Source: Candidatus Gastranaerophilales bacterium (GTDB lineage: Bacteria; Cyanobacteriota; Vampirovibrionia; Gastranaerophilales; Gastranaerophilaceae). Taken from it: a stretch of DNA of 64,000 bases. Below, in pieces: positions 1-64,000 of this stretch (position 1 is its first letter; each line of letters begins with the position of its first letter). The DNA is taken from contig CALUPH010000006.1 in assembly GCA_944322615.1 (NCBI GenBank), positions 1 to 64,000 of the forward strand, in the 5' to 3' direction. Below the pieces are notes generated by a model. It saw only the letters and a list, made by a program, of their open reading frames with translations. It made no database searches and was not told the DNA's origin. The translations under genes were made by a program, and so were the position numbers.

Positions 1-81
1 GTGGTATTTGATTTTGCAGCAAAAGGCAGCATTATAAAAATATTAAAAGGCGAAAATATAGGAACATATGTAGGAGGATAA
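1..81 (+). CDS. pyrH: UMP kinase, C-terminal end only
   Basis: The first 26 codons of the window, in frame and ending in TAA at 79-81, encode a peptide ending IGTYVGG. That matches the end of bacterial UMP kinase, where a Gly-Glu-x-IGT segment closes the protein. UMP kinase phosphorylates UMP to UDP in pyrimidine nucleotide synthesis. The gene sits one base upstream of frr, and pyrH-frr is a conserved order. The frr Shine-Dalgarno AGGAGG lies inside its last codons, so the two are probably translationally coupled. The remainder is outside the window. Confidence 0.8.
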   Translation: MVFDFAAKGSIIKILKGENIGTYVGG

Positions 82-82
82 A

Positions 83-643
83 ATGACAGTAGATGAAATG
101 TTTCGTTCTGGTTCAGATAAAATGGAAAAAGCTATTAATCAAATGAAGAAAGAGTTTTCTTCAATCCGTACAGGTAGAGCTAATCCTATGATTTTAGATA
201 AAGTTCTAGTAGAGTATTATGGTGCTCCTACACCTTTGAGACAGTTATCTCAAGTTAGTGTTCAAGATGGTACTACTTTAGTTATTGCGCCTTATGATAA
301 AACTATTCTTAAGGATGTTGAAAAGGCATTAGTTAAAGCAGATTTAGGTATCAATCCAAACAGTGACGGAATAGTTGTAAGATTGATATTCCCACCTTTA
401 ACTCAAGATAAGAGAAAAGAAATTTGTAAGGATGTTAAAAAAGTTTGTGAGGAAACAAAAGTAGCTATCCGTAATATCAGAAGAGATATGACAGATGAAT
501 TGAAAAAAATTGAGAAGGCTGAAAATCTTTCTGAAGATATGGTTAAAGATAATCAGGATAAAATTCAAAAATTAACTGATAAATATATTAAAATAGCAGA
601 TGATAATTGCGCAGAAAAAGAAAAAGAGGTCTTAACAGTATAG
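83..643 (+). CDS. frr: Ribosome recycling factor
   Basis: A 186-residue protein, the normal length for RRF, which with EF-G splits the post-termination ribosome in the cytoplasm. The family pattern is clear: an N-terminal helix with SIRTGRANP (about residues 28-36), the VEYYGAPTPLRQLSQVSV segment, and a C-terminal charged helix with VAIRNIRRD. The ATG is preceded by a perfect AGGAGG at 72-77 inside the end of pyrH. The stop codon overlaps the proposed GTG start of cdsA. Order pyrH-frr-cdsA is widely conserved in bacteria, which supports the call. Confidence 0.97.
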   Translation: MTVDEMFRSGSDKMEKAINQMKKEFSSIRTGRANPMILDKVLVEYYGAPTPLRQLSQVSVQDGTTLVIAPYDKTILKDVEKALVKADLGINPNSDGIVVRLIFPPLTQDKRKEICKDVKKVCEETKVAIRNIRRDMTDELKKIEKAENLSEDMVKDNQDKIQKLTDKYIKIADDNCAEKEKEVLTV

Positions 644-1539
644 TGGCCGTATTAGATACTATAGCAAAAAATCGTTTGATAACAGGCTTTGCAATGGGAA
701 CACTTGTGTTCTCTTGCATTTTGCTTGGAGGAAAATGGCTTCTTGCACTTCTATTATTATTTATTATCACAGCTTCGAAAGAATATGCTGATATATTAAA
801 AAATAAAGGATTTTTACCTTTCTTTAAAGTTATATTAATAGTTTCAGTTTCAATGGTTCTTATTTCCGCTTGCGGATATGGAGAGTTGCTTCCATTGGTT
901 CTTTTATTTGGAACAATTGGTTCTTTCCTTGCCGTACTATTTAGAGGAAGGCAACCATATATTGCAAATGTAGCAACGACTATACTTGGTTTCTTAATTG
1001 CTTGGATGCCTTGCCATATTTGTTTGATTAGAGAAATGGGACCTGATGTTTCATTATTTGGTATATCTTTTAAGCAAGGATTATATTTCTTGGTATTTAT
1101 ATTCTTTGTGATTTTATTTACGGATATTGCAGCATATTATTTTGGTGTAAAATTCGGGAAACATAAATTGTCTCCTGTAATTAGCCCTAAAAAAACAATT
1201 GAAGGTTCATTAGCTGGTGGATTTTGTGCAATTGTTGCGGGATTGATAATAGGCAAATTTATCGGAATTTCTTTGTATCATTCCTTTGTTTTGGCTTTAA
1301 TTGTAACTGTAATGGCACAGTTGGGCGATTTGTCGGAATCTTTAATAAAACGCGATGCCGGTGTGAAAGATTCAGGCAATTCTTTGCCGGGGCATGGTGG
1401 TTTTCTTGATAGGGCTGACAGCTATTTATTTTCAGTTCCTGTTGCCTATTATTATATAAAGTTCTTTATTCTTACAAATCTTACTTTACCGATGGTTGGA
1501 GAATTTATAAAGAAAGTATTCCATGTTATCTGTGGCTAG
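643..1539 (+). CDS. cdsA: Phosphatidate cytidylyltransferase (CDP-diglyceride synthase)
   Basis: Makes CDP-diacylglycerol from CTP and phosphatidic acid at the inner membrane. The protein has about eight hydrophobic segments and the complete family signature near its C-terminus (about residues 233-259): SLIKRDAGVKD, then PGHGG and LDRAD. I chose GTG 643, which overlaps the frr stop and gives a typical N-terminus before the first membrane helix (298 residues). A TTG at 607 would extend the same frame by 12 codons inside frr. The end overlaps rnc by 17 bases. A second, divergent CdsA-like gene lies at 42892-43704. Confidence 0.92.
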   Translation: MAVLDTIAKNRLITGFAMGTLVFSCILLGGKWLLALLLLFIITASKEYADILKNKGFLPFFKVILIVSVSMVLISACGYGELLPLVLLFGTIGSFLAVLFRGRQPYIANVATTILGFLIAWMPCHICLIREMGPDVSLFGISFKQGLYFLVFIFFVILFTDIAAYYFGVKFGKHKLSPVISPKKTIEGSLAGGFCAIVAGLIIGKFIGISLYHSFVLALIVTVMAQLGDLSESLIKRDAGVKDSGNSLPGHGGFLDRADSYLFSVPVAYYYIKFFILTNLTLPMVGEFIKKVFHVICG

Positions 1540-2251
1540 AAAAAAACAAATAAAGAAACTTATAAAAATTTTAGATATAAATATGACGGATGAAAAACTT
1601 TTAGACATTGCGTTAACTCATCCGTCATTTAATTTTGAAAAAAACAGAGATGATGAACCTGATTATGAGCGTTTAGAATTTCTTGGTGATTCTGTTCTTA
1701 GATTAATTATTAGTGAATATCTTTTTGATAAATATCAGAATTATAGCGAGGGAAAATTAACAAAAATAAGAAGTTATTTAGTTAGTGATGAACTTTTGGC
1801 AAAGATAGCAAAAAATTTGAGTATTGATAAATATTTAAATATTGGCATTCATGAAGAAAAAGACGGCGGAAGAGATAAAGAATCTATAAATGCTTGTGCA
1901 ATGGAGGCTGTTTTAGGTGCAATATATAAAAATAGCGGTTTTGAATGTGTTAAAGATTTTTTGTATAAAATATATAATAATATGAATATTGATTGTGATG
2001 AGATATTATATTTTTATAATTCAAAAGAAATATTACAACAGTATACACAATCTAAAAATAAAGATTTGCCTGTATATAAATTAGTTTCTGAATCCGGTCA
2101 AGCACATAATAAAATATATGAAGTAGCAGTATTTTATCAAGGTGATAATTGGGGAACTGGCATTGCAAAAACTAAAAAAGAAGCAGAAAAAATTGCTGCA
2201 GTAAATGCAATAAAGAAATTAAAAATTATAGAAAGCTGTGAAAATGAATAA
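1523..2251 (+). CDS. rnc: Ribonuclease III
   Basis: A 242-residue double-strand-specific endoribonuclease, of usual length. The catalytic signature YERLEFLGDSVL is at about residues 49-60, followed by the second acidic site around AMEAVLGAIY. A C-terminal dsRNA-binding domain follows (about 168-235), ending with the typical KKEAEKIAAVNAIKKL. It overlaps cdsA by 17 bases at its start and rpe at its end, so it belongs to the same operon. It processes rRNA precursors and structured mRNAs. A Mini-III homologue (29290-29667) is also present in this window. Confidence 0.95.
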   Translation: MLSVARKKQIKKLIKILDINMTDEKLLDIALTHPSFNFEKNRDDEPDYERLEFLGDSVLRLIISEYLFDKYQNYSEGKLTKIRSYLVSDELLAKIAKNLSIDKYLNIGIHEEKDGGRDKESINACAMEAVLGAIYKNSGFECVKDFLYKIYNNMNIDCDEILYFYNSKEILQQYTQSKNKDLPVYKLVSESGQAHNKIYEVAVFYQGDNWGTGIAKTKKEAEKIAAVNAIKKLKIIESCENE

Positions 2252-2882
2252 AATTATTATTGCGCCATCAATATTATCAAGCGATTTTGCAAATTTAGAA
2301 TCTGAAATAAAAAAATTAGAGAAAAATGGTGCTGACTGGGTGCATGTTGATGTTATGGATGGACATTTTGTTCCTAATCTTACAATTGGAGCTCCTGTTG
2401 TTAAGGCTTTAAGGCGTGTAACAAATATTCCTCTTGATGTCCATTTAATGATTGAAAATCCTGAGAAATATATAAAAGATTTTGCGTTGGCTGGTTCTGA
2501 TATTATAACCTTTCATTATGAGGCAGCTAAAAATAATGTTGATTATTTAATAGGTCTGATACGTTCATATGGTAAGAAAGTTGGATTATCAATAAAACCT
2601 AAAACAAAAGTTTCAGAAATAGAAAAATATATCAAAGATGTTGATTTGATTTTAATTATGACAGTAGAACCAGGTTTTGGCGGTCAAAAATTTATGCCGG
2701 ATTGTGCTGAGAAAACAAGTGAAATCAAAAATATATCAAAACAAGTTATTGTAGAAGTAGATGGTGGGGTTAATATAGAAACAGCTACCTATTGTAAAAA
2801 ATTAGGTGTAGATGCTTTAGTCGCAGGTAATTATATATTTTCCAGTGATAATATAAAGGAAGCGATAGCTTCATTGAGGTAA
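2244..2882 (+). CDS. rpe: Ribulose-phosphate 3-epimerase
   Basis: Interconverts ribulose 5-phosphate and xylulose 5-phosphate in the pentose phosphate pathway. A 212-residue TIM barrel, normal length. Visible motifs are APSILSSDF at the N-terminus, VHVDVMDGHFVPN with metal-binding His and Asp, HLMIENPE, and MTVEPGFGGQKF. The frame also opens at GTG 2238, two codons upstream, but ATG 2244 gives the canonical N-terminus and overlaps the rnc stop. nagA follows after two bases, so this is part of the frr-cdsA-rnc-rpe-nagA gene string. Confidence 0.95.
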   Translation: MNKIIIAPSILSSDFANLESEIKKLEKNGADWVHVDVMDGHFVPNLTIGAPVVKALRRVTNIPLDVHLMIENPEKYIKDFALAGSDIITFHYEAAKNNVDYLIGLIRSYGKKVGLSIKPKTKVSEIEKYIKDVDLILIMTVEPGFGGQKFMPDCAEKTSEIKNISKQVIVEVDGGVNIETATYCKKLGVDALVAGNYIFSSDNIKEAIASLR

Positions 2883-2884
2883 CT

Positions 2885-3814
2885 ATGTATATAACGGATG
2901 GTATAGTAGAACAACATATTCATGGTGCATTTGGCTATGATTTTATGAATTGCAGTGTCGATGATATTTGTTTGGTTTCTGAAATGCTTTTAGAAAATGG
3001 AGTTACTGCTTTTTTCCCTACAGTTATGACCGATAGTTTGGAAAAAATAAAAGAGAGAATTGAAGTTATTAAAGAGGCTAAAAATAAACAACAGGTTAAG
3101 TCTGCACAAATTGTCGGCATCCATTTGGAAGGTCCTTTTATTAATCCTGAAAAAGCAGGTATTCATGAAAAAAAATATATAATACCATTGAAAATAGATT
3201 TGTTCAAAGAATTAGAAGATGAAATTATAAAAATAGTTACATTAGCACCTGAGTTAGATAATGAGATGTCTTTTATCAAATATTTGAAATCAAAAAATAT
3301 AAAAATATCTGCAGGGCATTCGGTCGCGGCTGTTCTTTCAAATATAAATCAAGTAACTCATTTGTATAATGCAATGGGGAATTTTACTCATAGAGGTAAT
3401 TCTACTGTTGTTTCTGCATTAATAAATGATGATATTTATACAGAAATTATTGCAGATTCAATGCACGTAAGTGATGATGTACTTAAAATAACTTTTAAAC
3501 AAAAACCTTTGAATAAAATTTTGCTTATAAGTGATGCGCTTCCTCTGGCGCATAGCCAAAATAAAGAACAAATTTTTGCAGGTCAAAAAATATATAATAG
3601 AAATGGGAAATTGGTTAATTCGGAAGGTGTTTTTGCCGGCAGTTCAATGCTTTTGTGTGATATCATTAAAAATCTTGCAGATAAAAATATTTTAAAAATA
3701 GAAGATGCGATTTTTGCCGCATCTTCTAATCAACTAAATTATCATAAACTAAAAAGTAACATTAAAATCTATTGGAATAATTTACATAAAATAGAAAAAA
3801 TTGAATTTATTTAA
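2885..3814 (+). CDS. nagA: N-acetylglucosamine-6-phosphate deacetylase-like amidohydrolase (short form)
   Basis: Predicted to deacetylate GlcNAc-6-P to glucosamine-6-P. Motifs seen are H11-x-H13 followed by Gly, HLEGPF at 80-85 with the metal-binding Glu, AGHS around His145, THLYNAM around His159, and a catalytic-type SDALPLA. At 309 residues it is clearly shorter than the usual 380 or so. It starts at the first metal-binding strand and lacks the N-terminal half of the beta-sandwich domain. A GAGG stands 6 nt before the ATG, so this start looks real. It ends in a 4-base convergent overlap with the HTH gene. The role is probably aminosugar recycling; specificity could differ. Confidence 0.8.
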   Translation: MYITDGIVEQHIHGAFGYDFMNCSVDDICLVSEMLLENGVTAFFPTVMTDSLEKIKERIEVIKEAKNKQQVKSAQIVGIHLEGPFINPEKAGIHEKKYIIPLKIDLFKELEDEIIKIVTLAPELDNEMSFIKYLKSKNIKISAGHSVAAVLSNINQVTHLYNAMGNFTHRGNSTVVSALINDDIYTEIIADSMHVSDDVLKITFKQKPLNKILLISDALPLAHSQNKEQIFAGQKIYNRNGKLVNSEGVFAGSSMLLCDIIKNLADKNILKIEDAIFAASSNQLNYHKLKSNIKIYWNNLHKIEKIEFI

Positions 3815-4344
3815 AATAAATTAGTTTCCGGAGTTGTTTTTGCATAAAAACCAAACGGAACTTTCTTAAATGAATTAATTTCTTTTTTAAGTCTATAATT
3901 TTCTTTATTTAATTCATTTATTTTGAAGCGCATAGTTTCATTTTCAGTTTTTACTCTGATGAGCTCCATAACAACATCATCCATCCCGTCAAGTTTTTCA
4001 TCAAGAACAGAAGTAATTCTTTCAGTCATAGACTTTTCAATATTTCTTAAAGTTTCAACTAATTGAATAATTGATGCACTTGAAATGGAATTTGTACCCT
4101 TGTGTACAACATTTTTTGATGGTGCAGGAGTAACATATTTCATTTTATCATTCATAGAAACATCTTTTAGTTTTTTTGCATCATCCTGAGTAAAATAAGT
4201 AAGACCTCTATCATTCTTCTTTAATTTTATCGATGCAATTTTACATAACTCTTGAATTTGAGAGTTATCAATACCTAACATTTCTCTGATTTCTTTTGGT
4301 GAAAATTCTTTACCATCAATCATATCTACCGTAGATGTTCCCAT
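3811..4344 (-). CDS. Helix-turn-helix protein with C-terminal coiled coil
   Basis: A 177-residue protein that I do not assign to a named gene. Residues 13-62 (SPKEIREMLGIDNSQIQEL onwards) look like a MerR-type winged helix-turn-helix ending in a YFTQDDAKKL-like element. A Ser/Thr-rich linker (about 70-90) follows, then roughly 70 residues of charged, heptad-like helix (about 95-163). This architecture suggests a dimeric DNA-binding protein, perhaps a regulator or nucleoid/partition factor. It has its own good promoter (4391-4419) and is convergent with nagA. No effector-binding domain is visible. Confidence 0.6.
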   Translation of the reverse strand: MGTSTVDMIDGKEFSPKEIREMLGIDNSQIQELCKIASIKLKKNDRGLTYFTQDDAKKLKDVSMNDKMKYVTPAPSKNVVHKGTNSISSASIIQLVETLRNIEKSMTERITSVLDEKLDGMDDVVMELIRVKTENETMRFKINELNKENYRLKKEINSFKKVPFGFYAKTTPETNLF

Positions 4345-4390
4345 TTAATAAAAATCCCCTTTAATTAAAAGCATGACATAGCCTAAAAAT

Positions 4391-4419
4391 ATTATATCTA
4401 TTTTAGAAAAATTTGTCTA
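4391..4419 (-). promoter_or_regulatory. Sigma70-type promoter of the HTH/coiled-coil gene
   Basis: On the minus strand TAGACA (4414-4419) is followed by a 17-base spacer and a perfect TATAAT (4391-4396). It is about 45 bases upstream of the ATG at 4344. A GGGG stretch near 4355 could serve as ribosome binding site. Confidence 0.7.
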
Positions 4420-4482
4420 AGAAATAATTGTATCTTTACATAACTTTTCATTTTGTATAAAAGTAAAAAAATATTTAATTTG

Positions 4483-4491
4483 TGTTACTAT
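4483..4491 (+). promoter_or_regulatory. Extended -10 promoter of manC
   Basis: TGT-TACTAT forms an extended -10 element (TGn plus hexamer), with no good -35. Predicted transcription start is near 4498, giving a short leader with TGGAG before the manC ATG at 4521. Confidence 0.5.
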
Positions 4492-4520
4492 AAAAATATT
4501 AGGTTAACTGGAGTTGTTAA

Positions 4521-5906
4521 ATGAAATGTGTAATATTGGCAGGAGGTTCGGGCGAAAGATTATGGCCTGTTTCAAGAGATTTATATCCTAAATCTTTATT
4601 AAAACTTTTTGGAGGTAAAACATTGGTTCAAAATGTTTTTGAAATAGCTTCCAAAGTTACTTCTGAGAAAAATATATTAACAATAACAAATATAAGACAG
4701 GTTGATGATACAAGAATACAATTAAAAGAATTATATTCGAAACCTATAATTATTTCGGAACCTATGTCAAAAAACACAGCACCGGCTGTAGCATCGGCTT
4801 TAACATATTTAAAAGGACAAAAGGATGAAATGGTGCTTATTCTTCCTGTTGATTTTTCGATTGAAAATATTGAATTGTTTTTGACTGGAATTGAAAAAGC
4901 TAAAAACCTTGCAAAAAAAGGATTTATAGTTTCTTTTGGAGTTAAACCTTCTTATCCTGAATCAGGCTTTGGATACATTCAATTAGGAGATGTTCTTTCT
5001 GACGGAAATAAAGTGAAAAAATTCATAGAGAAGCCTTGTAAAGAAGATATTTCAGCTTTTATGAAAGAGGGAAAATATTACTGGAATACAGGGATCTATC
5101 TCGCAAAAATATCAACATTTTTAGATGCTTACCAAAAATATGCTCCAAATGAGTGCAAAGGGTTCTCAAAAGAAATGTTTGATGAAAACAATAAAATCAA
5201 ATTTGAATTTTATGAGAATATTCCTGAACTTTCAATTGATTATGCAATTATGGAAAAATCTGAAAATATTGCTTGCGTTGAACTGGAGACAAAATGGAAA
5301 GATTTTGGTTCTTGGCAGGCTTTATATAATGACAGAGAAAAAGATTCCAAAGGAAATGTTGTAGAAGGTAATGTAATTGTTGATAAGGTTAAAGACTCTT
5401 TTATATATTCATCAAAAGAGTTGGTTGCTGTTTCAGGCATGAAAAATACAATTGTTGTTGAAACTGAAGACGCTGTATTAGTTTGTGATAAATCAAGAGC
5501 TGCTGATATTAATCAATTGGTGAAAGAATTAAAGAAAAATAATGATTCAACAACGCTTTCAAGAAAAACCGTTTTCAGACCTTGGGGATTTTATACATGC
5601 TTAAATGGCGGTTCAGGTTGGCTTACAAAAATCATTACGGTATCACCTAGTCATAAATTATCTCTTCAATCACATAATTATAGAAGTGAACATTGGGTCG
5701 TTTTGGAAGGAAAAGCTACCGTAATTTTAGATGAACAAAAATATGTTCTTAATAAGCATCAAAGTATCGATATTCCTATAAAATCAAAACATTCTCTGCA
5801 AAATCATACAAAAGAACCTCTTAAAATATTGGAAGTTCAAAAAGGTGATTATATTTCAGAAGATGATATAATTCGATATGAAGATATGTATGGTAGAGTA
5901 AAATAG
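4521..5906 (+). CDS. manC: Mannose-1-phosphate guanylyltransferase / mannose-6-phosphate isomerase
   Basis: A 461-residue bifunctional enzyme. The N-terminal nucleotidyltransferase part begins VILAGGSGERLWPVSRDLYPK, the nucleotide-binding signature of the family, and carries FIEKP and ENIACVELETKWKDFGSW. From about residue 345 a cupin-type isomerase part follows (FRPWG, SLQSHNYRSEHWVVL and DIPIKSKHSL). It produces GDP-mannose for surface polysaccharide or lipid-linked mannose. It stands alone behind its own extended -10 promoter with a TGGAG ribosome site. GDP-mannose would feed the Dpm1-like transferase encoded at 58438-59139. Confidence 0.93.
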   Translation: MKCVILAGGSGERLWPVSRDLYPKSLLKLFGGKTLVQNVFEIASKVTSEKNILTITNIRQVDDTRIQLKELYSKPIIISEPMSKNTAPAVASALTYLKGQKDEMVLILPVDFSIENIELFLTGIEKAKNLAKKGFIVSFGVKPSYPESGFGYIQLGDVLSDGNKVKKFIEKPCKEDISAFMKEGKYYWNTGIYLAKISTFLDAYQKYAPNECKGFSKEMFDENNKIKFEFYENIPELSIDYAIMEKSENIACVELETKWKDFGSWQALYNDREKDSKGNVVEGNVIVDKVKDSFIYSSKELVAVSGMKNTIVVETEDAVLVCDKSRAADINQLVKELKKNNDSTTLSRKTVFRPWGFYTCLNGGSGWLTKIITVSPSHKLSLQSHNYRSEHWVVLEGKATVILDEQKYVLNKHQSIDIPIKSKHSLQNHTKEPLKILEVQKGDYISEDDIIRYEDMYGRVK

Positions 5907-5918
5907 CTTTTAATTCTA

Positions 5919-5946
5919 TTTTCAAAAGGTTTTTTAATGCTATAAT
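5919..5946 (+). promoter_or_regulatory. Promoter of ftsH
   Basis: TTTTCA (5919-5924), a 16-base spacer ending in TGC, then TATAAT (5941-5946) make an extended -10 promoter. The ftsH ATG is at 5981 with AAGGGAT upstream. Confidence 0.65.
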
Positions 5947-5980
5947 TTATGTAAAAGGTTGTTATTAAAAGGGATTTAAA

Positions 5981-7849
5981 ATGAATAAAAATCAATCAAT
6001 GGGTATTTGGCTGGTAGTAGGTATTTTAGTTCTTGCATTAGTTTCTATGTTGTTTACAGGACCTACAACATCAACAAAAGTTTTATCATATACAGAATTT
6101 ATAAATAAAGTTAAAAGTGCTCAGATAAAAGAAGTTGTAATTGATAACGATACTGTAACTGCAGTGCCCGTTGAAGATAGTATAAAAACAAAAGTTAACG
6201 GTAAAGAAGAAGTAACAGCTTCTTTAAGATATAAAGTTAATATTCCTTCTAATGACAATACATTATATCCAATGTTGGAAGAAAATAATGTAAATGTAGA
6301 AATTAAGAAAACAAATGAATCTTCATCTTTTATGGGATTAATGGGAACAGCACTTCCTATTTTATTAATAATTGCTTTCTTTATAATACTTGCAAAGATA
6401 ATTCAGACCGGTGGTTCTCAAGCATTATCATTCGGAAAAAGTAAAGCAAAAATGATGCTTGACAGCAAAGTCAAAGTTACATTTAAAGATGTAGCTGGAA
6501 TTGATGAAGAAAGACAAGAACTTGAAGAAATTGTAGATTTCTTGAAAAATGGAGAAAAATATTTAAAATTAGGAGCTAAAATTCCCAAAGGTGTCCTTTT
6601 GGTTGGTGCACCTGGTACAGGTAAAACTTTAATGGCAAAGGCTGTTGCAGGAGAAGCCGGTGTTCCGTTTTTCTCAATAAGCGGTTCTGACTTTGTGGAA
6701 ATGTTTGTTGGTGTTGGTGCTTCAAGAGTTAGAGATTTATTTGAACAAGCTAAAAAACATCAGCCTTGTATTGTGTTTATTGACGAAATAGATGCAGTAG
6801 GAAGACAGCGTGGAGCAGGTCTTGGTGGTGGACATGATGAGAGAGAGCAAACATTAAACCAATTGTTGGTTGAAATGGATGGTTTTGATGGCAATACTAA
6901 TATAATAATTTTAGCTGCAACAAATAGACCTGATATATTAGACAATGCTCTTTTAAGACCTGGAAGGTTTGACAGACAAATTATGGTAAGTCTTCCTGAT
7001 GTTAAAGGAAGAGAACAAATTTTAGGTGTTCACGCAAAAGGAAAACCATTAGATAAAGATGTAGATTTGAAAGTATTAGCAAAACGTACACCAGGGTTTA
7101 CCGGAGCTGATTTGCAAAGTCTGTTAAATGAAGCTGCATTGCTTGCTGCAAGAAGAAATAAGAGTGTAATAAACATGGCAGAGATAGATGATGCTATTGA
7201 TAGAGTTATTGCCGGTATTGAAAAGAAAAGTAAGGTTATGACTGATGAAGATAAAGAAATAACATCATACCACGAAGTAGGTCATGCACTTTTGGCGAAA
7301 TTATTAAAGGATTGTGATGAACTTCATAAAGTTACTATTATTCCGCGAGGATATGCTTTAGGTATAACTTGGACAAAACCTGAGGATAATAAGGTACATG
7401 TAAGTAAGTCAAAATTATTAGATCAAATAACAATGACTCTTGGCGGAAGAGTTGCAGAAGAATTAGTATATGGTGCAGATAAAATCTCAACAGGTGCATC
7501 AAGTGACTTACAAAAAGTAACAGAAGTAGCCAAAAAGATGGTTTCTCAATGGGGGATGTCTGAAAAAATGGGTGCAATGACATATGGAAAATCTCAAGAA
7601 CATGTGTTTATGGGACGTGACTTTGGTACAACAAGAGATTTCTCAGAAGAATTTGCTGCCGATTTAGATAGAGAAGTAAAGAAAATAATTGATGGTCGTT
7701 ATGAAATTGCTAAGCAATTATTGACAGAAAATAGAGATTTGCTTGATGCAATAGCTAAGGAACTTCTGGAAAAAGAAACCTTAGATGATAAAGATGTAAC
7801 AGATATTATTATAAAAATAAAAGGTGAAGAGTTTAACGATAAGTTATAA
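5981..7849 (+). CDS. ftsH: ATP-dependent zinc metalloprotease FtsH
   Basis: A 622-residue membrane-bound AAA+ protease that degrades damaged or regulatory membrane proteins. It has two N-terminal transmembrane helices (about 8-25 and 116-136) flanking a small extracytoplasmic domain. The AAA module has Walker A GAPGTGKT, Walker [13 protein letters not shown] and the second region of homology [20 protein letters not shown]. The C-terminal protease carries the zinc motif HEVGH. All key residues are intact and the length is normal. It has its own promoter and is followed 34 bases later by a membrane protein gene on the same strand. Confidence 0.97.
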
Positions 7850-7883
7850 GTGGAACTTTTATTATTAATATAAGGAGATTTAC

Positions 7884-8615
7884 ATGGCTTCGTTAATAAA
7901 TTCACTAAGAAGTATCGCTAGTGACCCATGGTGGGTTGTAAAAATTTCATTTTTTGCTTGTATATTATTTTTCGTAATGGATAATGATTTAAATTATCCA
8001 AACGGAAATCCGGCATTGACACCGGTTTATATGGTTATTTTTGTTGCAATGTTGGGTTGTGCTTCAATTGCAATGCATAGAAATATAAATAATAAAACAC
8101 CATTATTTCCTAGTGTATTTAATATATTTGAAATAATTAGTAAATCAGTATGTTCTACAATTGCAATTCTGCCTGGAATATTAATATATTCAGTAGTTAT
8201 TTCTTTTATACAGAACAAGATTGTGCTTGAACCTTTTGTTATGGCTGTAATATATATTTGCGTAACTCTATTTTTTGTACCATTTATTTTTATACCTGTT
8301 GTTTTATATAGTGTAAATGCTAATTTGTTTGATTCTTTTAATTTTAAGAATATATATGAAGGTTCAGGTAATTTTACTGTTCAATTTCTTTCTTATATCT
8401 TGCAGTTTATTTTTATAATTGGTGCTTCTACATATGTAATATATACTTTACTTCTTGAAATGCTTGGGGATAATGTTAGCTTGTTGATTTTAAAGTGTAT
8501 AGTAATAGTAATTTCTTTCTTTTCTGTATTTATATTTTGTTCAGATTTATATGAAGATGTAATACCTGAACTTAAGAAAAAACAAAAGAAAAAATTAAAG
8601 AGGAAGATTCCTTAG
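7884..8615 (+). CDS. Polytopic membrane protein of unknown function
   Basis: A 243-residue protein with about six hydrophobic segments (roughly residues 20-33, 48-63, 90-110, 120-150, 165-190 and 200-222) and a strongly basic C-terminal tail ([11 protein letters not shown]). The start is fixed by AAGGAGA upstream of ATG 7884. It follows ftsH closely and may be cotranscribed with it. The last 21 bases overlap the convergent uvrB gene, so the basic tail is encoded opposite the UvrB C-terminus. The pattern recalls small uncharacterised integral membrane families, but I recognise no specific one. Confidence 0.7.
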
Positions 8616-10586
8616 TTTCTTTATTTGATTTCTAATTTCAGCAGCCCGTTCAAAATCAAGAATAGAGGCTGCTTTTTTCATTGATTTTTCTAGTTTATCA
8701 AGTAACTTTGGTAAATCTTTCTTTGAAATATTATTTTCAACCATTTCTTCAGCAACAATATCTTCTATGTTTCTGTAACTTGCAACCAGTTGAAGAAGAT
8801 TATTTTCTATTGGTTTTTTTATTGTTTGAGGAGTTATATTATTAATTTTATTATATTCTAACTGGATAGAACGTCTTCTTTCTGTTTCTTTTATTGCTTT
8901 GTCCATAGACTCTGTAATTTTATCCGCATACATAATTACTTTAGAACATACGTTTCTGGCTGCTCTTCCAATAGTCTGAATTAAGCTCGTTTCAGAACGT
9001 AAGAAGCCTTCTTTATCTGCATCCATAATAGCAACTAAAGAAACTTCCGGAATATCCAGCCCTTCTCTTAAAAGGTTTACTCCAATAAGTACGTCAAATA
9101 GTCCTAATCTTAAATCTCTTAGTATTTCAACTCTTTCCATTGAAACAATTTCACTATGAAGATAACGAACTTTTATGCCTAATTGTTGCAGGTAGTCACA
9201 TAAGTCTTCTGCCATTTTCTTTGTAAGTGTCGTAACAAGAACTCTTTCTTTCTTATCTGTTACTTTTTTTATTTCTCCTATTAAGTCATCAACTTGATTA
9301 AGAGTTGGTCTTACAAAAATTTCAGGATCTACTAATCCTGTTGGCCTAATAATTTGTTCTACTAAATTTGAAGAAATAGATTTTTCGAATTCACCTGGAG
9401 TTGCTGACACAAATATTTTTTGTCCTACTTTTGACCAAAATTCTTCAATTTTTAATGGTCTGTTGTCTTTTGCACTTGGTAGTCTAAAACCATAATCAAC
9501 CAAAACGGTTTTTCTTGCCTGGTCTCCATTATACATAGCTTTTAATTGAGGTATAGATACATGTGATTCATCAATTACTAGTAAAAAATCATCATTGAAA
9601 TAGTCTAATAACGTAGCAGGCGCACTTCCCGGCGGTCTTCTTTCAATTATTCTTGAATAATTTTCGATTCCGCTGCAGTATCCCATTTCTTTTATCATTT
9701 CAATATCATAATTTGTTCTTTGGTAAATTCTTTGCGCTTCTATTAATTTATTTTCAAATTCAAATTGCTGTACCTGACTTTTCATTTCTTGGCGAATCAT
9801 TTTTATTGTTTCTTCTTTGTCTTCTTCGCCTGAAATATAGTGAACAGCCGGGAAAATTACTGTTGTATCAATATTTTCTATGATTTCTCCTGAAACGGGA
9901 TTTATTCTTGTTATTTTTTCAACTTCATCTCCAAAAAGGGATATTCTCGTTATCATTTTCTCGTATGCAGGCATTATTTCAATGATATCACCTCTTGGTC
10001 TGAATGTGGAACGAGTTAGTTCTAAATCGTTTCTTGTATATTGAATTTTTACTAATTCTCTTAAAAAGGCGTTTCTGTCAATTTCATCCCCAACTTCAAT
10101 TTTAAGCGCGCCTTTAAAATATTGTTCGGGCAGACCTAAACCGTATATGCAACTAACTGAAGCAACTACAATTACATCATTTCTTTCATATAAGCTTCGA
10201 GTTGTGTTATGTCTTAGCCTATCTATTTCATCATTTATTGTTGCTGATTTTTCTATATATGTATCGCTTCTTGGTATGTAGGCTTCCGGTTGGTAATAGT
10301 CATAATAGGATATAAAATATTCAACAGCATTATTCGGAAAAAGTTCTTTAAATTCATTATATAATTGTGCTGCAAGTGTTTTGTTATGTGCAATTACAAG
10401 TGTTTGTCTTTGTACTTTTTCAATAACATTTGCAATGGTAAATGTTTTCCCTGAACCTGTTATCCCAAGTAATGTCTGGGCATCATAGCCCTTATTAATA
10501 CCATTCGTAAGTTCTTCAATTGCTTTAGGTTGATCACCTGAAGGTTTGTATTTCGAACATATTTTAAAGAGTTTTTCCATAAACAT
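8595..10586 (-). CDS. uvrB: Excinuclease ABC subunit B
   Basis: A 663-residue damage-verification helicase of nucleotide excision repair, working with UvrA and UvrC. Visible are Walker [10 protein letters not shown], the DNA-opening beta hairpin [18 protein letters not shown] (motif II), helicase motifs ending QTIGRAARN, and the C-terminal UVR motif (about 625-658) that contacts UvrC. Either ATG 10586 or ATG 10580 could start it. No clear Shine-Dalgarno is present, and TAATAT lies just upstream. uvrA and uvrC are not in the window. Confidence 0.96.
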
Positions 10587-10658
10587 ATTTTATATTAAAT
10601 TTTTCGTTTTGTGTATCATAATATTTCTTAGATTCTTTAATAATATCTGAAATCTATC

Positions 10659-10687
10659 TTTACTATTTTGATTATTAAAAATATAAT
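10659..10687 (+). promoter_or_regulatory. Promoter of the TPR gene, leaderless-type
   Basis: TTTACT (10659-10664), a 17-base spacer and perfect TATAAT (10682-10687). The -10 box ends 6 bases before GTG 10694 and 12 before ATG 10700, so the transcript should begin at or next to the start codon. Confidence 0.65.
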
Positions 10688-10693
10688 AAAATA

Positions 10694-12484
10694 GTGGCTA
10701 TGAAAGATTTGACAGAATATTTAAAAAAAGCTTTTGAGTTTAAAAATAATGGCGATTATAAAAAATCAATAGATTATTTTTATAAAGCTTTGGCATTAGA
10801 TAATGAGAGTGCAGAAATAATGACAGAACTGGCTATACTGTATTCAAAATTGTGCCAATATGATAGAGCTATAAGTTTTTATGAACAAATAATTTCTCTT
10901 AATCCTGAAAACTTTTCGGTTCAATTACAATATGCAATGTTGTTGAAAACCATAAAAGAATATAAACATTCAGAAGAAATACTTTTGAATTTGTACGATA
11001 AAGAATATGAGTTAGAAAAAGTTTCTGTTGAACTTTTCCATCTGTTATTTATGAATAATAACTTTGAAAAAATAGTTTTATATTATAATAAATGTTCTAA
11101 TAAATTAAATAACAGTATAATTTTTTATTATGTTGCATCAGCGTATTCTCAAATGGGGCGAAAAGATATTGCTGAAGAATTTTATAAAAAATCTTTTAAA
11201 ACAGATGAAAAAAATATTCTTTCCGGTATTAATGTTGCAAAATTCTTATATGAAGAAGGACATATTAATGAGTCAGAGAATCTCTGTTTGAAATTGTTAA
11301 AATTAACAGAATCAGATGAAGTATTATATTTGTTGGGAGAAATTGCATATATAAAAAATGATATTGATTCTGCAATAAAATATTATTCATATGCAATAAA
11401 AATAAATCCGCAAAATGCAATGTATTACTTTAAATTGGCGATAGTATTTTCGTTAAAAGGCTTTTTCAAAGAGGCAGAAGAAAGTTATTGTAAAGCAATA
11501 GTTATAGAGCCTGAAAATACGGTATATAATTATGCTTTGGCATATATGTATTATATGAATAATAAAATGGATTTGTCAGAAAGATTGGTTGATTATATTC
11601 TTTCTTTGGAACCGGAAAATAGTCAAGCATTGTCTTTAAAAGCTTTGCTGTTAATCAATAGGAATGAAGTAATTTTGGCTGGAAATCTTATAGACGAAAT
11701 AAATATGAAAAATGATGATTTTTCATATTATGTTAAGGCAATTTATTATTCAAAATTGAATGTGTGGGAAAAAGCTATTGAGAATATATTGAAAGCAATA
11801 AGATTAAATGATGAATCAACAGAATATAAGTATCAATTAGCTAACTATAACTACATTATAGAAAACTACAAAAAAACAATAGATATATGTGAGGAAATAA
11901 ATAGTAAAAATCCAAAATATATTCAATCATATATTCTTTTAGCAAAAGTCTATATTAGAAAAGAAGATATAGAAAATGCACAACAGAATATAAATAAGGC
12001 ATTAATTCTGGATAAAAATATGCCGGAAATATATTGTATATTGGCTGAATTATGTCTTATGAAAAAGGAATATGATAAGGCAATCGAAAATTATAAAATT
12101 GCAGTGTCGATGAATCCGAAGTCTGAATTATATTATGCAAAGATAGCTGAATGTTATTATATGTTAGAAAACTATAAAGATGCCTATGTGTATTATAAAG
12201 AAGCTTGTGAATTTGATATTTCAAATGCAGATTATAGATATTACATGGCAAAATGTAGCATTAATAATAATGATGAAGAAAATGCTTTATCAAACTTTTC
12301 AATAATGAAGAGACTTGCACCTGCGAATATAAAATATATAACTGAATATGCTGATTATGTAGCGAGTAAGGGAAAAATAAATAGAGCTGTGTCTATTTTA
12401 AATTCATTAGTAAAAGAACTAAATAATACAGAAGAAAAAGAAAAAGTAAAAAAATATATAAAAAATTTAAAAAAAGGTAGTTGA
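10694..12484 (+). CDS. Long tetratricopeptide-repeat protein
   Basis: A 596-residue protein made almost wholly of TPR units, about 15-16 by eye, from residue 5 to near the C-terminus. Repeats such as AIKYYSYAIKINPQNAMYYF and AIENYKIAVSMNPKSELYY show the 34-residue pattern. There is no signal peptide, membrane helix or catalytic domain, so it is probably a cytoplasmic protein-interaction scaffold. GTG 10694 lies exactly 6 bases after a TATAAT box; ATG 10700 gives MKDLTEYLKK. Neither has a Shine-Dalgarno, so it is predicted to be translated from a leaderless mRNA. The tRNA-Ala promoter overlaps its stop codon. Confidence 0.75.
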   Translation: MAMKDLTEYLKKAFEFKNNGDYKKSIDYFYKALALDNESAEIMTELAILYSKLCQYDRAISFYEQIISLNPENFSVQLQYAMLLKTIKEYKHSEEILLNLYDKEYELEKVSVELFHLLFMNNNFEKIVLYYNKCSNKLNNSIIFYYVASAYSQMGRKDIAEEFYKKSFKTDEKNILSGINVAKFLYEEGHINESENLCLKLLKLTESDEVLYLLGEIAYIKNDIDSAIKYYSYAIKINPQNAMYYFKLAIVFSLKGFFKEAEESYCKAIVIEPENTVYNYALAYMYYMNNKMDLSERLVDYILSLEPENSQALSLKALLLINRNEVILAGNLIDEINMKNDDFSYYVKAIYYSKLNVWEKAIENILKAIRLNDESTEYKYQLANYNYIIENYKKTIDICEEINSKNPKYIQSYILLAKVYIRKEDIENAQQNINKALILDKNMPEIYCILAELCLMKKEYDKAIENYKIAVSMNPKSELYYAKIAECYYMLENYKDAYVYYKEACEFDISNADYRYYMAKCSINNNDEENALSNFSIMKRLAPANIKYITEYADYVASKGKINRAVSILNSLVKELNNTEEKEKVKKYIKNLKKGS

Positions 12485-12511
12485 TTTTTTTTTGTGACAT
12501 GATAATATAAT
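12481..12511 (+). promoter_or_regulatory. Promoter of tRNA-Ala
   Basis: TTGATT at 12481-12486 and TAATATAAT at 12503-12511. Spacing is 16 bases to TAATAT or 19 to TATAAT. The tRNA-Val promoter at 46783 has the same layout, which supports this reading. Confidence 0.55.
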
Positions 12512-12571
12512 CTTGTGCAGGGGCGGAAGAGAGCCAAAAGCAAATCGGAAGCTCAAGAAAATACCCAAAAT

Positions 12572-12644
12572 GGGGGATTAGCTCAGTTGGTAGAGCACCT
12601 GCTTTGCACGCAGGGGGTCAGGAGTTCGAGCCTCCTATCCTCCA
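12572..12644 (+). tRNA. tRNA-Ala (anticodon UGC)
   Basis: A complete cloverleaf. The acceptor GGGGGAT pairs with ATCCTCC, with one G-U pair. The D arm has AGCTCAGTTGGTAGAGC, the anticodon loop reads CTTTGCACG with anticodon TGC, and the T arm has GGAGTTCGAGCCTCC. The discriminator is A at 12644. The following bases are AAA, so the 3' CCA is not fully genome-encoded. A Rho-independent terminator follows 9 bases later. Confidence 0.95.
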
Positions 12645-12652
12645 AAATTAAT

Positions 12653-12677
12653 AAAAGAGCCATTAAGGCTCTTTTTT
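12653..12677 (+). terminator. Intrinsic terminator after tRNA-Ala
   Basis: Stem AAAAGAGCC / GGCTCTTTT with loop ATTAA, continuing into a run of T residues. Confidence 0.85.
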
Positions 12678-12747
12678 ATTGCGTTTCTGCCTGTTGTATT
12701 TTTTTGAAAAATTAACTTTTATTCTTTTTATTCTTTCAGGATATATT

Positions 12748-12948
12748 CTATTTTTCTGGCTGGATTATTATCTGTAAATGGTCTGGTAATATTACAATGG
12801 CATCTATTGGAAATTTAATCTTTTTCTTTATCTGTTTAAATGAATTTCGTAATAAATCAATATTTTTAATTAATATCTGTCTTCGTTTGCTTGTTATTAT
12901 TGTTATAAATATTTTTGAGTTTTCGATGTGTGCTCTACGATAATTCAT
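12748..12948 (-). pseudogene. Remnant of a RAYT/IS200-type Y1 transposase
   Basis: Sixty-six residues starting MNYRRAHIENSKIFITIIT match the N-terminal part of REP-associated tyrosine transposases: YRR near the start, FITIIT, and the block VILPDHLQIII. In the active enzyme this block is LPDHLH, with the HUH metal-binding histidines. Here the second His is Gln and the frame stops six codons later, so about half the protein and the catalytic Tyr helix are missing. A REP-like palindrome lies just upstream at 12955-12984, as in REP-RAYT units. It is therefore a dead mobile-element gene rather than a small functional protein. Confidence 0.65.
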
Positions 12949-12954
12949 TTTTTG

Positions 12955-12984
12955 TTATTCTGAACTTGTTTTAGAATCTTTCTT
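12955..12984. repeat. REP-like imperfect palindrome next to the RAYT remnant
   Basis: The core ATTCTGAACTTGTTTTAGAAT (one long word split by its loop) folds with ATTCT pairing AGAAT and AAC pairing GTT. It lies 7 bases upstream of the remnant's start codon, the usual position of a REP sequence relative to its RAYT. Similar elements are dispersed repeats in other phyla, from general knowledge. Confidence 0.45.
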
Positions 12985-13081
12985 TATTTTGTTTTCAATT
13001 GTAGTTTTTGTGTTCGAAGTGTAACCAAATAATATAGTTTTTAATATATTTTATGTAACATTTTTAGTACTTTTAAAGTTT

Positions 13082-13091
13082 CTGTTGGGTT
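13082..13091 (+). repeat. Left inverted repeat flanking the HrgA-like gene
   Basis: CTGTTGGGTT here is the exact reverse complement of AACCCAACAG at 14137-14146. The two copies bracket the gene at 13167-14066. The same core occurs in the palindromes at 14721 and 16267. Confidence 0.5.
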
Positions 13092-13134
13092 AAAACCACT
13101 ACCTAAAGACTTATTTCCAAATAATTACATTTTG

Positions 13135-13143
13135 TGCTAATAT
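13135..13143 (+). promoter_or_regulatory. Extended -10 promoter of the HrgA-like gene
   Basis: TGC-TAATAT, an extended -10 with no clear -35. The start codon ATG 13167 lies 23 bases downstream with GAGG between them. Confidence 0.45.
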
Positions 13144-13166
13144 CATAATAAGTTGAGGCTTGGAAT

Positions 13167-14066
13167 ATGTTACAGAATTTGAATCAGATTATTATCTCAC
13201 TGTTGAAATCAAAATCCAATCAGTATTTAACAGCAAGAGAAATTGCAGAGTTCATTTGGGATAATGAACAAGAATTTTGCAATAAGAAAATGAAAAATAC
13301 AACCAGAAAAGGAAAAGATGAATTGATTTCACAAATAATTGCAGAAGTTAGTAGTCGTTACCCAAGAAGTTTATGTAAGATTATTTCAAGAACAGCCGAT
13401 AGACCTCATCGATATTATTATAATGATTGTTCAGAAACTAAGACTGCGAGTGAAAAGAGAAAAAATAAACAAGAAGAATTAGAGTTATATCCAAAATTAG
13501 CACAATATTGTGATTCATTGGGTATTAAAACGTTAAGAATTGATGAGAAAACATCTAAAAAAGATGGTGGGAAAAATCATAATATATGGTTGCATGCTGA
13601 TATTGTTGGTTATCAAGATTTAGCAGAAAAATTCAATGATGAAACTAGAGAATGTTTGATTGAATTTTCGTCTGAAAGAAGTTATTTATACGCATTTGAA
13701 GTAAAAGATGGAATTATTAAAACTTGCGATTTAAGAGAATATTTCTTCCAAACTGTATCAAATTCCTCCTGGGCTAACTACTCGTATTTAGTTGCCGAAG
13801 GTATTGAAGAAAAAGCTAAGGAAGAACTTCAATTGCTATGTTCAAGTTTTAATATAGGTTACATTCAACTGAATAGGGAATTTCCTCTTGATAGTGATAT
13901 TGTTATTCAAGCAACTAAAACAGATTTAGATTGGAGAATGATTAACAGAATTGCAGAAGAAAATCCTGATTTTAGGAAATATCTTAAAAATATATCATTA
14001 TCGTATAAAAAGCATTCAAACAAAGATATTCAAAACCCTGTTTGGGATATAGATAAAATAAAATGA
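13167..14066 (+). CDS. HrgA-like (COG2958-type) protein with N-terminal winged helix
   Basis: A 299-residue protein. Residues about 5-60 contain a HARE-HTH-like winged helix (YLTAREIAEFIWDN then a basic region and IIAEVSSRYP). The C-terminal 190 residues resemble the conserved domain of HrgA/COG2958 proteins, with the pattern LYPKLAQY, NIWLHADIVGYQDL and ECLIEFSSERSYLYAFEVK. hrgA is known in Helicobacter as a gene that replaces a restriction enzyme at an RM locus, but the biochemical function is unknown. Here it sits alone inside the decayed accessory region, between inverted 10-bp repeats, with its own promoter and a GAGG ribosome site. The family call rests on pattern memory. Confidence 0.55.
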   Translation: MLQNLNQIIISLLKSKSNQYLTAREIAEFIWDNEQEFCNKKMKNTTRKGKDELISQIIAEVSSRYPRSLCKIISRTADRPHRYYYNDCSETKTASEKRKNKQEELELYPKLAQYCDSLGIKTLRIDEKTSKKDGGKNHNIWLHADIVGYQDLAEKFNDETRECLIEFSSERSYLYAFEVKDGIIKTCDLREYFFQTVSNSSWANYSYLVAEGIEEKAKEELQLLCSSFNIGYIQLNREFPLDSDIVIQATKTDLDWRMINRIAEENPDFRKYLKNISLSYKKHSNKDIQNPVWDIDKIK

Positions 14067-14136
14067 TATTCTGTAGGTTTGGTCTGGCTGCTTTTTCCAA
14101 AATCTTTGATTTTGTGAAAAATGTCTGGTTTCCCAT

Positions 14137-14146
14137 AACCCAACAG
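14137..14146 (-). repeat. Right inverted repeat flanking the HrgA-like gene
   Basis: AACCCAACAG, the exact inverted copy of the element at 13082-13091. Together they bound a segment of about 1.06 kb that contains a single gene. Confidence 0.5.
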
Positions 14147-14290
14147 TAAAAAAGTAAAATAAAAATCGTAAAATCAAAATTATGAAATAAAAACTAAGGT
14201 AATGTTGAAGATTGAAAAATTAATACTTATGAATTAGTTCCTGAATAAAAAAATGTAACAGAATATTATTGTCTTAGAGAGAACAGAAAT

Positions 14291-14362
14291 AAGGAGGTTA
14301 AAATCGCTACTAGTCAGCGTTTAGGTAGTATGGTTAAATTAAAAAATCATTTTGTAACATAA
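14291..14362 (+). pseudogene. Short ORF remnant with perfect Shine-Dalgarno but ATC in the start position
   Basis: AAGGAGG (14291-14297) is followed 5 bases later by ATC, then an open frame of 18 sense codons reading ATSQRLGSMVKLKNHFVT and a TAA. The spacing is ideal for a start codon, so ATC may be a mutated ATG or a rare start. The product is not recognisable. Most likely it is the 5' end of a gene lost to deletion. Confidence 0.3.
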
Positions 14363-14573
14363 CTATATATAAGGCTAAAAGATAAATATAATAAGTAATA
14401 CAAGCTAATTTGTTTGAATTTTATAATTTAAATTTGGTATATACAAGAATGAAAAAAAAATTGTAATATGGAGTATAACAAAAATTTTAAGAATTAAGAT
14501 GAAAAAGATTTTAATTTTTAAAATAAGTGAGGGAAGTTGAAGAGATATTTTGCTTTCTAAAAAAGAATATAGA

Positions 14574-14599
14574 GCTGATGTGGTAAAGACCATATCAGC
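14574..14599 (+). terminator. Strong hairpin, possible terminator
   Basis: GCTGATGTGGT and ACCATATCAGC pair over 11 bp with one G-U around loop AAAG. The downstream ATTTTGCGTTTT is only a weak T-tract. It lies 37 bases before the start of the beta-propeller-like gene, so it could end a lost upstream gene or act in that gene's leader. Confidence 0.4.
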
Positions 14600-14635
14600 A
14601 TTTTGCGTTTTAAGACATTTAATAAGGTTTATACT

Positions 14636-16069
14636 ATGAGTGACGAGAACAAGAATATAGAAAATAATCAAGAAGAAAACCAAAATAAATCGGAAGTAAA
14701 TAGAAGCTGGTGGAAAAATATTGGGTTAAAACCCAACCTACGAACTTACATTTTTATTTTAATTATTCTATTGTTTATTTTCTTCCTTTTGACAAAATCT
14801 ATTAAAATAATAAACAACAATACAAACAAAAATAATCTACACAGCAATGTTTCAAACAAAAAACCAATAAGTGTAAAACTTAATGATGACAAAAATTTAT
14901 TTATCAGAATTGATCAACTAGAAAATAAAGATTTATACATATCCGAGTTAAAAACAGAATCTCAAAACCAATTAGAATATTTAAGAAAGAAATTGTTGTA
15001 TGCCAATTCTGCGGATATTGAACTTATAAGAACAGCGCCTATGAATATATCCAGATATTGTTCTGTACTTATAAAATTAGATGATGGTAGAATATTTATA
15101 TATGATAATTCAACCTGTACACATAAATATTTGACCACTCCTGAAATCTACGACCCGGAATCAAACAGCTATAAGGTTATAGATTCTTTTAATATAGATC
15201 CGGGTAAACTTTATCATAAATTTGAAAATGGTAATCTATTATTTATAAATCGTAAAAGTACATTTTTATTTGATATTAATAAGGATACTATTAGAAAAGT
15301 TGCAGGTGGTATTTCTCATATAAAAAATTATAGTTCCGATTCTGCTTATCAATTAATATCTTATTCTGATAAAATAATATTCATAACTCATTTTTATAAA
15401 AATTATATTCAAAATATTGAATACAATTTAGACGATTATTCATATAAAATAAAAGAATATAAAACTGATATTGAAATTGCTATAGATCCGATTGTCATAA
15501 ATAAAAGGCAATTACTAATAATTGACAAAAATAAACATATATATACATATGATGTTATTAAGAATGAGTATATGCGAAGAGGCTCAATAAAATTCTTTGG
15601 GAAATTATATAAAGTTGCTAATAATGTTGTAGTAATACCTAATTATAATTCAGAGAAATCTATGATTGAACCAATTCAAATAATCAATTTAGATAACTTT
15701 GAAGTGTTAACCTTAAAAAAAGTACTAAGCAGCAACCATTGTTTTTCTCTTGAAAATAGATTATTTTGCAGCCCTGATTTGGTTCTGGATTTAAAAACTC
15801 GAGAAATATATAGAGCAAAGATCCCATTAAAAGGTGATAGTTATATATTAGATTTATACTCAAGGTTGGGAATCAATAATGATGAAGTAATAACTGTAGG
15901 ATTTATGAGTATGGGCAGTAAGGACTCAACAATAGTAAAAATTAAAAAATTAAATGATGATGAATATGTGCGTATGGAAGGTTTAAAAAAAGTTCTTCAT
16001 GAACGCGAAGGATATATTGATTTATCAGATGAAGTAATACAAAACATTATAGATAACAATGCTATATAA
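14636..16069 (+). CDS. Membrane-anchored protein with kelch-like beta-propeller repeats
   Basis: A 477-residue protein starting MSDENKNIENN at ATG 14636, with AAGG 9 bases upstream. A TTG at 14603 would add 11 codons but cuts into the hairpin's T-tract. The charged Asn/Glu-rich head (1-27) is followed by one membrane helix (about 38-52). The outside part (about 60-460) repeats a four-strand pattern with kelch-like blades, for example LDDGRIFIYDNST, EIYDPESNSYKVI and GNLLFINRKSTFLFDI. Residues 30-35 (GLKPNL) are encoded by the TTGGGTTAAAACCCAA palindrome, so a repeat element lies inside the coding region. Function unknown; a surface-exposed binding domain is likely. Confidence 0.6.
   Translation: MSDENKNIENNQEENQNKSEVNRSWWKNIGLKPNLRTYIFILIILLFIFFLLTKSIKIINNNTNKNNLHSNVSNKKPISVKLNDDKNLFIRIDQLENKDLYISELKTESQNQLEYLRKKLLYANSADIELIRTAPMNISRYCSVLIKLDDGRIFIYDNSTCTHKYLTTPEIYDPESNSYKVIDSFNIDPGKLYHKFENGNLLFINRKSTFLFDINKDTIRKVAGGISHIKNYSSDSAYQLISYSDKIIFITHFYKNYIQNIEYNLDDYSYKIKEYKTDIEIAIDPIVINKRQLLIIDKNKHIYTYDVIKNEYMRRGSIKFFGKLYKVANNVVVIPNYNSEKSMIEPIQIINLDNFEVLTLKKVLSSNHCFSLENRLFCSPDLVLDLKTREIYRAKIPLKGDSYILDLYSRLGINNDEVITVGFMSMGSKDSTIVKIKKLNDDEYVRMEGLKKVLHEREGYIDLSDEVIQNIIDNNAI
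14721..14736. repeat. Palindrome TTGGGTTAAAACCCAA inside a coding sequence
   Basis: Two 7-base arms with an AA centre, in the N-terminal coding part of the beta-propeller-like gene. A near-identical copy lies at 16267-16284, and half copies are at 13082 and 14137. Confidence 0.7.
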
Positions 16070-16086
16070 ATAAAAGGATCAATATT

Positions 16087-16266
16087 ATGAGCGAGATAAT
16101 AACAAATATAGATAATACTATATACTCCTATAGAAATTATATTCTTAAAGAAGATGAGAATAATTTATATTTAAATAATGGTTATTTCTATGAATTAATT
16201 AATAATGATGTGAATACTAAAGATGCTACAATATATAACTATGAACAATACGGAAATAGTTTGTAG
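16087..16266 (+). CDS. Small hypothetical protein
   Basis: A 59-residue frame starting MSEIITNIDNTIYSYRN at ATG 16087, with AAGGA 10 bases upstream and 17 bases after the beta-propeller-like gene. It is rich in Asn, Tyr and Ile and has no recognisable motif. Its stop codon TAG is the first part of the palindrome at 16267-16284, so the frame may have been cut short by that element. An antisense frame with a stronger Shine-Dalgarno overlaps its end (16195-16317, minus strand), and at most one of the two is likely real. Confidence 0.4.
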   Translation: MSEIITNIDNTIYSYRNYILKEDENNLYLNNGYFYELINNDVNTKDATIYNYEQYGNSL

Positions 16267-16317
16267 GTTGGGTTTTAACCCAACAATTTTCTTTTCATCT
16301 ATATTTTCTTTGTTCAT
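16195..16317 (-). pseudogene. Truncated copy of a membrane-anchor N-terminus
   Basis: Minus-strand ATG 16317 is preceded by a perfect GGAGG (16325-16329) at good spacing. It encodes 40 residues: a charged Asn/Glu/Lys head, then IVGLKPNLQT and a hydrophobic stretch (about 21-39) before TAA. This mirrors the head of the protein at 14636 (NIGLKPNLRT followed by a membrane helix). It is probably the leftover start of a second, inverted member of that family, joined at the same palindrome. Confidence 0.35.
16267..16284. repeat. Palindrome GTTGGGTTTTAACCCAAC
   Basis: Perfect 8-base arms around TT. It is the second full copy of the element at 14721-14736, with inverted centre. The flank GTAG before it matches the context of the first copy on the opposite strand. 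Confidence 0.75.
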
Positions 16318-16781
16318 ATACTTACCTCCACACTCAACTATTTTTAATACACGAAAGGAACTAGATGCAGAGCGAAGCTCTGTAATTAGTTCCTTTGATT
16401 AATTTATAATTTTAAGCACAAAAGTGCTAAAAATTTCTCACATATCATTCAACCCTCGAACCAGATATTTTCATATCCTATTCTAACCAATTTTATAATA
16501 CAATTTTTTTATCTAACTGTATATTAGCCACATGGCTATTTGATACAGAAATTAACAATATTAAAAAAATAATAACGTATTTTCCTTAACCCTGTAAACA
16601 CAAGTACTTTCAATGCTTTTCAGAGTTCAAAAAATCAATGTTGAAATATGAAAAAATGCCCAAAACACAAATTAGCATTGTGTCTTAATAGGGAACACAA
16701 AAAATCAATCACTCGGTTTACATGATTATAAAAATATTTTAAAATGAAAGAGAAGTTTTTAATAAAACATGGGTCTTATTA
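16318..16781. other. Intergenic, AT-rich, one complex hairpin
   Basis: Apart from the ribosome site of the antisense remnant and the two-level hairpin at 16354-16396, I see no gene, RNA motif or repeat here. Stop codons are frequent in all frames. Confidence 0.6.
16354..16396. terminator. Two-level hairpin
   Basis: The outer stem AAAGGAACTA / TAGTTCCTTT (10 bp) encloses a 4x4 internal loop and an inner stem CAGAGC / GCTCTG closed by GAA. It is nearly symmetrical and could act as a bidirectional terminator, though T-tracts are short on both sides. Alternatively it is a small non-autonomous palindromic element. Confidence 0.45.
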
Positions 16782-17064
16782 ATGGTTAATATTTCTTGTG
16801 ATAATAGAAAAACACAAGATGTGTACGACTGCTTTATCTCTCATGCCTGCGAAGATAAAGATTCTTTCGTACGTGAACTTGCACTATCACTACAAGATAG
16901 AGGGTTTAAAGTTTGTACGACGAATTTACTTTAAGATTAGGCAATAGTCTCTGCAACTCAATCGACCGTGGAATAGCAAATTCTACTTGTGGAATAGTTG
17001 TTTTAAGAGTAAGACATATTTCTGATAGAAATTCAGGGTATAAAACAAATTGTGAGATTGAATC
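16782..17064 (+). pseudogene. Frameshifted TIR-domain protein remnant
   Basis: From ATG 16782 the frame encodes VYDCFISHACEDKD, then SFVRELALSLQDRGFKV, the start of a TIR domain. After FKV the frame runs into TAA at 16933-16935. Moving one base restores YDEFTLRLG, then SIDRGIANST and GIVVL, exactly what follows in intact TIR proteins (normally FKVWYDEF). A single G seems lost in the Trp codon near 16917. The restored frame stays open to TAA 17062-17064 but loses family resemblance after GIVVLR. TIR proteins with this motif are common NAD-cleaving defence effectors; this one should be non-functional. Confidence 0.75.
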
Positions 17065-17574
17065 ATGTTAAGATTTGGACTTGTTTCAAAAATACACAAT
17101 GAAAAACCACTAGTTAGAGTTAATTTCCTTGATGATAACAGTTTTTCATACTGGTTAAATGTTCTACAATCAAAAACTCAAAATGACAAATTTTACATAA
17201 TGCCAGATATTGGAGAACAAGTTGTTTGTCTTATGGATCAACATTCAGAAGAAGGTGTTGTTTTAGGTTCTATTTATTCTGATACAGATAAATCTCCATT
17301 TACAGAAAATAAACAAATAATCATTCAGCTAGAAAATAACTCATTAATTTCAATTAATAAAGAAGAAAACAATCTTACTATTAAATTTCCCAATATATAT
17401 TTTAAAGGAAATATTCATCACGACGGAGTTTTTCAAAATACACAAGGTATAAAATCAAGTGGAGATATAGAAGATAAAACTTCAACAATAGAAGTGGTAA
17501 GAACAATATATAATTCTCACACTCATATTGGGAATGAAGGGAAACCTACATCAACACCAAACACAAATATGTGA
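17065..17574 (+). CDS. Phage baseplate assembly protein V (spike), prophage remnant
   Basis: A 169-residue protein resembling the P2 gpV/Gp45 spike family, the puncturing tip of contractile tails. The N-terminal OB-fold part has PLVRVNFLDDNSFSYWLNVL and then MPDIGEQVVCLMDQHSEEGVVLGSIYSD, which is the family signature. A beta-helix stretch follows (about 100-145), and the C-terminus has YNSHTHIGNEGKP, where the HTH histidines bind iron at the spike apex. It is slightly shorter than P2 gpV. No clear ribosome site precedes ATG 17065. It is followed by an inserted ParDE module and then a baseplate W gene, the V-W order of P2-like phages. No other tail gene remains. Confidence 0.75.
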   Translation: MLRFGLVSKIHNEKPLVRVNFLDDNSFSYWLNVLQSKTQNDKFYIMPDIGEQVVCLMDQHSEEGVVLGSIYSDTDKSPFTENKQIIIQLENNSLISINKEENNLTIKFPNIYFKGNIHHDGVFQNTQGIKSSGDIEDKTSTIEVVRTIYNSHTHIGNEGKPTSTPNTNM

Positions 17575-17874
17575 TTAAAACATAGCGCATATATCTTGAT
17601 GAACAGTTAATACCCTTAAAATAGTAAGTGTTTTATCATCTGATTTATAAACAATCAAATAATTCTTTTTTATTACATAAAATTTTACATCCATATATGT
17701 AAAATCTTTTCTAGCTCGTCCCAAATTTGGTTGTGATGCCAACAGGTTAAATGTTTCATAAAAATCACTCACCAAATTTCTAGCAGCCCTAACATTATCC
17801 TTTGAAATATAATCTGCTATAACCTCAATATCTGATAATGCTACACTCTTTATTTCTAAATTTAAATCACTCAT
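17575..17874 (-). CDS. parE: ParE/RelE-family toxin
   Basis: A 99-residue protein of typical ParE size, with ALSDIEVIADYIS near the N-terminus, LASQPNLGRARKDF in the middle and KKNYLIVYKSDDKTLTILRVLTVHQDI at the end, all typical of the RelE/ParE fold. ParE toxins poison DNA gyrase, while RelE relatives cleave mRNA; the pairing with a ParD-type antitoxin favours ParE. It overlaps the antitoxin gene by 8 bases and would be translated from the same transcript. It begins one base after the end of the baseplate V gene and lies on the opposite strand, so it was inserted between V and W. Confidence 0.85.
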   Translation of the reverse strand: MSDLNLEIKSVALSDIEVIADYISKDNVRAARNLVSDFYETFNLLASQPNLGRARKDFTYMDVKFYVIKKNYLIVYKSDDKTLTILRVLTVHQDICAMF

Positions 17875-18103
17875 ACTTCTTCATTAATTCTTTCATTGCA
17901 GAATGCCCATCAAGTGTAACGGGATCATCCAAACCAACCTGAATATCTTTTTTTAACTTTTCAATATATTCTTGAGGAACTCTGTCTTTTTCAATTAGTA
18001 ATCTAATAGCTTCCCTTACAACTTCACTTACTGAATTATATAATCCACAAGCAACTTTATCTTGTACATATTTTTCTAGAGCTGGAGTTAAAGATATATT
18101 CAT
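17867..18103 (-). CDS. parD: ParD-family ribbon-helix-helix antitoxin
   Basis: A 78-residue antitoxin starting MNISLTPALEKYVQDKVACG, then YNSVSEVVREAIRLLIEKD. This is the classical ParD ribbon-helix-helix that binds its own promoter as a dimer, followed by a C-terminal toxin-binding helix. ATG 18103 is chosen because GAGGTG precedes it at correct spacing; GTG 18109 would place the start inside that site. Its promoter is at 18135-18164 and is presumably autorepressed by ParD or ParDE. The toxin gene follows with an 8-base overlap. Confidence 0.9.
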   Translation of the reverse strand: MNISLTPALEKYVQDKVACGLYNSVSEVVREAIRLLIEKDRVPQEYIEKLKKDIQVGLDDPVTLDGHSAMKELMKKYE

Positions 18104-18134
18104 TTTCACCTCATTAATAACAAACTATGCTTTT

Positions 18135-18164
18135 ATTATAACAAACATTGACATAGATTTTCAA
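18135..18164 (-). promoter_or_regulatory. Promoter of parDE
   Basis: On the minus strand TTGAAA (18159-18164), an 18-base spacer and TATAAT (18135-18140), 32 bases upstream of the antitoxin ATG. The antitoxin operator is expected here but I see no perfect inverted repeat. Confidence 0.65.
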
Positions 18165-18179
18165 TATTTATTAACAACT

Positions 18180-18527
18180 ATGAAAACATTAAATCAAATA
18201 ACTTATGTAGATTGGCAAATAAAAATTAATTCTATTGGAGATGTAGTCGAAGGTGCAGAAGATATTAATCAGTCAATAGCAATAATTTTAATGACAAGAA
18301 AAGGCTCAGACCCTCATCGTCCTACCTTTGGTTCTAATATTCATTTATACATTGACTATCCCATTAACGAAGCCTCAGCCAATATTATCAGAGAAACAAC
18401 TGATGCAATAACAGAATGGGAAACAAGAATAACTCTTAATTCAGTATATATTTGCTACAAGGTTTATTTATCTCTAAACGAATTGAACGATTACTCTTTA
18501 ATCCCTTCGCCCTTGCAACTATATTAA
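18180..18527 (+). CDS. Phage baseplate protein W (gp25-like), prophage remnant
   Basis: A 115-residue protein of the gpW/gp25 lysozyme-like baseplate wedge family. The diagnostic stretch is GSDPHRPTFGSNIHLYIDYP (about 40-59), followed by ANIIRETTDAITEWETRITL. That is nearly the family consensus, in which a glycine-arginine-proline turn precedes a helix ending in WE-x-RI. The last 20 residues (from LNELNDY on) do not resemble the usual beta-strand end, so the C-terminus may be altered. In P2-like phages W follows V directly; here parDE lies between them. No J, I or tail genes follow. Confidence 0.75.
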   Translation: MKTLNQITYVDWQIKINSIGDVVEGAEDINQSIAIILMTRKGSDPHRPTFGSNIHLYIDYPINEASANIIRETTDAITEWETRITLNSVYICYKVYLSLNELNDYSLIPSPLQLY

Positions 18528-18633
18528 TATCTATGTATTTTTCATTTTCCATCTTACACTCACAATAAATCGGAATACAAATTTATGGAACATCACTTCC
18601 GAGCATTGTGTCTGTTTCGTATCTAAAAATTAT

Positions 18634-18736
18634 CGGGGAAAATTCCCCGTACTTTTTGGGGAAATTTCCCCAAGTAAAAAAATCAAACTGTCGAAAAAAA
18701 TCAAACTGACTGTTATAATCAAACTGGTCGTTAAAA
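18634..18736. repeat. Iteron-like block with two GC palindromes
   Basis: Two related palindromes, CGGGGAAAATTCCCCG (18634-18649) and TTGGGGAAATTTCCCCAA (18656-18673, perfect), precede three direct repeats beginning TCAAACTG at 18683, 18701 and 18719, an exact 18-base period. An extended -10 (TGT-TATAAT, 18711-18719) overlaps the second and third repeats. The GC-rich palindromes stand out against the AT-rich background. The layout recalls iteron operators or origins; no gene for a binding protein is adjacent. Confidence 0.6.
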
Positions 18737-18755
18737 TACAATAGTAATTAATATA

Positions 18756-18789
18756 AAAAAGCCTTTTGATAAATTTCAAAAGGCTTTTT
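18756..18789. terminator. Bidirectional intrinsic terminator next to tRNA-Gln
   Basis: Stem AAAAAGCCTTTTGA / TCAAAAGGCTTTTT (14 bp) with a 6-base loop. On the minus strand it ends tRNA-Gln transcription; on the plus strand it would stop transcripts from the iteron-block promoter. Confidence 0.9.
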
Positions 18790-18798
18790 ATTTTAAAT

Positions 18799-18871
18799 CT
18801 GGGGCGGAAGGATTCGAACCTCCGAGATGCCTGGACCAAAACCAGGTGCCTTACCACTTGGCGACGCCCCA
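18799..18871 (-). tRNA. tRNA-Gln (anticodon UUG)
   Basis: The minus strand reads TGGGGCGTCGCCAAGTGG, then TAAGGCACCTGGTTTTGG with anticodon TTG, and a T arm GGAGGTTCGAATCCTTC closing with CGCCCCA. The acceptor stem and U1-A72 pair are typical of tRNA-Gln. The discriminator is G at 18799, and CCA is not encoded. It bounds the accessory region on the right. Confidence 0.93.
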
Positions 18872-19014
18872 ATATGGCTTTCAACTCTTATATATTATTA
18901 AGAGCATAAGTAAAAGTCAAGAGATTTTATTTTAAATTTTTGAATTTATTATATACTTTTATTTATTTTTATGGCTTAATTAAATCATAAAATATAAAAA
19001 TAAAGGAATTTCAT

Positions 19015-19671
19015 ATGCAAGCAAGACGTGCGGCTAGAGAATTGGCTCTAATATTATTTTCACAATTAGATACTGTTAAAAACTTAGATAAATGTGATTT
19101 TCAAGATATAGTTTTAAAATCTGTAAGAACTCTTACAAATAATTCTGTTGATGAACTTAAAACAGCTACTAATTCTATATTAGAAATGAAAGAATTTATT
19201 AGTGAGTATGAAGCAAATCATCCTACTAATTTAGAACGACCAATTGAAGTTTCTGATATTCCTGTTCCAATACCGATGACTTCAGATATTCAAGGCAGAT
19301 TGGATGAAATTCTTAATGTTGCTGAAAATGCCATGTTGGCTTTAGAAATCGCTGAAATGGCTGCATTAGAAGAAAACTCTGATGTAAAACAATATATTAT
19401 AAAAATAGCAAATACATTCAAAGAACATAAAACTGAAATTGATGAACAAATTAAAAAGTTTGCATTTGGCTGGGATATTAACAGACTCGTTAAAATGGAT
19501 AAAGATATTTTAAGAATTGCTATTTGTGAACTTGTTTACGTTAAAGATGCACCTTTGAAAGTTATTATTGATGAAGCTGTAGAATTGGCTAAAAAATATT
19601 CTACTGAGGATTCTGCTTCTTTTGTAAACGGTATTTTAGGTAAAGTAGTTATCGAAAATAATTTAAAGTAA
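19015..19671 (+). CDS. nusB: Transcription antitermination protein NusB (long form)
   Basis: A 218-residue NusB, longer than the roughly 140 residues of E. coli. The N-terminus MQARRAARELALILFSQLD and the C-terminal helices (LVKMDKDILRIAICELVY, then VIIDEAVELAKKYSTEDSASFVNGIL) are clear NusB. The extra 75 residues between them (about 60-135) match the extended form found in cyanobacteria. It binds boxA with NusE during rRNA transcription. AAAGGAA precedes ATG 19015. ftsY follows after 15 bases, an arrangement also seen in cyanobacteria, which is useful for placing the organism. Confidence 0.93.
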   Translation: MQARRAARELALILFSQLDTVKNLDKCDFQDIVLKSVRTLTNNSVDELKTATNSILEMKEFISEYEANHPTNLERPIEVSDIPVPIPMTSDIQGRLDEILNVAENAMLALEIAEMAALEENSDVKQYIIKIANTFKEHKTEIDEQIKKFAFGWDINRLVKMDKDILRIAICELVYVKDAPLKVIIDEAVELAKKYSTEDSASFVNGILGKVVIENNLK

Positions 19672-19686
19672 CAATAAGGTAAGATT

Positions 19687-20670
19687 ATGTTTAATTTCTT
19701 CAAAAGAAATGATGAATCTAAAAATGAAAATATAGAGAAAAATGAGGAAAGCTCTAAGTCATTTTGGAATTTTTCTTTTGAAGGATTAAAGAAAACAATA
19801 TCTAACACAACTCAAAATCTTGTTGATAATGTAGTTTCAACTATTGAAGAAGAAGAAGAATTTGATGATTTTATTCTTGATGATATGGAGGAACTTTTAA
19901 TTAAAGCTGATTTGGGTGTAAATCTTTCTTCTTCTATAACAGATAAATTAAGAAAGCAAACAAAAGTAAAGCCTTCTCAAATTAAACAATTTTTAAAAGA
20001 TGAGTTTTCTACAATCTTGAAAAGTGCAGGTTCTTCTGAGCTTAATTATGATGATAATTCTTTCAATATTTATTTTATAACCGGTGTAAATGGTGCAGGT
20101 AAAACAACATTAATTGCAAAACTTGCCAATAATTTTAGATTATCAGGTAAGAAAGTTCTGTTAGCTGCCGGAGATACATTCAGAGCTGCGGCAGAAGAAC
20201 AATTGGATATTTGGGCACAAAGAGCACAAGTTGATATAGTAAGAAAAGATGGAATTGATTCAGCCGCTGTTGTTTATGATGCAATAAAAAAAGCTCAAAG
20301 TGAAAATTATAATGTTCTCTTAATTGATACTGCAGGCAGATTGCATAATAAAAAGAATTTAATGGAAGAATTAAATAAGGTAAAATCTGTTATAGATAAA
20401 CTTGCTCCAAATTGTTTAAAAGAAAGTATGTTGGTTTTGGATGCTAATACAGGACAAAATGGACTTTCTCAAGCAAAATTATTTTCAGAAGCTGTTAATC
20501 TAACATCTGTTGCACTCACAAAGTTGGACGGAAGTGCAAAAGGCGGAATAATTATTGCAATTGCAAAAGAGTTCAATTTACCTGTAAAACTTATTGGTGT
20601 CGGTGAAAAGCTTGAAGATTTAAAATTATTTAATCCTGAAGATTTTATTAATGCGCTGTTTGAAAAATAA
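19687..20670 (+). CDS. ftsY: Signal recognition particle receptor FtsY
   Basis: A 327-residue SRP GTPase that docks ribosome-SRP complexes at the membrane. An acidic N-terminal A domain (about 1-60) is followed by the helical N domain and the G domain, with ITGVNGAGKTTLIAKLA (G1), AAGDTFRAAAEEQL, LIDTAGRLHNKKNLMEEL (G3) and LTKLDGSAKGG (G4). The end is IGVGEKLEDLKLFNPEDFINALF, typical for FtsY. It is preceded by AAGGT and cotranscribed with nusB. Convergent lrgB starts one base after its stop codon. Confidence 0.96.
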   Translation: MFNFFKRNDESKNENIEKNEESSKSFWNFSFEGLKKTISNTTQNLVDNVVSTIEEEEEFDDFILDDMEELLIKADLGVNLSSSITDKLRKQTKVKPSQIKQFLKDEFSTILKSAGSSELNYDDNSFNIYFITGVNGAGKTTLIAKLANNFRLSGKKVLLAAGDTFRAAAEEQLDIWAQRAQVDIVRKDGIDSAAVVYDAIKKAQSENYNVLLIDTAGRLHNKKNLMEELNKVKSVIDKLAPNCLKESMLVLDANTGQNGLSQAKLFSEAVNLTSVALTKLDGSAKGGIIIAIAKEFNLPVKLIGVGEKLEDLKLFNPEDFINALFEK

Positions 20671-20671
20671 G

Positions 20672-21340
20672 TTAAAAAGCACAAATGCAAATGACAGTTG
20701 TTAATATTCCGATTATAATTAATGCTAAAGTAGCCATTACAACTTGTTTGTCTTTTTTCTTTTCTACACAGCTTGATGTACCCATAACATGACTTGAAGC
20801 ACCTATTGAAAGACCGATAGCTACATCACTTTTTATATGGAACAATTTTAATATTTTATGTCCGAATAAAGCTCCGTATATGCCTGTAACTACAACAATG
20901 CACGCTGTAAGTTCAGGTATTCCGCCTATTGCTTTTGATATTTCAACGGCAATAGGTGTAGTTACGGATTTTGGTATTAATGATGTAATAATATTCCAGT
21001 CAGAATGCATTAATTTCCCGAGAATGAATGTTGTTGTTATTGCGGTTAATGCTGCTACTATAAAACCAAAATATACTGCTCTTTTGTTCTTTTTTAAAAG
21101 TGATAGATTTTCCACCAAAGGAAATGCTAATGAAATTGTAGCCGGACCCAATAAAAGAGTATACATACAAGCAGATTCATTGTAACTTTGATAATCTATA
21201 TGGAATATTTTTAAAAAAATAATTAAAATTATTCCGGACAGCATTAAAGGTGGAATTTTTTTTAAATATTTAAACTTCCTTGATTTTTTCGATAATTCAT
21301 AAATAAGGAATGTTGTAATAAAACCCCATAAGTTAACCAT
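20672..21340 (-). CDS. lrgB: LrgB/CidB family murein-hydrolase export regulator
   Basis: A 222-residue polytopic protein of usual LrgB length. Recognisable are LLGPATISLAFPLVEN, SLIPKSVTTPIAVEIS, GIPELTACIVVVTGIYGALFG and the C-terminal GIGAS-like stretch (GLSIGASSHVMGTSS). LrgB works with LrgA in membrane-based control of autolysis or overflow-metabolite export; its exact biochemical action is unsettled. It starts 8 bases inside lrgA with AAGGAA upstream, so the pair is translationally coupled. Confidence 0.88.
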   Translation of the reverse strand: MVNLWGFITTFLIYELSKKSRKFKYLKKIPPLMLSGIILIIFLKIFHIDYQSYNESACMYTLLLGPATISLAFPLVENLSLLKKNKRAVYFGFIVAALTAITTTFILGKLMHSDWNIITSLIPKSVTTPIAVEISKAIGGIPELTACIVVVTGIYGALFGHKILKLFHIKSDVAIGLSIGASSHVMGTSSCVEKKKDKQVVMATLALIIIGILTTVICICAF

Positions 21341-21725
21341 TGTGAATTTTCCTTATTTTATGGAGTCTGACAAATTTTATAACATTTTCAACAAATATTG
21401 CAGTTACTATTAATGTTATAGTTGTTGTTAGAATAACATTCATTGCAATAGGTATTAGATTTTTTTGCAAAATACTGTAGTAAGATATAATTCCTACAAA
21501 TAATGGTACGAATAATAACGGCATATATTTTAATAGTAAATTACAGATATCTTTTACCCAATCTTTTTTGATAATATTAAGTTTCAAAAGAAATGCAAAA
21601 AGTATAATTCCTAAAATTGGAGACGGAATTATTATATGTGTATATTTAACAATACAGTTACAAATGAATTGTATTGCACATAAAATAAACAATCCTATAA
21701 AATGTTTTATGATTCGGCTAAACAT
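21333..21725 (-). CDS. lrgA: LrgA/CidA family holin-like protein
   Basis: A 130-residue protein with four hydrophobic helices and the family pattern PSPILGIILFAFLLKLNIIK followed by MPLLFVPLFVGIISYY. LrgA/CidA are small holin-like membrane proteins that act with LrgB. An extended -10 (TGC-TAACAT) ends exactly 6 bases before its ATG and no Shine-Dalgarno is seen, so the operon mRNA is probably leaderless. No LytSR-type regulator is adjacent. Confidence 0.87.
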   Translation of the reverse strand: MFSRIIKHFIGLFILCAIQFICNCIVKYTHIIIPSPILGIILFAFLLKLNIIKKDWVKDICNLLLKYMPLLFVPLFVGIISYYSILQKNLIPIAMNVILTTTITLIVTAIFVENVIKFVRLHKIRKIHNG

Positions 21726-21731
21726 AAATTC

Positions 21732-21740
21732 ATGTTAGCA
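21732..21740 (-). promoter_or_regulatory. Extended -10, leaderless-type, of lrgAB
   Basis: On the minus strand TGC-TAACAT, 6 bases before ATG 21725. The spacing is identical to four other leaderless-type starts in this window. Confidence 0.45.
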
Positions 21741-21750
21741 CAAAATAAAA

Positions 21751-23751
21751 CTAAATATTTACATTATTTTTTTGTGCAGAATATTCATCATAGGGTCTAT
21801 AGCCTTTAGGTATTTTGTATTTGAATTTTTTAGAGCCAAAATTGGCTTGCCATAGCCAATTTTTATCCGGCGAAACAGCTGCAGTATATTCTCTTCCGTC
21901 ATTTTCAAATTTGTATGCCCCTGCTTTAGTTTCAGGATTACCGAGAATCCACTTCCCATTCCTGGAAAGATACAAATTCCCATTATCGAAATCAACCGCA
22001 ATTCCTAGAACATCATTGTTTTCAAAATTTTCATCTATCGAACTTAATATATCGTATGCGTAGCATTCATCGGTTACAGACCAATGATTACATTCGTAAA
22101 TATGTTCATATTCTGAAATTATTCCGGCTTTTATATATTTTCTGCCATGAGATGTGTTTCTTTTTAATGTTAATTCAAAATAATATTTGCCTTTATTAAA
22201 ATATTTATTTGTAGAATAGAGATTGAAACTATCATCTACTATTTCTAATCCGTCGGAAGAAACATTTGAACGGAAGAAAAACTCGCTAACAAAGCGAACC
22301 GCTTCTTTTGTTGATTCATGTTTTGGAAATTCTTTATATCTTGTTCCATTATATCCATCAACTAAAAAATAATCACTTTGATGTTTATATTGAAAAGATG
22401 TTGGTTCTTTTTCAAAATAATCTTTTATTTTTCTCGAATTTGAATCTTTAAAATATTTGCGTGAGTTTAACTTTTCAATAGGAATTTTTTTTGATTTTAC
22501 TATAACATCTCCATCGTAGTATCCACCAAAATATATTTTTTTTATATTAACTCCGGGGATTGTTTTTATATCCCATATTACAGACTCATAACTTGTCAGT
22601 AAAAGGGTTATAGGTGTGTTTGTTTTTTCAACCCTTACTCTAACCTTACCTGTTAGATGTTCTGCAAACTCTCTTTCTTTATCATAATGTCCATGATAAA
22701 CAGATACAACATGTAAATCACCTATTACTTGATGTTTAGGCTCTGCATTTTTTTTCGGTGTTGCATCTCTTTTTATTATTGGATTATTGATTTTTGGTTT
22801 TTTACTACTTCGATTATCAATTACTTCAATTTTAGACATATATGTATTTTCTGATAGTTTATCCGGGATTATATCGAATGAATAATTTACAATAAGATTA
22901 TTTTTATTGTCTACTAATCCCCATTTATTGTTTTTCATTACCCAAAATGTATTATTTTCTTTGAAATTGCGAGTTATTTTCTCGTATTCGCAAGGCAAAA
23001 TATATTCACCTTTTATGTTAATTATCCCATATTTATTATTTTTTTCTATTTTAAAAAGATAATCTTCAGGACTTTTATATGATAATATAATTTTTTCTAC
23101 ATATGGTGTTTTTAAAACTTTTTTTCCTTTATCATTAATAATGTAATACTTATTATCCTTTTTAATTTCAAAAAGCTTTTTTCCAATTTGTTCAATTAAT
23201 GATATATTTTTAATTTTAAAGAGATATTTTAAGTTGTTATTATTATATACTTTACAAATACCATTTTTTGATAAAAAGATATATTCTTTATTTATATATA
23301 TTTTGTCGTATTTTGTTGGGAAAATTTTTTTCCCATTTTTATCTAATAATCCATATTTTACACTTCTGTAATCGTGTTTAAAATAATTTTTCATCTCAGA
23401 AACAATAAAAAAATTATTATTATAATTTATATTTAAATATTTACATGGAATTATAGTTTTTCCCTTAGAATCAATTATACAAGTTTTGTTATTAGCTTTA
23501 CTTGCAATAAATAAATTGTTATTTAGACGGTATAAATGCGAATACCTGTTTTTATCAATAGGCTTTCCTTCTGAATCGGCAATATAATATTTCTCTACTT
23601 TTTCTAATGGGGGTTTCTTATTTTGGACTTCGTTTACAAAGTTGATTAAATTTCTTTGAAAAGATTCTTTACCAATACTAAATAATATTGCTAATTCAAC
23701 TATGACAATAAACAATAATAGTATAGATAATCTTTTATAAATATCTTTCAT
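21751..23751 (-). CDS. Membrane-anchored WG-repeat protein with C-terminal SPRY domain (copy 1)
   Basis: A 666-residue protein. An N-terminal signal anchor (about 8-27) puts the rest outside. Residues about 50-310 are WG-type beta repeats (KYGLLDKNGKKIFPTKYDKI, KWGLVDNKNNLI). Residues about 340-450 form a separate beta domain with PITLLLTSYESVIWDI and a GYYDGDV end. From about 498 a SPRY domain follows: GKYYFELTL, VLGIAVDFDNGNLYLSRNGK, and the end NFGSKKFKYKIPKGYRPYD. SPRY domains bind proteins or peptides and are mainly known from eukaryotes. AAAGGA precedes ATG 23751, 3 bases after its paralogue's stop. Function unknown; probably an extracytoplasmic binding protein. Confidence 0.7.
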   Translation of the reverse strand: MKDIYKRLSILLLFIVIVELAILFSIGKESFQRNLINFVNEVQNKKPPLEKVEKYYIADSEGKPIDKNRYSHLYRLNNNLFIASKANNKTCIIDSKGKTIIPCKYLNINYNNNFFIVSEMKNYFKHDYRSVKYGLLDKNGKKIFPTKYDKIYINKEYIFLSKNGICKVYNNNNLKYLFKIKNISLIEQIGKKLFEIKKDNKYYIINDKGKKVLKTPYVEKIILSYKSPEDYLFKIEKNNKYGIINIKGEYILPCEYEKITRNFKENNTFWVMKNNKWGLVDNKNNLIVNYSFDIIPDKLSENTYMSKIEVIDNRSSKKPKINNPIIKRDATPKKNAEPKHQVIGDLHVVSVYHGHYDKEREFAEHLTGKVRVRVEKTNTPITLLLTSYESVIWDIKTIPGVNIKKIYFGGYYDGDVIVKSKKIPIEKLNSRKYFKDSNSRKIKDYFEKEPTSFQYKHQSDYFLVDGYNGTRYKEFPKHESTKEAVRFVSEFFFRSNVSSDGLEIVDDSFNLYSTNKYFNKGKYYFELTLKRNTSHGRKYIKAGIISEYEHIYECNHWSVTDECYAYDILSSIDENFENNDVLGIAVDFDNGNLYLSRNGKWILGNPETKAGAYKFENDGREYTAAVSPDKNWLWQANFGSKKFKYKIPKGYRPYDEYSAQKNNVNI

Positions 23752-23754
23752 TAA

Positions 23755-25473
23755 TTATCCTTTGCTATAAGCTTTATATCCATCAGGTACTATATATTTA
23801 AATTTTTGTGCACCAAAATTAACAGTTAAAGTTTCATTATATCCGGCTACAGAAAATGCAGGATATAGTGATTTGTCTTTTATCGTAATTCCTTCTGTGC
23901 TATCATAAGGATTCATTATCGACCAATCACCATTTATTGCAATATATAACTTATTATTATCAAAATCTATAGCAAAGCATATAATGTCATTAGATTTTAA
24001 TTTATAGTTGTTTTTTATAATAGATGAAAGAGACCAACTTTTGTATGTTATTTTTTTGTTGGGAGGGGAATTTATTAATGAAAATTTTGTCTTTGCAGAT
24101 ATTTCCGCGTTATCAGATGTATTTATTTGTGCCTCAAAATAATATCTGCCTCTATCTCTTGATTTGTTTGCAATGTAGTAGTTCTGCCAACCGCAATATT
24201 TTACACTTAAACCATTTGGAGAAATATGACACATTGTATTTTCATATCTTTCATCACAAATCAATTTGGTAAATATATTCTTTCTCTTATTATTGAGAAA
24301 ATCAGATCTGTAATTTGTTTTATGTAATGGTTGTTTAGGCGGTGTTTTATATGATTCACTTTCATCTAAATTTATATAGGCTGATTTATTATTAATTTCA
24401 AGTTTTGGTTCTTTATATTTACTAATTAAATCTATATATTCTTCTTTTAACATAACTTTTTTCTTAGACAATACTTTTCTTGAGGAAGGTAAAATCTGAG
24501 GTTCTAAAGGTTTTTCTTTTTTGTTTGTAAAAATTTCTGATATATAGTTAGGAGCACCTGTTAAATCAGGATTTTCAATGTATTCACCTTCTATATTAAC
24601 AGCAACATATAAATTATTTTTAGAACATATTAATAATGGTTTATTTGTTTTTCCCTTATAAATTTGAATACTGTTAAAAATCGGTGGGATAATTATATTA
24701 TTACTATTATCTATAATTCCTTCTTTATCATTGGAAGAAATACCAACATTATATTGTAGTTTAAAATAACCTTTATCATTAATAGTGGTAAAATAAAAAA
24801 TATTGTATTTAGTATCTGTAATAATTATTTTGCCGAAAAGGTCGGTTAAAAAATATTTTTTATTTCTTTTTAATTTTAGATATTTGTTATTTAATATAGA
24901 AGGTCTTTTTTCAGAAAAAACCGAAGCAATCTTTTTTATATTTTTGTCATAGATTATATAGATATTATTATTGCTATCAGATTTGCTTATAAAATAAGAA
25001 CCTTCGCCAACTATATTATGCCCGTTTAAAATTTCTTTTCCATTTATGTCTAAAACAATATATTTTTGACTATGTTCTACTGCTTTGTATAAATTTGTTT
25101 TATTATTGAATTCTATTGAAAGATATTTTAATGGAAGAATATAATTACCATTAAAATCAACAACTCCATAAAAAATACCTTTTCTCACGAGTATACGGTT
25201 TTCAGATAAAATAGAATAAGAATCAAAAATATCATTTGTTAATTTTTTCTGAGTTTTATCTGTCAAAATATACTTATATGATTTATATCTGTTATTTCTA
25301 TAGTTGTAAGAAGAAAAAGAAATTTGCTTTTTATATGAATATATCTTTCTAAAATCATTTTTTAAGTTGAGATATTTAATATTTATACTGCCATAATTGA
25401 TGTATATAAACAGTGCTAAAATGATAGAAAAAAATGTTAGTAAAAAAACTATCCTTTTATAAAAATTATTCAT
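23755..25473 (-). CDS. Membrane-anchored WG-repeat protein with C-terminal SPRY domain (copy 2)
   Basis: A 572-residue paralogue of the next gene downstream. It has one membrane anchor (about 6-25), then WG-like repeats (about 60-310, for example YGVVDFNGNYILPLKYLSI and KEGIIDNSNNIIIPPIF) and a Lys/Pro-rich linker. The SPRY domain starts at about residue 410, with GRYYFEAQI, ICFAIDFDNNKLYIAINGDW and VNFGAQKFKYIVPDGYKAY. It lacks the middle beta domain of copy 1. ATG 25473 is chosen over TTG 25476 because AAGGA lies at good spacing. It is the first gene of a two-gene operon with a TATAAT box just upstream. Confidence 0.7.
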   Translation of the reverse strand: MNNFYKRIVFLLTFFSIILALFIYINYGSINIKYLNLKNDFRKIYSYKKQISFSSYNYRNNRYKSYKYILTDKTQKKLTNDIFDSYSILSENRILVRKGIFYGVVDFNGNYILPLKYLSIEFNNKTNLYKAVEHSQKYIVLDINGKEILNGHNIVGEGSYFISKSDSNNNIYIIYDKNIKKIASVFSEKRPSILNNKYLKLKRNKKYFLTDLFGKIIITDTKYNIFYFTTINDKGYFKLQYNVGISSNDKEGIIDNSNNIIIPPIFNSIQIYKGKTNKPLLICSKNNLYVAVNIEGEYIENPDLTGAPNYISEIFTNKKEKPLEPQILPSSRKVLSKKKVMLKEEYIDLISKYKEPKLEINNKSAYINLDESESYKTPPKQPLHKTNYRSDFLNNKRKNIFTKLICDERYENTMCHISPNGLSVKYCGWQNYYIANKSRDRGRYYFEAQINTSDNAEISAKTKFSLINSPPNKKITYKSWSLSSIIKNNYKLKSNDIICFAIDFDNNKLYIAINGDWSIMNPYDSTEGITIKDKSLYPAFSVAGYNETLTVNFGAQKFKYIVPDGYKAYSKG

Positions 25474-25540
25474 CAAAATCCTTAGTATTATAAGATGTAA
25501 AAATTGAATTTATTATTTAACTATTATTCCCTTTTTTGCA

Positions 25541-25603
25541 AAAAATGAAACGAGAAAAATATAATTATATTTCATTAATTAATGTTTATCTCGTTTCATT
25601 TTT
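25541..25603. terminator. Terminator of the SIMPL-domain gene
   Basis: Arms AAAAATGAAACGAGA and TCTCGTTTCATTTTT pair perfectly over 15 bp around a 33-base AT-rich loop. Ending in A/T runs on both strands, it can work in either direction. Confidence 0.7.
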
Positions 25604-25611
25604 ATTAAAAT

Positions 25612-26349
25612 TTATTTTACGGTAAAAGTAGCAGTAACTGTTGCAACAACTTTCTTTTCAATAGAAGATGTATCATTATATCCATAATCAGAAACATCTG
25701 TAGAATCAATAGGTACAATTTGGAATACACCCATTTTGGCACTGTTTATTGGACCTATTTTCCCATTTGTTGCCTTAACCATGCTATTTGCTCGATCCTG
25801 TGCGTTTTTAGTTGCTTCCCCAACCATTTTTACTTTTATATCATCAAGATTTGAAACGAAATATTTTATGTTTCCGGTAGTTAAATTAATATCTTGATTA
25901 ACCAAAACATCTATTTTTTTTGATAGATTTGTTAAAGTTTCAGTGTCATTTGCTTTAATTGTAACATTTTGGAATACTGTATAGTTTTCAATTTCGTTTG
26001 TAGTATTTCCGTTTGGAGTCCTTTTGTGATTTTCATAACTTCCAATAGAAGCAAAATTTATGTTTTTTTCATCAATCCCGTTTTCTAGGAGAAATTTTTT
26101 GATTTTTACAGCATCTGAATTGATTTTAGAATACCCTTCTTTTAATGTTGGAGCAATTGCCCTATAGTCAATATTCCAAGAGGAAGAATCAGACGTAACA
26201 TTTTGGCTTGCGCTGCCTGTTACTCTTATTGTTTGATTTTGTAATTTCTGAAATTCTATGATTCCCTTGGATAAAATATATGTTGAACAAACACTTCCAA
26301 GAGCTATTAGAACACCCAATAAAACAACTTGATAATCTTTAATTTGCAT
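25612..26349 (-). CDS. SIMPL-domain (DUF541) periplasmic protein
   Basis: A 245-residue protein with an N-terminal signal anchor (about 8-27) followed by a SIMPL domain. The pattern includes IRVTGSASQNVTSDSSSWNI, KKFLLENGIDEKNI, a paired TLTNLSKKIDVLVNQ segment and AQDRANSMVKATNGKIGPI. Relatives are periplasmic or outer-membrane associated proteins linked to stress resistance; mechanism unknown. GGAGTTT stands before ATG 26349. It is monocistronic, bounded by the terminators at 25541 and 26404. Confidence 0.8.
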   Translation of the reverse strand: MQIKDYQVVLLGVLIALGSVCSTYILSKGIIEFQKLQNQTIRVTGSASQNVTSDSSSWNIDYRAIAPTLKEGYSKINSDAVKIKKFLLENGIDEKNINFASIGSYENHKRTPNGNTTNEIENYTVFQNVTIKANDTETLTNLSKKIDVLVNQDINLTTGNIKYFVSNLDDIKVKMVGEATKNAQDRANSMVKATNGKIGPINSAKMGVFQIVPIDSTDVSDYGYNDTSSIEKKVVATVTATFTVK

Positions 26350-26403
26350 ATTAAACTCCTTCTTTAACTAAAGTATACAAGTTCAAAATATAAATGTAAA
26401 TAT

Positions 26404-26433
26404 GCCAAAAGAGGTCTTATGACCTCTTTTGGC
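26404..26433. terminator. Hairpin terminator of the rimP-nusA operon
   Basis: GCCAAAAGAGGTC / GACCTCTTTTGGC pair over 13 bp with loop TTAT, 14 bases after the nusA stop. The T-tract on the minus strand is short. Confidence 0.75.
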
Positions 26434-26447
26434 ATTATAGATATTTA

Positions 26448-27680
26448 TTATTCTTCAACAGATTCTTCTTGATTTTCGTCACCTTCAAAAGAAGCTGTGT
26501 CTTCTTCATCTAGACCATATTCTTCTTCTTCACGAATTTCTTCAGCAATTTCATCTATTTCATCATCAGATGTATCTTCTTCATATTCTTCTTGATGTTG
26601 AGGATGTGGAGCATATTCCATTTTTGCAGCTTGAGATTCGCTCTTGATATCAATTTTCCAGCCTGTTAATTTATGTGCTAATCTTACATTTTGACCGTCA
26701 CGACCGATTGCTAAACTTAATTGATCATCAGGAACAATAACGAAAGCTTCTTTTGAATATTCATCATCAGCTAAGATATCAACAGAAACAATTCTTGCAG
26801 GTGATAATGCATTTACAATGTATTCAACAGGATTTTCGCTGTATCTTACAATATCAATTTTTTCATTTTTTAATTCACCGATAATAGTTTGGATTCTGCT
26901 GCCTCTAGGTCCGATACAAGCTCCAACGCAATCAACATCAGGATCGTTACTTGCAACGGCAATTTTTGTTCTGTAGCCTGCTTCACGTGAAATTGATTTG
27001 ATTTCTACAATTCCATCTTCAATTTCAGGAACTTCAAGTTCAAATAATTCTCTTACGATTTCTGCGTGAGCGTGTGAGACAATAACTTGTGGAAGTCTTG
27101 ATGTTTCTTTTACGTTAAGTACAAAAACTCTTATTCTGTTGCCGGGTTTATAATATTCACCGGGGATTTGTTCTTTATAAGGCATTATAGCATCTGTTTT
27201 TCCGATGTTTACAATAACATTTCTGTTTTCAACACGTTGAATAATACCTGTAGTTAAAGTACCTTTTTTCTCCATAAATTCGTCAAGAACAAGTTTTCTT
27301 TCTGCTTCACGAATTCTTTGTGTAATAACTTGTTTTGCACTTTGAGCAGCAATACGACCAAAGTTTTCAGGAGTAACTTCAATTTTTACTTCATCTTCAA
27401 GTTCTACTTCATCATCAATTTCTTTTGCATCTTCAAGTGAAATTTCCAAATCAGGATCTTCAACATTTTCAACAACTAATTTTGTTCTGAATACACCAAT
27501 TTCACCAGTTTGTTCATCTAATATTGCTTCTACGTTTGGAACATCTTTTTGTTTTAAATGTTTTTTGTAAGCAGTAACCATTGCATCACATAAAGAAGAA
27601 ATAATAACTTCTTTAGAAATACCTTTTTCTCTTTCTAACTCTTCACAAGCTTCAAATAATGCTGTTCCGATTTTAATCAT
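26448..27680 (-). CDS. nusA: Transcription termination/antitermination factor NusA
   Basis: A 410-residue RNA polymerase-binding factor that controls pausing, termination and antitermination. The N-terminal domain (about 1-130) is followed by S1 (about 135-200) and two KH domains, with the signatures DPVGACIGPRGSRI-like (DVDCVGACIGPRGSRIQTI) and LSLAIGRDGQNVRLAHKLTGWKIDI. The C-terminal 60 residues are highly acidic and replace the AR repeats of E. coli. GGAGAGAG precedes ATG 27680, 11 bases after rimP. Gene pair rimP-nusA is conserved; infB does not follow here, because the operon ends at 26404. Confidence 0.96.
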   Translation of the reverse strand: MIKIGTALFEACEELEREKGISKEVIISSLCDAMVTAYKKHLKQKDVPNVEAILDEQTGEIGVFRTKLVVENVEDPDLEISLEDAKEIDDEVELEDEVKIEVTPENFGRIAAQSAKQVITQRIREAERKLVLDEFMEKKGTLTTGIIQRVENRNVIVNIGKTDAIMPYKEQIPGEYYKPGNRIRVFVLNVKETSRLPQVIVSHAHAEIVRELFELEVPEIEDGIVEIKSISREAGYRTKIAVASNDPDVDCVGACIGPRGSRIQTIIGELKNEKIDIVRYSENPVEYIVNALSPARIVSVDILADDEYSKEAFVIVPDDQLSLAIGRDGQNVRLAHKLTGWKIDIKSESQAAKMEYAPHPQHQEEYEEDTSDDEIDEIAEEIREEEEYGLDEEDTASFEGDENQEESVEE

Positions 27681-27691
27681 CTTACTCTCTC

Positions 27692-28225
27692 CTATATTTC
27701 ACTTGAATATAATCTTGCAGATATTATATTTTCTTTTTTTATTAATACATCTTTTTTATCTTTGTAAGTATATACAGTTAATCCTTCGTTAGAATCAAAA
27801 TCAACAATTTTTGCCACGAATTGCTTTTCTTCTGATTCATCAATAGGTTGTTTTAACTTTAGGTTTATATCTTTTCCTTTAAAAATAAGGTATTCTTTTT
27901 CTGATTTTATTTTCCTTTCAACTCCGGGGGAACTAACTTCCAAGTAGTATTTAAAAGGTATAAGTTCTTCTAAAAAATCAGATAAACTTCTTGAAACATT
28001 TTCGCAATCATCAAGATTAACTTCTCTTTCAAAAGAATAAATAAATATTCTCAGAAACCATCTGTGATTTTCTTTAACAAGTTCAACTTCAACAGGAACA
28101 AGACCAAATCTCATAAGAGTATTGTCTATTAATGGTTCAAGCTTTTCCATAAGTTCTCTTTTATTAACGTACTCAAATGGTGCACTATCGTTTGTTTGAG
28201 ATTTATTGTGTTTATCTCGCTTCAA
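27692..28225 (-). CDS. rimP: Ribosome maturation factor RimP
   Basis: A 177-residue factor for 30S subunit maturation. Visible are LRIFIYSFEREVNLDDCENVSRSL, then the signature YLEVSSPGVERKI and a C-terminal SH3-like part. I chose TTG 28225 because GGAAGG stands 5 bases upstream. The frame is open 24 codons further, but that part covers a hairpin with a T-run (28262-28286), so it is most likely leader. The resulting N-terminus MKRDKHNKSQTND is a short extension before the RimP core. It is coupled with nusA. Confidence 0.88.
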   Translation of the reverse strand: MKRDKHNKSQTNDSAPFEYVNKRELMEKLEPLIDNTLMRFGLVPVEVELVKENHRWFLRIFIYSFEREVNLDDCENVSRSLSDFLEELIPFKYYLEVSSPGVERKIKSEKEYLIFKGKDINLKLKQPIDESEEKQFVAKIVDFDSNEGLTVYTYKDKKDVLIKKENIISARLYSSEI

Positions 28226-28261
28226 GACTACCTTCCTTTCCGTTAAAACCCTTAAGTAAAT

Positions 28262-28286
28262 AAAAAAGAAACGGAACTCCGTTTCT
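28262..28286 (-). terminator. Leader hairpin with T-run upstream of rimP-nusA (possible attenuator)
   Basis: On the minus strand AGAAACGG / CCGTTTCT pair over 8 bp around a 4-base loop, followed by six T residues. It lies between an extended -10 (TGA-TATTAT, 28304-28312) and the TTG start of rimP, so it is inside the operon's 5' leader. Confidence 0.6.
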
Positions 28287-28303
28287 CTAATCAACATAGT
28301 TAT

Positions 28304-28312
28304 ATAATATCA
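28304..28312 (-). promoter_or_regulatory. Extended -10 of the rimP-nusA operon
   Basis: Minus-strand TGA-TATTAT; transcription would start near 28297, leaving a leader of about 72 bases containing the hairpin at 28262-28286. Confidence 0.4.
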
Positions 28313-28488
28313 TAAGAAAAAAATTTTTAAAACAATCTTTCAAATTGTTTAATTAATTTTAACAATAATCTCAATTTTATTTTTAGCTAATGTAATTAAT
28401 TACTAATATTGTTTGTTTCCAATGTGCGAGATTAGTAATATTTTTTACTAAAATCGGGTATAATATATTATGAGAAAAGGATTTAAAA

Positions 28489-29295
28489 ATGAAATCAGTA
28501 AAAGAAGTTGCAACAGAATCAAAAATATTAGATAAATTGAAAAATTATCCCAAATGTACTGAAATGGTCCAATATTTGTTCTCTGATATTGAATTACAGG
28601 AAATGCAAGATTATGCAAATAATGTTTCAATAAAAAGGCTCGGGTATAATGACCATGGACCTGTTCATATGCGACAAGTCGCAATAAATGCAATAAAAAT
28701 GCTAATTATTTTGCAAGAAGCAGGCATAAAAACTTCATTAGAAACAGAAGAAATAGGAACTTTTGAAGATAGTATGTGTGCAGTAGTAATTGCTGCATTA
28801 ATGCACGATTTAGGTATGATGATAGGAAGGCAAGATCACGAAGAAATGTCTGTTATGCTGGCAACTCCTATTATTGATAGAACATTAAATAAAGTATTCC
28901 CAAATGATATACATAAAAGAGTTGTAATAAAATCCTTAGCGCTGGAAGCCATAATAGGACATATGTCTTCAAGAAAGATACATTCATTAGAAGCTGGAAT
29001 TATTCTTATTGCAGATGGCTGTGATATGACTAAAGGCAGAGCAAGAATACCTTTGGCTATTCATAATACTCCTAAAGTCGGAGATATTCATAAATATAGT
29101 GCAAATGCTATTACAAGAGTTGGTATAAGACACGGTGAAAATAAACCGATACAAATTGATATTGAAATGTCTTCTGAAGTCGGATTTTTCCAAATAGAGG
29201 AAGTGTTATTAACCAAGGTAGAATCAAGTCCTGCAAAACAGTACATTGAATTATATGCCGGAGTTACGGGTCAAGATAAAAAATGTTATTTATAA
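28489..29295 (+). CDS. HD-domain phosphohydrolase
   Basis: A 268-residue soluble protein. The HD metal ligands are visible: His in NDHGPVHMRQVA (about residues 51-62), HD in ALMHDLGMM (about 104-112) and further His/Asp in HEEM and ADGCDMTKGR. HD proteins hydrolyse phosphate esters, often nucleotides; the substrate cannot be told from sequence. The C-terminal 70 residues (IQIDIEMSSEVGFFQIEEVL) form a separate alpha-beta part. AAAAGGA precedes ATG 28489, and a TATAAT box is at 28459-28464. The gene lies divergent from rimP-nusA and overlaps the convergent mrnC end by 6 bases. Confidence 0.78.
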   Translation: MKSVKEVATESKILDKLKNYPKCTEMVQYLFSDIELQEMQDYANNVSIKRLGYNDHGPVHMRQVAINAIKMLIILQEAGIKTSLETEEIGTFEDSMCAVVIAALMHDLGMMIGRQDHEEMSVMLATPIIDRTLNKVFPNDIHKRVVIKSLALEAIIGHMSSRKIHSLEAGIILIADGCDMTKGRARIPLAIHNTPKVGDIHKYSANAITRVGIRHGENKPIQIDIEMSSEVGFFQIEEVLLTKVESSPAKQYIELYAGVTGQDKKCYL

Positions 29296-29667
29296 TGTTT
29301 TTTCATCAAAATTAATTAAATTTTCCATTATATTGCAAAGTTCTAAAAACCTTTGCTTATTGTGGATGTAATTGTATCCAAGTACAACTTCAAGAGATGT
29401 AGCATTTGAATGCAATGCTCTATCAATTCTTCTTGCGGATGATGTAGGAATATTTCTTGCCCTTCTTGCAAGTTCAATTTCTTCTTCAGTCAGATATTTG
29501 GTTATTTTTTCCAGAAGTTCTGTTTGAAATGCTGCATTTACATAGTGGACAGTATATTTATGAAGACGTTTTAAATTAGATGTCATCATAATAGTTCTTT
29601 CTCTTATAAAGACTTCGTATACAGCGTCACCAATGTGTGCATAATTTTTTATATTTAATTCTTTCAA
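29290..29667 (-). CDS. mrnC: Mini-ribonuclease III
   Basis: A 125-residue protein consisting of an RNase III catalytic domain without a dsRNA-binding domain. Motifs are YAHIGDAVYEVFIRE with the first acidic site, ELARRARNIPTSSARRID, and SNATSLEVVLGYNYI with the second acidic Glu. Mini-III matures 23S rRNA in Bacillus and is also found in cyanobacteria. The start is TTG with AGGTG upstream. It is transcribed away from the divergent glycosyltransferase gene. A full-length RNase III gene is also present (1523-2251). Confidence 0.88.
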   Translation of the reverse strand: MKELNIKNYAHIGDAVYEVFIRERTIMMTSNLKRLHKYTVHYVNAAFQTELLEKITKYLTEEEIELARRARNIPTSSARRIDRALHSNATSLEVVLGYNYIHNKQRFLELCNIMENLINFDEKTL

Positions 29668-29714
29668 AATTTCACCTATATATTTATAGATAATAATATA
29701 GTAATATTTATATT

Positions 29715-30836
29715 ATGAAAATACTTTTAGTAACAGATTTATATCCATTAGAAAATGAAAAAATAGCTAAAGCTTTGTATTATTTTGTACAAGAATGGCA
29801 AAAACAAGGTCATTGTGTAGAAGTAATAAGAGCAAATTTTATAATAAATACTCTTGTTCGCGGTCGTAAAATAAAAAAAGAAAATATTTATTATGAGGAT
29901 GGAACAAAAATATATAATTTAAATTTTCATACACCTTTTTTGTTTGATGTATATAAAAAACTTCCTAATGATTTTTCTTTAAAGAACTATGATGTAATTA
30001 TTTCTCATATGCCTTGCGGAGCCTTAATGGCTGATAAACTTTTGAAAAAGGATATTATTAAGTATATATGTGCTGTACATTTTTCAGATGTTGTAGTGCT
30101 TAAAAGCTTTTTATATCTTCCATTTAGAAATAAACTTAAAAATGTATATAAAAAAGCAGATAAAATTGCAGCAAGAAGTTATGTTCTTCAAAAGAAAATA
30201 GAGGAAATTATACCTGAAACTCAGAATAAGACTTTTGTTGCATATTCAGGAATTGATACTGATTATATATCTGACTCAATTAAAGCTACATTTAATAGGG
30301 ATGAAGTCCAAATTTCAACAGTTGCTTCTTTAATAAAAAGAAAAAATATAGATGTAATAATAAATTCAATTGCAAACGTTAATCATAAAATTCATTTAAC
30401 AATAATTGGTGATGGACCAGAACGCAAAAGGCTTGAGAAGCTTACTCAAAAACTTAATATTTCAGACAAAGTTACTTTTTTAGGCTGTATCGCAAGAGAA
30501 AAAGTAATTAGTAAATTAAAAGAATCAGATATTTTTATTTTACTTAGTAGAAATGAAACCTTTGGTATAAGCTATCTTGAAGCTATGGCAACCGGAAATA
30601 TTGTTATAGCAAAAAAAGAAGATGGTATTGATGGTATTATTCAAAATAACAAAAATGGTTTTTTAATTAATTCGGAAGTAGGCGAATTAAAGTCTTGCAT
30701 TGAAAATATAATGAAAATGAGTGATGAAGAAATCGAAATAATAAGACAAAAAAGTTTAGATACAGTAAAAAGACTAACTATAAAAGAGTCTGCTGAAAAT
30801 TATATTAATAATATTGTGAACAATGATAATATATAA
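29715..30836 (+). CDS. Glycosyltransferase family 4
   Basis: A 373-residue GT-B fold enzyme. The N-terminal part begins MKILLVTDLYPLENEKIAKA. The C-terminal donor-binding part has TVASLIKRKNIDVIINSI, LTIIGDGPERKRLEKL, VTFLGCIAREKV, and FGISYLEAMATGNIVIAKKE with the conserved Glu. It transfers an activated sugar to a lipid or glycan; specificity cannot be inferred. There is no clear Shine-Dalgarno; TAATAT stands 7 bases before the ATG, so it may also be read from a very short leader. No other glycan gene is next to it. Confidence 0.85.
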   Translation: MKILLVTDLYPLENEKIAKALYYFVQEWQKQGHCVEVIRANFIINTLVRGRKIKKENIYYEDGTKIYNLNFHTPFLFDVYKKLPNDFSLKNYDVIISHMPCGALMADKLLKKDIIKYICAVHFSDVVVLKSFLYLPFRNKLKNVYKKADKIAARSYVLQKKIEEIIPETQNKTFVAYSGIDTDYISDSIKATFNRDEVQISTVASLIKRKNIDVIINSIANVNHKIHLTIIGDGPERKRLEKLTQKLNISDKVTFLGCIAREKVISKLKESDIFILLSRNETFGISYLEAMATGNIVIAKKEDGIDGIIQNNKNGFLINSEVGELKSCIENIMKMSDEEIEIIRQKSLDTVKRLTIKESAENYINNIVNNDNI

Positions 30837-30892
30837 TTTCATATAAAATCATGTTTGGTTTATAATAAATTTCGCTGTGCGATTAAGAAGAT

Positions 30893-32431
30893 ATGGAAAA
30901 TATGAAACAGGAAACATTAACTGTTATAAAGAAAATGCTCAGTAAAAAATCTACGGATTTATTTATACAAGAAAGTAAAACAACTGAGTTAAAGAAAACA
31001 TTAAATATATTTGATTTATTGATTTTAGGTGTTAGTGCCGTTGTCGGAACAGGAATTTTTACAATTATAGGTAGTGCAATAGTCGGAAGTTATGATGCAC
31101 CAGGAGCAGGTACAGCAGTAATATTTTCCATGTTAATAGCTGCTTTAGCAAGTTTGTTTTCGGCATTGGCGTATTCAGAAATTGCAGCAATGATACCTGT
31201 TGCAGGAAGTGCATATACATTTACCTATGCAACAATGGGTGAATTTATGGCTTGGATGGTTGGTTGGGTATTAATGCTTGAATATGCAATTGGAAATATT
31301 ACGGTAGCAACAGCTTGGACCGGATATTTAACTCAACTTTTAAAGGGATTTAGACATGTTCTTCCTGATTTTGTTATTAATTTCCCTTTATGGCTTAGAA
31401 ATGATTTTCGTTCAATGTATGCAATGTGTGATAAATACGGTTGGGATGTGCACGATAAAATGCCGTTTATCCATCTCCCTTTTGGGCTTGAAATGCCCAT
31501 TGCAATAAATATTCCTGCTATTTTTATTGTATTTGTATTGACCGTTTTATTAATTAAAGGCGTAAAAGAATCAACAAGAGTTGCCGGAATAATGGTATTT
31601 GTGAATTTATCAATAATAATATCATTTGTAATTGTTGGGGCGAAATATGTAGCACCTGATAATTGGATGCCATTTGCGCCTAACGGTTTAGAGGGTATTT
31701 TAGCCGGTACTTTTATAATTTTCTTTGCTTATATTGGGTTTGATGCAATATCAACAGCTGCCGAAGAAACAAAAAATCCGCAAAGAGATTTACCTATTGC
31801 AATTATAGGAACTCTTATTTTATGTACAATTTTATATGTATCTGTTGCTTTGGTTCTAACAGGAATTATTCCTTTAGGAAATATTGACACACAAGCACCG
31901 TTAGCTCATGCTATGAGAGTCATAGGTAAAAATTGGTATGCAGGTGCTATTTCTGTTGGCGCATTGTGTGCGTTAACATCAGTTTTATTAGTATACCAAC
32001 TTGGAACAACAAGAATATTCTATGCAATTGCCAGAGATAACTTTTTACCTCAAAATATTATGAAAATTCATCCTAAGTTTAAAACACCGCATATTATAAC
32101 TTGGATTTCAGGTCTGATTGTAATTATCGGTTCTTTATTTATGGATTTAAATATTTCTGCTGAGTTGTGTAATTATGGTACTTTTGCATCATTCGTAATT
32201 ATCTGTATAGAAGTATTAATATTAAGAAAAACAGAACCAAATAGACATAGACCTTTTAAAGTTCCGTTTTGTCCTTTGTTCCCTATTTTAGGTATTATAA
32301 TGTGCAGCTGCTTTATGATATATAAAAGTATGTCAGGCGGAGATTCCTCAAAATACTTTTTGTTATGGGTAATTATGGGACTTGCTATATATATATTCTA
32401 TGGATATAAGAATAAACGTATTAAAGAATAG
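30893..32431 (+). CDS. APC-family amino acid permease
   Basis: A 512-residue transporter with about 12-14 membrane helices. The APC signature VVGTGIFTIIGSAIVGSYD in helix 1 is followed by IPVAGSAYTFTYATMGEF, FFAYIGFDAISTAAEET and RIFYAIARDNFLP. These features match the cationic/neutral amino acid branch (YfnA/CAT-like), which takes up amino acids with protons or by exchange. A TATAAT box lies at 30861-30866. A terminator at 32450 follows. The exact substrate is unknown. Confidence 0.88.
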   Translation: MENMKQETLTVIKKMLSKKSTDLFIQESKTTELKKTLNIFDLLILGVSAVVGTGIFTIIGSAIVGSYDAPGAGTAVIFSMLIAALASLFSALAYSEIAAMIPVAGSAYTFTYATMGEFMAWMVGWVLMLEYAIGNITVATAWTGYLTQLLKGFRHVLPDFVINFPLWLRNDFRSMYAMCDKYGWDVHDKMPFIHLPFGLEMPIAINIPAIFIVFVLTVLLIKGVKESTRVAGIMVFVNLSIIISFVIVGAKYVAPDNWMPFAPNGLEGILAGTFIIFFAYIGFDAISTAAEETKNPQRDLPIAIIGTLILCTILYVSVALVLTGIIPLGNIDTQAPLAHAMRVIGKNWYAGAISVGALCALTSVLLVYQLGTTRIFYAIARDNFLPQNIMKIHPKFKTPHIITWISGLIVIIGSLFMDLNISAELCNYGTFASFVIICIEVLILRKTEPNRHRPFKVPFCPLFPILGIIMCSCFMIYKSMSGGDSSKYFLLWVIMGLAIYIFYGYKNKRIKE

Positions 32432-32449
32432 GATAATAAACCTGTATTC

Positions 32450-32485
32450 AGAATAAAGATTAAACTTTTGTATTTATTCTTTTTT
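32450..32485 (+). terminator. Intrinsic terminator after the APC permease
   Basis: AGAATAAA / TTTATTCT stem with a 15-base loop followed by TTTTT. Confidence 0.65.
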
Positions 32486-32525
32486 ATGTTTGAAATAAAA
32501 TAATAAAGAGAATAAGGATATTAAG

Positions 32526-34136
32526 ATGAAACACACAAAGTATTCTGCAGTAATAGTAGGTAGTGGTATCGCAGGACTTTATGCGGCAATAAAATTACAT
32601 AAAGAGGCAAAGCTGGAAGATGGTCTTTTAATTGTTACTAAATCGCAGTTAATAGAATCAAATTCAAAATATGCACAGGGCGGAATGGTTTGTGTAATGC
32701 CTGAAAATAAATTAGATTCTTGTACTTTGCACATAGAAGACACTATAAAAGCAGGTGCAGGTTTAACAGATGCAAAGGTTGCAGCTTTTATTTCCGAAAA
32801 AAGTGCTGAAGTAGTAAAAGAATTACAGAAGTTAGGTGTAGATTTTGATAGGGATGAAAATAATAAATTAAAATTTACAAAAGAAGCTGCGCACAGTGTA
32901 AATAGAATCCTTCACGCAGGTGGTGATGCTACTGGTTTTTGTATAGAAAATGCTTTAGTAAAATATCTAATGTCTCAAAAAGATATCGATATATATGAGC
33001 AAACTTTGGCTGTTGAATTATTAAAAGACTCGAAAAACATAAACAGAGGACTTATAACATATAATTATAGTGAAAATGAATATGAAATAGTAGAAACACC
33101 TGTAGTAATACTTGCAACAGGAGGAATCGGACAATTATATAAATATACAACAAATCCTGATATAACAACAGGTGATGGAATTGCATTGGCATATAGAGCC
33201 GGTGCAATAGTAAAAGATATGGAATTTGTACAATTCCATCCTACAGCCTTTGCTCTTGGTGAAAATGGAACAATGTTTTTAATCTCAGAAGCTGTCAGAG
33301 GTGAAGGTGCTAAGCTTGTTGATAAAGACGGTCATACGTTTATGGAAAAGTATGATAAAAGATTAGAATTGGCTCCTCGTGATGTTGTAACAAGGGCTAT
33401 ATTTAATGAAATGAAAGAAACAAATACTTCTAATGTATACCTTAATGCAACACATATCAGTGAAGAAAAATTTGAAAAGCGTTTCCCTACAATTTTTGGA
33501 ACTTGCAGAGAATATAATATAAATCCATCAAAAGATTATATACCTGTTTCTCCTTCCGCACATTACTTTATGGGTGGAATAAAAACCCAAGTAAACGGTA
33601 AAACATCTATAGAAGGGCTTTACGCTATAGGTGAAGCATCTTGTACAGGTTTGCATGGTGCAAATCGTTTGGCATCAAATTCAATATTAGAATGTGCTGT
33701 TACCGCTTTTGAACTTGTTAATTTCTTAAAATCTAAAAATCTTGAAGAAAATTATATTCAAGATGAACAAATAAATAAAATAATCAGCTTCTATGAAGAC
33801 AATATTCCGTTAAATAATAACGAGGAAACTGAAGAACTATTTAAAGAAATAAAAGAATTAATGTGGAAAAATGTTGGGATTATTAGAAATGAAGAAAAAT
33901 TAATGATAGCAAAAGCCAAAATAGACGAATTAAAAGAAAAATTTGGTTATACATTTAAGTGTCCGGACAGAAGTTCCTACGAAATAAGGAATATGCTAAC
34001 AATTGCAGAACTTATAATAGAATTTGCACTAAAGAGAAAAGAATCAAGAGGTGCTCACTATAGAGAGGATTATCCTCAAAAGGATTTAATAGCAGAATCT
34101 CATCAATTATCAAGAAATACAACAATGAAAGGTTAA
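32526..34136 (+). CDS. nadB: L-aspartate oxidase
   Basis: A 536-residue flavoenzyme making iminoaspartate, the first step of de novo NAD synthesis. The FAD-binding IVGSGIAGLYAAIKL is at the N-terminus. Also seen are SNSKYAQGGMVCV, THSVNRILHAGGD-like AAHSVNRILHAGGDATG, QFHPTAF, EAVRGEGAKL with the catalytic Arg, and the C-terminal ESRGAHYREDYP. AAGGAT precedes the ATG. nadC follows after 6 bases in one operon. nadA (quinolinate synthase) is not in the window and must lie elsewhere. Confidence 0.95.
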   Translation: MKHTKYSAVIVGSGIAGLYAAIKLHKEAKLEDGLLIVTKSQLIESNSKYAQGGMVCVMPENKLDSCTLHIEDTIKAGAGLTDAKVAAFISEKSAEVVKELQKLGVDFDRDENNKLKFTKEAAHSVNRILHAGGDATGFCIENALVKYLMSQKDIDIYEQTLAVELLKDSKNINRGLITYNYSENEYEIVETPVVILATGGIGQLYKYTTNPDITTGDGIALAYRAGAIVKDMEFVQFHPTAFALGENGTMFLISEAVRGEGAKLVDKDGHTFMEKYDKRLELAPRDVVTRAIFNEMKETNTSNVYLNATHISEEKFEKRFPTIFGTCREYNINPSKDYIPVSPSAHYFMGGIKTQVNGKTSIEGLYAIGEASCTGLHGANRLASNSILECAVTAFELVNFLKSKNLEENYIQDEQINKIISFYEDNIPLNNNEETEELFKEIKELMWKNVGIIRNEEKLMIAKAKIDELKEKFGYTFKCPDRSSYEIRNMLTIAELIIEFALKRKESRGAHYREDYPQKDLIAESHQLSRNTTMKG

Positions 34137-34142
34137 ACAAAT

Positions 34143-34985
34143 ATGTCATCTGTATTATTACACGATTTTATAGTCGAAGAACATGTTAAAAATGCACTAA
34201 AAGAAGATATCGGTTTTGGGGATATAACAACAGATTATTTGGTTCCGAAAAATGAAAGAATAATTGCAAAATTAAATACAAGAGAAGATGGCATATTATG
34301 CGGTATTGATATAGTTGAAACAGTATTTAAAACACTTTCAAACGAAGTAAAAATACAAAAGTTTTTCAAAGACGGAGATAAAATAAAAAAAGGTGATACG
34401 CTTGCAGTTATAGAAGGTCCTGCCAGAGCAGTTTTAATTGGTGAAAGAACAGCATTGAATTATATTCAGAGATTAAGCGGAATAGCAACAGAAACTAATA
34501 AATATCAGGTTGCTATTGGTGATAATAAAGCAAGGATTACAGATACAAGAAAAACAACACCCGGATTCAGAATGTTTGAAAAATATGCAGTATATACAGG
34601 TGGGGCAAGACTGCATCGTTTTAACCTTTCTGATTGTGTAATGATTAAAGATAATCATATTCAATATGCAGGCTCTATAACAAATGCAGTGAATAAAATC
34701 AGAGAACACCTTTCTCATACTCATAAAATTGAGATTGAATGTGATACCATAGAGCAAGTAAAAGAAGCTATTAATGCAAAAGCAGATATAATTATGCTCG
34801 ATAATATGAATTGTGATTTGATGAAACAATGTGTAGAGCTTATTGGTGATAAAGCTTTAATAGAAGCAAGTGGTAATGTTACAATTGATACTATTGGAGA
34901 TATTGCAAAAACTGGAGTAGATGTTATATCTTCCAGTGCCATTGTTGCAAAGGCAAAAACATTAGATATTGCTTTAGATATGTAA
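34143..34985 (+). CDS. nadC: Nicotinate-nucleotide pyrophosphorylase (quinolinate phosphoribosyltransferase)
   Basis: A 280-residue enzyme converting quinolinate and PRPP to nicotinate mononucleotide. Seen are EDIGFGDITTDYLV near the N-terminus, ALNYIQRLSGIAT, the active-site block DTRKTTPGFRMFEKYAV followed by GGARLHRFNLSD and IKDNHI, and IEASGNVTIDTI near the end. Length is typical. It forms an operon with nadB (AAAGG before ATG 34143). Confidence 0.96.
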   Translation: MSSVLLHDFIVEEHVKNALKEDIGFGDITTDYLVPKNERIIAKLNTREDGILCGIDIVETVFKTLSNEVKIQKFFKDGDKIKKGDTLAVIEGPARAVLIGERTALNYIQRLSGIATETNKYQVAIGDNKARITDTRKTTPGFRMFEKYAVYTGGARLHRFNLSDCVMIKDNHIQYAGSITNAVNKIREHLSHTHKIEIECDTIEQVKEAINAKADIIMLDNMNCDLMKQCVELIGDKALIEASGNVTIDTIGDIAKTGVDVISSSAIVAKAKTLDIALDM

Positions 34986-35046
34986 AATATAATATTTGCA
35001 CTAATATTGTTTTTGTAGCACAATAATACTTAAAGGGGTTAAAATA

Positions 35047-35835
35047 TTGAACATTGTTGTGTTTATAAAACAGGTTCCTGATACAAATGATGTAAAATGG
35101 ACTCAAAATAATAATATAGATAGAACAAAAATGGATTCTATTATAAACCCTGTTGATAAACAGGCAATAGAGGCTGCACTCAGATTAAAAGAAGCATATA
35201 GTGCAAATATAACTGCAATAACAATGGGACCAAGTAAATCACTAGAGGTATTAAAAGAAGCAATAGCTCTTGGAGTAGATGATGCTGCAATATTGTCCGA
35301 TTCAAAATTTTCAGGTTCAGATACTTGTGCAACATCAAAGGTTTTGGCTGCTGCAGTAAAAGAGAAATTTCCTGATACTGATTTAGTATTATTTGGGCAA
35401 AGTGCGATAGACGGAGAAACTTCACAAACCGGACCTTCAACAGCTGTAAGGTTAGGTTATCCGTTTGTTTGTCATGTTAATGAAATTGTTGAAATTAATA
35501 ATGATAAAATAATAATTAATACAGAAACAGAAACATATAAAGAAGTACTGGAAATTCAAATGCCTGCTGTTTTATGTATAAGTAATTATGTTTTTAAACC
35601 CAGGATTCCTAAAATTAACGGATATATAAGATCTCAAGATTATAATTATAAATCTTACAACATATATGAATTAAATATTCCTGAAACACAAACCGGAGTA
35701 AAAGGTTCACCAACATATGTTTCAAATGTATATAAGAGAGATGATAGCAGAGATTGCAGAATGATATATGCAAAGGATAATGATAACTTTGCAAATGAAA
35801 TAATGATGGAAATAAAAGAAATAATGGGGCATTAA
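35047..35835 (+). CDS. etfB: Electron transfer flavoprotein, beta subunit
   Basis: A 262-residue ETF beta subunit beginning MNIVVFIKQVPDTNDVKW, the canonical start, and containing ALRLKEAYSANITAITMGP, the AMP-site loop DLVLFGQSAIDGETSQTGP and VLCISNYVFKPRIP. It forms a heterodimer with EtfA carrying FAD, and transfers electrons from dehydrogenases. The start codon is TTG 35047, supported by AAGGGG at 35032-35037. etfA begins in the stop codon (TAATG). No acyl-CoA dehydrogenase or FixC-like partner is adjacent, so the electron donor is not evident. Confidence 0.93.
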   Translation: MNIVVFIKQVPDTNDVKWTQNNNIDRTKMDSIINPVDKQAIEAALRLKEAYSANITAITMGPSKSLEVLKEAIALGVDDAAILSDSKFSGSDTCATSKVLAAAVKEKFPDTDLVLFGQSAIDGETSQTGPSTAVRLGYPFVCHVNEIVEINNDKIIINTETETYKEVLEIQMPAVLCISNYVFKPRIPKINGYIRSQDYNYKSYNIYELNIPETQTGVKGSPTYVSNVYKRDDSRDCRMIYAKDNDNFANEIMMEIKEIMGH

Positions 35836-36845
35836 TGGAACCAAACGGCATATTAATATATGGAGAATTAACAGAAAACTACAGTATACGACCTGTAGTT
35901 AAACAACTGTTAAGCAAAGCCGTTGAATTAAAAGAAAAAATCTGGAATCAAAGAATAATGGTTTGTATTATCGGACCAAGAATGAATTATGAAAAAATAA
36001 TATATGAACTTGGGAAATATGGTGCAGATGAAGTTGTAATTATAAGTGATAATAGAATTACAGGATATAATTGTAATTATTTCCCCAAATTTTTTGCTGA
36101 AATTGCAAAGAAATATCCGCCAAGAATAATACTAATTGGGGCAACTGTGCAAGGTAAAGAAATTGCCTCATATACAGCGACAAAATTAGATACAGGTTTA
36201 ACTGCGGATTGTACAAATTTAGATATAGGTGAAAATAACTTATTATTATCAACCAGACCAACCTTTGGCGGTCAGCTTACGGCGGATATATTATGCAGAA
36301 CATTTCCTCAAATGGCGACTGTTCAGGAAAATGTATTTAAAGAAAAAGAAATAGAACATACTGCGACTGCTATTTTTTCTTGGTTTGATATTAATGAAGA
36401 AGAAAATAAAATAAGAATTATAAAATCAACAAAAAAAGAAACTAAAAGTAAAGATTTAGCTAGTGCCAAAATTATAGTCGCAGGTGGAAAAGGAGCCTGC
36501 AAAGATAATGGTTTTGCATTGATTTATCAATTGGCACAAAAAATGAAAGCTGCAGTAGCAGGTTCAAGAGAAGCTTTTGAACTGGGATATATAACAAAAT
36601 CGCAACAAATAGGACAAACAGGAAAAACAGTTGCACCTGAACTATATATTGCAGTTGGGATATCGGGCGCAAGTCAGCACTTAACGGCTATAAAAAATAG
36701 TGGTAAAATAATAGCTGTTAATAAGGATGTAAATGCACCAATATTTAAGCAAGCCGATATTGGTATTGTTGGAGATTTATTTGAAGTGCTGCCCGAATTA
36801 ATTAAGAATTTTGAAACAGTTAATAAAGAGGAAAATGATGAGTAA
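35835..36845 (+). CDS. etfA: Electron transfer flavoprotein, alpha subunit
   Basis: A 336-residue ETF alpha subunit. The N-terminal domain (about 1-190) includes LIGATVQGKEIASYTATKLDTGL and STRPTFGGQLTADI. The C-terminal FAD domain has VAGGKGACKDNGF, VAGSREAFELGYI, QIGQTGKTVAPELYIAVGIS and the FAD signature GASQHLTAIKNSGKIIAVN. It overlaps etfB by one base and the following transporter gene by a few bases, so all three are likely cotranscribed. Confidence 0.94.
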   Translation: MEPNGILIYGELTENYSIRPVVKQLLSKAVELKEKIWNQRIMVCIIGPRMNYEKIIYELGKYGADEVVIISDNRITGYNCNYFPKFFAEIAKKYPPRIILIGATVQGKEIASYTATKLDTGLTADCTNLDIGENNLLLSTRPTFGGQLTADILCRTFPQMATVQENVFKEKEIEHTATAIFSWFDINEEENKIRIIKSTKKETKSKDLASAKIIVAGGKGACKDNGFALIYQLAQKMKAAVAGSREAFELGYITKSQQIGQTGKTVAPELYIAVGISGASQHLTAIKNSGKIIAVNKDVNAPIFKQADIGIVGDLFEVLPELIKNFETVNKEENDE

Positions 36846-38244
36846 CGAAGCAGTTGAAAAAGAGAATATTTTAAAGCCATTCTCAACAGTACAATTATTA
36901 AACTTTTGCTTAGGTTTCTTCGGTTTACAATTCGCTTGGCAAATGAGAATTATATTGTCAGGTCCTGTTACTGAAGGTTTAGGTGCATCTCCATTGATTT
37001 TTGGTTTGATATGGCTTGCAGGTCCCGTGACTGGTATGCTTGTTCAACCAATTATTGGTGAATTAAGTGATAAAACACACACTATTTTCGGAAAAAGGAG
37101 ACCATATTTATTTGCAGGTGCAATATTTGCAAGTTTAGCACTATGGGCATTTCCTAATTCGGCAGAAATATGGGAAAAACTTGCAGGTTTTTGTAATATT
37201 CCTGAAATAGCTTTTGGCGGTCTAATTATTGCTGCCATAATGATTTGGATTATTGATGCTTGCGTAAATGCTGCTCAAGGACCATATAGAGCATTGGTTC
37301 CTGATTTAGTACCTCAAGAACAACATGCATTAGCAAATTCTTATTTGAGTTTTGCAATCGGATTGGGTTCTGTTGTTGCAGCAGGTACTGCGCCATTTTT
37401 AAAATATGTATGTAATTATCAAATGAGTATTAATGCTCAGTTCGTGATGGCTGCTTTAGCATTCTCTTTAGCAATGTTATGGACTTGTATAACAACTAAA
37501 GAACATAAATACAAAAAAAATGAATTTGTTGAAACATCAGCAGAAAAGAATGAAAAAGTAAAAGGTCCTTCTTTTATGCAAAAGGTTGTAGAATTTTTCA
37601 GTTCATCTCCTGAAGTAGCTAAAATTTGTACTCTGCAGCTTTTTACTTGGATTGGTATTATGAGTTTAAATATTTTCTTTACTCAATATGCTATTCACAC
37701 TGTTTTTGGTGTTCCTGATTTAACAACAGCTACAGAAGAAATTAAGAATTCTTATATGGCAACAATAAATAAAGCAACTAATTTTTCTTCTATATGTTTT
37801 GCAATACAAAATTTAATATGCTTTTTAGTTTCAATTCCAATTGGTTTATTATCTACAAAATTTGGTAATAAAAGAGTACATTTTATTTCTCTTATTACAT
37901 TAGCATTAACATTTGTTGGAATGGGATTGTATAAAGAACCTGGTTTTGTTCTTGTATGTATGGCAATAGCAGGTATTGGTTGGGCTAGTATTTTGGCACT
38001 TCCTTTTGCAATGTTATCTGAATTTATAAAAAAGGGTTCAGAAGGTTCTGTAATGGGTATATTTAATATATTTATTGCCGGACCTCAAGTATTAGTATGC
38101 ACATTATTAGCTTGGTTTGTAAGCCAATGTGCGTATACTATTCCTTCCGGCATAAATTACCATTGGGAATATGCTTTTCTAATCGGGGCAATAACTTTAT
38201 TGATAGCAGCGGTTATTACAAATTTGATTAACGAAAAGAAATAA
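36838..38244 (+). CDS. MFS/GPH-type sugar transporter
   Basis: A 468-residue protein with 12 predicted membrane helices. It starts LLNFCLGFFGLQFAWQMR and has the loop 2-3 motif GELSDKTHTIFGKRRPY, characteristic of glycoside-cation symporters and SLC45-like sugar transporters. LVPDLVPQEQHALANSYLS and SLPFAMLSEF-like ALPFAMLSEFIKKGSEGSVMGIFN are also present. ATG 36838 overlaps the etfA stop and has AGAGG 6 bases upstream. Sugar uptake is likely, though the substrate is unknown. A terminator follows at 38257. Confidence 0.8.
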   Translation: MSNEAVEKENILKPFSTVQLLNFCLGFFGLQFAWQMRIILSGPVTEGLGASPLIFGLIWLAGPVTGMLVQPIIGELSDKTHTIFGKRRPYLFAGAIFASLALWAFPNSAEIWEKLAGFCNIPEIAFGGLIIAAIMIWIIDACVNAAQGPYRALVPDLVPQEQHALANSYLSFAIGLGSVVAAGTAPFLKYVCNYQMSINAQFVMAALAFSLAMLWTCITTKEHKYKKNEFVETSAEKNEKVKGPSFMQKVVEFFSSSPEVAKICTLQLFTWIGIMSLNIFFTQYAIHTVFGVPDLTTATEEIKNSYMATINKATNFSSICFAIQNLICFLVSIPIGLLSTKFGNKRVHFISLITLALTFVGMGLYKEPGFVLVCMAIAGIGWASILALPFAMLSEFIKKGSEGSVMGIFNIFIAGPQVLVCTLLAWFVSQCAYTIPSGINYHWEYAFLIGAITLLIAAVITNLINEKK

Positions 38245-38256
38245 ATTAAATGAAAG

Positions 38257-38287
38257 AAATAGCGGTTTAAAACCCGCTATTTTTTTT
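38257..38287 (+). terminator. Intrinsic terminator after the etf-transporter operon
   Basis: AAATAGCGG / CCGCTATTT stem with an 8-base loop and a run of T residues. Confidence 0.85.
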
Positions 38288-38340
38288 ATTTGGAAATTAG
38301 TCTATAATAAAAAAGTATAAAAATGCAAAGAGGATAAAAG

Positions 38341-39606
38341 ATGAAGTTTGAAACACTTGCCGTACGTGGATTTATTGATTTACAAAAACAAAATCATGCA
38401 GTATCAACACCAATATATGCAAATACAGCATATAGTTTTGATAGTGTTCAGCATGCAGTTGATTTGTTTGATTTAAAAGTTCCGGGTGATATTTATACAA
38501 GATTATCAAATCCATCATGGGATATTGTAGAAAAAAGAATAGCAGCATTAGAAGGCGGTGTTGGAGCTTTATTAACTTCATCCGGTCAATCAGCTATATT
38601 AATTACTATGTTAAATTTTGCCGGTGCAGGTGATGAAATAATAACTTCCGATAAAATATATGGCGGTACTTATAACTTATTTGCAAAAACATTTAAGCAA
38701 ATGGGGATAAATGTTAAATTTATAAATTCTGATAACTTAGATGACTATGAGAAAGCAATTACAGATAAGACAAAGTGTATTTATGTAGAAACGCTTGGTA
38801 ACCCGAGTATAAAAGTGGCTGATGTTGAAGCATTAGCTAATATTGCTCATAAGCATGGTATTCCATTAGTTGTTGATAATACGGTTCCTACTCCATATTT
38901 ATGTAAACCGATAGATTTTGGAGCAGATATTGTAGTCCATTCTACTACAAAATATTTATCAGGACACGGTAATGCAATGGGCGGTGTAATTGTTGATTCA
39001 GGTAAATTTGATTGGGCTCAAAATGATAAGTTCAAGATGTTTACAACGCCTGATGAAAGTTACCACGGTGTAATATATAATAAAGTTTTTGGTGAAGCTG
39101 CTTTTATTGTTAAAGCAAGAACTCACTTAATAAGAGATTTAGGCTGCTGTCAAAGTCCTTTTAATGCTTATTTAACACAGTTAGGATTAGAAACTCTTCA
39201 CGTAAGAATGGACAGACACTGCGAAAATGCATTAAAACTTGCTCAATATTTAGAAAAACATCCTCATATAAATTTTGTTAATTATCCATTATTAAAAAGC
39301 AGTAAAGATTACGATTTGGCACAGAAGTATCTGAAAAAAGGTGCTTCATCATTAATCGGTTTTGGTGTAGATGGTGATGGTACAAAATTTATTGAAGCAT
39401 TAAAATTGTTTATTCATGCAACTAACTTAGGTGATGTTCGTTCTATTATAACTTATCCGGCAGGTAGTACACACAGACAGCTTTCTGAAGAACAAAAATT
39501 AAAAGCCGGTATAACTAATGACTTTATGCGGGCTTCAATTGGTCTTGAAAATATTGATGACATAATTGAAGATATTGAAAATGCAATAAAAATTGCCCGT
39601 TCATAA
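38341..39606 (+). CDS. metY: O-acetylhomoserine sulfhydrylase
   Basis: A 421-residue PLP enzyme of the Cys/Met metabolism family that makes homocysteine from O-acetylhomoserine and sulfide. Motifs are [48 protein letters not shown], and the PLP lysine in [14 protein letters not shown]. The C-terminal [14 protein letters not shown] is typical of MetY. AGAGGA precedes ATG 38341. metX and metW follow with overlaps, giving a compact direct-sulfhydrylation methionine operon. I see no SAM riboswitch in the 50-base leader. Confidence 0.95.
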
Positions 39607-39616
39607 AGGAAAAAGA

Positions 39617-40762
39617 ATGCAAATAGACGAAAATAATATAGGACTTGTAGAAACTAAGTTTTTTACAATTGAAGAAAAAATAAAATTTGAAAGTGGTGTT
39701 GAGTTCGGTCCAATTACCGTTGCTTATGAAACATATGGTAAATTAAACGAAGAATGTAATAATGTAATATTAGTGATTCATGCACTGACAGGTGATGCTC
39801 ATGCAGCCGGATATCATAGTGAAAATGATAAAAAGCCCGGCTGGTGGGATAGTATGATTGGACCAAATAAGGCTTTTGACACAAATAAGTATTTTGTTGT
39901 TTGCACAAATATATTAGGCGGTTGCAGTGGTACTACGGGTCCGTCAAGTATTAATCCTGAAACAGGAAAACCTTACGGATTAAGTTTTCCTGTGTTTACT
40001 ATTGAAGATACTGTTCATGTAAAAAAGAAAGTACTTGATTTCCTTGGTGTCAAAAAACTTTATGCTGTAGCAGGTGGCTCAATGGGGGGAATGCAGGCGA
40101 TGCAGTTTGCAATTTCTTATCCTGATTATGTAACATCAACTATATTGATAGCTACAACTTCAAGATTGTCTCCTCAAGCTATAGCATTTAATGCAGTTGG
40201 TAGAAACTCTATAATTTCGGATCCCAATTGGAATAACGGTGATTATTACGATAAAGAAAATAAACCGGACAGAGGGCTTTCTAATGCTAGAATGGTAGGT
40301 CATATAACTTATCTTTGTGAAGAAGCTATGTATAATAAATTCGGCAGAAAACTTCAAAATAAAAATCATTATGATTTTAATTTTGATATTGATTTTCAGG
40401 TTGAAAGTTATTTGCAGCACCAAGGGCAAATTTTTGTAGATAGATTTGATGCTAACAGTTATCTTTATATAACAAAAGCAGTTGATTATTTTGATCCGGC
40501 AGATAAATACGGTTCATTAAAAGAAGCATTTAAAAATACTGATGCAAAGTTCTTGGTTATTTCTTTTGATTCTGATTGGTTATTCCCTTCTTCTCAGTCA
40601 AAAGAAGTTGTAAATACTTTAATGCAATTGGGTAAAGATGTCTCTTATTGTGAAATCAAGTCACCTTGCGGGCATGATGCTTTCTTGCTTGAGTATGAAG
40701 TTCAATCAAAGATAATAAAAAGTTTTTTAAATACACATATACAAGGAGATACAAATGAATAA
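39617..40762 (+). CDS. metX: Homoserine O-acetyltransferase
   Basis: A 381-residue alpha/beta hydrolase-fold acyltransferase that activates homoserine for MetY. Seen are [50 protein letters not shown], the nucleophile elbow [21 protein letters not shown] and the catalytic His in CGHDAFLLE. The frame is open 8 codons upstream into metY, but ATG 39617 has AAAGGA before it. It overlaps metW by 8 bases. Some MetX enzymes use succinyl-CoA; that cannot be told here. Confidence 0.94.
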
Positions 40763-41381
40763 CCATTATGATACATCGAAAGGGCTTCATTTAAATTATT
40801 CTCTAATTGTAAAAATGGTGGAAAATGGCTCAAGAGTTCTTGATTTAGGTTGCGGAAACGGGCAATTACTAAAATTATTAAAAGAAGAAAAACACATAAA
40901 AGGTAATGGTATTGAAATTTCGCAGACAGAAGTTATTCAATGCTTGGAAAAAGGTTTATCTGTAATTCAAGGTGATATTGATGAAGGGTTAAAGCAAATT
41001 CCTGATAAATATTATGATTATGTTATATTAAATCAGACCCTGCAATCAACGCAGAATCCGCATTATGTAATGGAAGAAATGCTAAGAGTAGGAAAAAAAT
41101 GTATTGTAAGTTTCCCTAATTTTGCATATTGGCGAGTACGGTTTAATTTCTTTTTTACAGGAAATATGCCGAAATCAAAAGTTTTACCTTTTGAATGGTA
41201 TAATACGCCTAATATTCATTTATTAACAATAAAAGACTTTTTTGAGTATTCAAAAAACAATAATATAAATATATTAGAGTGTATTTATACGACAAAAGCT
41301 AAGATAAGAAAAGATTTCAGATACAGTAAATTTTCAAATTTATTTGCAGAAGAAGCAATTTTTGTTATTTCAAAGAATTAA
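40755..41381 (+). CDS. metW: Methionine biosynthesis protein MetW
   Basis: A 208-residue methyltransferase-fold protein. The SAM-binding motif is [15 protein letters not shown], followed by [30 protein letters not shown] and [24 protein letters not shown], the MetW pattern. MetW partners MetX in several bacteria and enhances or enables homoserine acylation. AAGGAG precedes its ATG. Last gene of the metY-metX-metW operon; convergent with the radical SAM gene (4-base overlap). Confidence 0.92.
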
Positions 41382-42817
41382 AATATGTTATTTAGTAATC
41401 TTATTCCGTACTTTATATAGTTTTTTATAATGCAGAGTTTTATTTCTTTATTAAAAAGCTTTTTTAATATAAATGACGGTCTAAGGTGATATTTTAATAT
41501 TATCTTTTTTCTAATAGCTTCAAGTTCTTCTTTTGAAAGAAAATCGGTTCCTGTTGTTATGTTTTTAAATGAGTCTTTTCCAAGAATATTTTTTTTATCG
41601 CCATTTTTTTCAAAAACCATATTATATAAATCACTACCTTTGAAAGGTGTTGCTATAGAAATCTCAATAAAGTCTGTATCAAGTGCAAAGATTAATTTCT
41701 CCGTATCAGAAATATGTTTAGTATTTTCCCAAGGAAAACCAATGAGGTAAAATCCAAAAATTTTTAACCCGTACTTTTTTATTAATTTAACCGTTGCAAT
41801 ATTTTGTGCAATGGTTGTACCTTTTTTCATTCTTTTTAAAGATTCTTCGTTTCCTGATTCAATTCCCAATGCTATTAAAGTGCAACCTGCTGCTTTCATC
41901 TTTGATAGCATTTCTTCATCAAGAGTATTAACCTTAGAATTCGCTACCCAATTGATTTTTTCGGATAATTCAGAATTTATAATATAATCACAAAGTTCAA
42001 TTACCCATTTTTTATTAATTGTAAATGTGTCTGATTTAAAGAAAAATTCTTTGATATTATATTTAAAATAGCATTCTTTTAGTTCTTCAAGAACCGATTT
42101 TGGACTTCTAAATCTGACTTCTTTTCCGGATATTATTGGTGAAACGCAATATATGCAAGAAGATGGGCACCCTCTTGATGTTGAAATTGTTGCAATTGGG
42201 TTATTTGTTGCAGGATTTATATATAGTTCATTTTTCATTATTGCTCTGTCTGGGAATGGAATACTATCTAAATTTTGGCAAAATTCGGTTAATTTATTTG
42301 TTTTCCACTCGCCATTTTTTTTATATGAAATACCTTGAATATTATCAAGTAAAGAAAAATCATTAAAATGGGCATTCAACAATGGTAAAATAATAAATTC
42401 ACTTTCACCACCAATAAGATAATCGACCTCATTTAAGTCTAATTCTTTATATAAATCTTGCTCAGGATTAAAAAATAGAGCTCCTTTTAGTATTATAATT
42501 GTATCTTTTTTAATTGATTTTATTTTTTTTACTATATCTAAATCGTATAATATACTTCCATTTGTCGTGCTAATAAAAACAACATCAGGATTTTCATTTT
42601 TAATGTCATTGAAAAAAGTTTCTATTGTCAAATTTTCAGCAGGATAATCTTTAAGAAAAATATTATAATTTTCCTGCTTCAGAATTGCAGATATATAGCC
42701 TAAATCATTACAAGCTCTTATTGAATTTGAAACAGAGGCATTAATGTTTATTTGACATCTGTCTTCACTTCTTTGATAAATTTCCCCGGGAGGATATATG
42801 AGCATTATTTTTTTCAT
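41378..42817 (-). CDS. B12-binding-domain radical SAM protein
   Basis: A 479-residue protein starting MKKIMLIYPPGEIYQRSED. The N-terminal part (about 1-150) resembles a B12-binding Rossmann domain. The radical SAM cluster motif is STSRGCPSSCIYCVS, followed by ECYFKYNIKEFFFKSDTFTI, IALGIESGNEESLKRMKKG and FGFYLIGFPWENT, as in BchE/HopC-type enzymes. Substrate unknown; lipid or cofactor modification is possible. ATG 42817 has no Shine-Dalgarno. TATAAT (42824-42829) ends 6 bases before it, so the mRNA is probably leaderless. A longer frame upstream would overlap the next gene by over 100 bases and is unlikely. Confidence 0.8.
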   Translation of the reverse strand: MKKIMLIYPPGEIYQRSEDRCQININASVSNSIRACNDLGYISAILKQENYNIFLKDYPAENLTIETFFNDIKNENPDVVFISTTNGSILYDLDIVKKIKSIKKDTIIILKGALFFNPEQDLYKELDLNEVDYLIGGESEFIILPLLNAHFNDFSLLDNIQGISYKKNGEWKTNKLTEFCQNLDSIPFPDRAIMKNELYINPATNNPIATISTSRGCPSSCIYCVSPIISGKEVRFRSPKSVLEELKECYFKYNIKEFFFKSDTFTINKKWVIELCDYIINSELSEKINWVANSKVNTLDEEMLSKMKAAGCTLIALGIESGNEESLKRMKKGTTIAQNIATVKLIKKYGLKIFGFYLIGFPWENTKHISDTEKLIFALDTDFIEISIATPFKGSDLYNMVFEKNGDKKNILGKDSFKNITTGTDFLSKEELEAIRKKIILKYHLRPSFILKKLFNKEIKLCIIKNYIKYGIRLLNNIF

Positions 42818-42823
42818 TATTTT

Positions 42824-42829
42824 ATTATA
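42824..42829 (-). promoter_or_regulatory. -10 box, leaderless-type, of the B12/radical SAM gene
   Basis: Perfect TATAAT on the minus strand, 6 bases before ATG 42817. Confidence 0.5.
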
Positions 42830-42891
42830 TACCATTATTAATTGTTTAACATATTTTTTGCAATATGTTAGAATTTTTATGGAGAAAAAAT

Positions 42892-43704
42892 ATGAATAAC
42901 AAATATTTAAGATACTTTTTGGGCTTTTTACTTTTGGCATTAATTTTAATTGCTTTTTATTTTTCAGGAAGAATACTATTTTTAGTTTCAGCATTTTTCA
43001 TAATAATCACAATGATGGAATATAGAAAAATGATGAAGAATAAAGATATTTATCCTCATAAATTTTTACCTGAAATAGTAGGAATATTATGTGCGTATGT
43101 TTTCTCTTTTACAAAAGGAATTGAAGAACATTCAATAATAACTCCTATTTTAATTGGGGGTGTTGTTTTTTCTTTTATTCTTACAGTTTTACGTAACAAA
43201 AAGCCATATATTATGACTTCATTATCAACTATTGCAGCAATTCTGCTTATTTTTTGCGGATTATATATAATCAAATTAACATATTATTTTAATGAAAATT
43301 CAGCTTGGTATGTGATTTGTGTATATTTTGCAGCAGTCTTAATGGGAGATTATGCTGCATCAATTCTTGGTCCTAAATTTAATAAATATAAGCTGGCTTC
43401 AGAAATAAGTCCCGATAAAACAATAGCAGGTTCATTTTTTAATTTGATTTTTACTTGTCTGCCTTGTTTTTTACTAGTAAAGTTTATTGATTTATCAATT
43501 ATAAAATGCTTATTTTTAGGAATAATAATATCTATATTTTCTCAATTAGGTGATTTAACAATATCGAGTTTTAAAAGAGATTTAGATATAAAACACAGCG
43601 GTAATTTATTTATGAGGTATGGTGGTATTTTGGATAGAATGGATGCTTTTTTATTTTCAGCCCCTGCTGTATATTATTATTTGTTTTTAGTTAGTGTTGT
43701 ATAA
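42892..43704 (+). CDS. Divergent CdsA-like phosphatidate cytidylyltransferase paralogue
   Basis: A 270-residue membrane protein with about eight helices, clearly homologous to the CdsA at 643-1539 (MEYRKMMKNKDIYPHKFLP, LGPKFNKYKLASEISPDKTIAGS). The family signature at about 225-251 is altered: SSFKRDLDIKHSG has His where CdsA has Asp, and the PGHGG block reads FMRYGG, losing both Pro and His, while LDRMD is kept. Because these residues bind metal and substrate, a changed substrate or loss of activity is likely. ATG 42892 has TGGAG upstream. crcB follows after 9 bases. Confidence 0.75.
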   Translation: MNNKYLRYFLGFLLLALILIAFYFSGRILFLVSAFFIIITMMEYRKMMKNKDIYPHKFLPEIVGILCAYVFSFTKGIEEHSIITPILIGGVVFSFILTVLRNKKPYIMTSLSTIAAILLIFCGLYIIKLTYYFNENSAWYVICVYFAAVLMGDYAASILGPKFNKYKLASEISPDKTIAGSFFNLIFTCLPCFLLVKFIDLSIIKCLFLGIIISIFSQLGDLTISSFKRDLDIKHSGNLFMRYGGILDRMDAFLFSAPAVYYYLFLVSVV

Positions 43705-43713
43705 AGGTTAATT

Positions 43714-44109
43714 ATGTTGAATTTAATATTTATATTTGTAGGTGGCGGTATTGGTTCAGTTTTAAGGTTTTTATCCAATATATTCTTTAAAAAGCTTACA
43801 TTCTTAAATGCATACGGAATATTTTGTTCAACAATATTTGTTAATATTATAGGCAGTTTTATATTAGGGCTTGCTTATACTGTTTTTATTAATAAAGCGG
43901 ATATACCTGATTATATTAAATTCGCGGTAAGTGTTGGTTTCTGCGGTGGACTTACAACATTTTCAACATTCTCTTTAGAAACATATAATCTAATTAAGCA
44001 AGGTGAATTATTACAAGCTTTTATGTATATTCTTTTAAGCGTTATTACTTGTTTGTTTGCTGTTTCGCTAGGGGTTCAGGCAGGTAATCATTTAACCAAA
44101 ATTATTTAG
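43714..44109 (+). CDS. crcB: Fluoride ion channel CrcB/FluC
   Basis: A 131-residue four-helix channel subunit of usual size, which dimerises to export fluoride. Motifs are GGGIGSVLRFLSN at the N-terminus, NIIGSFILGLAY with the conserved Asn, and GFCGGLTTFSTFSLE in helix 3. AAAGG precedes the ATG. It follows the divergent cdsA paralogue by 9 bases. There is no room for a fluoride riboswitch directly before it. It ends in an 8-base convergent overlap with the aminotransferase gene. Confidence 0.93.
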   Translation: MLNLIFIFVGGGIGSVLRFLSNIFFKKLTFLNAYGIFCSTIFVNIIGSFILGLAYTVFINKADIPDYIKFAVSVGFCGGLTTFSTFSLETYNLIKQGELLQAFMYILLSVITCLFAVSLGVQAGNHLTKII

Positions 44110-45277
44110 ATTTTTCTTCTCTAAGTTTTTTCACAAAACGGCCTAAACGCTCCATTGCTTTTTTCAGATTATCTAAAGAATAAGCATAAGAAATTCTCAA
44201 ATATCCTTCTCCGCTATCTCCGAAAGCATTACCGGGTATAGCTGCAACTTTTTCTTCCTGTAATAATCTTGTTGCAAATTCTTCACTAGTCATCCCAAAT
44301 TCTTTTATACAAGGGAATACATAAAAGGCTCCAAATGGTTCAAAACAAGGTAAATTCATTTCTTTGAATACATTTAACAAAAATCTTCTTCTTTGATTGT
44401 AAGATTGACGCATCATTGCAACATCATTATCACCGTTTTTTAAAGCTTCAACTGCTGCATATTGGCTTGTTGTAGGTGCACACATAATTGCATATTGATG
44501 AATTTTTGTCATTTGTTTGATTATTTCTTTAGGAGCGCAGGCGTAACCAAGTCTCCAACCTGTCATAGCATAAGCTTTTGAAAATCCGTTAATAAGAATT
44601 GTTCTTTCTTTCATTTGCGGAAGTGATGCTATAGATACATGTTTATCTTTATATGAAAGTTCAGAATATATTTCATCGGACATAACATAAATATCTTTTT
44701 CAATGATGACTTTTGCAATTTTTTCCAAATCGTCTTTATCCATAATTGAACCTGTCGGATTATTCGGAAAAGGCAATATCAGTATTTTTGTTTTTTCTGT
44801 TATTGCATTTAAAAGTTCATCACTTGTCAGTCTGAATTCATTTTCTGCTTTAAGATTTATAATAACCGGTTTTGCATTTGCAAGTAAGGCACAAGGTTCA
44901 TAAGAAACATAAGACGGTTGAGGAATAATAACTTCGTCGCCATCATTTACTAAAGCTCTAATACCTATATCAATAGCTTCAGAACCGCCAACAGTAACAA
45001 TTATTTCGTTATCTGGATTATATAAAATATTTTGAGTTCTTTTTATATAATTTGAAATTTCTTGTCTTAGTGCTTTTAACCCTGAGTTAGAAGTGTAGAA
45101 AGTTCTGCCTTTTTCAAGGGCATAAATACCTTCATCACGAATATGCCAAGGTGTGTCAAAATCAGGTTCACCAACGCCTAAAGAAATAACATCTTGCATT
45201 TCGCTAACAAGGTCAAAAAACTTTCTTATTCCTGATGGTTTAATTGCTATAACTTTTTTTGAGAGTTCTTTTGTCAT
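44102..45277 (-). CDS. Class I/II PLP aminotransferase
   Basis: A 391-residue fold-type I aminotransferase. Seen are ISLGVGEPDFDTPWHI at the N-terminus, YTSNSGLKALRQEIS, VTVGGSEAIDIGIRALV, FPNNPTGSIMDKDDLEK, the PLP lysine in NGFSKAYAMTGWRLGY, and LRISYAYSLDNLKKAMERL. It is close to the PatA/AspC-like group acting on aromatic or branched substrates. Its ATG overlaps the Lrp-family gene stop (ATGA), so the two are coupled and the regulator probably controls this gene. Confidence 0.88.
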   Translation of the reverse strand: MTKELSKKVIAIKPSGIRKFFDLVSEMQDVISLGVGEPDFDTPWHIRDEGIYALEKGRTFYTSNSGLKALRQEISNYIKRTQNILYNPDNEIIVTVGGSEAIDIGIRALVNDGDEVIIPQPSYVSYEPCALLANAKPVIINLKAENEFRLTSDELLNAITEKTKILILPFPNNPTGSIMDKDDLEKIAKVIIEKDIYVMSDEIYSELSYKDKHVSIASLPQMKERTILINGFSKAYAMTGWRLGYACAPKEIIKQMTKIHQYAIMCAPTTSQYAAVEALKNGDNDVAMMRQSYNQRRRFLLNVFKEMNLPCFEPFGAFYVFPCIKEFGMTSEEFATRLLQEEKVAAIPGNAFGDSGEGYLRISYAYSLDNLKKAMERLGRFVKKLREEKSK

Positions 45278-45756
45278 GGTGTAACAATCTCTCTTTCATC
45301 TTCGTGTTTTTTAGATATTATTGTGCCGTGATATTTGTATTTTTTTAATACAAAGTGAGTCGCAGTACTTAAAACACTATCTAAAGTAGAAAGTTTATCA
45401 GATACAAAGTTTGCAATTTCTCTTAGTGATTTTTCTTCTAAGATAATAAGTAAATCATAACCGCCTGAAATAAGGTAAGCAGCACGAACTTCAGGATAAT
45501 TGTAGATGCGTTCGGCAATGCTGTCAAAACCTTGTCCTCGTTGAGGAGTAACTCTAACTTCAATTAAAGCTGTAACTTTTTCAATAGAAGTTTTTTCCCA
45601 ATCAATTAAAGTATGATAACCGCAAATAACACCTTCTTTTTCAAGCGCTTCAAGTTCTTGAAGTACGCTGGCTTCGTCTACGCCTAATAATACAGAAAGT
45701 TCTTTAAGTCCTATTTTGCTGTTTTTTTCAATTAAAGTAAGCAGTTCTTCTCTCAT
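45274..45756 (-). CDS. Lrp/AsnC-family transcriptional regulator
   Basis: A 160-residue regulator: an N-terminal winged HTH (IGLKELSVLLGVDEASVLQEL, about 13-55) followed by a RAM ligand-binding domain (ALIEVRVTPQRGQGFDSIAE and YLISGGYDLLIILE). Such proteins sense amino acids and control amino acid metabolism. It is the first gene of a two-gene operon with the aminotransferase, with CCGGAG before its ATG. That context suggests it responds to the aminotransferase's substrate. Confidence 0.88.
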   Translation of the reverse strand: MREELLTLIEKNSKIGLKELSVLLGVDEASVLQELEALEKEGVICGYHTLIDWEKTSIEKVTALIEVRVTPQRGQGFDSIAERIYNYPEVRAAYLISGGYDLLIILEEKSLREIANFVSDKLSTLDSVLSTATHFVLKKYKYHGTIISKKHEDEREIVTP

Positions 45757-45796
45757 AGTGTTCTCCGGTTATAACTTTAATAATTTTATCATAAAT

Positions 45797-46678
45797 CTAT
45801 CTAAAGAAATTCCAAAAATATCTTTTTATGGTTTTTCCTGCGGTAAGTTTTTCAAATCCGATTTTTTTAGCACTTACAACAGGAGATTTTTCAGGCTGAA
45901 TGGTTCTTGAATAATTAACTGCTTTAGGACCAAACAATATAACATATTCAGGTTTGTAACCTTCAGGAATTTCCATATATTCACATAATTCAGTAAAAAC
46001 TTTCATGCAAGTATCGGCAAAACCACACCAGCAAGTGCCTACGCCTAAACTTTGAGCATAAAGTTCAAAATAGCTAAGAGCAATATCTGCATCTTCTTTT
46101 GAGCAAGGTGCATTAACAGCGTTAGAAACAACTAACATATGAGGAGCACCCCTAAAAATAACATCATCACCCTTTAAGAAGAATTTTAAATATCCCGAAA
46201 ATTTTTCAATAATAATTTTTATAGGTTTTTTAGTTAAAGCTGAAATGATTTTATTGTTTACATAAGATCTGAATTCATTCATAACTTCAACATCGTCAAT
46301 AAAAGAGAAATGAAGCTTGTGTACATTACAACCTGTAGGTACCCAAGATAACATATCTTTAAGTTTATTCATTATTTCAGGGTTAAGATTTTCATTTTTA
46401 TATTGCCTGTCACTTCTGCGAGATTTAATTAAATTTAAAATCATATCAGGATTTTGAGCATAAATTTTTTCAGAATCATCAGGATTTTTGCCCAAAATAG
46501 AAATAGCCCCGACAGGACAAATAGCTAAACAATGCTGACATTTAATACATCTTTGAGGTGCAGAAGCTTTTGGTGTATTATTTTCATCCATTTCTAGAAC
46601 TGCAGCAATACAATCTTTAACACAAAGCCCGCAATGAATACATTTAGATTCATCAACTTTAAACATAATATCTTGCAT
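45797..46678 (-). CDS. Ferredoxin-nitroreductase fusion protein
   Basis: A 293-residue protein. Residues about 9-60 hold two [4Fe-4S] ferredoxin motifs (CIHCGLCVKDC and CIKCQHCLAICPVG). The rest is a flavin nitroreductase domain (RRSDRQYKNENLNPEIMNKL, FRGAPHMLVVSNA, LGVGTCWCGF). Such fusions reduce flavin-dependent substrates with electrons from ferredoxin clusters, common in anaerobes. ATG 46678 is chosen because AAAGGAG lies at good spacing; the frame extends 20 codons upstream without support. An extended -10 (TGC-TAAAAT) lies near 46705. Confidence 0.88.
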   Translation of the reverse strand: MQDIMFKVDESKCIHCGLCVKDCIAAVLEMDENNTPKASAPQRCIKCQHCLAICPVGAISILGKNPDDSEKIYAQNPDMILNLIKSRRSDRQYKNENLNPEIMNKLKDMLSWVPTGCNVHKLHFSFIDDVEVMNEFRSYVNNKIISALTKKPIKIIIEKFSGYLKFFLKGDDVIFRGAPHMLVVSNAVNAPCSKEDADIALSYFELYAQSLGVGTCWCGFADTCMKVFTELCEYMEIPEGYKPEYVILFGPKAVNYSRTIQPEKSPVVSAKKIGFEKLTAGKTIKRYFWNFFR

Positions 46679-46782
46679 AATGACTCCTTTAACTAACCAT
46701 AATATTTTAGCATAAGAAAAAACAGAACTTAAGAACAAAGAGGATAAAAATAAAAAAATAAAAAGAAAAATAAAAATAGTGC

Positions 46783-46813
46783 TTGACTTAATTTTTTTAG
46801 CAGGTAATATAAT
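46783..46813 (+). promoter_or_regulatory. Promoter of tRNA-Val
   Basis: TTGACT (46783-46788) and TAATATAAT (46805-46813): 16 bases to TAATAT or 19 to TATAAT, the same arrangement as the tRNA-Ala promoter. Confidence 0.65.
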
Positions 46814-46822
46814 AATTGCTGA

Positions 46823-46898
46823 GGGCGTTTAGCTCAGTTGGTAGAGCGCCTCCCTTACAAGGAGGATGTCAGGAGTTCAAGTCTCTTAACGCCCACCA
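46823..46898 (+). tRNA. tRNA-Val (anticodon UAC)
   Basis: The acceptor GGGCGTT pairs with AACGCCC. The D arm has AGCTCAGTTGGTAGAGC, the anticodon stem CTCCC/GGAGG encloses TTACAA with anticodon TAC, and the T arm holds GGAGTTCAAGTCTC. The discriminator is A, and the 3' CCA is encoded (46896-46898), unlike the other two tRNAs here. Confidence 0.95.
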
Positions 46899-46907
46899 TT
46901 TAAACAC

Positions 46908-46933
46908 AAGGACTTCATCACGGGTCCTTTTTT
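46908..46933 (+). terminator. Intrinsic terminator after tRNA-Val
   Basis: AAGGAC / GTCCTT stem with a 10-base loop followed by TTTT. Confidence 0.75.
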
Positions 46934-47243
46934 ATTTTGCAATTTTTTTAGGTGGATTTATTTTATTATGTTTTAATTACAATATAATGTAATTGATGTT
47001 TTTTGAATGAATATTGTGTTGTAAAATTCAAAAATAATATCTGTAAATAAGAATAAAAATGTAAAAAAGATAATATAATATCACAATTATGTAATAATAA
47101 AATATGCCACTGCTTAAAAATATTTAAAAAAATAAACATTTCTTCTTCTTGAAAATATTATTGAATATATTTTTTTATTTACATTATTATGAAAAGAGTT
47201 TTAATTTGTATTGTAATAAAAACTATATAGGTTAATAACTTAT

Positions 47244-47252
47244 TGATATAAT
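47244..47252 (+). promoter_or_regulatory. Extended -10 of the cyclase-fold gene
   Basis: TGA-TATAAT, with a perfect -10 hexamer at 47247-47252. ATG 47277 follows with AAAGGG upstream. Confidence 0.5.
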
Positions 47253-47276
47253 TACAATAAAATAGAAAGGGAAAAA

Positions 47277-48020
47277 ATGACTCTTCGATGTGGTGAATGT
47301 TCATACCCGCAAACTAATTATAAAGCAACAAGATACTTAATAGCATATTTGGATATACTTGGTATAAAACAAATAATTTGTAATGATGATGATTTTAGTT
47401 TCTTAAATCACTTGAATATGTTTATGGAAGATGCTATTTCAGAAGCAGGTGGTGGACTTTTTAAACATAAAGAAGAAATATTTGTAAAAATATTTTCGGA
47501 TAATATCTTACTTGCTATTGAATTAAAAGAAAATGACGAACAAAGAGACAGCAAAATAGCTGTATTATTTAATATTGTAGCAAATATTTATAATGAGATA
47601 TTGCGTTATGGCTATTTAATGCGTGGCGCTATTGTTGAAGGAGAATTTTTTCATAACAATATTATTGTTTATGGGAAAGGTCTTGTTGAAGCAGTTCAAT
47701 TAGAAGAAAATAAAGCGGGTGTGCCAAGAATACTTGTAAGAATAAAAGTTTCTGAACCCAATAGTTATTTTTATCTCATGCAAGACAATGACAATGAACT
47801 ATTCTTAAATGTTTTTCAAATTTGTGACACTTTTGATTATGTAACTTTTAAATATAATCTTTTAGAAATGCTTAAAAAATACAAAAATGACGAAAGTGTA
47901 AAACCAAAAATAATGTGGACAATAAATTATTATAATACATCTTTTCAGAACTCAATATTTTATTCACTAGAAAGACCACGAATTACGAAAGAAGAAATTA
48001 ATGAAGCGATACAAGATTAA
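47277..48020 (+). CDS. Putative nucleotidyl-cyclase-fold protein
   Basis: A 247-residue protein with the layout of a class III cyclase/GGDEF-like fold. YLIAYLDILGIKQI (Asp26) and VKIFSDNILLAI (Asp75) match the two metal-binding strands. They are followed by LMRGAIVEGE (Arg116, Gly122) and IIVYGKGLVEAVQLEE. This recalls the cyclase families that include Pycsar PycC, but the resemblance is seen only by eye and no second effector gene is adjacent. A Cys pair at the N-terminus (CGEC, 5-8) is unusual. It has its own promoter and stands first in the island that also holds the type I RM genes. Confidence 0.45.
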   Translation: MTLRCGECSYPQTNYKATRYLIAYLDILGIKQIICNDDDFSFLNHLNMFMEDAISEAGGGLFKHKEEIFVKIFSDNILLAIELKENDEQRDSKIAVLFNIVANIYNEILRYGYLMRGAIVEGEFFHNNIIVYGKGLVEAVQLEENKAGVPRILVRIKVSEPNSYFYLMQDNDNELFLNVFQICDTFDYVTFKYNLLEMLKKYKNDESVKPKIMWTINYYNTSFQNSIFYSLERPRITKEEINEAIQD

Positions 48021-48063
48021 GAACAATGTAAATAAAAAATGAATGAATAAGTATCGTTATACA

Positions 48064-48082
48064 TTGTAAGTAAACCTTACAA
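48064..48082. promoter_or_regulatory. Inverted repeat overlapping the hsdR -35 box (candidate operator)
   Basis: TTGTAAG / CTTACAA, a perfect 7-base inverted repeat with 5-base centre. Its right arm contains the -35 hexamer TTACAA, so a bound dimer would block the polymerase. Confidence 0.5.
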
Positions 48083-48104
48083 AACTCAACTTCTATGCTA
48101 AAAT
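48077..48104 (+). promoter_or_regulatory. Promoter of hsdR
   Basis: TTACAA (48077-48082), a 16-base spacer ending in TGC, and TAAAAT (48099-48104). hsdR ATG 48127 follows with GAGG. Confidence 0.6.
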
Positions 48105-48126
48105 TGTTAAAGAAGATTGAGGAAAA

Positions 48127-50835
48127 ATGACTCCGGAAGAAAAAGCAAGATTAAAAATAGATGAAGAATTAACCCAAGCAGGTTGGGTAATTCAAGATAG
48201 AAAAGAGTTCAATAGAAATGCTTCATTAGGTGTTGCAGTTAGAGAATTTTTAATGCAGGATAATTCAGAAGCTGATTATTTACTTTTTGTTGATGGTAAA
48301 GCCTGTGGAGTAATTGAAGCAAAAAAAGCAGGTCTCTCATTGAGTGGTGTAGAGACTCAATCAAAGGGTTATTCTTGTCATCTTCCTGAAAAAACTCGTT
48401 CTTGGCAAATGCCCTTACCATTTATTTATGAAACTAATTCTGAAGAAATTTATTTTACTGACGGACGAGATATAAATGCGTGTTCTCGAAGAATTTTTAA
48501 TTTTCATAGACCTGAAACATTGTTTGAGTTATTAAACCAAACCTCTACACTAAGAAATAATTTAAAGAACATGCCTGCATTAAATGTAACAGGTTTAAGA
48601 GCGTGCCAAGTAGAAGCGATTGAAGGCTTAGAACAATCATTAGCTAATAATAAGAAACGTTCTTTAATACATATGGCTACAGGTGCAGGAAAAACTTTTA
48701 CAGCTTGTAATTTTGTTTATCGCCTGTTAAAATTTGCAAAAGCCAAAAGAGTTTTATTTTTAGTAGATAGAAACAACTTAGGCAAACAAACAAAAAAAGA
48801 GTTTGATAATTTCCTTTTGCAAGATGAAAATAGAAAATTTACAGAAGTCTATATTGCTCAACAGTTGCAACATAATAAAATTGATAAAGATGCAAAAGTA
48901 GTTATAACAACTATTCAAAGACTTTATTCTATGCTATGCGGTGAAGAAGATTATGATGAAACAAATGAAGAAGTTTCAGCTTATGAATTGGGTTCTTTGG
49001 GTAAGCCCAAAGAAGTTGTATATAATCCGCAAATACCACCTGAGTTTTTTGATTTTGTAATTGTTGATGAATGCCATAGAAGTATTTATGGTGAATGGCA
49101 ACAAGTTCTTGAATATTTCGATGCATTTACAATCGGTTTAACAGCGACTCCGTCTGTTTATACTTTAGGATATTTTAATAAGAATGTAGTATCAGAATAT
49201 CCATTGGAGCGTTCTATTATAGACAAAGTCAATGTTGATTGCGAAATATATAGGATTAAAACTAAAATTGGTGAATATGGCAGTAAGGTAGAAGCTGGTT
49301 TTACTGTTCCTATAAGAGATAAAAAGACAAGAAAAGTTATTTATGAACAACTTTCTGATGATATTGTTTATGATAAAAATGCTTTAGATAGGTCTGTTTT
49401 GGCACCAAACCAAATAAGAACAGTTTTAGAAACATATAAACAGGCAATATTTACGCAGTTATTTCCTGAACGTGAACCAACTTGGATTCCTAAAACATTA
49501 ATTTTTGCAAAAGATGATAATCACGCAGAAGAGATAGTAAGAATTACAAGAGAAGTTTTTGGAAAAGGAAACGATTTTTGTAAAAAAATCACATACAATG
49601 TTACACAGGAAAAACCCGAAGAAATTATTAAATCATTTAGGGTAGACCCTCAATTTAGAATTGCTGTAACTGTTGATATGATTGCAACAGGTACAGATAT
49701 TAAACCTCTTGAAGTATTAATTTTTATGCGTGATGTAAAATCTCAACTATATTATGAGCAAATGAAGGGAAGAGGTGTAAGAACAATAACATCTACAGAT
49801 TTAAAAGGAGTAACTCCGAATGCAAATGTAAAAAATCATTTTTATTTGATTGATGCAGTAGGTGTTACAGAAAGCAAAAAATCTGTTTCGCAACCACTTG
49901 AAAGAAAGAAAACAGTATCTTTAAAAAAACTGTTGGAAGATGTCGCACAAGGTGCAATTGATGAAGATACACTATCAACTTTAGCAGGTAGAATTGCAAA
50001 ACTTGAAGCAAACCTTGAAAAAAACGATATTCAAAAAGTTCAAGAGTATACTCAAGGCAAAACACTATCCAAAATTGCAAATGAAATAATGGATACAATT
50101 GATTATGACCTTATAGAAAATAAGACAGAAAAAGAAATTGAACAGTTAAGAGATGAAGCAGTAAAACCATTTAATCAACCTGCATTAAGACAACTTTTGC
50201 TTGACCTTGCTTCAAAATCATATTTGGTTATAGATGTATATTCAAATGATGAAGTTATAACATCTGAATTTAGCCTTAAAAAAGCACAAGAAACTGTTAA
50301 AAGCTTTAAAGATTTTATTGAACAGAACAAAGATAAAATTGATGCACTTTCAATTATTTATAATACACAATACAAAACACGTCATTTGACATATGAAAAA
50401 ATAAAAGAATTATCAAACAAACTTGCAACAGAAATTCCGCCGTTAGAAGTTGTCGGAATTTGGAACGCATATAAACTTATAGAACAAGATAAAGTTAAAA
50501 ACACGCAAGACCCTGCAAAACTGCTGACAAACCTTGTTCAACTTGTACGTTTTGCAATTGGTCAAGATGCAGTTTTAGAAGATTTTTCATCTGTTGCAAA
50601 CTCTCGTTTTGAATTGTGGAAAGGTCGTCAAATAAAACGCGGTATAGAATTTACACAAGAACAAAAGGAACTTTTGACAATTATCAAAGATTACATCGTA
50701 GCAAATGCATATGTTAATACAGAAGATATGCAAGACGCATTATCAGATAAAGGCGGAATATTCAAAGCTCGCCAAGTTTTTGGGCAAGACCTTGACTCAA
50801 TCCTTGATGATTTGTCATTTGCATTAGTGGGGTAG
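48127..50835 (+). CDS. hsdR: Type I restriction enzyme, R (translocase/nuclease) subunit
   Basis: A 902-residue HsdR. The N-terminal PD-(D/E)xK nuclease core is seen as Asp50 in EADYLLFVDGKACGVIEAKK with Glu64/Lys66. The helicase motor has Walker A MATGAGKTFTA, motif II VDECHRS, motif III LTATPS, and motif VI around GRGVRTI. The C-terminal part (about 600-900) is helical and binds the methylase. It cuts unmodified DNA at a distance after ATP-driven translocation. GAGG lies before ATG 48127. The M and S subunits are encoded downstream but are interrupted by two extra genes. Confidence 0.94.
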   Translation: MTPEEKARLKIDEELTQAGWVIQDRKEFNRNASLGVAVREFLMQDNSEADYLLFVDGKACGVIEAKKAGLSLSGVETQSKGYSCHLPEKTRSWQMPLPFIYETNSEEIYFTDGRDINACSRRIFNFHRPETLFELLNQTSTLRNNLKNMPALNVTGLRACQVEAIEGLEQSLANNKKRSLIHMATGAGKTFTACNFVYRLLKFAKAKRVLFLVDRNNLGKQTKKEFDNFLLQDENRKFTEVYIAQQLQHNKIDKDAKVVITTIQRLYSMLCGEEDYDETNEEVSAYELGSLGKPKEVVYNPQIPPEFFDFVIVDECHRSIYGEWQQVLEYFDAFTIGLTATPSVYTLGYFNKNVVSEYPLERSIIDKVNVDCEIYRIKTKIGEYGSKVEAGFTVPIRDKKTRKVIYEQLSDDIVYDKNALDRSVLAPNQIRTVLETYKQAIFTQLFPEREPTWIPKTLIFAKDDNHAEEIVRITREVFGKGNDFCKKITYNVTQEKPEEIIKSFRVDPQFRIAVTVDMIATGTDIKPLEVLIFMRDVKSQLYYEQMKGRGVRTITSTDLKGVTPNANVKNHFYLIDAVGVTESKKSVSQPLERKKTVSLKKLLEDVAQGAIDEDTLSTLAGRIAKLEANLEKNDIQKVQEYTQGKTLSKIANEIMDTIDYDLIENKTEKEIEQLRDEAVKPFNQPALRQLLLDLASKSYLVIDVYSNDEVITSEFSLKKAQETVKSFKDFIEQNKDKIDALSIIYNTQYKTRHLTYEKIKELSNKLATEIPPLEVVGIWNAYKLIEQDKVKNTQDPAKLLTNLVQLVRFAIGQDAVLEDFSSVANSRFELWKGRQIKRGIEFTQEQKELLTIIKDYIVANAYVNTEDMQDALSDKGGIFKARQVFGQDLDSILDDLSFALVG

Positions 50836-50839
50836 GAAT

Positions 50840-52558
50840 TTGAAATACATAAATAGAATTAAAATAAAATATTTTAGATCAATTTATAATCTTGATATAA
50901 AAGATATAAGTTCTTCTTTAACTGTCTTTACAGGAAAAAATGACACTGGAAAATCAAATATCTTAAGAGCTCTTAATCTATTTTTTAATAATGAAATTGA
51001 TCCAAATGATAAATTAGACTTTAATAGAGATTTTTCTATGATAAGAAATAAACAAATAGCAGAAAGTAGCAAAGAAAGAAAATTAATTTCAATAGAAATA
51101 GAATTTAACAATCCTGGGAGCTATAAAACATTAGAAAAGACTTCCACATATAGAAAATCTTGGGATAGATATGGGAAAGTACTTGAAGATGATTGGAAAA
51201 AAGGGGTTACAGAAAAAGGAAAAGGTGCTGCTAATAAATTTTTAAATTCAATAGAATATATTTACATTCCAGCGATAAAAGATAAAAATACTTTTTTAGA
51301 TTTATTACAACGATTAAAATCAAGTTTACCACCAAAAGCACTTCCTATAGAAGATTTTAATAACAAAATAAAAACATATGGAGAAGAATTAAAAAATGAC
51401 CTTCGTAAAAATATTCAATTAGAACCAACGTTATCTTTACCTACATCAATCAATGAATTGTTTTCTTCTTTGGATTTCATTATCGGGGATGGCATTGTAG
51501 AAACTTCACTATCTCAAAGGGGTGATGGTATTAGATGTAGATTTATCCCCGCCATAATAAATTATATAGCAAAAAATAACTCGGCAAAACGATATATATG
51601 GGGGCTTGAAGAACCTGAAAACTCTCTTGAATTTGCCAAAGCACTTGAATTAAATAATACGTTAGAACAGACTTATTCAAAAAAGGCTCAAATCTTTGTA
51701 ACTTCACATTCCCCTGCATTTGTTGGTGAGATAAAAGAAAACTCATCTAAATGTATTCATTTATTAATAAAAAATGAAAAAAAACTTATTGAAAATAAAG
51801 TTATTACTAGAAACATATTATCAAATGTTATGCTTGATACGGTTAGCGAAGAACTTGGCTATATTAAACTTCAAAAAGGACTTGCTAATAAACTGAAAGA
51901 GCATATAGAACTTCTTGAACAGACAAAACAAGAGCTTGATAAATTAAAAGAAAATATAGAAAATACGCAAAATAAATATATTTTATTAGTCGAAGGCGTA
52001 ACCGATAAACAATTAATAGAAAAAGCTTGGAACATGTTACATGGGAAAGATTGTCCATTACCATTTTTTATTCATATTTGTTATTCTTCAAGTCAAATTA
52101 GAACTCTTTTATCACAAGAATCATTAGAAACTTTATATCCAGACAAAGTATTTATTGCAATGTTTGATTTTGATAGGGCTTATTCTGACTGGGATGGACT
52201 AAAGAATTGGAATATTAAAGAAGATGATGAAAGAATAGGGTTACTAAAAAAATCAAAGAAAGGTAAAAGATATGCCTTTTTACTCCCAATACCTAATAAT
52301 AGAAAAAATATTGCTTCTAAAAAATTTCATAATACATCCATGCTAGAAATAGAGTTACTATTTAATGACCAGGTAATTGAACAGTATGGGCGAGCAACAA
52401 CTAAAGAAATAACAGGTGGTACTGATGTCTGGAACATCACAAGCAATACTAAAAAAAATATTATAGAAAATTTAAATAATCTCAGAAAAGAAGATTTTGT
52501 AGAATTTGAAAAAATATTTGATTTAATTAAAAAGATTCAATCTGGAGTGTATAGATAA
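50840..52558 (+). CDS. OLD-family-like ATPase with TOPRIM nuclease domain
   Basis: A 572-residue protein. The N-terminal ABC-type ATPase has FRSIYNLDIKDISSSLTVF, Walker A GKNDTGKSNILRAL (about 32-45), a signature-like SQRGDGIRCRF, Walker B GLEEPENSLE and HSPAFVG as H-loop. The C-terminal TOPRIM part has ILLVEGVTDKQLIEKAW with the catalytic Glu and an acidic FDFDRAYSDWD. OLD nucleases act in phage defence, alone or with partner proteins (Gabija GajA is a relative). It starts at TTG 50840 with TAGGA upstream, 4 bases after hsdR, and overlaps the hsdS start, so it is translated with the RM genes. Confidence 0.8.
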   Translation: MKYINRIKIKYFRSIYNLDIKDISSSLTVFTGKNDTGKSNILRALNLFFNNEIDPNDKLDFNRDFSMIRNKQIAESSKERKLISIEIEFNNPGSYKTLEKTSTYRKSWDRYGKVLEDDWKKGVTEKGKGAANKFLNSIEYIYIPAIKDKNTFLDLLQRLKSSLPPKALPIEDFNNKIKTYGEELKNDLRKNIQLEPTLSLPTSINELFSSLDFIIGDGIVETSLSQRGDGIRCRFIPAIINYIAKNNSAKRYIWGLEEPENSLEFAKALELNNTLEQTYSKKAQIFVTSHSPAFVGEIKENSSKCIHLLIKNEKKLIENKVITRNILSNVMLDTVSEELGYIKLQKGLANKLKEHIELLEQTKQELDKLKENIENTQNKYILLVEGVTDKQLIEKAWNMLHGKDCPLPFFIHICYSSSQIRTLLSQESLETLYPDKVFIAMFDFDRAYSDWDGLKNWNIKEDDERIGLLKKSKKGKRYAFLLPIPNNRKNIASKKFHNTSMLEIELLFNDQVIEQYGRATTKEITGGTDVWNITSNTKKNIIENLNNLRKEDFVEFEKIFDLIKKIQSGVYR

Positions 52559-53853
52559 TGCAAAATAAATTACCGCAAGGTTGGGTTGAGTGTCAGCTAG
52601 AAGATATACTTTCAAATGAGAAATATTCCATAAAAAGAGGTCCATTTGGAAGTTCTTTAAAAAAAGCATTTTTTGTACCATCAGGAATAAGAGTATTTGA
52701 ACAATATAATCCTATAAATAATGACCCATACTGGTCAAGGTATTACATAACAGAAAGTAAATATAAAGAATTAGAATCATTTACAGCAAAAGCTGGAGAT
52801 TTTTTAGTAAGTTGTTCAGGCACATTAGGAAAAATTTTACAATTACCTGTTGATGTTGAAATGGGTATAATCAATCAAGCGTTATTAAAGATAACAGTTA
52901 ACAATGATTTGATTGATTCGGAATTTTTCATAAATCTTTTTCAATCTCCAAAATTTCAAAAAAATATTTTAGATAACACAATAGGAACTGCTATTCAAAA
53001 TATTGCAAGTGTGAAAGAATTAAAAAAAATAAAAATATTATTACCTCCACTTAATGAGCAAAGACGGATAGTGGAAAAGATTGAAAGTGAATTTGCAAAG
53101 ATTGATGAGGGGTTAGAACATCTTCAACAAGCAAAAGAACAAATCAAACAATATCGCCAATCTGTCTTAAAATCCGCTTTTGAGGGGAAATTATACAAAA
53201 CATCAGAATGGAAAGAAATAACATTAGGAGAAGTTGTAGAACCGAGACGAGAAAGGATTACACCTACTGATAAAAATGGAAATATGGTTTATATTGGGAT
53301 GGATTGTATAGAACCAAATAGTTTATATATTCATAAACAGTACAAATTAAAAGAAACTAAAAGTGTTGCTTTTGTATTTTACAAAAATGATGTTCTATAT
53401 GGTAGAATGCGATCATATTTAAATAAAGTTTGGGAAGCAACTTGCAATGGAACTGCATCTGCTGAATTTATAGTTTTTCCTGAAAATGATAATATTTTTT
53501 CTTCTTATTTAAAATACTTATTACATCAACAAAATTTTGTAAAATATGCAACTAGAAATGCTTCAGGTGATAGACCACGTGTTAAATTTGAAAGTGATTT
53601 AGCTGGTTATAAATTTAGGCTTCCTTCTATAGAAGAACAAAAAAAGATAGTAGAAGAAATTGAAAAGAGATTTGCTGTTGCTGATGAGGTTGAAAAAGTT
53701 GTTGAACAAAATATCGAAAAAGCAAAACAGCTAAAACAATCAATTTTGAAAAAAGCATTTGAAGGTCGTCTAGTTCCACAAGACCCAACAGACGAACCCG
53801 CCTCAATACTCCTTGAAAAAATCAAACAAGAAAGGAGTAAAAAATGGGAATAA
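52558..53853 (+). CDS. hsdS: Type I restriction enzyme, specificity (S) subunit
   Basis: A 431-residue HsdS with two target-recognition domains and two conserved helical spacers. TRD1 ends at LLPPLNEQRRIVEKIESEFAKIDEGLEHL (near 160-190) and is followed by the KSAFEGKL spacer. TRD2 starts WKEITLGEVVEPRRE and ends at LPSIEEQKKIVEEIEKRFA, then ILKKAFEGRL and the usual end VPQDPTDEPASILLE. This is complete, with no sign of tandem or inverted partial copies. It overlaps the upstream OLD-like gene by 1 base and the downstream membrane gene by 10. Confidence 0.95.
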   Translation: MQNKLPQGWVECQLEDILSNEKYSIKRGPFGSSLKKAFFVPSGIRVFEQYNPINNDPYWSRYYITESKYKELESFTAKAGDFLVSCSGTLGKILQLPVDVEMGIINQALLKITVNNDLIDSEFFINLFQSPKFQKNILDNTIGTAIQNIASVKELKKIKILLPPLNEQRRIVEKIESEFAKIDEGLEHLQQAKEQIKQYRQSVLKSAFEGKLYKTSEWKEITLGEVVEPRRERITPTDKNGNMVYIGMDCIEPNSLYIHKQYKLKETKSVAFVFYKNDVLYGRMRSYLNKVWEATCNGTASAEFIVFPENDNIFSSYLKYLLHQQNFVKYATRNASGDRPRVKFESDLAGYKFRLPSIEEQKKIVEEIEKRFAVADEVEKVVEQNIEKAKQLKQSILKKAFEGRLVPQDPTDEPASILLEKIKQERSKKWE

Positions 53854-54365
53854 AACCAAAGATAACTACGTTTGAACAATTTGAAATACTTATTCATCAA
53901 ATTGAAAATATATATACATTGATAAGCAATACAAATAAATTCTATACAACGCTTTTATCTTCTGTTATTGGAGTAGGTGTATTGTTGTATACAAATAAAG
54001 TAATTCCGAATGACTATTTTAATTATTTTTTTTATATTGTTTTAATTGCTTATGCTATATGTGTTATTTGGTATAGAACTCTTTTTCTTTATTTATATGA
54101 TTTAAATAGTAAAAGTGATGCATACATGACTTTTGTTAAAGAGAATAAAATAATTAGCATGTATGAATTATCAATTTCACTTAATGTAAAAAAAACAAAC
54201 TTGGTAATGCCTTTTTTATTAGGAGGTCTGATTTTTATCATATTAGTAAAATATTCTTATTTTATGAATTTTTACAGTTGTATTTTTCATATTATACTTT
54301 ATAGCCAATTATTTTGTTTTAGTTTTATATATGGTTTTGATATAAAATTATTTAAATATTTTTAA
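53844..54365 (+). CDS. Small four-helix membrane protein inside the type I RM operon
   Basis: A 173-residue protein with a short N-terminal helix (FEQFEILIHQIENIYTLI), then membrane segments at about 33-52, 63-90, 121-142 and 148-168. Between helices 2 and 3 lies WYRTLFLYLYDLNSKSDAYM, a polar region like the YR-x-LN loop of small RipA/SLATT-type membrane proteins linked with defence loci. That likeness is only by eye. AAAGGAG precedes ATG 53844, inside the hsdS end, and hsdM follows after 9 bases, so it is part of the operon. Possible roles are membrane effector or anchor. Confidence 0.55.
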   Translation: MGIKPKITTFEQFEILIHQIENIYTLISNTNKFYTTLLSSVIGVGVLLYTNKVIPNDYFNYFFYIVLIAYAICVIWYRTLFLYLYDLNSKSDAYMTFVKENKIISMYELSISLNVKKTNLVMPFLLGGLIFIILVKYSYFMNFYSCIFHIILYSQLFCFSFIYGFDIKLFKYF

Positions 54366-54374
54366 GGAGCAATA

Positions 54375-55808
54375 ATGACAGAAAATAATTTGATAACTAA
54401 GGTTTGGAATTATGCAACTATTTTGAAAGATAGCGGTGTTGCATATACTGATTATGTTGCACAGCTTACATATTTGTTATTTCTTAAAATGGATGATGAG
54501 TGTGTATCTGTTCTTGGGCAAAAATCTTTAATTCCTGAACAATATCAATGGAAAAACTTAAAAACTCTTGATGGCGTTGAACTAGAAAGTGCTTATAATA
54601 AAGCATTAACTGAGTTATCAAAGATTAATGGCATTGTTGGTACTATTTATTCAAAAGCACAAAATAAAATTGCAGAACCTGCAAAGTTAAAAAAACTTGT
54701 TTCTTTAGTTGATGAACAAACTTGGATGGGATTAGATGTAGATGTAAAAGGTGCTATTTATGAGGGGCTTTTACAAAAAAATGCGACTGAAACAAAAGCT
54801 GGAGCAGGTCAATATTTTACTCCTCGTCCTTTAATTAATGCAATTGTTGAAGTAATGAAACCGACTCCTGAAAATACCATCCTTGACCCTGCTTGTGGTA
54901 CAGGCGGATTTTTACTTTCTGCATATGATTACATGAAAAAACAGACTAAAGATAAGGAAAAGTTAAAAGCATTAAGGGAAGAAAAACTTTTTGGGGTTGA
55001 TATTACACCGCTTGTAGTTAGTCTTTGTGCGATGAACTTGTATTTGCACGGTATTGGGAACGGAATTAGCCCTGTTAAACAAGGCGATTCTTTGATGTCG
55101 GCAGGTGAAAAACGTTTTGATATTGTATTAACAAATCCTCCATTCGGAAAAAAATCAGCTACAAAAATTATGGGGGATGATGGTAGTGTTAAATCTGAAA
55201 AAGATGATTATCAAAGAGATGATTTTACTGCAACAACATCCAATAAACAAATCAATTTTTTACAACACATTATGACTGTTTTAAAAATTGAAGGCAGAGC
55301 TGGTGTTGTAGTTCCTGATAATGTTTTGTTTGAAGGCGGTGCAGGCGAAAAAGTCCGTAAAAAACTTTTGAAAGATTTTAATTTACATACAATTTTAAGG
55401 CTTCCTACGGGTATCTTTTACGCACAAGGTGTAAAAGCTAATGTTATTTTCTTTGACAAGTTATCGCCATTAGAAGACGGGCACCGAACAAATGATGTTT
55501 GGGTTTATGACTTTAGAACAAATGTCAATTTGACTTTGGTTACAAATTCTTTAAATGATGAACATTTAAAAGATTTTATTAAATGCTATTGTGCAGATGA
55601 TGTTTCTAAAAGGGTAGAAAGTGAAAGATTTAAAAAATTTACTTATGATGAAATAATTAGCCGTGATAAGACAAATCTCGACATTACTTGGTTAAAGGAT
55701 GAAAGTTTAGAAGATTTAGAAAATCTTCCCGATCCGGAGATATTAGCAGAAGAAATCAAAGAAAATTTATCATCGGCTCTTAAACTTTTCAATAGTCTTC
55801 AATTGTAA
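54375..55808 (+). CDS. hsdM: Type I restriction enzyme, M (N6-adenine methyltransferase) subunit
   Basis: A 477-residue HsdM. An N-terminal helical bundle (about 1-130) is followed by the SAM-binding motif ILDPACGTGGFLLSAYDYM and the catalytic LTNPPFG motif for N6-adenine methylation. KINFLQHIM-like QINFLQHIMTVLKIEGRAGVV and FYAQGVKANVIFFDK close the catalytic domain. It forms an M2S methylase and, with HsdR, the full complex. AAGGAG precedes ATG 54375. Here it is the last gene (order R-OLD-S-membrane-M), unlike the usual R-M-S or M-S-R. Confidence 0.96.
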   Translation: MTENNLITKVWNYATILKDSGVAYTDYVAQLTYLLFLKMDDECVSVLGQKSLIPEQYQWKNLKTLDGVELESAYNKALTELSKINGIVGTIYSKAQNKIAEPAKLKKLVSLVDEQTWMGLDVDVKGAIYEGLLQKNATETKAGAGQYFTPRPLINAIVEVMKPTPENTILDPACGTGGFLLSAYDYMKKQTKDKEKLKALREEKLFGVDITPLVVSLCAMNLYLHGIGNGISPVKQGDSLMSAGEKRFDIVLTNPPFGKKSATKIMGDDGSVKSEKDDYQRDDFTATTSNKQINFLQHIMTVLKIEGRAGVVVPDNVLFEGGAGEKVRKKLLKDFNLHTILRLPTGIFYAQGVKANVIFFDKLSPLEDGHRTNDVWVYDFRTNVNLTLVTNSLNDEHLKDFIKCYCADDVSKRVESERFKKFTYDEIISRDKTNLDITWLKDESLEDLENLPDPEILAEEIKENLSSALKLFNSLQL

Positions 55809-55833
55809 TTAATTTAATTAAAAAGGAAACGAA

Positions 55834-56277
55834 ATGAGTATATTAGGTATTAATGAAAATGGGGTTGAGCAAACATATAATTTAGATGAGTTTTTAGGTA
55901 AGAGGGTTGTTTTATATTTCTATCCTAAGGATAATACTGCGGGTTGCACTCAAGAAGCTTGCGATTTTAGAGACAGTTTTAACAGGCTAATTAATTATGC
56001 TGTTGTTATTGGCGTTAGTCCTGACAGCATTAAGAGTCATTTAAAGTTTAGAGAAAAACAAAGTTTGAATTTTATTCTGTTATCTGACCCTGAGCATATC
56101 TTAGCTGAAAAATTTGCCGTTTGGAAAGAAAAATCTATGTATGGCAAAAAATATATGGGGATTGAACGCTCTACTTTTATTTTGGACGAAAATGGCAACA
56201 TTCAAAAAGAATGGCGCAAAGTAAAAGTTAAAGGTCATGTTGATGAGGTTTTGAGTTTCTTAAAAGAAAATAACTAA
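55834..56277 (+). CDS. bcp: Thiol peroxidase, Bcp/PrxQ type
   Basis: A 147-residue peroxiredoxin. The sequence VVLYFYPKDNTAGCTQEAC contains the peroxidatic Cys and the resolving Cys five residues later, the atypical 2-Cys arrangement of Bcp/PrxQ. DFRDSFNRL and GIERSTFILDENGNI are also typical. It reduces hydrogen peroxide and organic peroxides with thioredoxin. AAAGGAAA lies before ATG 55834. The end overlaps the convergent PHP gene by 4 bases. It marks the return from the RM island to ordinary genes. Confidence 0.94.
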   Translation: MSILGINENGVEQTYNLDEFLGKRVVLYFYPKDNTAGCTQEACDFRDSFNRLINYAVVIGVSPDSIKSHLKFREKQSLNFILLSDPEHILAEKFAVWKEKSMYGKKYMGIERSTFILDENGNIQKEWRKVKVKGHVDEVLSFLKENN

Positions 56278-57107
56278 TATATTTTAGGAAAGTTCAATAC
56301 TTCAAGTTCAACGGGGGTATTATCTGTATTTAGTTTAGTTAACGGAATATTTTTATTTGTTCCGTGGTAGTCACTTCCGCCTGTTGTGTACAGGTTATAT
56401 TTTTCAGCGCAGTCTGTAAGGAATTTTATTTCTTCCTTATTATAGCGAGAGTAATAACATTCCAGACCTTGAATATTATATTTAAGCATTTTTTCAAGTT
56501 TTGGAATAAAGGTGTTGAAATCAAGATGTTTTTCACCTTCCCCGCCCAAAGGGTGAGCCCAAACTGCTATTCCGCCTGCTTGTTGTATTGTTTCTATTGC
56601 TTCTTTACCGTCAAATCTTGTATTGCCTGTTTTACATCCGTTTAAATATTTTTCCATTGCGGCAATGTTATTTTCGGCAAGCCCTCTTTTAACCAAAATA
56701 TTTGCCAAATGTAGTTTTACTACGCTCTTTCTTGAATACAGCCAATCCAGTTCTTCTTTTGTAAATTCAAAATCCCAAGTATCTTTTAGGTAGTGAATTC
56801 GGGTTTCAAGTTTCTTACGTCTTAAAATTTTACCTTTTTCAATCAGTTCTTTTAGTTTGGGGTTTTCAATATCTATGCTGTAGCCTAAAATATGGCATTT
56901 TATATCTTCTAAAAGACAGGTTAGCTCTATGCCTTTTATAAATCCTTTTTCAAATTTTTCAGACATTAGTTTACAGCCTTCCACTGTGTCGTGGTCTGTT
57001 AGTGCAAAAATTTCTATTTCGGCTTTTTTTATTTTCTCTGCTAATTCGTCTACTGTGTCGCTACCGTCTGAACAGTTGCTATGTATATGTAAATCAAACT
57101 TTGTCAT
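56274..57107 (-). CDS. PHP-domain phosphoesterase
   Basis: A 277-residue PHP protein with the metal-binding motifs FDLHIHSNCSDGSDTV, FALTDHDTVEGC, GIELTCLLEDIKCHILGYSI, AVWAHPLGG and TGGSDYHGTNK. Relatives include RNase AM/nucleoside 3',5'-bisphosphate phosphatases, a plausible activity. It lies 18 bases after the SDR gene on the same strand, apparently cotranscribed from the promoter at 57858. AAGG lies 9 bases before the ATG. Confidence 0.85.
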   Translation of the reverse strand: MTKFDLHIHSNCSDGSDTVDELAEKIKKAEIEIFALTDHDTVEGCKLMSEKFEKGFIKGIELTCLLEDIKCHILGYSIDIENPKLKELIEKGKILRRKKLETRIHYLKDTWDFEFTKEELDWLYSRKSVVKLHLANILVKRGLAENNIAAMEKYLNGCKTGNTRFDGKEAIETIQQAGGIAVWAHPLGGEGEKHLDFNTFIPKLEKMLKYNIQGLECYYSRYNKEEIKFLTDCAEKYNLYTTGGSDYHGTNKNIPLTKLNTDNTPVELEVLNFPKIY

Positions 57108-57125
57108 TTCCTTTTGCCTTATTAT

Positions 57126-57851
57126 TTAGTTTGAATAAGTCCAACCTTCATCATTATGATAAACCATTAATTTACTCATTCCGCCATCAATTACGATGTT
57201 TTCACCTGTTATAAATTTTGATTTGTTTGAACATAAGAATAAAACAGCGTTTGCAATATCAACAGGCTCGCCTACGCAATTAGACGGGTGCTGTGTAATA
57301 TCTGAGGGCGAAAAATTATAGCCTATTGTATCAATCCACCCCGGAGAAATTGAGTTGACTCTTGCTTTTCCTTTCAAGGTTACTGCCATTGCATGAGTTA
57401 ATGAAATTATTCCGCCTTTTGCCGCTGAATAGCTTTCCCAATCTGCTTGCGATTGAAATGCCCTTGTTGATGAAATATTTATAATTACTGCATTATTGTT
57501 TAGGTTATTTAAAAATAGCTTCACTAGGGCAAACGGAGCAAACAGGCTTAGTTTCTGCACGTATAGAAAATCATCTAAATCGCAAGAAAGAAGTCCGCCT
57601 TTTGATAATCCTGCGTTGTTTATAATAAAATCAACATTTTTGTATTTTTCTATGACTTTTTGAGTGAAATCAATTATTACATCTTTTTCTGTTATATCGC
57701 CTTTATAGAAAAAATCGCAGGGGATATCGGGCTCTTTTTTATCTATAATTACAACTTTTGCATTCTCTTTATTGAATTCTTCACAGATGGATTTTCCTAT
57801 CCCTGAAGCTCCGCCTGTTACTATAATTACTTTGTTTTCAAACTCTTTCAT
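57126..57851 (-). CDS. Short-chain dehydrogenase/reductase
   Basis: A 241-residue SDR: NAD(P)-binding VTGGASGIGKSICEEF at the N-terminus, IINNAGLSKGG (NNAG motif), catalytic Ser in NISSTRAFQ, and Tyr/Lys in SYSAAKGG, ending with GENIVIDGG. Substrate cannot be deduced. The start ATG 57851 has no Shine-Dalgarno. An extended -10 TGC-TAAAAT ends 6 bases upstream, so the mRNA is predicted to be leaderless. Confidence 0.88.
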   Translation of the reverse strand: MKEFENKVIIVTGGASGIGKSICEEFNKENAKVVIIDKKEPDIPCDFFYKGDITEKDVIIDFTQKVIEKYKNVDFIINNAGLSKGGLLSCDLDDFLYVQKLSLFAPFALVKLFLNNLNNNAVIINISSTRAFQSQADWESYSAAKGGIISLTHAMAVTLKGKARVNSISPGWIDTIGYNFSPSDITQHPSNCVGEPVDIANAVLFLCSNKSKFITGENIVIDGGMSKLMVYHNDEGWTYSN

Positions 57852-57857
57852 ATCAAA

Positions 57858-57866
57858 ATTTTAGCA
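57858..57866 (-). promoter_or_regulatory. Extended -10, leaderless-type, of the SDR-PHP operon
   Basis: Minus-strand TGC-TAAAAT, 6 bases before ATG 57851. Confidence 0.55.
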
Positions 57867-57951
57867 TAAAATATTTTTTCAATCCTGCTTTAGAATTGCA
57901 GGAAAAACTTTTATTCTTTATAATCGTTATAATAAGTATGAAAGGTGTTGT

Positions 57952-58362
57952 ATGAAAAATCTTTTTACTTTCTTTGTTTTATTATTTTTCACAGGTTGCG
58001 CTTTTGCAGTTAATTCTTATGATAGTTACGGGCGCAAGACAGGTTCTTATAAAGAAACATATTCAGGTTATAATTCTTACGATAAATATGGCTCTAAAAC
58101 AGGGTCTTACCAAAAAACTTCATCGGGGTATAACGCTTACGACGAATATGGCAGAAAAACAGGCAGCTTTAAAAAAACATCGACCGGTTATAATTCTTAT
58201 GATGAGTATGGCCGTAAAACAGGTAGTTACAAAACAAATTCAAACGGTGTAACAACTAAGTACGATAAATATGGACGTAAAACAGGCTCTTTTAAAAAAG
58301 ATTCTTCAGGTAGAATTACTGAATACGACAAATATGGAAGGAAAGTCGGCAGCTATAAATAA
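57952..58362 (+). CDS. Exported tandem-repeat protein (YDxYGRKTGS repeats)
   Basis: A 136-residue protein. A signal peptide (about 1-20) contains FFTGC, which could be a lipobox with Cys16, followed by AFA, which could be a signal peptidase I site. From residue 21 to the end it consists of six repeats of 20-21 residues with consensus Y-D-x-Y-G-R-K-T-G-S-[YF]-K and an Ser/Thr/Gly-rich link. It is rich in Tyr, Lys and Gly, strongly basic, and has no other domain. Probable surface or periplasmic protein, perhaps binding glycans or nucleic acids. AAAGGTG precedes the ATG. Confidence 0.7.
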   Translation: MKNLFTFFVLLFFTGCAFAVNSYDSYGRKTGSYKETYSGYNSYDKYGSKTGSYQKTSSGYNAYDEYGRKTGSFKKTSTGYNSYDEYGRKTGSYKTNSNGVTTKYDKYGRKTGSFKKDSSGRITEYDKYGRKVGSYK

Positions 58363-58437
58363 TTAGTTATTTATTAAAAATGTGTTTTATAATAAAATAC
58401 GAATAGTATGGTTTTGGTTATGGAGAGTGGTTTATAA

Positions 58438-59139
58438 ATGAAACATTTGGTTGTTATCCCGACTTATAATGAAATAGAAAATATTGAGGATATGATAAAT
58501 GAATTGTTTAGTTTGTATCCTGAAATTAGTATTTTAGTTGTAGATGATTCATCTCCTGACGGAACTGCTCAAAAAGTTAAACAATTAATGGAAAATAATC
58601 CTAATTTATTTATACTTGAGCAAAGCGAAAAATCAGGATTGGCAAACGCATATATAAACGGCTTTAAGTGGGGACTTGTAAAAGGGTTTGATTTATTTAC
58701 TTCTATAGATGCAGATTTTTCTCATAAACCGATATATATTAAAGACGCTGTTAAATTAATAGAATCTGGTGTTGATATTGCTTGCGGTTCTCGCTATGCA
58801 AAAGATGGAAATACAACCGAAAAACATTGGTTTAGAAATTTTATTTCTATTGGCGGTAATATTTATGCTGATTTCATTTTGGGGGATAACATAAAAGATT
58901 GGACTGAAGGATTTAATACATACACTAAAGATGCTTTATATAAAATAAATTTGGATTCTATTAAAGTAAAAGGTTATATTTTTCAAGCAGAAATGAAATA
59001 TAAAGCCGTAAAAGCAGGGTGCATTGTAAAAGAGTTTCCTATACTTTTTGAAGAAAGAAAAAAAGGAAAGTCTAAAATGAGTTCAAATATAATAGTAGAA
59101 GCTTTTTTTTCGGTATTAAGAATTAAATTAGGCAAATAA
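58438..59139 (+). CDS. Dolichol-phosphate-mannose-synthase-like glycosyltransferase (GT2)
   Basis: A 233-residue GT-A enzyme without C-terminal membrane helices. Motifs are VIPTYNEIENIEDMI, VVDDSSPDGTAQKV, SIDADFSHKP (metal-binding DxD-like) and GSRYAKDGNT, which match Dpm1-type polyprenol-phosphate mannosyltransferases. It would use GDP-mannose, made by ManC (4521-5906). GGAG stands before ATG 58438. It is convergent with the aminotransferase gene (12-base overlap). Other polyprenol-phosphate sugar donors are possible. Confidence 0.85.
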   Translation: MKHLVVIPTYNEIENIEDMINELFSLYPEISILVVDDSSPDGTAQKVKQLMENNPNLFILEQSEKSGLANAYINGFKWGLVKGFDLFTSIDADFSHKPIYIKDAVKLIESGVDIACGSRYAKDGNTTEKHWFRNFISIGGNIYADFILGDNIKDWTEGFNTYTKDALYKINLDSIKVKGYIFQAEMKYKAVKAGCIVKEFPILFEERKKGKSKMSSNIIVEAFFSVLRIKLGK

Positions 59140-60252
59140 TTTTCTTACATTTTCTGCTATATATTCTAACTCTTCATCTTTAAGGTTTAAGCCTGTTGGA
59201 ATATAAAATCCTTTATCATATAAAAATTCAGAAACAGGTCTTTTTATATTATCTAAAATCCCAAGTTCTTTAAAAACAGGCTGTTTGTGCATTGGGTAGA
59301 AAAAGGGTCTTGTCTCTATATTCTCTTTTGCAAGTTTTTCTATTGCTTCCTTTGCTGTTAATTTTAATTCTTTATTTATAACTACGCCAAAAATCCAATA
59401 ATGATTTTGCGCATAATCTGTTTTCTCTACCGAAAGTTCTGCTGGAATTTCTTTTAATAAATTATGATATTTTTTTCCTATATATTTTTTCTTTTCAATA
59501 GTTTTATCTAATTTTTCAAATTGAGCATAAGCTACTGCTGCTTGCAAATTTGACATTCTGCAATTCCAGCCGAGGTCTGTATGTATAAATTTATCTTTTG
59601 TAAAACATAAATTTTTATAATAATTGATTTTATCTATTAGTTCTTTATCTGAAGTAAGAACAATACCACCTTCACCACATGCAATGTGTTTATTTGTAAA
59701 AAATGAAAAAGTAGCAACATCTCCAAAACTTCCGCACTTTCTGCCTTTGTATTCTTGACCATGGGCTTGTGCTGCATCTTCTATTATTTTTAAATTATGC
59801 TTTTGGGCTACCTTTATAATCTCATCAACATTAGATGGAAGTCCATATATATGTACAATTACTATTGCTTTTGTCTTATTTGTGATTAGTTCTTCTATTT
59901 TTGATGTGTCAACATTCCAGGTATTTATTTCTGCATCTACAAAAACAGGCTTTAATTTATTATATATACAGCTTTGTGCTGCCGAAATAATGTTAAAAGA
60001 TGGTATGATAACTTCTGAAAAATCTTCCCATTTATAAACATCTTTCATTGCTCTTATTGCAACATCTAATGCGGCAGATCCATTTGTTACACAACTTCCG
60101 TATTCCTGCGCGCAAAATTTAGCAAATTCTTTTTCAAGTTTTTTTACAAAAGGACCGTTTGATCCTAACCAGCCAGTTTCAATACATTCATTTAAATATA
60201 ATTTCTCATTTCCGTTTAAATTCGGTGAAAATACAGGAATAAATTTATTCAT
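59128..60252 (-). CDS. DegT/DnrJ/EryC1/StrS-family sugar aminotransferase
   Basis: A 374-residue PLP enzyme: GSCVTNGSAALDVAIRA, PSFNIISAAQSCI, PVFVDAEINTWNVDTSKIE, EDAAQAHGQEYKGRKCGSFGD and the PLP lysine in FSFFTNKHIACGEGG, ending with RPFFYPMHKQPVF. It aminates a keto-sugar nucleotide for surface glycans. It is preceded by and overlaps (8 bases) the cupin gene, which looks like a sugar isomerase/regulatory partner. AAGGTAAT stands before ATG 60252. Confidence 0.9.
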   Translation of the reverse strand: MNKFIPVFSPNLNGNEKLYLNECIETGWLGSNGPFVKKLEKEFAKFCAQEYGSCVTNGSAALDVAIRAMKDVYKWEDFSEVIIPSFNIISAAQSCIYNKLKPVFVDAEINTWNVDTSKIEELITNKTKAIVIVHIYGLPSNVDEIIKVAQKHNLKIIEDAAQAHGQEYKGRKCGSFGDVATFSFFTNKHIACGEGGIVLTSDKELIDKINYYKNLCFTKDKFIHTDLGWNCRMSNLQAAVAYAQFEKLDKTIEKKKYIGKKYHNLLKEIPAELSVEKTDYAQNHYWIFGVVINKELKLTAKEAIEKLAKENIETRPFFYPMHKQPVFKELGILDNIKRPVSEFLYDKGFYIPTGLNLKDEELEYIAENVRKLFA

Positions 60253-60676
60253 TTATAATTACCTTGTCATCTGAAATTTCCTGAAAGCGGACTTTGTCAT
60301 TAACTCCAAGATATGGTCCTTGTTTTACTTCTATCATACTTACATCTTCCAAACATTTTAACCCATGCCCGCCTTGTGGAAGAAAAACAATATCTCCTGC
60401 TTCTAAAATTGTACTTTCTATGTATTCCTTATCTTGAGAGTATAAGTCTAATCTGAGCTTGCCTTTTTTTATAATTAATACCTCTTGTGTCTCATATACA
60501 TTTCGTTTGATTTTATTATGGACATGCGCTTTTATTATTGTATTCTTAGGATGACTCATATATGCAATTTGCTGAGCAGAATCATCTTCTGTAAAAAATT
60601 TTATTCCTTCATTATAGTAATTATTCTTTATAATTAATGCGATTTGCTCTTTTTTATAATAGAAATTTTTTATCAT
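60245..60676 (-). CDS. Cupin (WxcM/FdtA-like) protein
   Basis: A 143-residue cupin barrel with IKAHVHNKIKRNVYETQEVLI carrying the metal/substrate histidines, and GDIVFLPQGGHGLKCLE as second cupin motif. Similar proteins act as sugar-nucleotide isomerases or assist aminotransferases in making amino sugars. It is coupled to the DegT-type aminotransferase downstream. The start ATG 60676 has a distant CAGGGA; a TATAAA box lies about 14 bases upstream, giving a short leader. Confidence 0.7.
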   Translation of the reverse strand: MIKNFYYKKEQIALIIKNNYYNEGIKFFTEDDSAQQIAYMSHPKNTIIKAHVHNKIKRNVYETQEVLIIKKGKLRLDLYSQDKEYIESTILEAGDIVFLPQGGHGLKCLEDVSMIEVKQGPYLGVNDKVRFQEISDDKVIINE

Positions 60677-60761
60677 ATTTTTTATCTTATTTTATATTTC
60701 CCTGATTATTATATAATATAATGTATAATAAAAAAACTATTCTTTGTTTGGAGGTTTTGGT

Positions 60762-62144
60762 TTGAAGATATTATTTGTTGTTCCTAATTTTGATTCATAT
60801 GTTATGGCTCCGCCTTTAGGAGTTTTGTATTTATCTTCATACGTGAAAAAATATTGTAATGCTGAAACAAAAATTATTGATGCTTTGAGAGATAATTTAA
60901 GTGTTAGTGATATTGTTAAAAAGGCAAAAGAATATAATCCTGATTTGATTGGTATACATTGTTTAACTGCGTTCTATAAACAAACTGTTGATATATCAAG
61001 AGCATTGAAGAAAGAAGGGTTTAAAGTAAATATAGGTGGTGTTCATCCTACTTTTCTTCCTTATACTACTTTAAAAGATAGTCAAGCTGATTTTGTTGTA
61101 TGTGGAGAAGGCGAAATTCCTTTAAAACGCATATGCGAAAATAATCTTAATCATAAAAACATACAAGGAGTTTATGACATAGAATCACTAAAAGATGACG
61201 AAACGCAAATTAATGGTGAACCAATTCTTAAAGCCGAAACGGTAATGGATCTAGATACAATACCAATGCCTGATTGGGAACAATTGCCTCCAATTACATA
61301 TCCTCATTCACCTCATGCTGTTATTGCAAGAGGAAATCCTATCGGTATTATAATGACTTCAAGAGGTTGTCCAAGTAGATGCACTTTTTGTTCCTCAAAT
61401 AATTTCTACAAAGGTATAAGACAACGTTCTGTTGCAAATGTTATGGAAGAAGTTAAATATCAAGTTGAGCATTTGGGAATAAAAGAACTTCAATTTACTG
61501 ATGATAATTTAACTTTGAAAAGAGATTATATTATTGAACTTTGTAATGCACTGATAGAAAATAATATCAAAGTACCTTGGTCTACACCAAATGGAGTTAG
61601 AGCTGATAAAGTTGATAAGGAAGTTTTGGCTTTGATGAAAAAATCGGGATGCTACCTTATTGATTTTGGTATTGAGTCTGCTAATAATCAAATTTTGAAA
61701 AATATTAGAAAAGGTGAAACCATTGAACAAATTGACTTGGCGATAAACCTTGCTCATGAAGCAGGCATGATTACTCAAGGAAATTTTATATTCGGTCTTC
61801 CAGGTGAAACAAGAGAAACAATGCAGGAAACAATTAATTATGCAGTAAACAGTAAACTAGATAGAGCTGGTTTCTTTGCATTAAGACTTCTTCCAGGTTC
61901 TGATTTATCAAAAAAATTAAAAGAAAAGTATCAACTAAATTATGAACATTCATTTATATCAAAGCCTGATTGGCTCCCTGATAATTTGACCGAAGAAGAT
62001 ATTTTAAGAACTATACAAAAAGTATATTGGAAATTTTATTTTAGACCTAAACGTTTATGGAATTTACTAAATGATATTCCTGTTTCTCAAACTAAATACA
62101 TATTAAAGGCTATGATAAATTATCATTTGTTTAAGTTGTGGTAA
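60762..62144 (+). CDS. B12-binding-domain radical SAM protein
   Basis: A 460-residue enzyme. The N-terminal B12-binding domain (about 1-135) begins KILFVVPNFDSYVMAPPLGV and ends IGGVHPTFLPY with VVCGEGEIPL. The cluster motif is TSRGCPSRCTFCSSNNFY, followed by ELQFTDDNLTLKRDYI, FGIESANNQILKNIRKGET and GNFIFGLPGET. This is the layout of BchE/HopC-type methylases and cyclases. The start is TTG 60762, fixed by TTTGGAGG 7 bases upstream. It faces the sugar aminotransferase operon divergently and may modify a lipid or glycan. Confidence 0.85.
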   Translation: MKILFVVPNFDSYVMAPPLGVLYLSSYVKKYCNAETKIIDALRDNLSVSDIVKKAKEYNPDLIGIHCLTAFYKQTVDISRALKKEGFKVNIGGVHPTFLPYTTLKDSQADFVVCGEGEIPLKRICENNLNHKNIQGVYDIESLKDDETQINGEPILKAETVMDLDTIPMPDWEQLPPITYPHSPHAVIARGNPIGIIMTSRGCPSRCTFCSSNNFYKGIRQRSVANVMEEVKYQVEHLGIKELQFTDDNLTLKRDYIIELCNALIENNIKVPWSTPNGVRADKVDKEVLALMKKSGCYLIDFGIESANNQILKNIRKGETIEQIDLAINLAHEAGMITQGNFIFGLPGETRETMQETINYAVNSKLDRAGFFALRLLPGSDLSKKLKEKYQLNYEHSFISKPDWLPDNLTEEDILRTIQKVYWKFYFRPKRLWNLLNDIPVSQTKYILKAMINYHLFKLW

Positions 62145-63140
62145 TTATTTGCAAGAATATCCTCTGTCGAAGACTTGTTGAGTATATGGCGGAATTCCTA
62201 AATCAATATTATTAGTTTTGCAGGTCTCTTTTGCATAGTCTAAAATGTCATAATAGTTTTGCGGAATTTTAAATGCACCATCAATAATGTCTCGATAGTC
62301 AATGTCTAATACTATGATTTTAACATTTAATTCAATCATTTTATTCATGAACATTTTAAATTCTTCTATATTGTCATTATAGCCATTTACTATTATATAT
62401 TTTATTATTATTGAATCATTACCAGCTGAAGCTATATATCTTTTTATATTTTCAACAGATTTATCAAATTTATCCACTTGTTTTATTTTTAAATATGTTT
62501 CTCTGCAACCGGAGTCAAGTGCAGTACATAGTTCGCCTTTTTTTATTCTTAGCAGCTTTTCTATAATAGGCATATATACGATATTATTTGTCGGAATATA
62601 GATTGTTCCTACTCCGCGATTGAGAAATGTATTTATTATTTCTTCATGGTTTTTTAGGCAAGAAATATTTCCGCCCTGAAAATCAATATAGAGTTTTTCT
62701 TTATCAATCAAATCATTATCATATAATTCATTTATGAATTTGAGAACATCAAATAAAACAGGTTTATTTGCATCCTCTTTTATTTTTTCTATTGTTCTAT
62801 TGCCCTGAGTGCAATATATACAAGCACAATTACATTGTGTATAATGATTTAAAGTTATTTTGTTAATTCGAAAATCATTTGTTTTCTTGTATGTAGTTAA
62901 ATGAACACAATTCTTACATTCTTCTGGAATTTTCCCGTCTTTTAATAATTTTATATATTTCTTTTTTTCTTCAACAAAGTTTTTTATTGAATCTATCTTT
63001 GAAAGATTTTTTATAAATGCAGGACCAATATTCGCACTACAACAAGGTTCTAATGCATCCCTGCAAGAAAAATGCAAATGATTGTTCATTAATGGACACA
63101 TATATGATTTTTTATTTTTAAATAAATCAAAAAAATTCAT
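62145..63140 (-). CDS. Radical SAM protein of an uncharacterised Cys-rich family
   Basis: A 331-residue protein. The radical SAM motif lies unusually late, CNCACIYC at 103-110 (Cys103-x3-Cys107-x2-Cys110). Before it stand further cysteines at 15, 26, 33, 34, 75 and 78, enough for an extra cluster. After it come IDFQGGNISCL, IPTNNIVYMP and LDSGCRETYLKIK. It resembles the partial gene at 63196 closely, residue for residue, in the second half. It ends right at the stop of the preceding radical SAM gene. Substrate unknown; Cys-rich N-terminus suggests an auxiliary Fe-S cluster or zinc site. Confidence 0.7.
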   Translation of the reverse strand: MNFFDLFKNKKSYMCPLMNNHLHFSCRDALEPCCSANIGPAFIKNLSKIDSIKNFVEEKKKYIKLLKDGKIPEECKNCVHLTTYKKTNDFRINKITLNHYTQCNCACIYCTQGNRTIEKIKEDANKPVLFDVLKFINELYDNDLIDKEKLYIDFQGGNISCLKNHEEIINTFLNRGVGTIYIPTNNIVYMPIIEKLLRIKKGELCTALDSGCRETYLKIKQVDKFDKSVENIKRYIASAGNDSIIIKYIIVNGYNDNIEEFKMFMNKMIELNVKIIVLDIDYRDIIDGAFKIPQNYYDILDYAKETCKTNNIDLGIPPYTQQVFDRGYSCK

Positions 63141-63183
63141 AAATTACTTTCTTTACTATATTATTATAATATCAGAAATTTAG

Positions 63184-63189
63184 TATAAT
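63184..63189 (+). promoter_or_regulatory. -10 box, leaderless-type, of the last radical SAM gene
   Basis: Perfect TATAAT, 6 bases before ATG 63196. Confidence 0.55.
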
Positions 63190-63195
63190 TATTTT

Positions 63196-64000
63196 ATGAA
63201 AAAAAGATATTATTGTAAAAGATTAAATGAAACTTTAAATTTTGATGCACTGAAAGTATTTTATTGCTGTGCAACAAGAACAGGACCTTCTTGTGATATA
63301 CCTTCGCCAAAAGAAATAAAAGAAGTATTAAAGAAAAGAAATTCTTTAATTAAAATGTTGGATAAGGGAATTGTTCCTACAGAGTGTGAAGGATGTTTTG
63401 ATTTGAAAGAACAGAAAAATCCAAAGCCTCTTATTTTTAGTCAATTTGCTAAACCTCCAAAGGCAAATTTGATCATTGTAAAACATTTTAAACAATGTGA
63501 TTGCAGTTGTATTTATTGTTGTGAGCAATATCTATCCAATAGGAAAATTGTATTAAAACCCAAAAAGAGTGATTATTATGATTTACTCCCAATTATAAAA
63601 GAACTTTATAAGAAAGATTTGATAGATAAACAAGAACTTGATGTTCATTTTCAGGGCGGTAATGTGTCTGTACTTGAAGAATTTGAAGATTTAGTTGACA
63701 TATTTATTAAGAATGGTGTTAAGCGTATTGAAATAGCTACAAATGGAATTAAGTATTTACCAATTGTCGAAGAAATATGTGATAAGACTTTTGTCGATAT
63801 AAATATTTCGATAGATTCAGGATGCAGAGAAACATTTAAAAAAATTAAAACAGTTGATAAGTTTGATGATGTTGTTGAAAATTTGAAAAAATATTCTAAA
63901 CTGCCTATACTTCTTAGATTAAAATATATTTTGGTTAGAGGTGTAAATGATAATATCGAAGAACTTAAAAAATATATTGATTTAATGAAGTCTATAGGAA
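63196..64000 (+). CDS. Radical SAM protein, paralogue of the preceding gene (partial)
   Basis: Open from ATG 63196 (MKKRYYCKRLNETLN) to the window edge, 268 residues visible. The cluster motif CDCSCIYC is at 101-108, with accessory cysteines at 7, 24, 25, 33, 64 and 67. The downstream blocks VHFQGGNVSVLEEF, IATNGIKYLP and SIDSGCRETFKKIK, plus KYILVRGVNDNIEELKKYID, align with the divergent gene at 62145-63140. There is no Shine-Dalgarno; a TATAAT box lies 6 bases before the ATG. The C-terminus, including any auxiliary-cluster domain, is outside the window. Confidence 0.72.
   Translation, partial: MKKRYYCKRLNETLNFDALKVFYCCATRTGPSCDIPSPKEIKEVLKKRNSLIKMLDKGIVPTECEGCFDLKEQKNPKPLIFSQFAKPPKANLIIVKHFKQCDCSCIYCCEQYLSNRKIVLKPKKSDYYDLLPIIKELYKKDLIDKQELDVHFQGGNVSVLEEFEDLVDIFIKNGVKRIEIATNGIKYLPIVEEICDKTFVDINISIDSGCRETFKKIKTVDKFDDVVENLKKYSKLPILLRLKYILVRGVNDNIEELKKYIDLMKSIG

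Follow-up and report, generated by a model that had tools for sequence, protein, structure and literature searches.

SPRY/B30.2 domains are known from DDX1, Ash2L, RanBP9/10, the ryanodine receptor and TRIM proteins, and they also occur in the tail-fibre and virion proteins of phages, such as the SPRY/lectin proteins of Synechococcus phage S-BM3 and Pelagibacter phage HTVC022P, where SPRY acts as an external binding module. The origin of the domain has been placed in phage tail proteins (PMC8195603; PMC7824862). The orphan domain of betaglycan (TGFBR3) and endoglin, which in animals binds TGF-beta or BMP (PMC11865472; PMC3275592), was reported to be without homology to known proteins, and its name reflects this lack of relatives (PMC3275592). 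A further point of comparison is given by the WG (KWG) repeat proteins, recognized by the Pfam model WG_beta_rep, of which the genus considered here holds many.

Here, we describe two adjacent genes, W1 and W2, which join WG repeats to a C-terminal SPRY domain and, in the case of W1, to a middle domain with the predicted fold of the betaglycan/endoglin orphan domain (BGO-like domain). They are located in a stretch of 64,000 nucleotides (the window) from the 1.96-Mb genome of a Candidatus Gastranaerophilales bacterium, a member of a gut-dwelling lineage of non-photosynthetic relatives of cyanobacteria. W1 and W2 share with the SPRY/B30.2 proteins the fold and the motifs GKYYFE, DFDNGxLYxSxNG, and NFGxKKFKY, but differ from them in being bacterial, probably extracytoplasmic and fused to WG repeats (W1 also to the BGO-like domain), with no RING, helicase or channel partner. 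Unlike the phage SPRY proteins, they are not encoded in a phage and appear to be anchored in the inner membrane, and most of the WG matches in the genus, unlike W1 and W2, come without a SPRY or a BGO-like domain. The genes of the locus are as follows.

Positions 20672 to 21725, minus strand: lrgA (21333 to 21725) and lrgB (20672 to 21340), the constant downstream flank
Positions 21751 to 23751, minus strand: W1 (copy 1), 666 amino acids from an ATG, with a predicted transmembrane anchor, WG repeats, the BGO-like (orphan-domain-like) domain and SPRY
Positions 23755 to 25473, minus strand: W2 (copy 2), 572 amino acids from an ATG, with a predicted transmembrane anchor, WG repeats, a linker and SPRY
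Positions 25612 to 26349, minus strand: gene of the SIMPL (DUF541) protein, the constant upstream flank of the variable locus

In the direction of transcription, the order on the minus strand is nusA, the SIMPL gene, W2, W1, lrgA, and lrgB. W2 could alternatively start at a TTG at position 25476, one codon upstream of the ATG (23755 to 25476, 573 amino acids). Only 3 nucleotides separate the W2 stop from the W1 ATG in the window, the two frames overlap by 1 nucleotide in genomes G020, G022, and G026, and lrgA starts 25 nucleotides past the W1 stop. Past the SIMPL gene there is a hairpin with a T run (about 25541 to 25599; seen by eye and not reported by the scan), so that W2 and W1 probably have their own promoter. 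Four other species have the pair in the same gene order and with the same neighbours; it is therefore neither a chance arrangement nor an assembly artefact. The initial annotation had described two adjacent paralogues with a set of SPRY-type motifs, all of which are present, and had deemed the arrangement unlike any characterized system; we likewise found none in the open literature. PHROGs and NCBIfam gave no name to either protein, and scans of a viral contig collection found no relatives.

Of 41 genomes in the genus, five (G000, G001, G020, G022, and G026) carry the pair, always beside the SIMPL gene, and in all five it is chromosomal, between SIMPL/NusA and LrgAB/FtsY, and not encoded in a phage tail module. 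SPRY domains of this type were detected in six of the 41 genus genomes and in 4 of 306 sampled genomes of the family, one of which belongs to another genus; elsewhere in the class, we found them in one distant exoprotein. This is a Ser-rich protein of at least 1909 residues with an open 5' end, from another genus of the class (L137:1207-6936). In G011 the site is empty, lrgA following SIMPL directly, with flanking proteins 94 to 100% identical, whereas G018, G006, and G344 carry a radical-SAM/glycosyltransferase cassette at that site and G001 carries both cassette and pair. Since the interval between SIMPL and LrgA can thus be occupied by the pair, by the cassette or by nothing, we regard it as a variable locus between constant genes. 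The cassettes of sister species in this interval map to L018:8685-10791, L127:7571-9677, L128:1247-3353, and L129:1296-3383; the radical-SAM protein is 99% identical and the glycosyltransferase 93% identical between G018 and G001, and the glycosyltransferase frame is broken in G344. LrgAB was considered as a functional partner of the pair and rejected as the default, its link to the pair not being stable.

The domains of the two proteins, all on the minus strand, were delimited as follows.

Positions 23674 to 23730, minus strand: putative W1 signal anchor, residues 8 to 26, oriented N-in C-out by the positive-inside rule
Positions 22867 to 23586, minus strand: W1 WG-repeat region, residues about 56 to 295, modelled as propeller-like and all-beta
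Positions 22747 to 22857, minus strand: W1 linker, predicted as disordered, residues 299 to 335, pLDDT about 30
Positions 22348 to 22722, minus strand: W1 middle domain, residues 344 to 468, with the predicted fold of the betaglycan/endoglin orphan domain
Positions 21778 to 22314, minus strand: W1 SPRY domain, residues 480 to 658, from profile and predicted structure
Positions 25396 to 25452, minus strand: putative W2 signal anchor
Positions 24544 to 25296, minus strand: W2 WG-repeat region, limits approximate
Positions 23764 to 24276, minus strand: W2 SPRY domain, residues about 400 to 570, a row of the SPRY family profile

Each protein has a single N-terminal hydrophobic helix (mean hydropathy, 2.95 in W1 and 2.56 in W2), preceded by Lys/Arg, and neither a second transmembrane segment nor a lipobox, in agreement with the membrane anchors proposed initially. 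The helices are assigned as signal anchors by hydropathy and charge alone. Given the positive charges N-terminal to the helix and the absence of a lipobox, the domains most likely lie in the periplasm of a presumed two-membrane cell rather than on its outer surface. The WG repeats, another element of the initial annotation, are well supported in W1 (Pfam WG_beta_rep, 2e-14, 53.7 bits against a gathering score of 25.6), while those of W2 fall slightly below that threshold (4.3e-5, 23.9 bits, with 25.3 bits for its relative). In Foldseek, the best matches of the W1 WG model were BamB and other propellers, at an rmsd of 7 to 12 A, which gives no blade count.

Single-sequence searches with the Pfam SPRY model remained under the gathering score for both proteins (0.039 for W1 and 3.7e-4 for W2). 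A SPRY profile built from eight relatives, searched against the sequences of the PDB, matched SPRY proteins in 18 of 18 cases, with a best E value of 8.6e-7 (DDX1), and the model of W1 residues 480 to 658 superimposed on the SPRY domains of DDX1 and Ash2L (4xw3 and 4x8p) with a Z score of 17.8 and 2.3 to 2.6 A over 158 to 159 residues. The assignment of both C-terminal domains to SPRY, first made from the sequence, is thus confirmed, by profile and modelling for W1 and at the profile level for W2. The initial annotation had called SPRY best known from eukaryotic recognition proteins; it serves as a recognition module in animal immunity, but it is less exotic in bacteria than supposed, given the origin in phage tail proteins that published work assigns to it (PMC8195603; PMC7824862).

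The extra middle domain that had been noticed in copy 1 is indeed present there and has no counterpart in W2. A Pfam scan of this domain and of its BGO-like family returned no family. When modelled on its own from 20 sequences, the middle domain reached a pLDDT of 91, and all confident Foldseek matches of the model were orphan domains of betaglycan or endoglin (E values down to 4e-5, with a probability of 1.00 for those chains only). According to VIA, Z scores to betaglycan and endoglin were 8.6 to 11.4, the best one (11.4) at 2.5 A over 115 residues, whereas the next unrelated chain scored 4.1. The structure predictor was trained on public structures, which may include endoglin. Sequence profiles point in the same direction: in profiles A3, A4, A6, and A7, at least one of which was built without Gastranaerophilales sequences (A6 and A7 are named as such), betaglycan ranked first among all PDB chains, with weak E values of 0.019, 0.0097, 0.0079, and 0.02, respectively; enlarging the profile to 35 sequences gave no sharper match (the E value of 0.02). 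A weak sequence motif, ELH...KPxVLVLSSYEPVxW, is shared with both betaglycan subdomains, the second of which aligns to it much more weakly. The orphan-domain fold of the middle domain is therefore well supported by prediction, and its homology with the betaglycan/endoglin domain is likely, the sequence support taken alone being marginal. We grant slightly less than an even chance to the proposal that the bacterial family is truly homologous to the animal co-receptor domain, which would then descend from a bacterial domain widely used for extracytoplasmic binding or have a common ancestor with it; the identification of the bacterial family makes the origin of the orphan domain in animals testable. 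W1 is predicted to share the fold of one orphan-domain subdomain, but it has a single such domain followed by SPRY, whereas betaglycan and endoglin have the pair OD1-OD2 followed by a ZP domain and bind ligands of the TGF-beta family; W1 has no known ligand of that type. Searches of open-access literature found no earlier report of bacterial relatives of the orphan domain; other journals may contain some.

According to profile searches, this undescribed bacterial domain family spans at least seven phyla or classes: Cyanobacteriota, Deltaproteobacteria, Gammaproteobacteria, Chloroflexi, Planctomycetes, Verrucomicrobia, and Elusimicrobia. It is present in other Gastranaerophilales and, at the C-terminus of single-TM proteins of about 350 amino acids, in many filamentous cyanobacteria. 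Additional genomes from two of these groups had the domain in 17 of 282 and in 10 of 244 cases. Within proteins, it stands beside lipoprotein signals, transmembrane helices, Stig1/EGF-like repeats, and MopE motifs, which argues for an extracytoplasmic location. In one deltaproteobacterial protein (L045:535-3429), 13 Stig1-like repeats and MopE motifs precede the orphan-domain-like domain, and a protein of Candidatus Uabimicrobium amorphum (Planctomycetes; L077:2833-4614) has two such domains in tandem, the nearest bacterial parallel to OD1/OD2 of betaglycan. A tblastn search with the domain against phages and plasmids gave no match, so that no phage- or plasmid-borne status is shown for it. 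The linker between the BGO-like and SPRY domains, KHxSTDKEV, is conserved, and copy 1 of G020 and G026, which has no SPRY, stops at its KH. Since G004 and G1000 carry BGO-like and SPRY domains without WG repeats, behind signal-peptide-like N-termini, the recurring unit is the combination of BGO-like and SPRY domains.

We propose, with about equal confidence for and against, that W2 and W1 form a recognition pair which is anchored in the inner membrane, acts outside the cytoplasm and has its SPRY part exchanged and diversified. The two proteins would be made together, presumably by co-translation, from one short operon and held in the inner membrane by their N-terminal anchors, with propeller-like WG stalks presenting the recognition heads in the periplasm; the head would be SPRY in W2 and, in W1, the BGO-like domain rigidly joined to SPRY. 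That the heads are extracytoplasmic is suggested by the signal-peptide-like N-termini of G004 and G1000 and by the occurrence of the BGO-like domain elsewhere behind lipoprotein signals, transmembrane helices and EGF-like/Stig1 repeats. They may bind an extracytoplasmic protein or glycan; extracytoplasmic binding had been put forward in the initial annotation, and we too regard it as the likely role. The SPRY face would change through the import of divergent segments and through clustered change in short patches, with conflict or partner diversity as the presumed cause. In these bacterial proteins, SPRY would be put to use behind a membrane anchor, with a binding segment that varies.

Protein change is high: between the window and G001, we counted 115 non-silent and 89 silent changes for W1 and W2 together, compared with 20 and 136, respectively, for five genes of the flanks (p = 4e-18). 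The dS of the W1 SPRY segment was 0.41, against 0.07 to 0.12 in the other W1 domains (p = 1e-8), and for this reason the segment looks recombined between the two closest W1 copies, as an imported divergent segment; W2 SPRY showed no such mosaic in the same comparison. Since dS is also raised in the downstream genes lrgA and lrgB (0.27 to 0.29), the imported tract may extend into them. The W1 SPRY domain has 31 residue changes, most of them in five patches with limits set post hoc, after the data had been seen (clustering permutation, p about 1e-5). The patches are the following.

Positions 22129 to 22161, minus strand: densest variable patch of W1 SPRY, residues 531 to 541, with 9 of 11 residues differing from the closest relative and zero silent changes
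Other four patches of W1 SPRY: residues 504 to 512, 554 to 559, 574 to 581, and 627 to 635

Enrichment of the patches in loops over strands was not significant (p = 0.07). TRIM proteins have variable SPRY faces, a parallel to the variable segment of W1. We do not claim positive selection on the patches, as dS is raised as well, which points to recombination, and with one close pair of W1 alleles, selection on the patches is inseparable from the import of one diverged allele. Separately, copy 1 of G020 and G026 (L020:6864-8309 against L021:5566-7032) differs by a very divergent WG patch at codons 196 to 240, with a dN of about 0.37 to 0.40, although the two species are otherwise close. The high non-silent rate could also reflect relaxed constraint, as expected if the pair were an ordinary periplasmic scaffold or housekeeping sensor. 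In favour of this, loss is frequent: the majority of genomes in the genus are without the pair, and copy 1 has lost SPRY in G020 and G026. We nevertheless consider this reading improbable, given that frames are open in every copy found and that the core motifs of SPRY and its linker to the BGO-like domain are conserved while change is clustered.

A role in envelope defence, with the SPRY heads trapping phage tail or ejected proteins and LrgAB possibly acting as lysis effector, would agree with the SPRY domains known from tail fibres and virion proteins of phages and with the patchy presence, empty site and fast change expected of a conflict gene. However, G011 keeps LrgAB without the pair and other genes split LrgAB from the pair in G001 and G022, so that the link looks incidental, and as of 2021 SPRY had not been observed in any prokaryotic conflict system (PMC8195603), which makes such a role unlikely. 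Just as doubtful is a role as adhesins on the cell surface that bind an animal host or a mucosal protein, and the host binding and surface exposure of the initial annotation find no support here. Isolates of close relatives were obtained from animal guts (with rabbit and rumen-like sample names), and TGF-beta or BMP is bound in animals by an orphan-domain-like fold (PMC11865472; PMC3275592), but the anchor is of the inner-membrane type, implying the periplasm, with no outer-membrane or cell-wall attachment, most gut relatives lack the pair, and host binding cannot be the general role of a BGO-like family that is present in free-living cyanobacteria and in Myxococcus-like and marine bacteria.

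Elsewhere in the window, we observed isolated contractile-tail genes on the plus strand (17065 to 18527), encoding a baseplate V/spike OB protein and a gp25-like baseplate protein. They adjoin a tRNA (18799 to 18871) and may be a phage or injection-system remnant, separate from the pair; a ParD/ParE-type toxin-antitoxin pair (17575 to 18109, minus strand) is inserted between these two genes in the reverse orientation.
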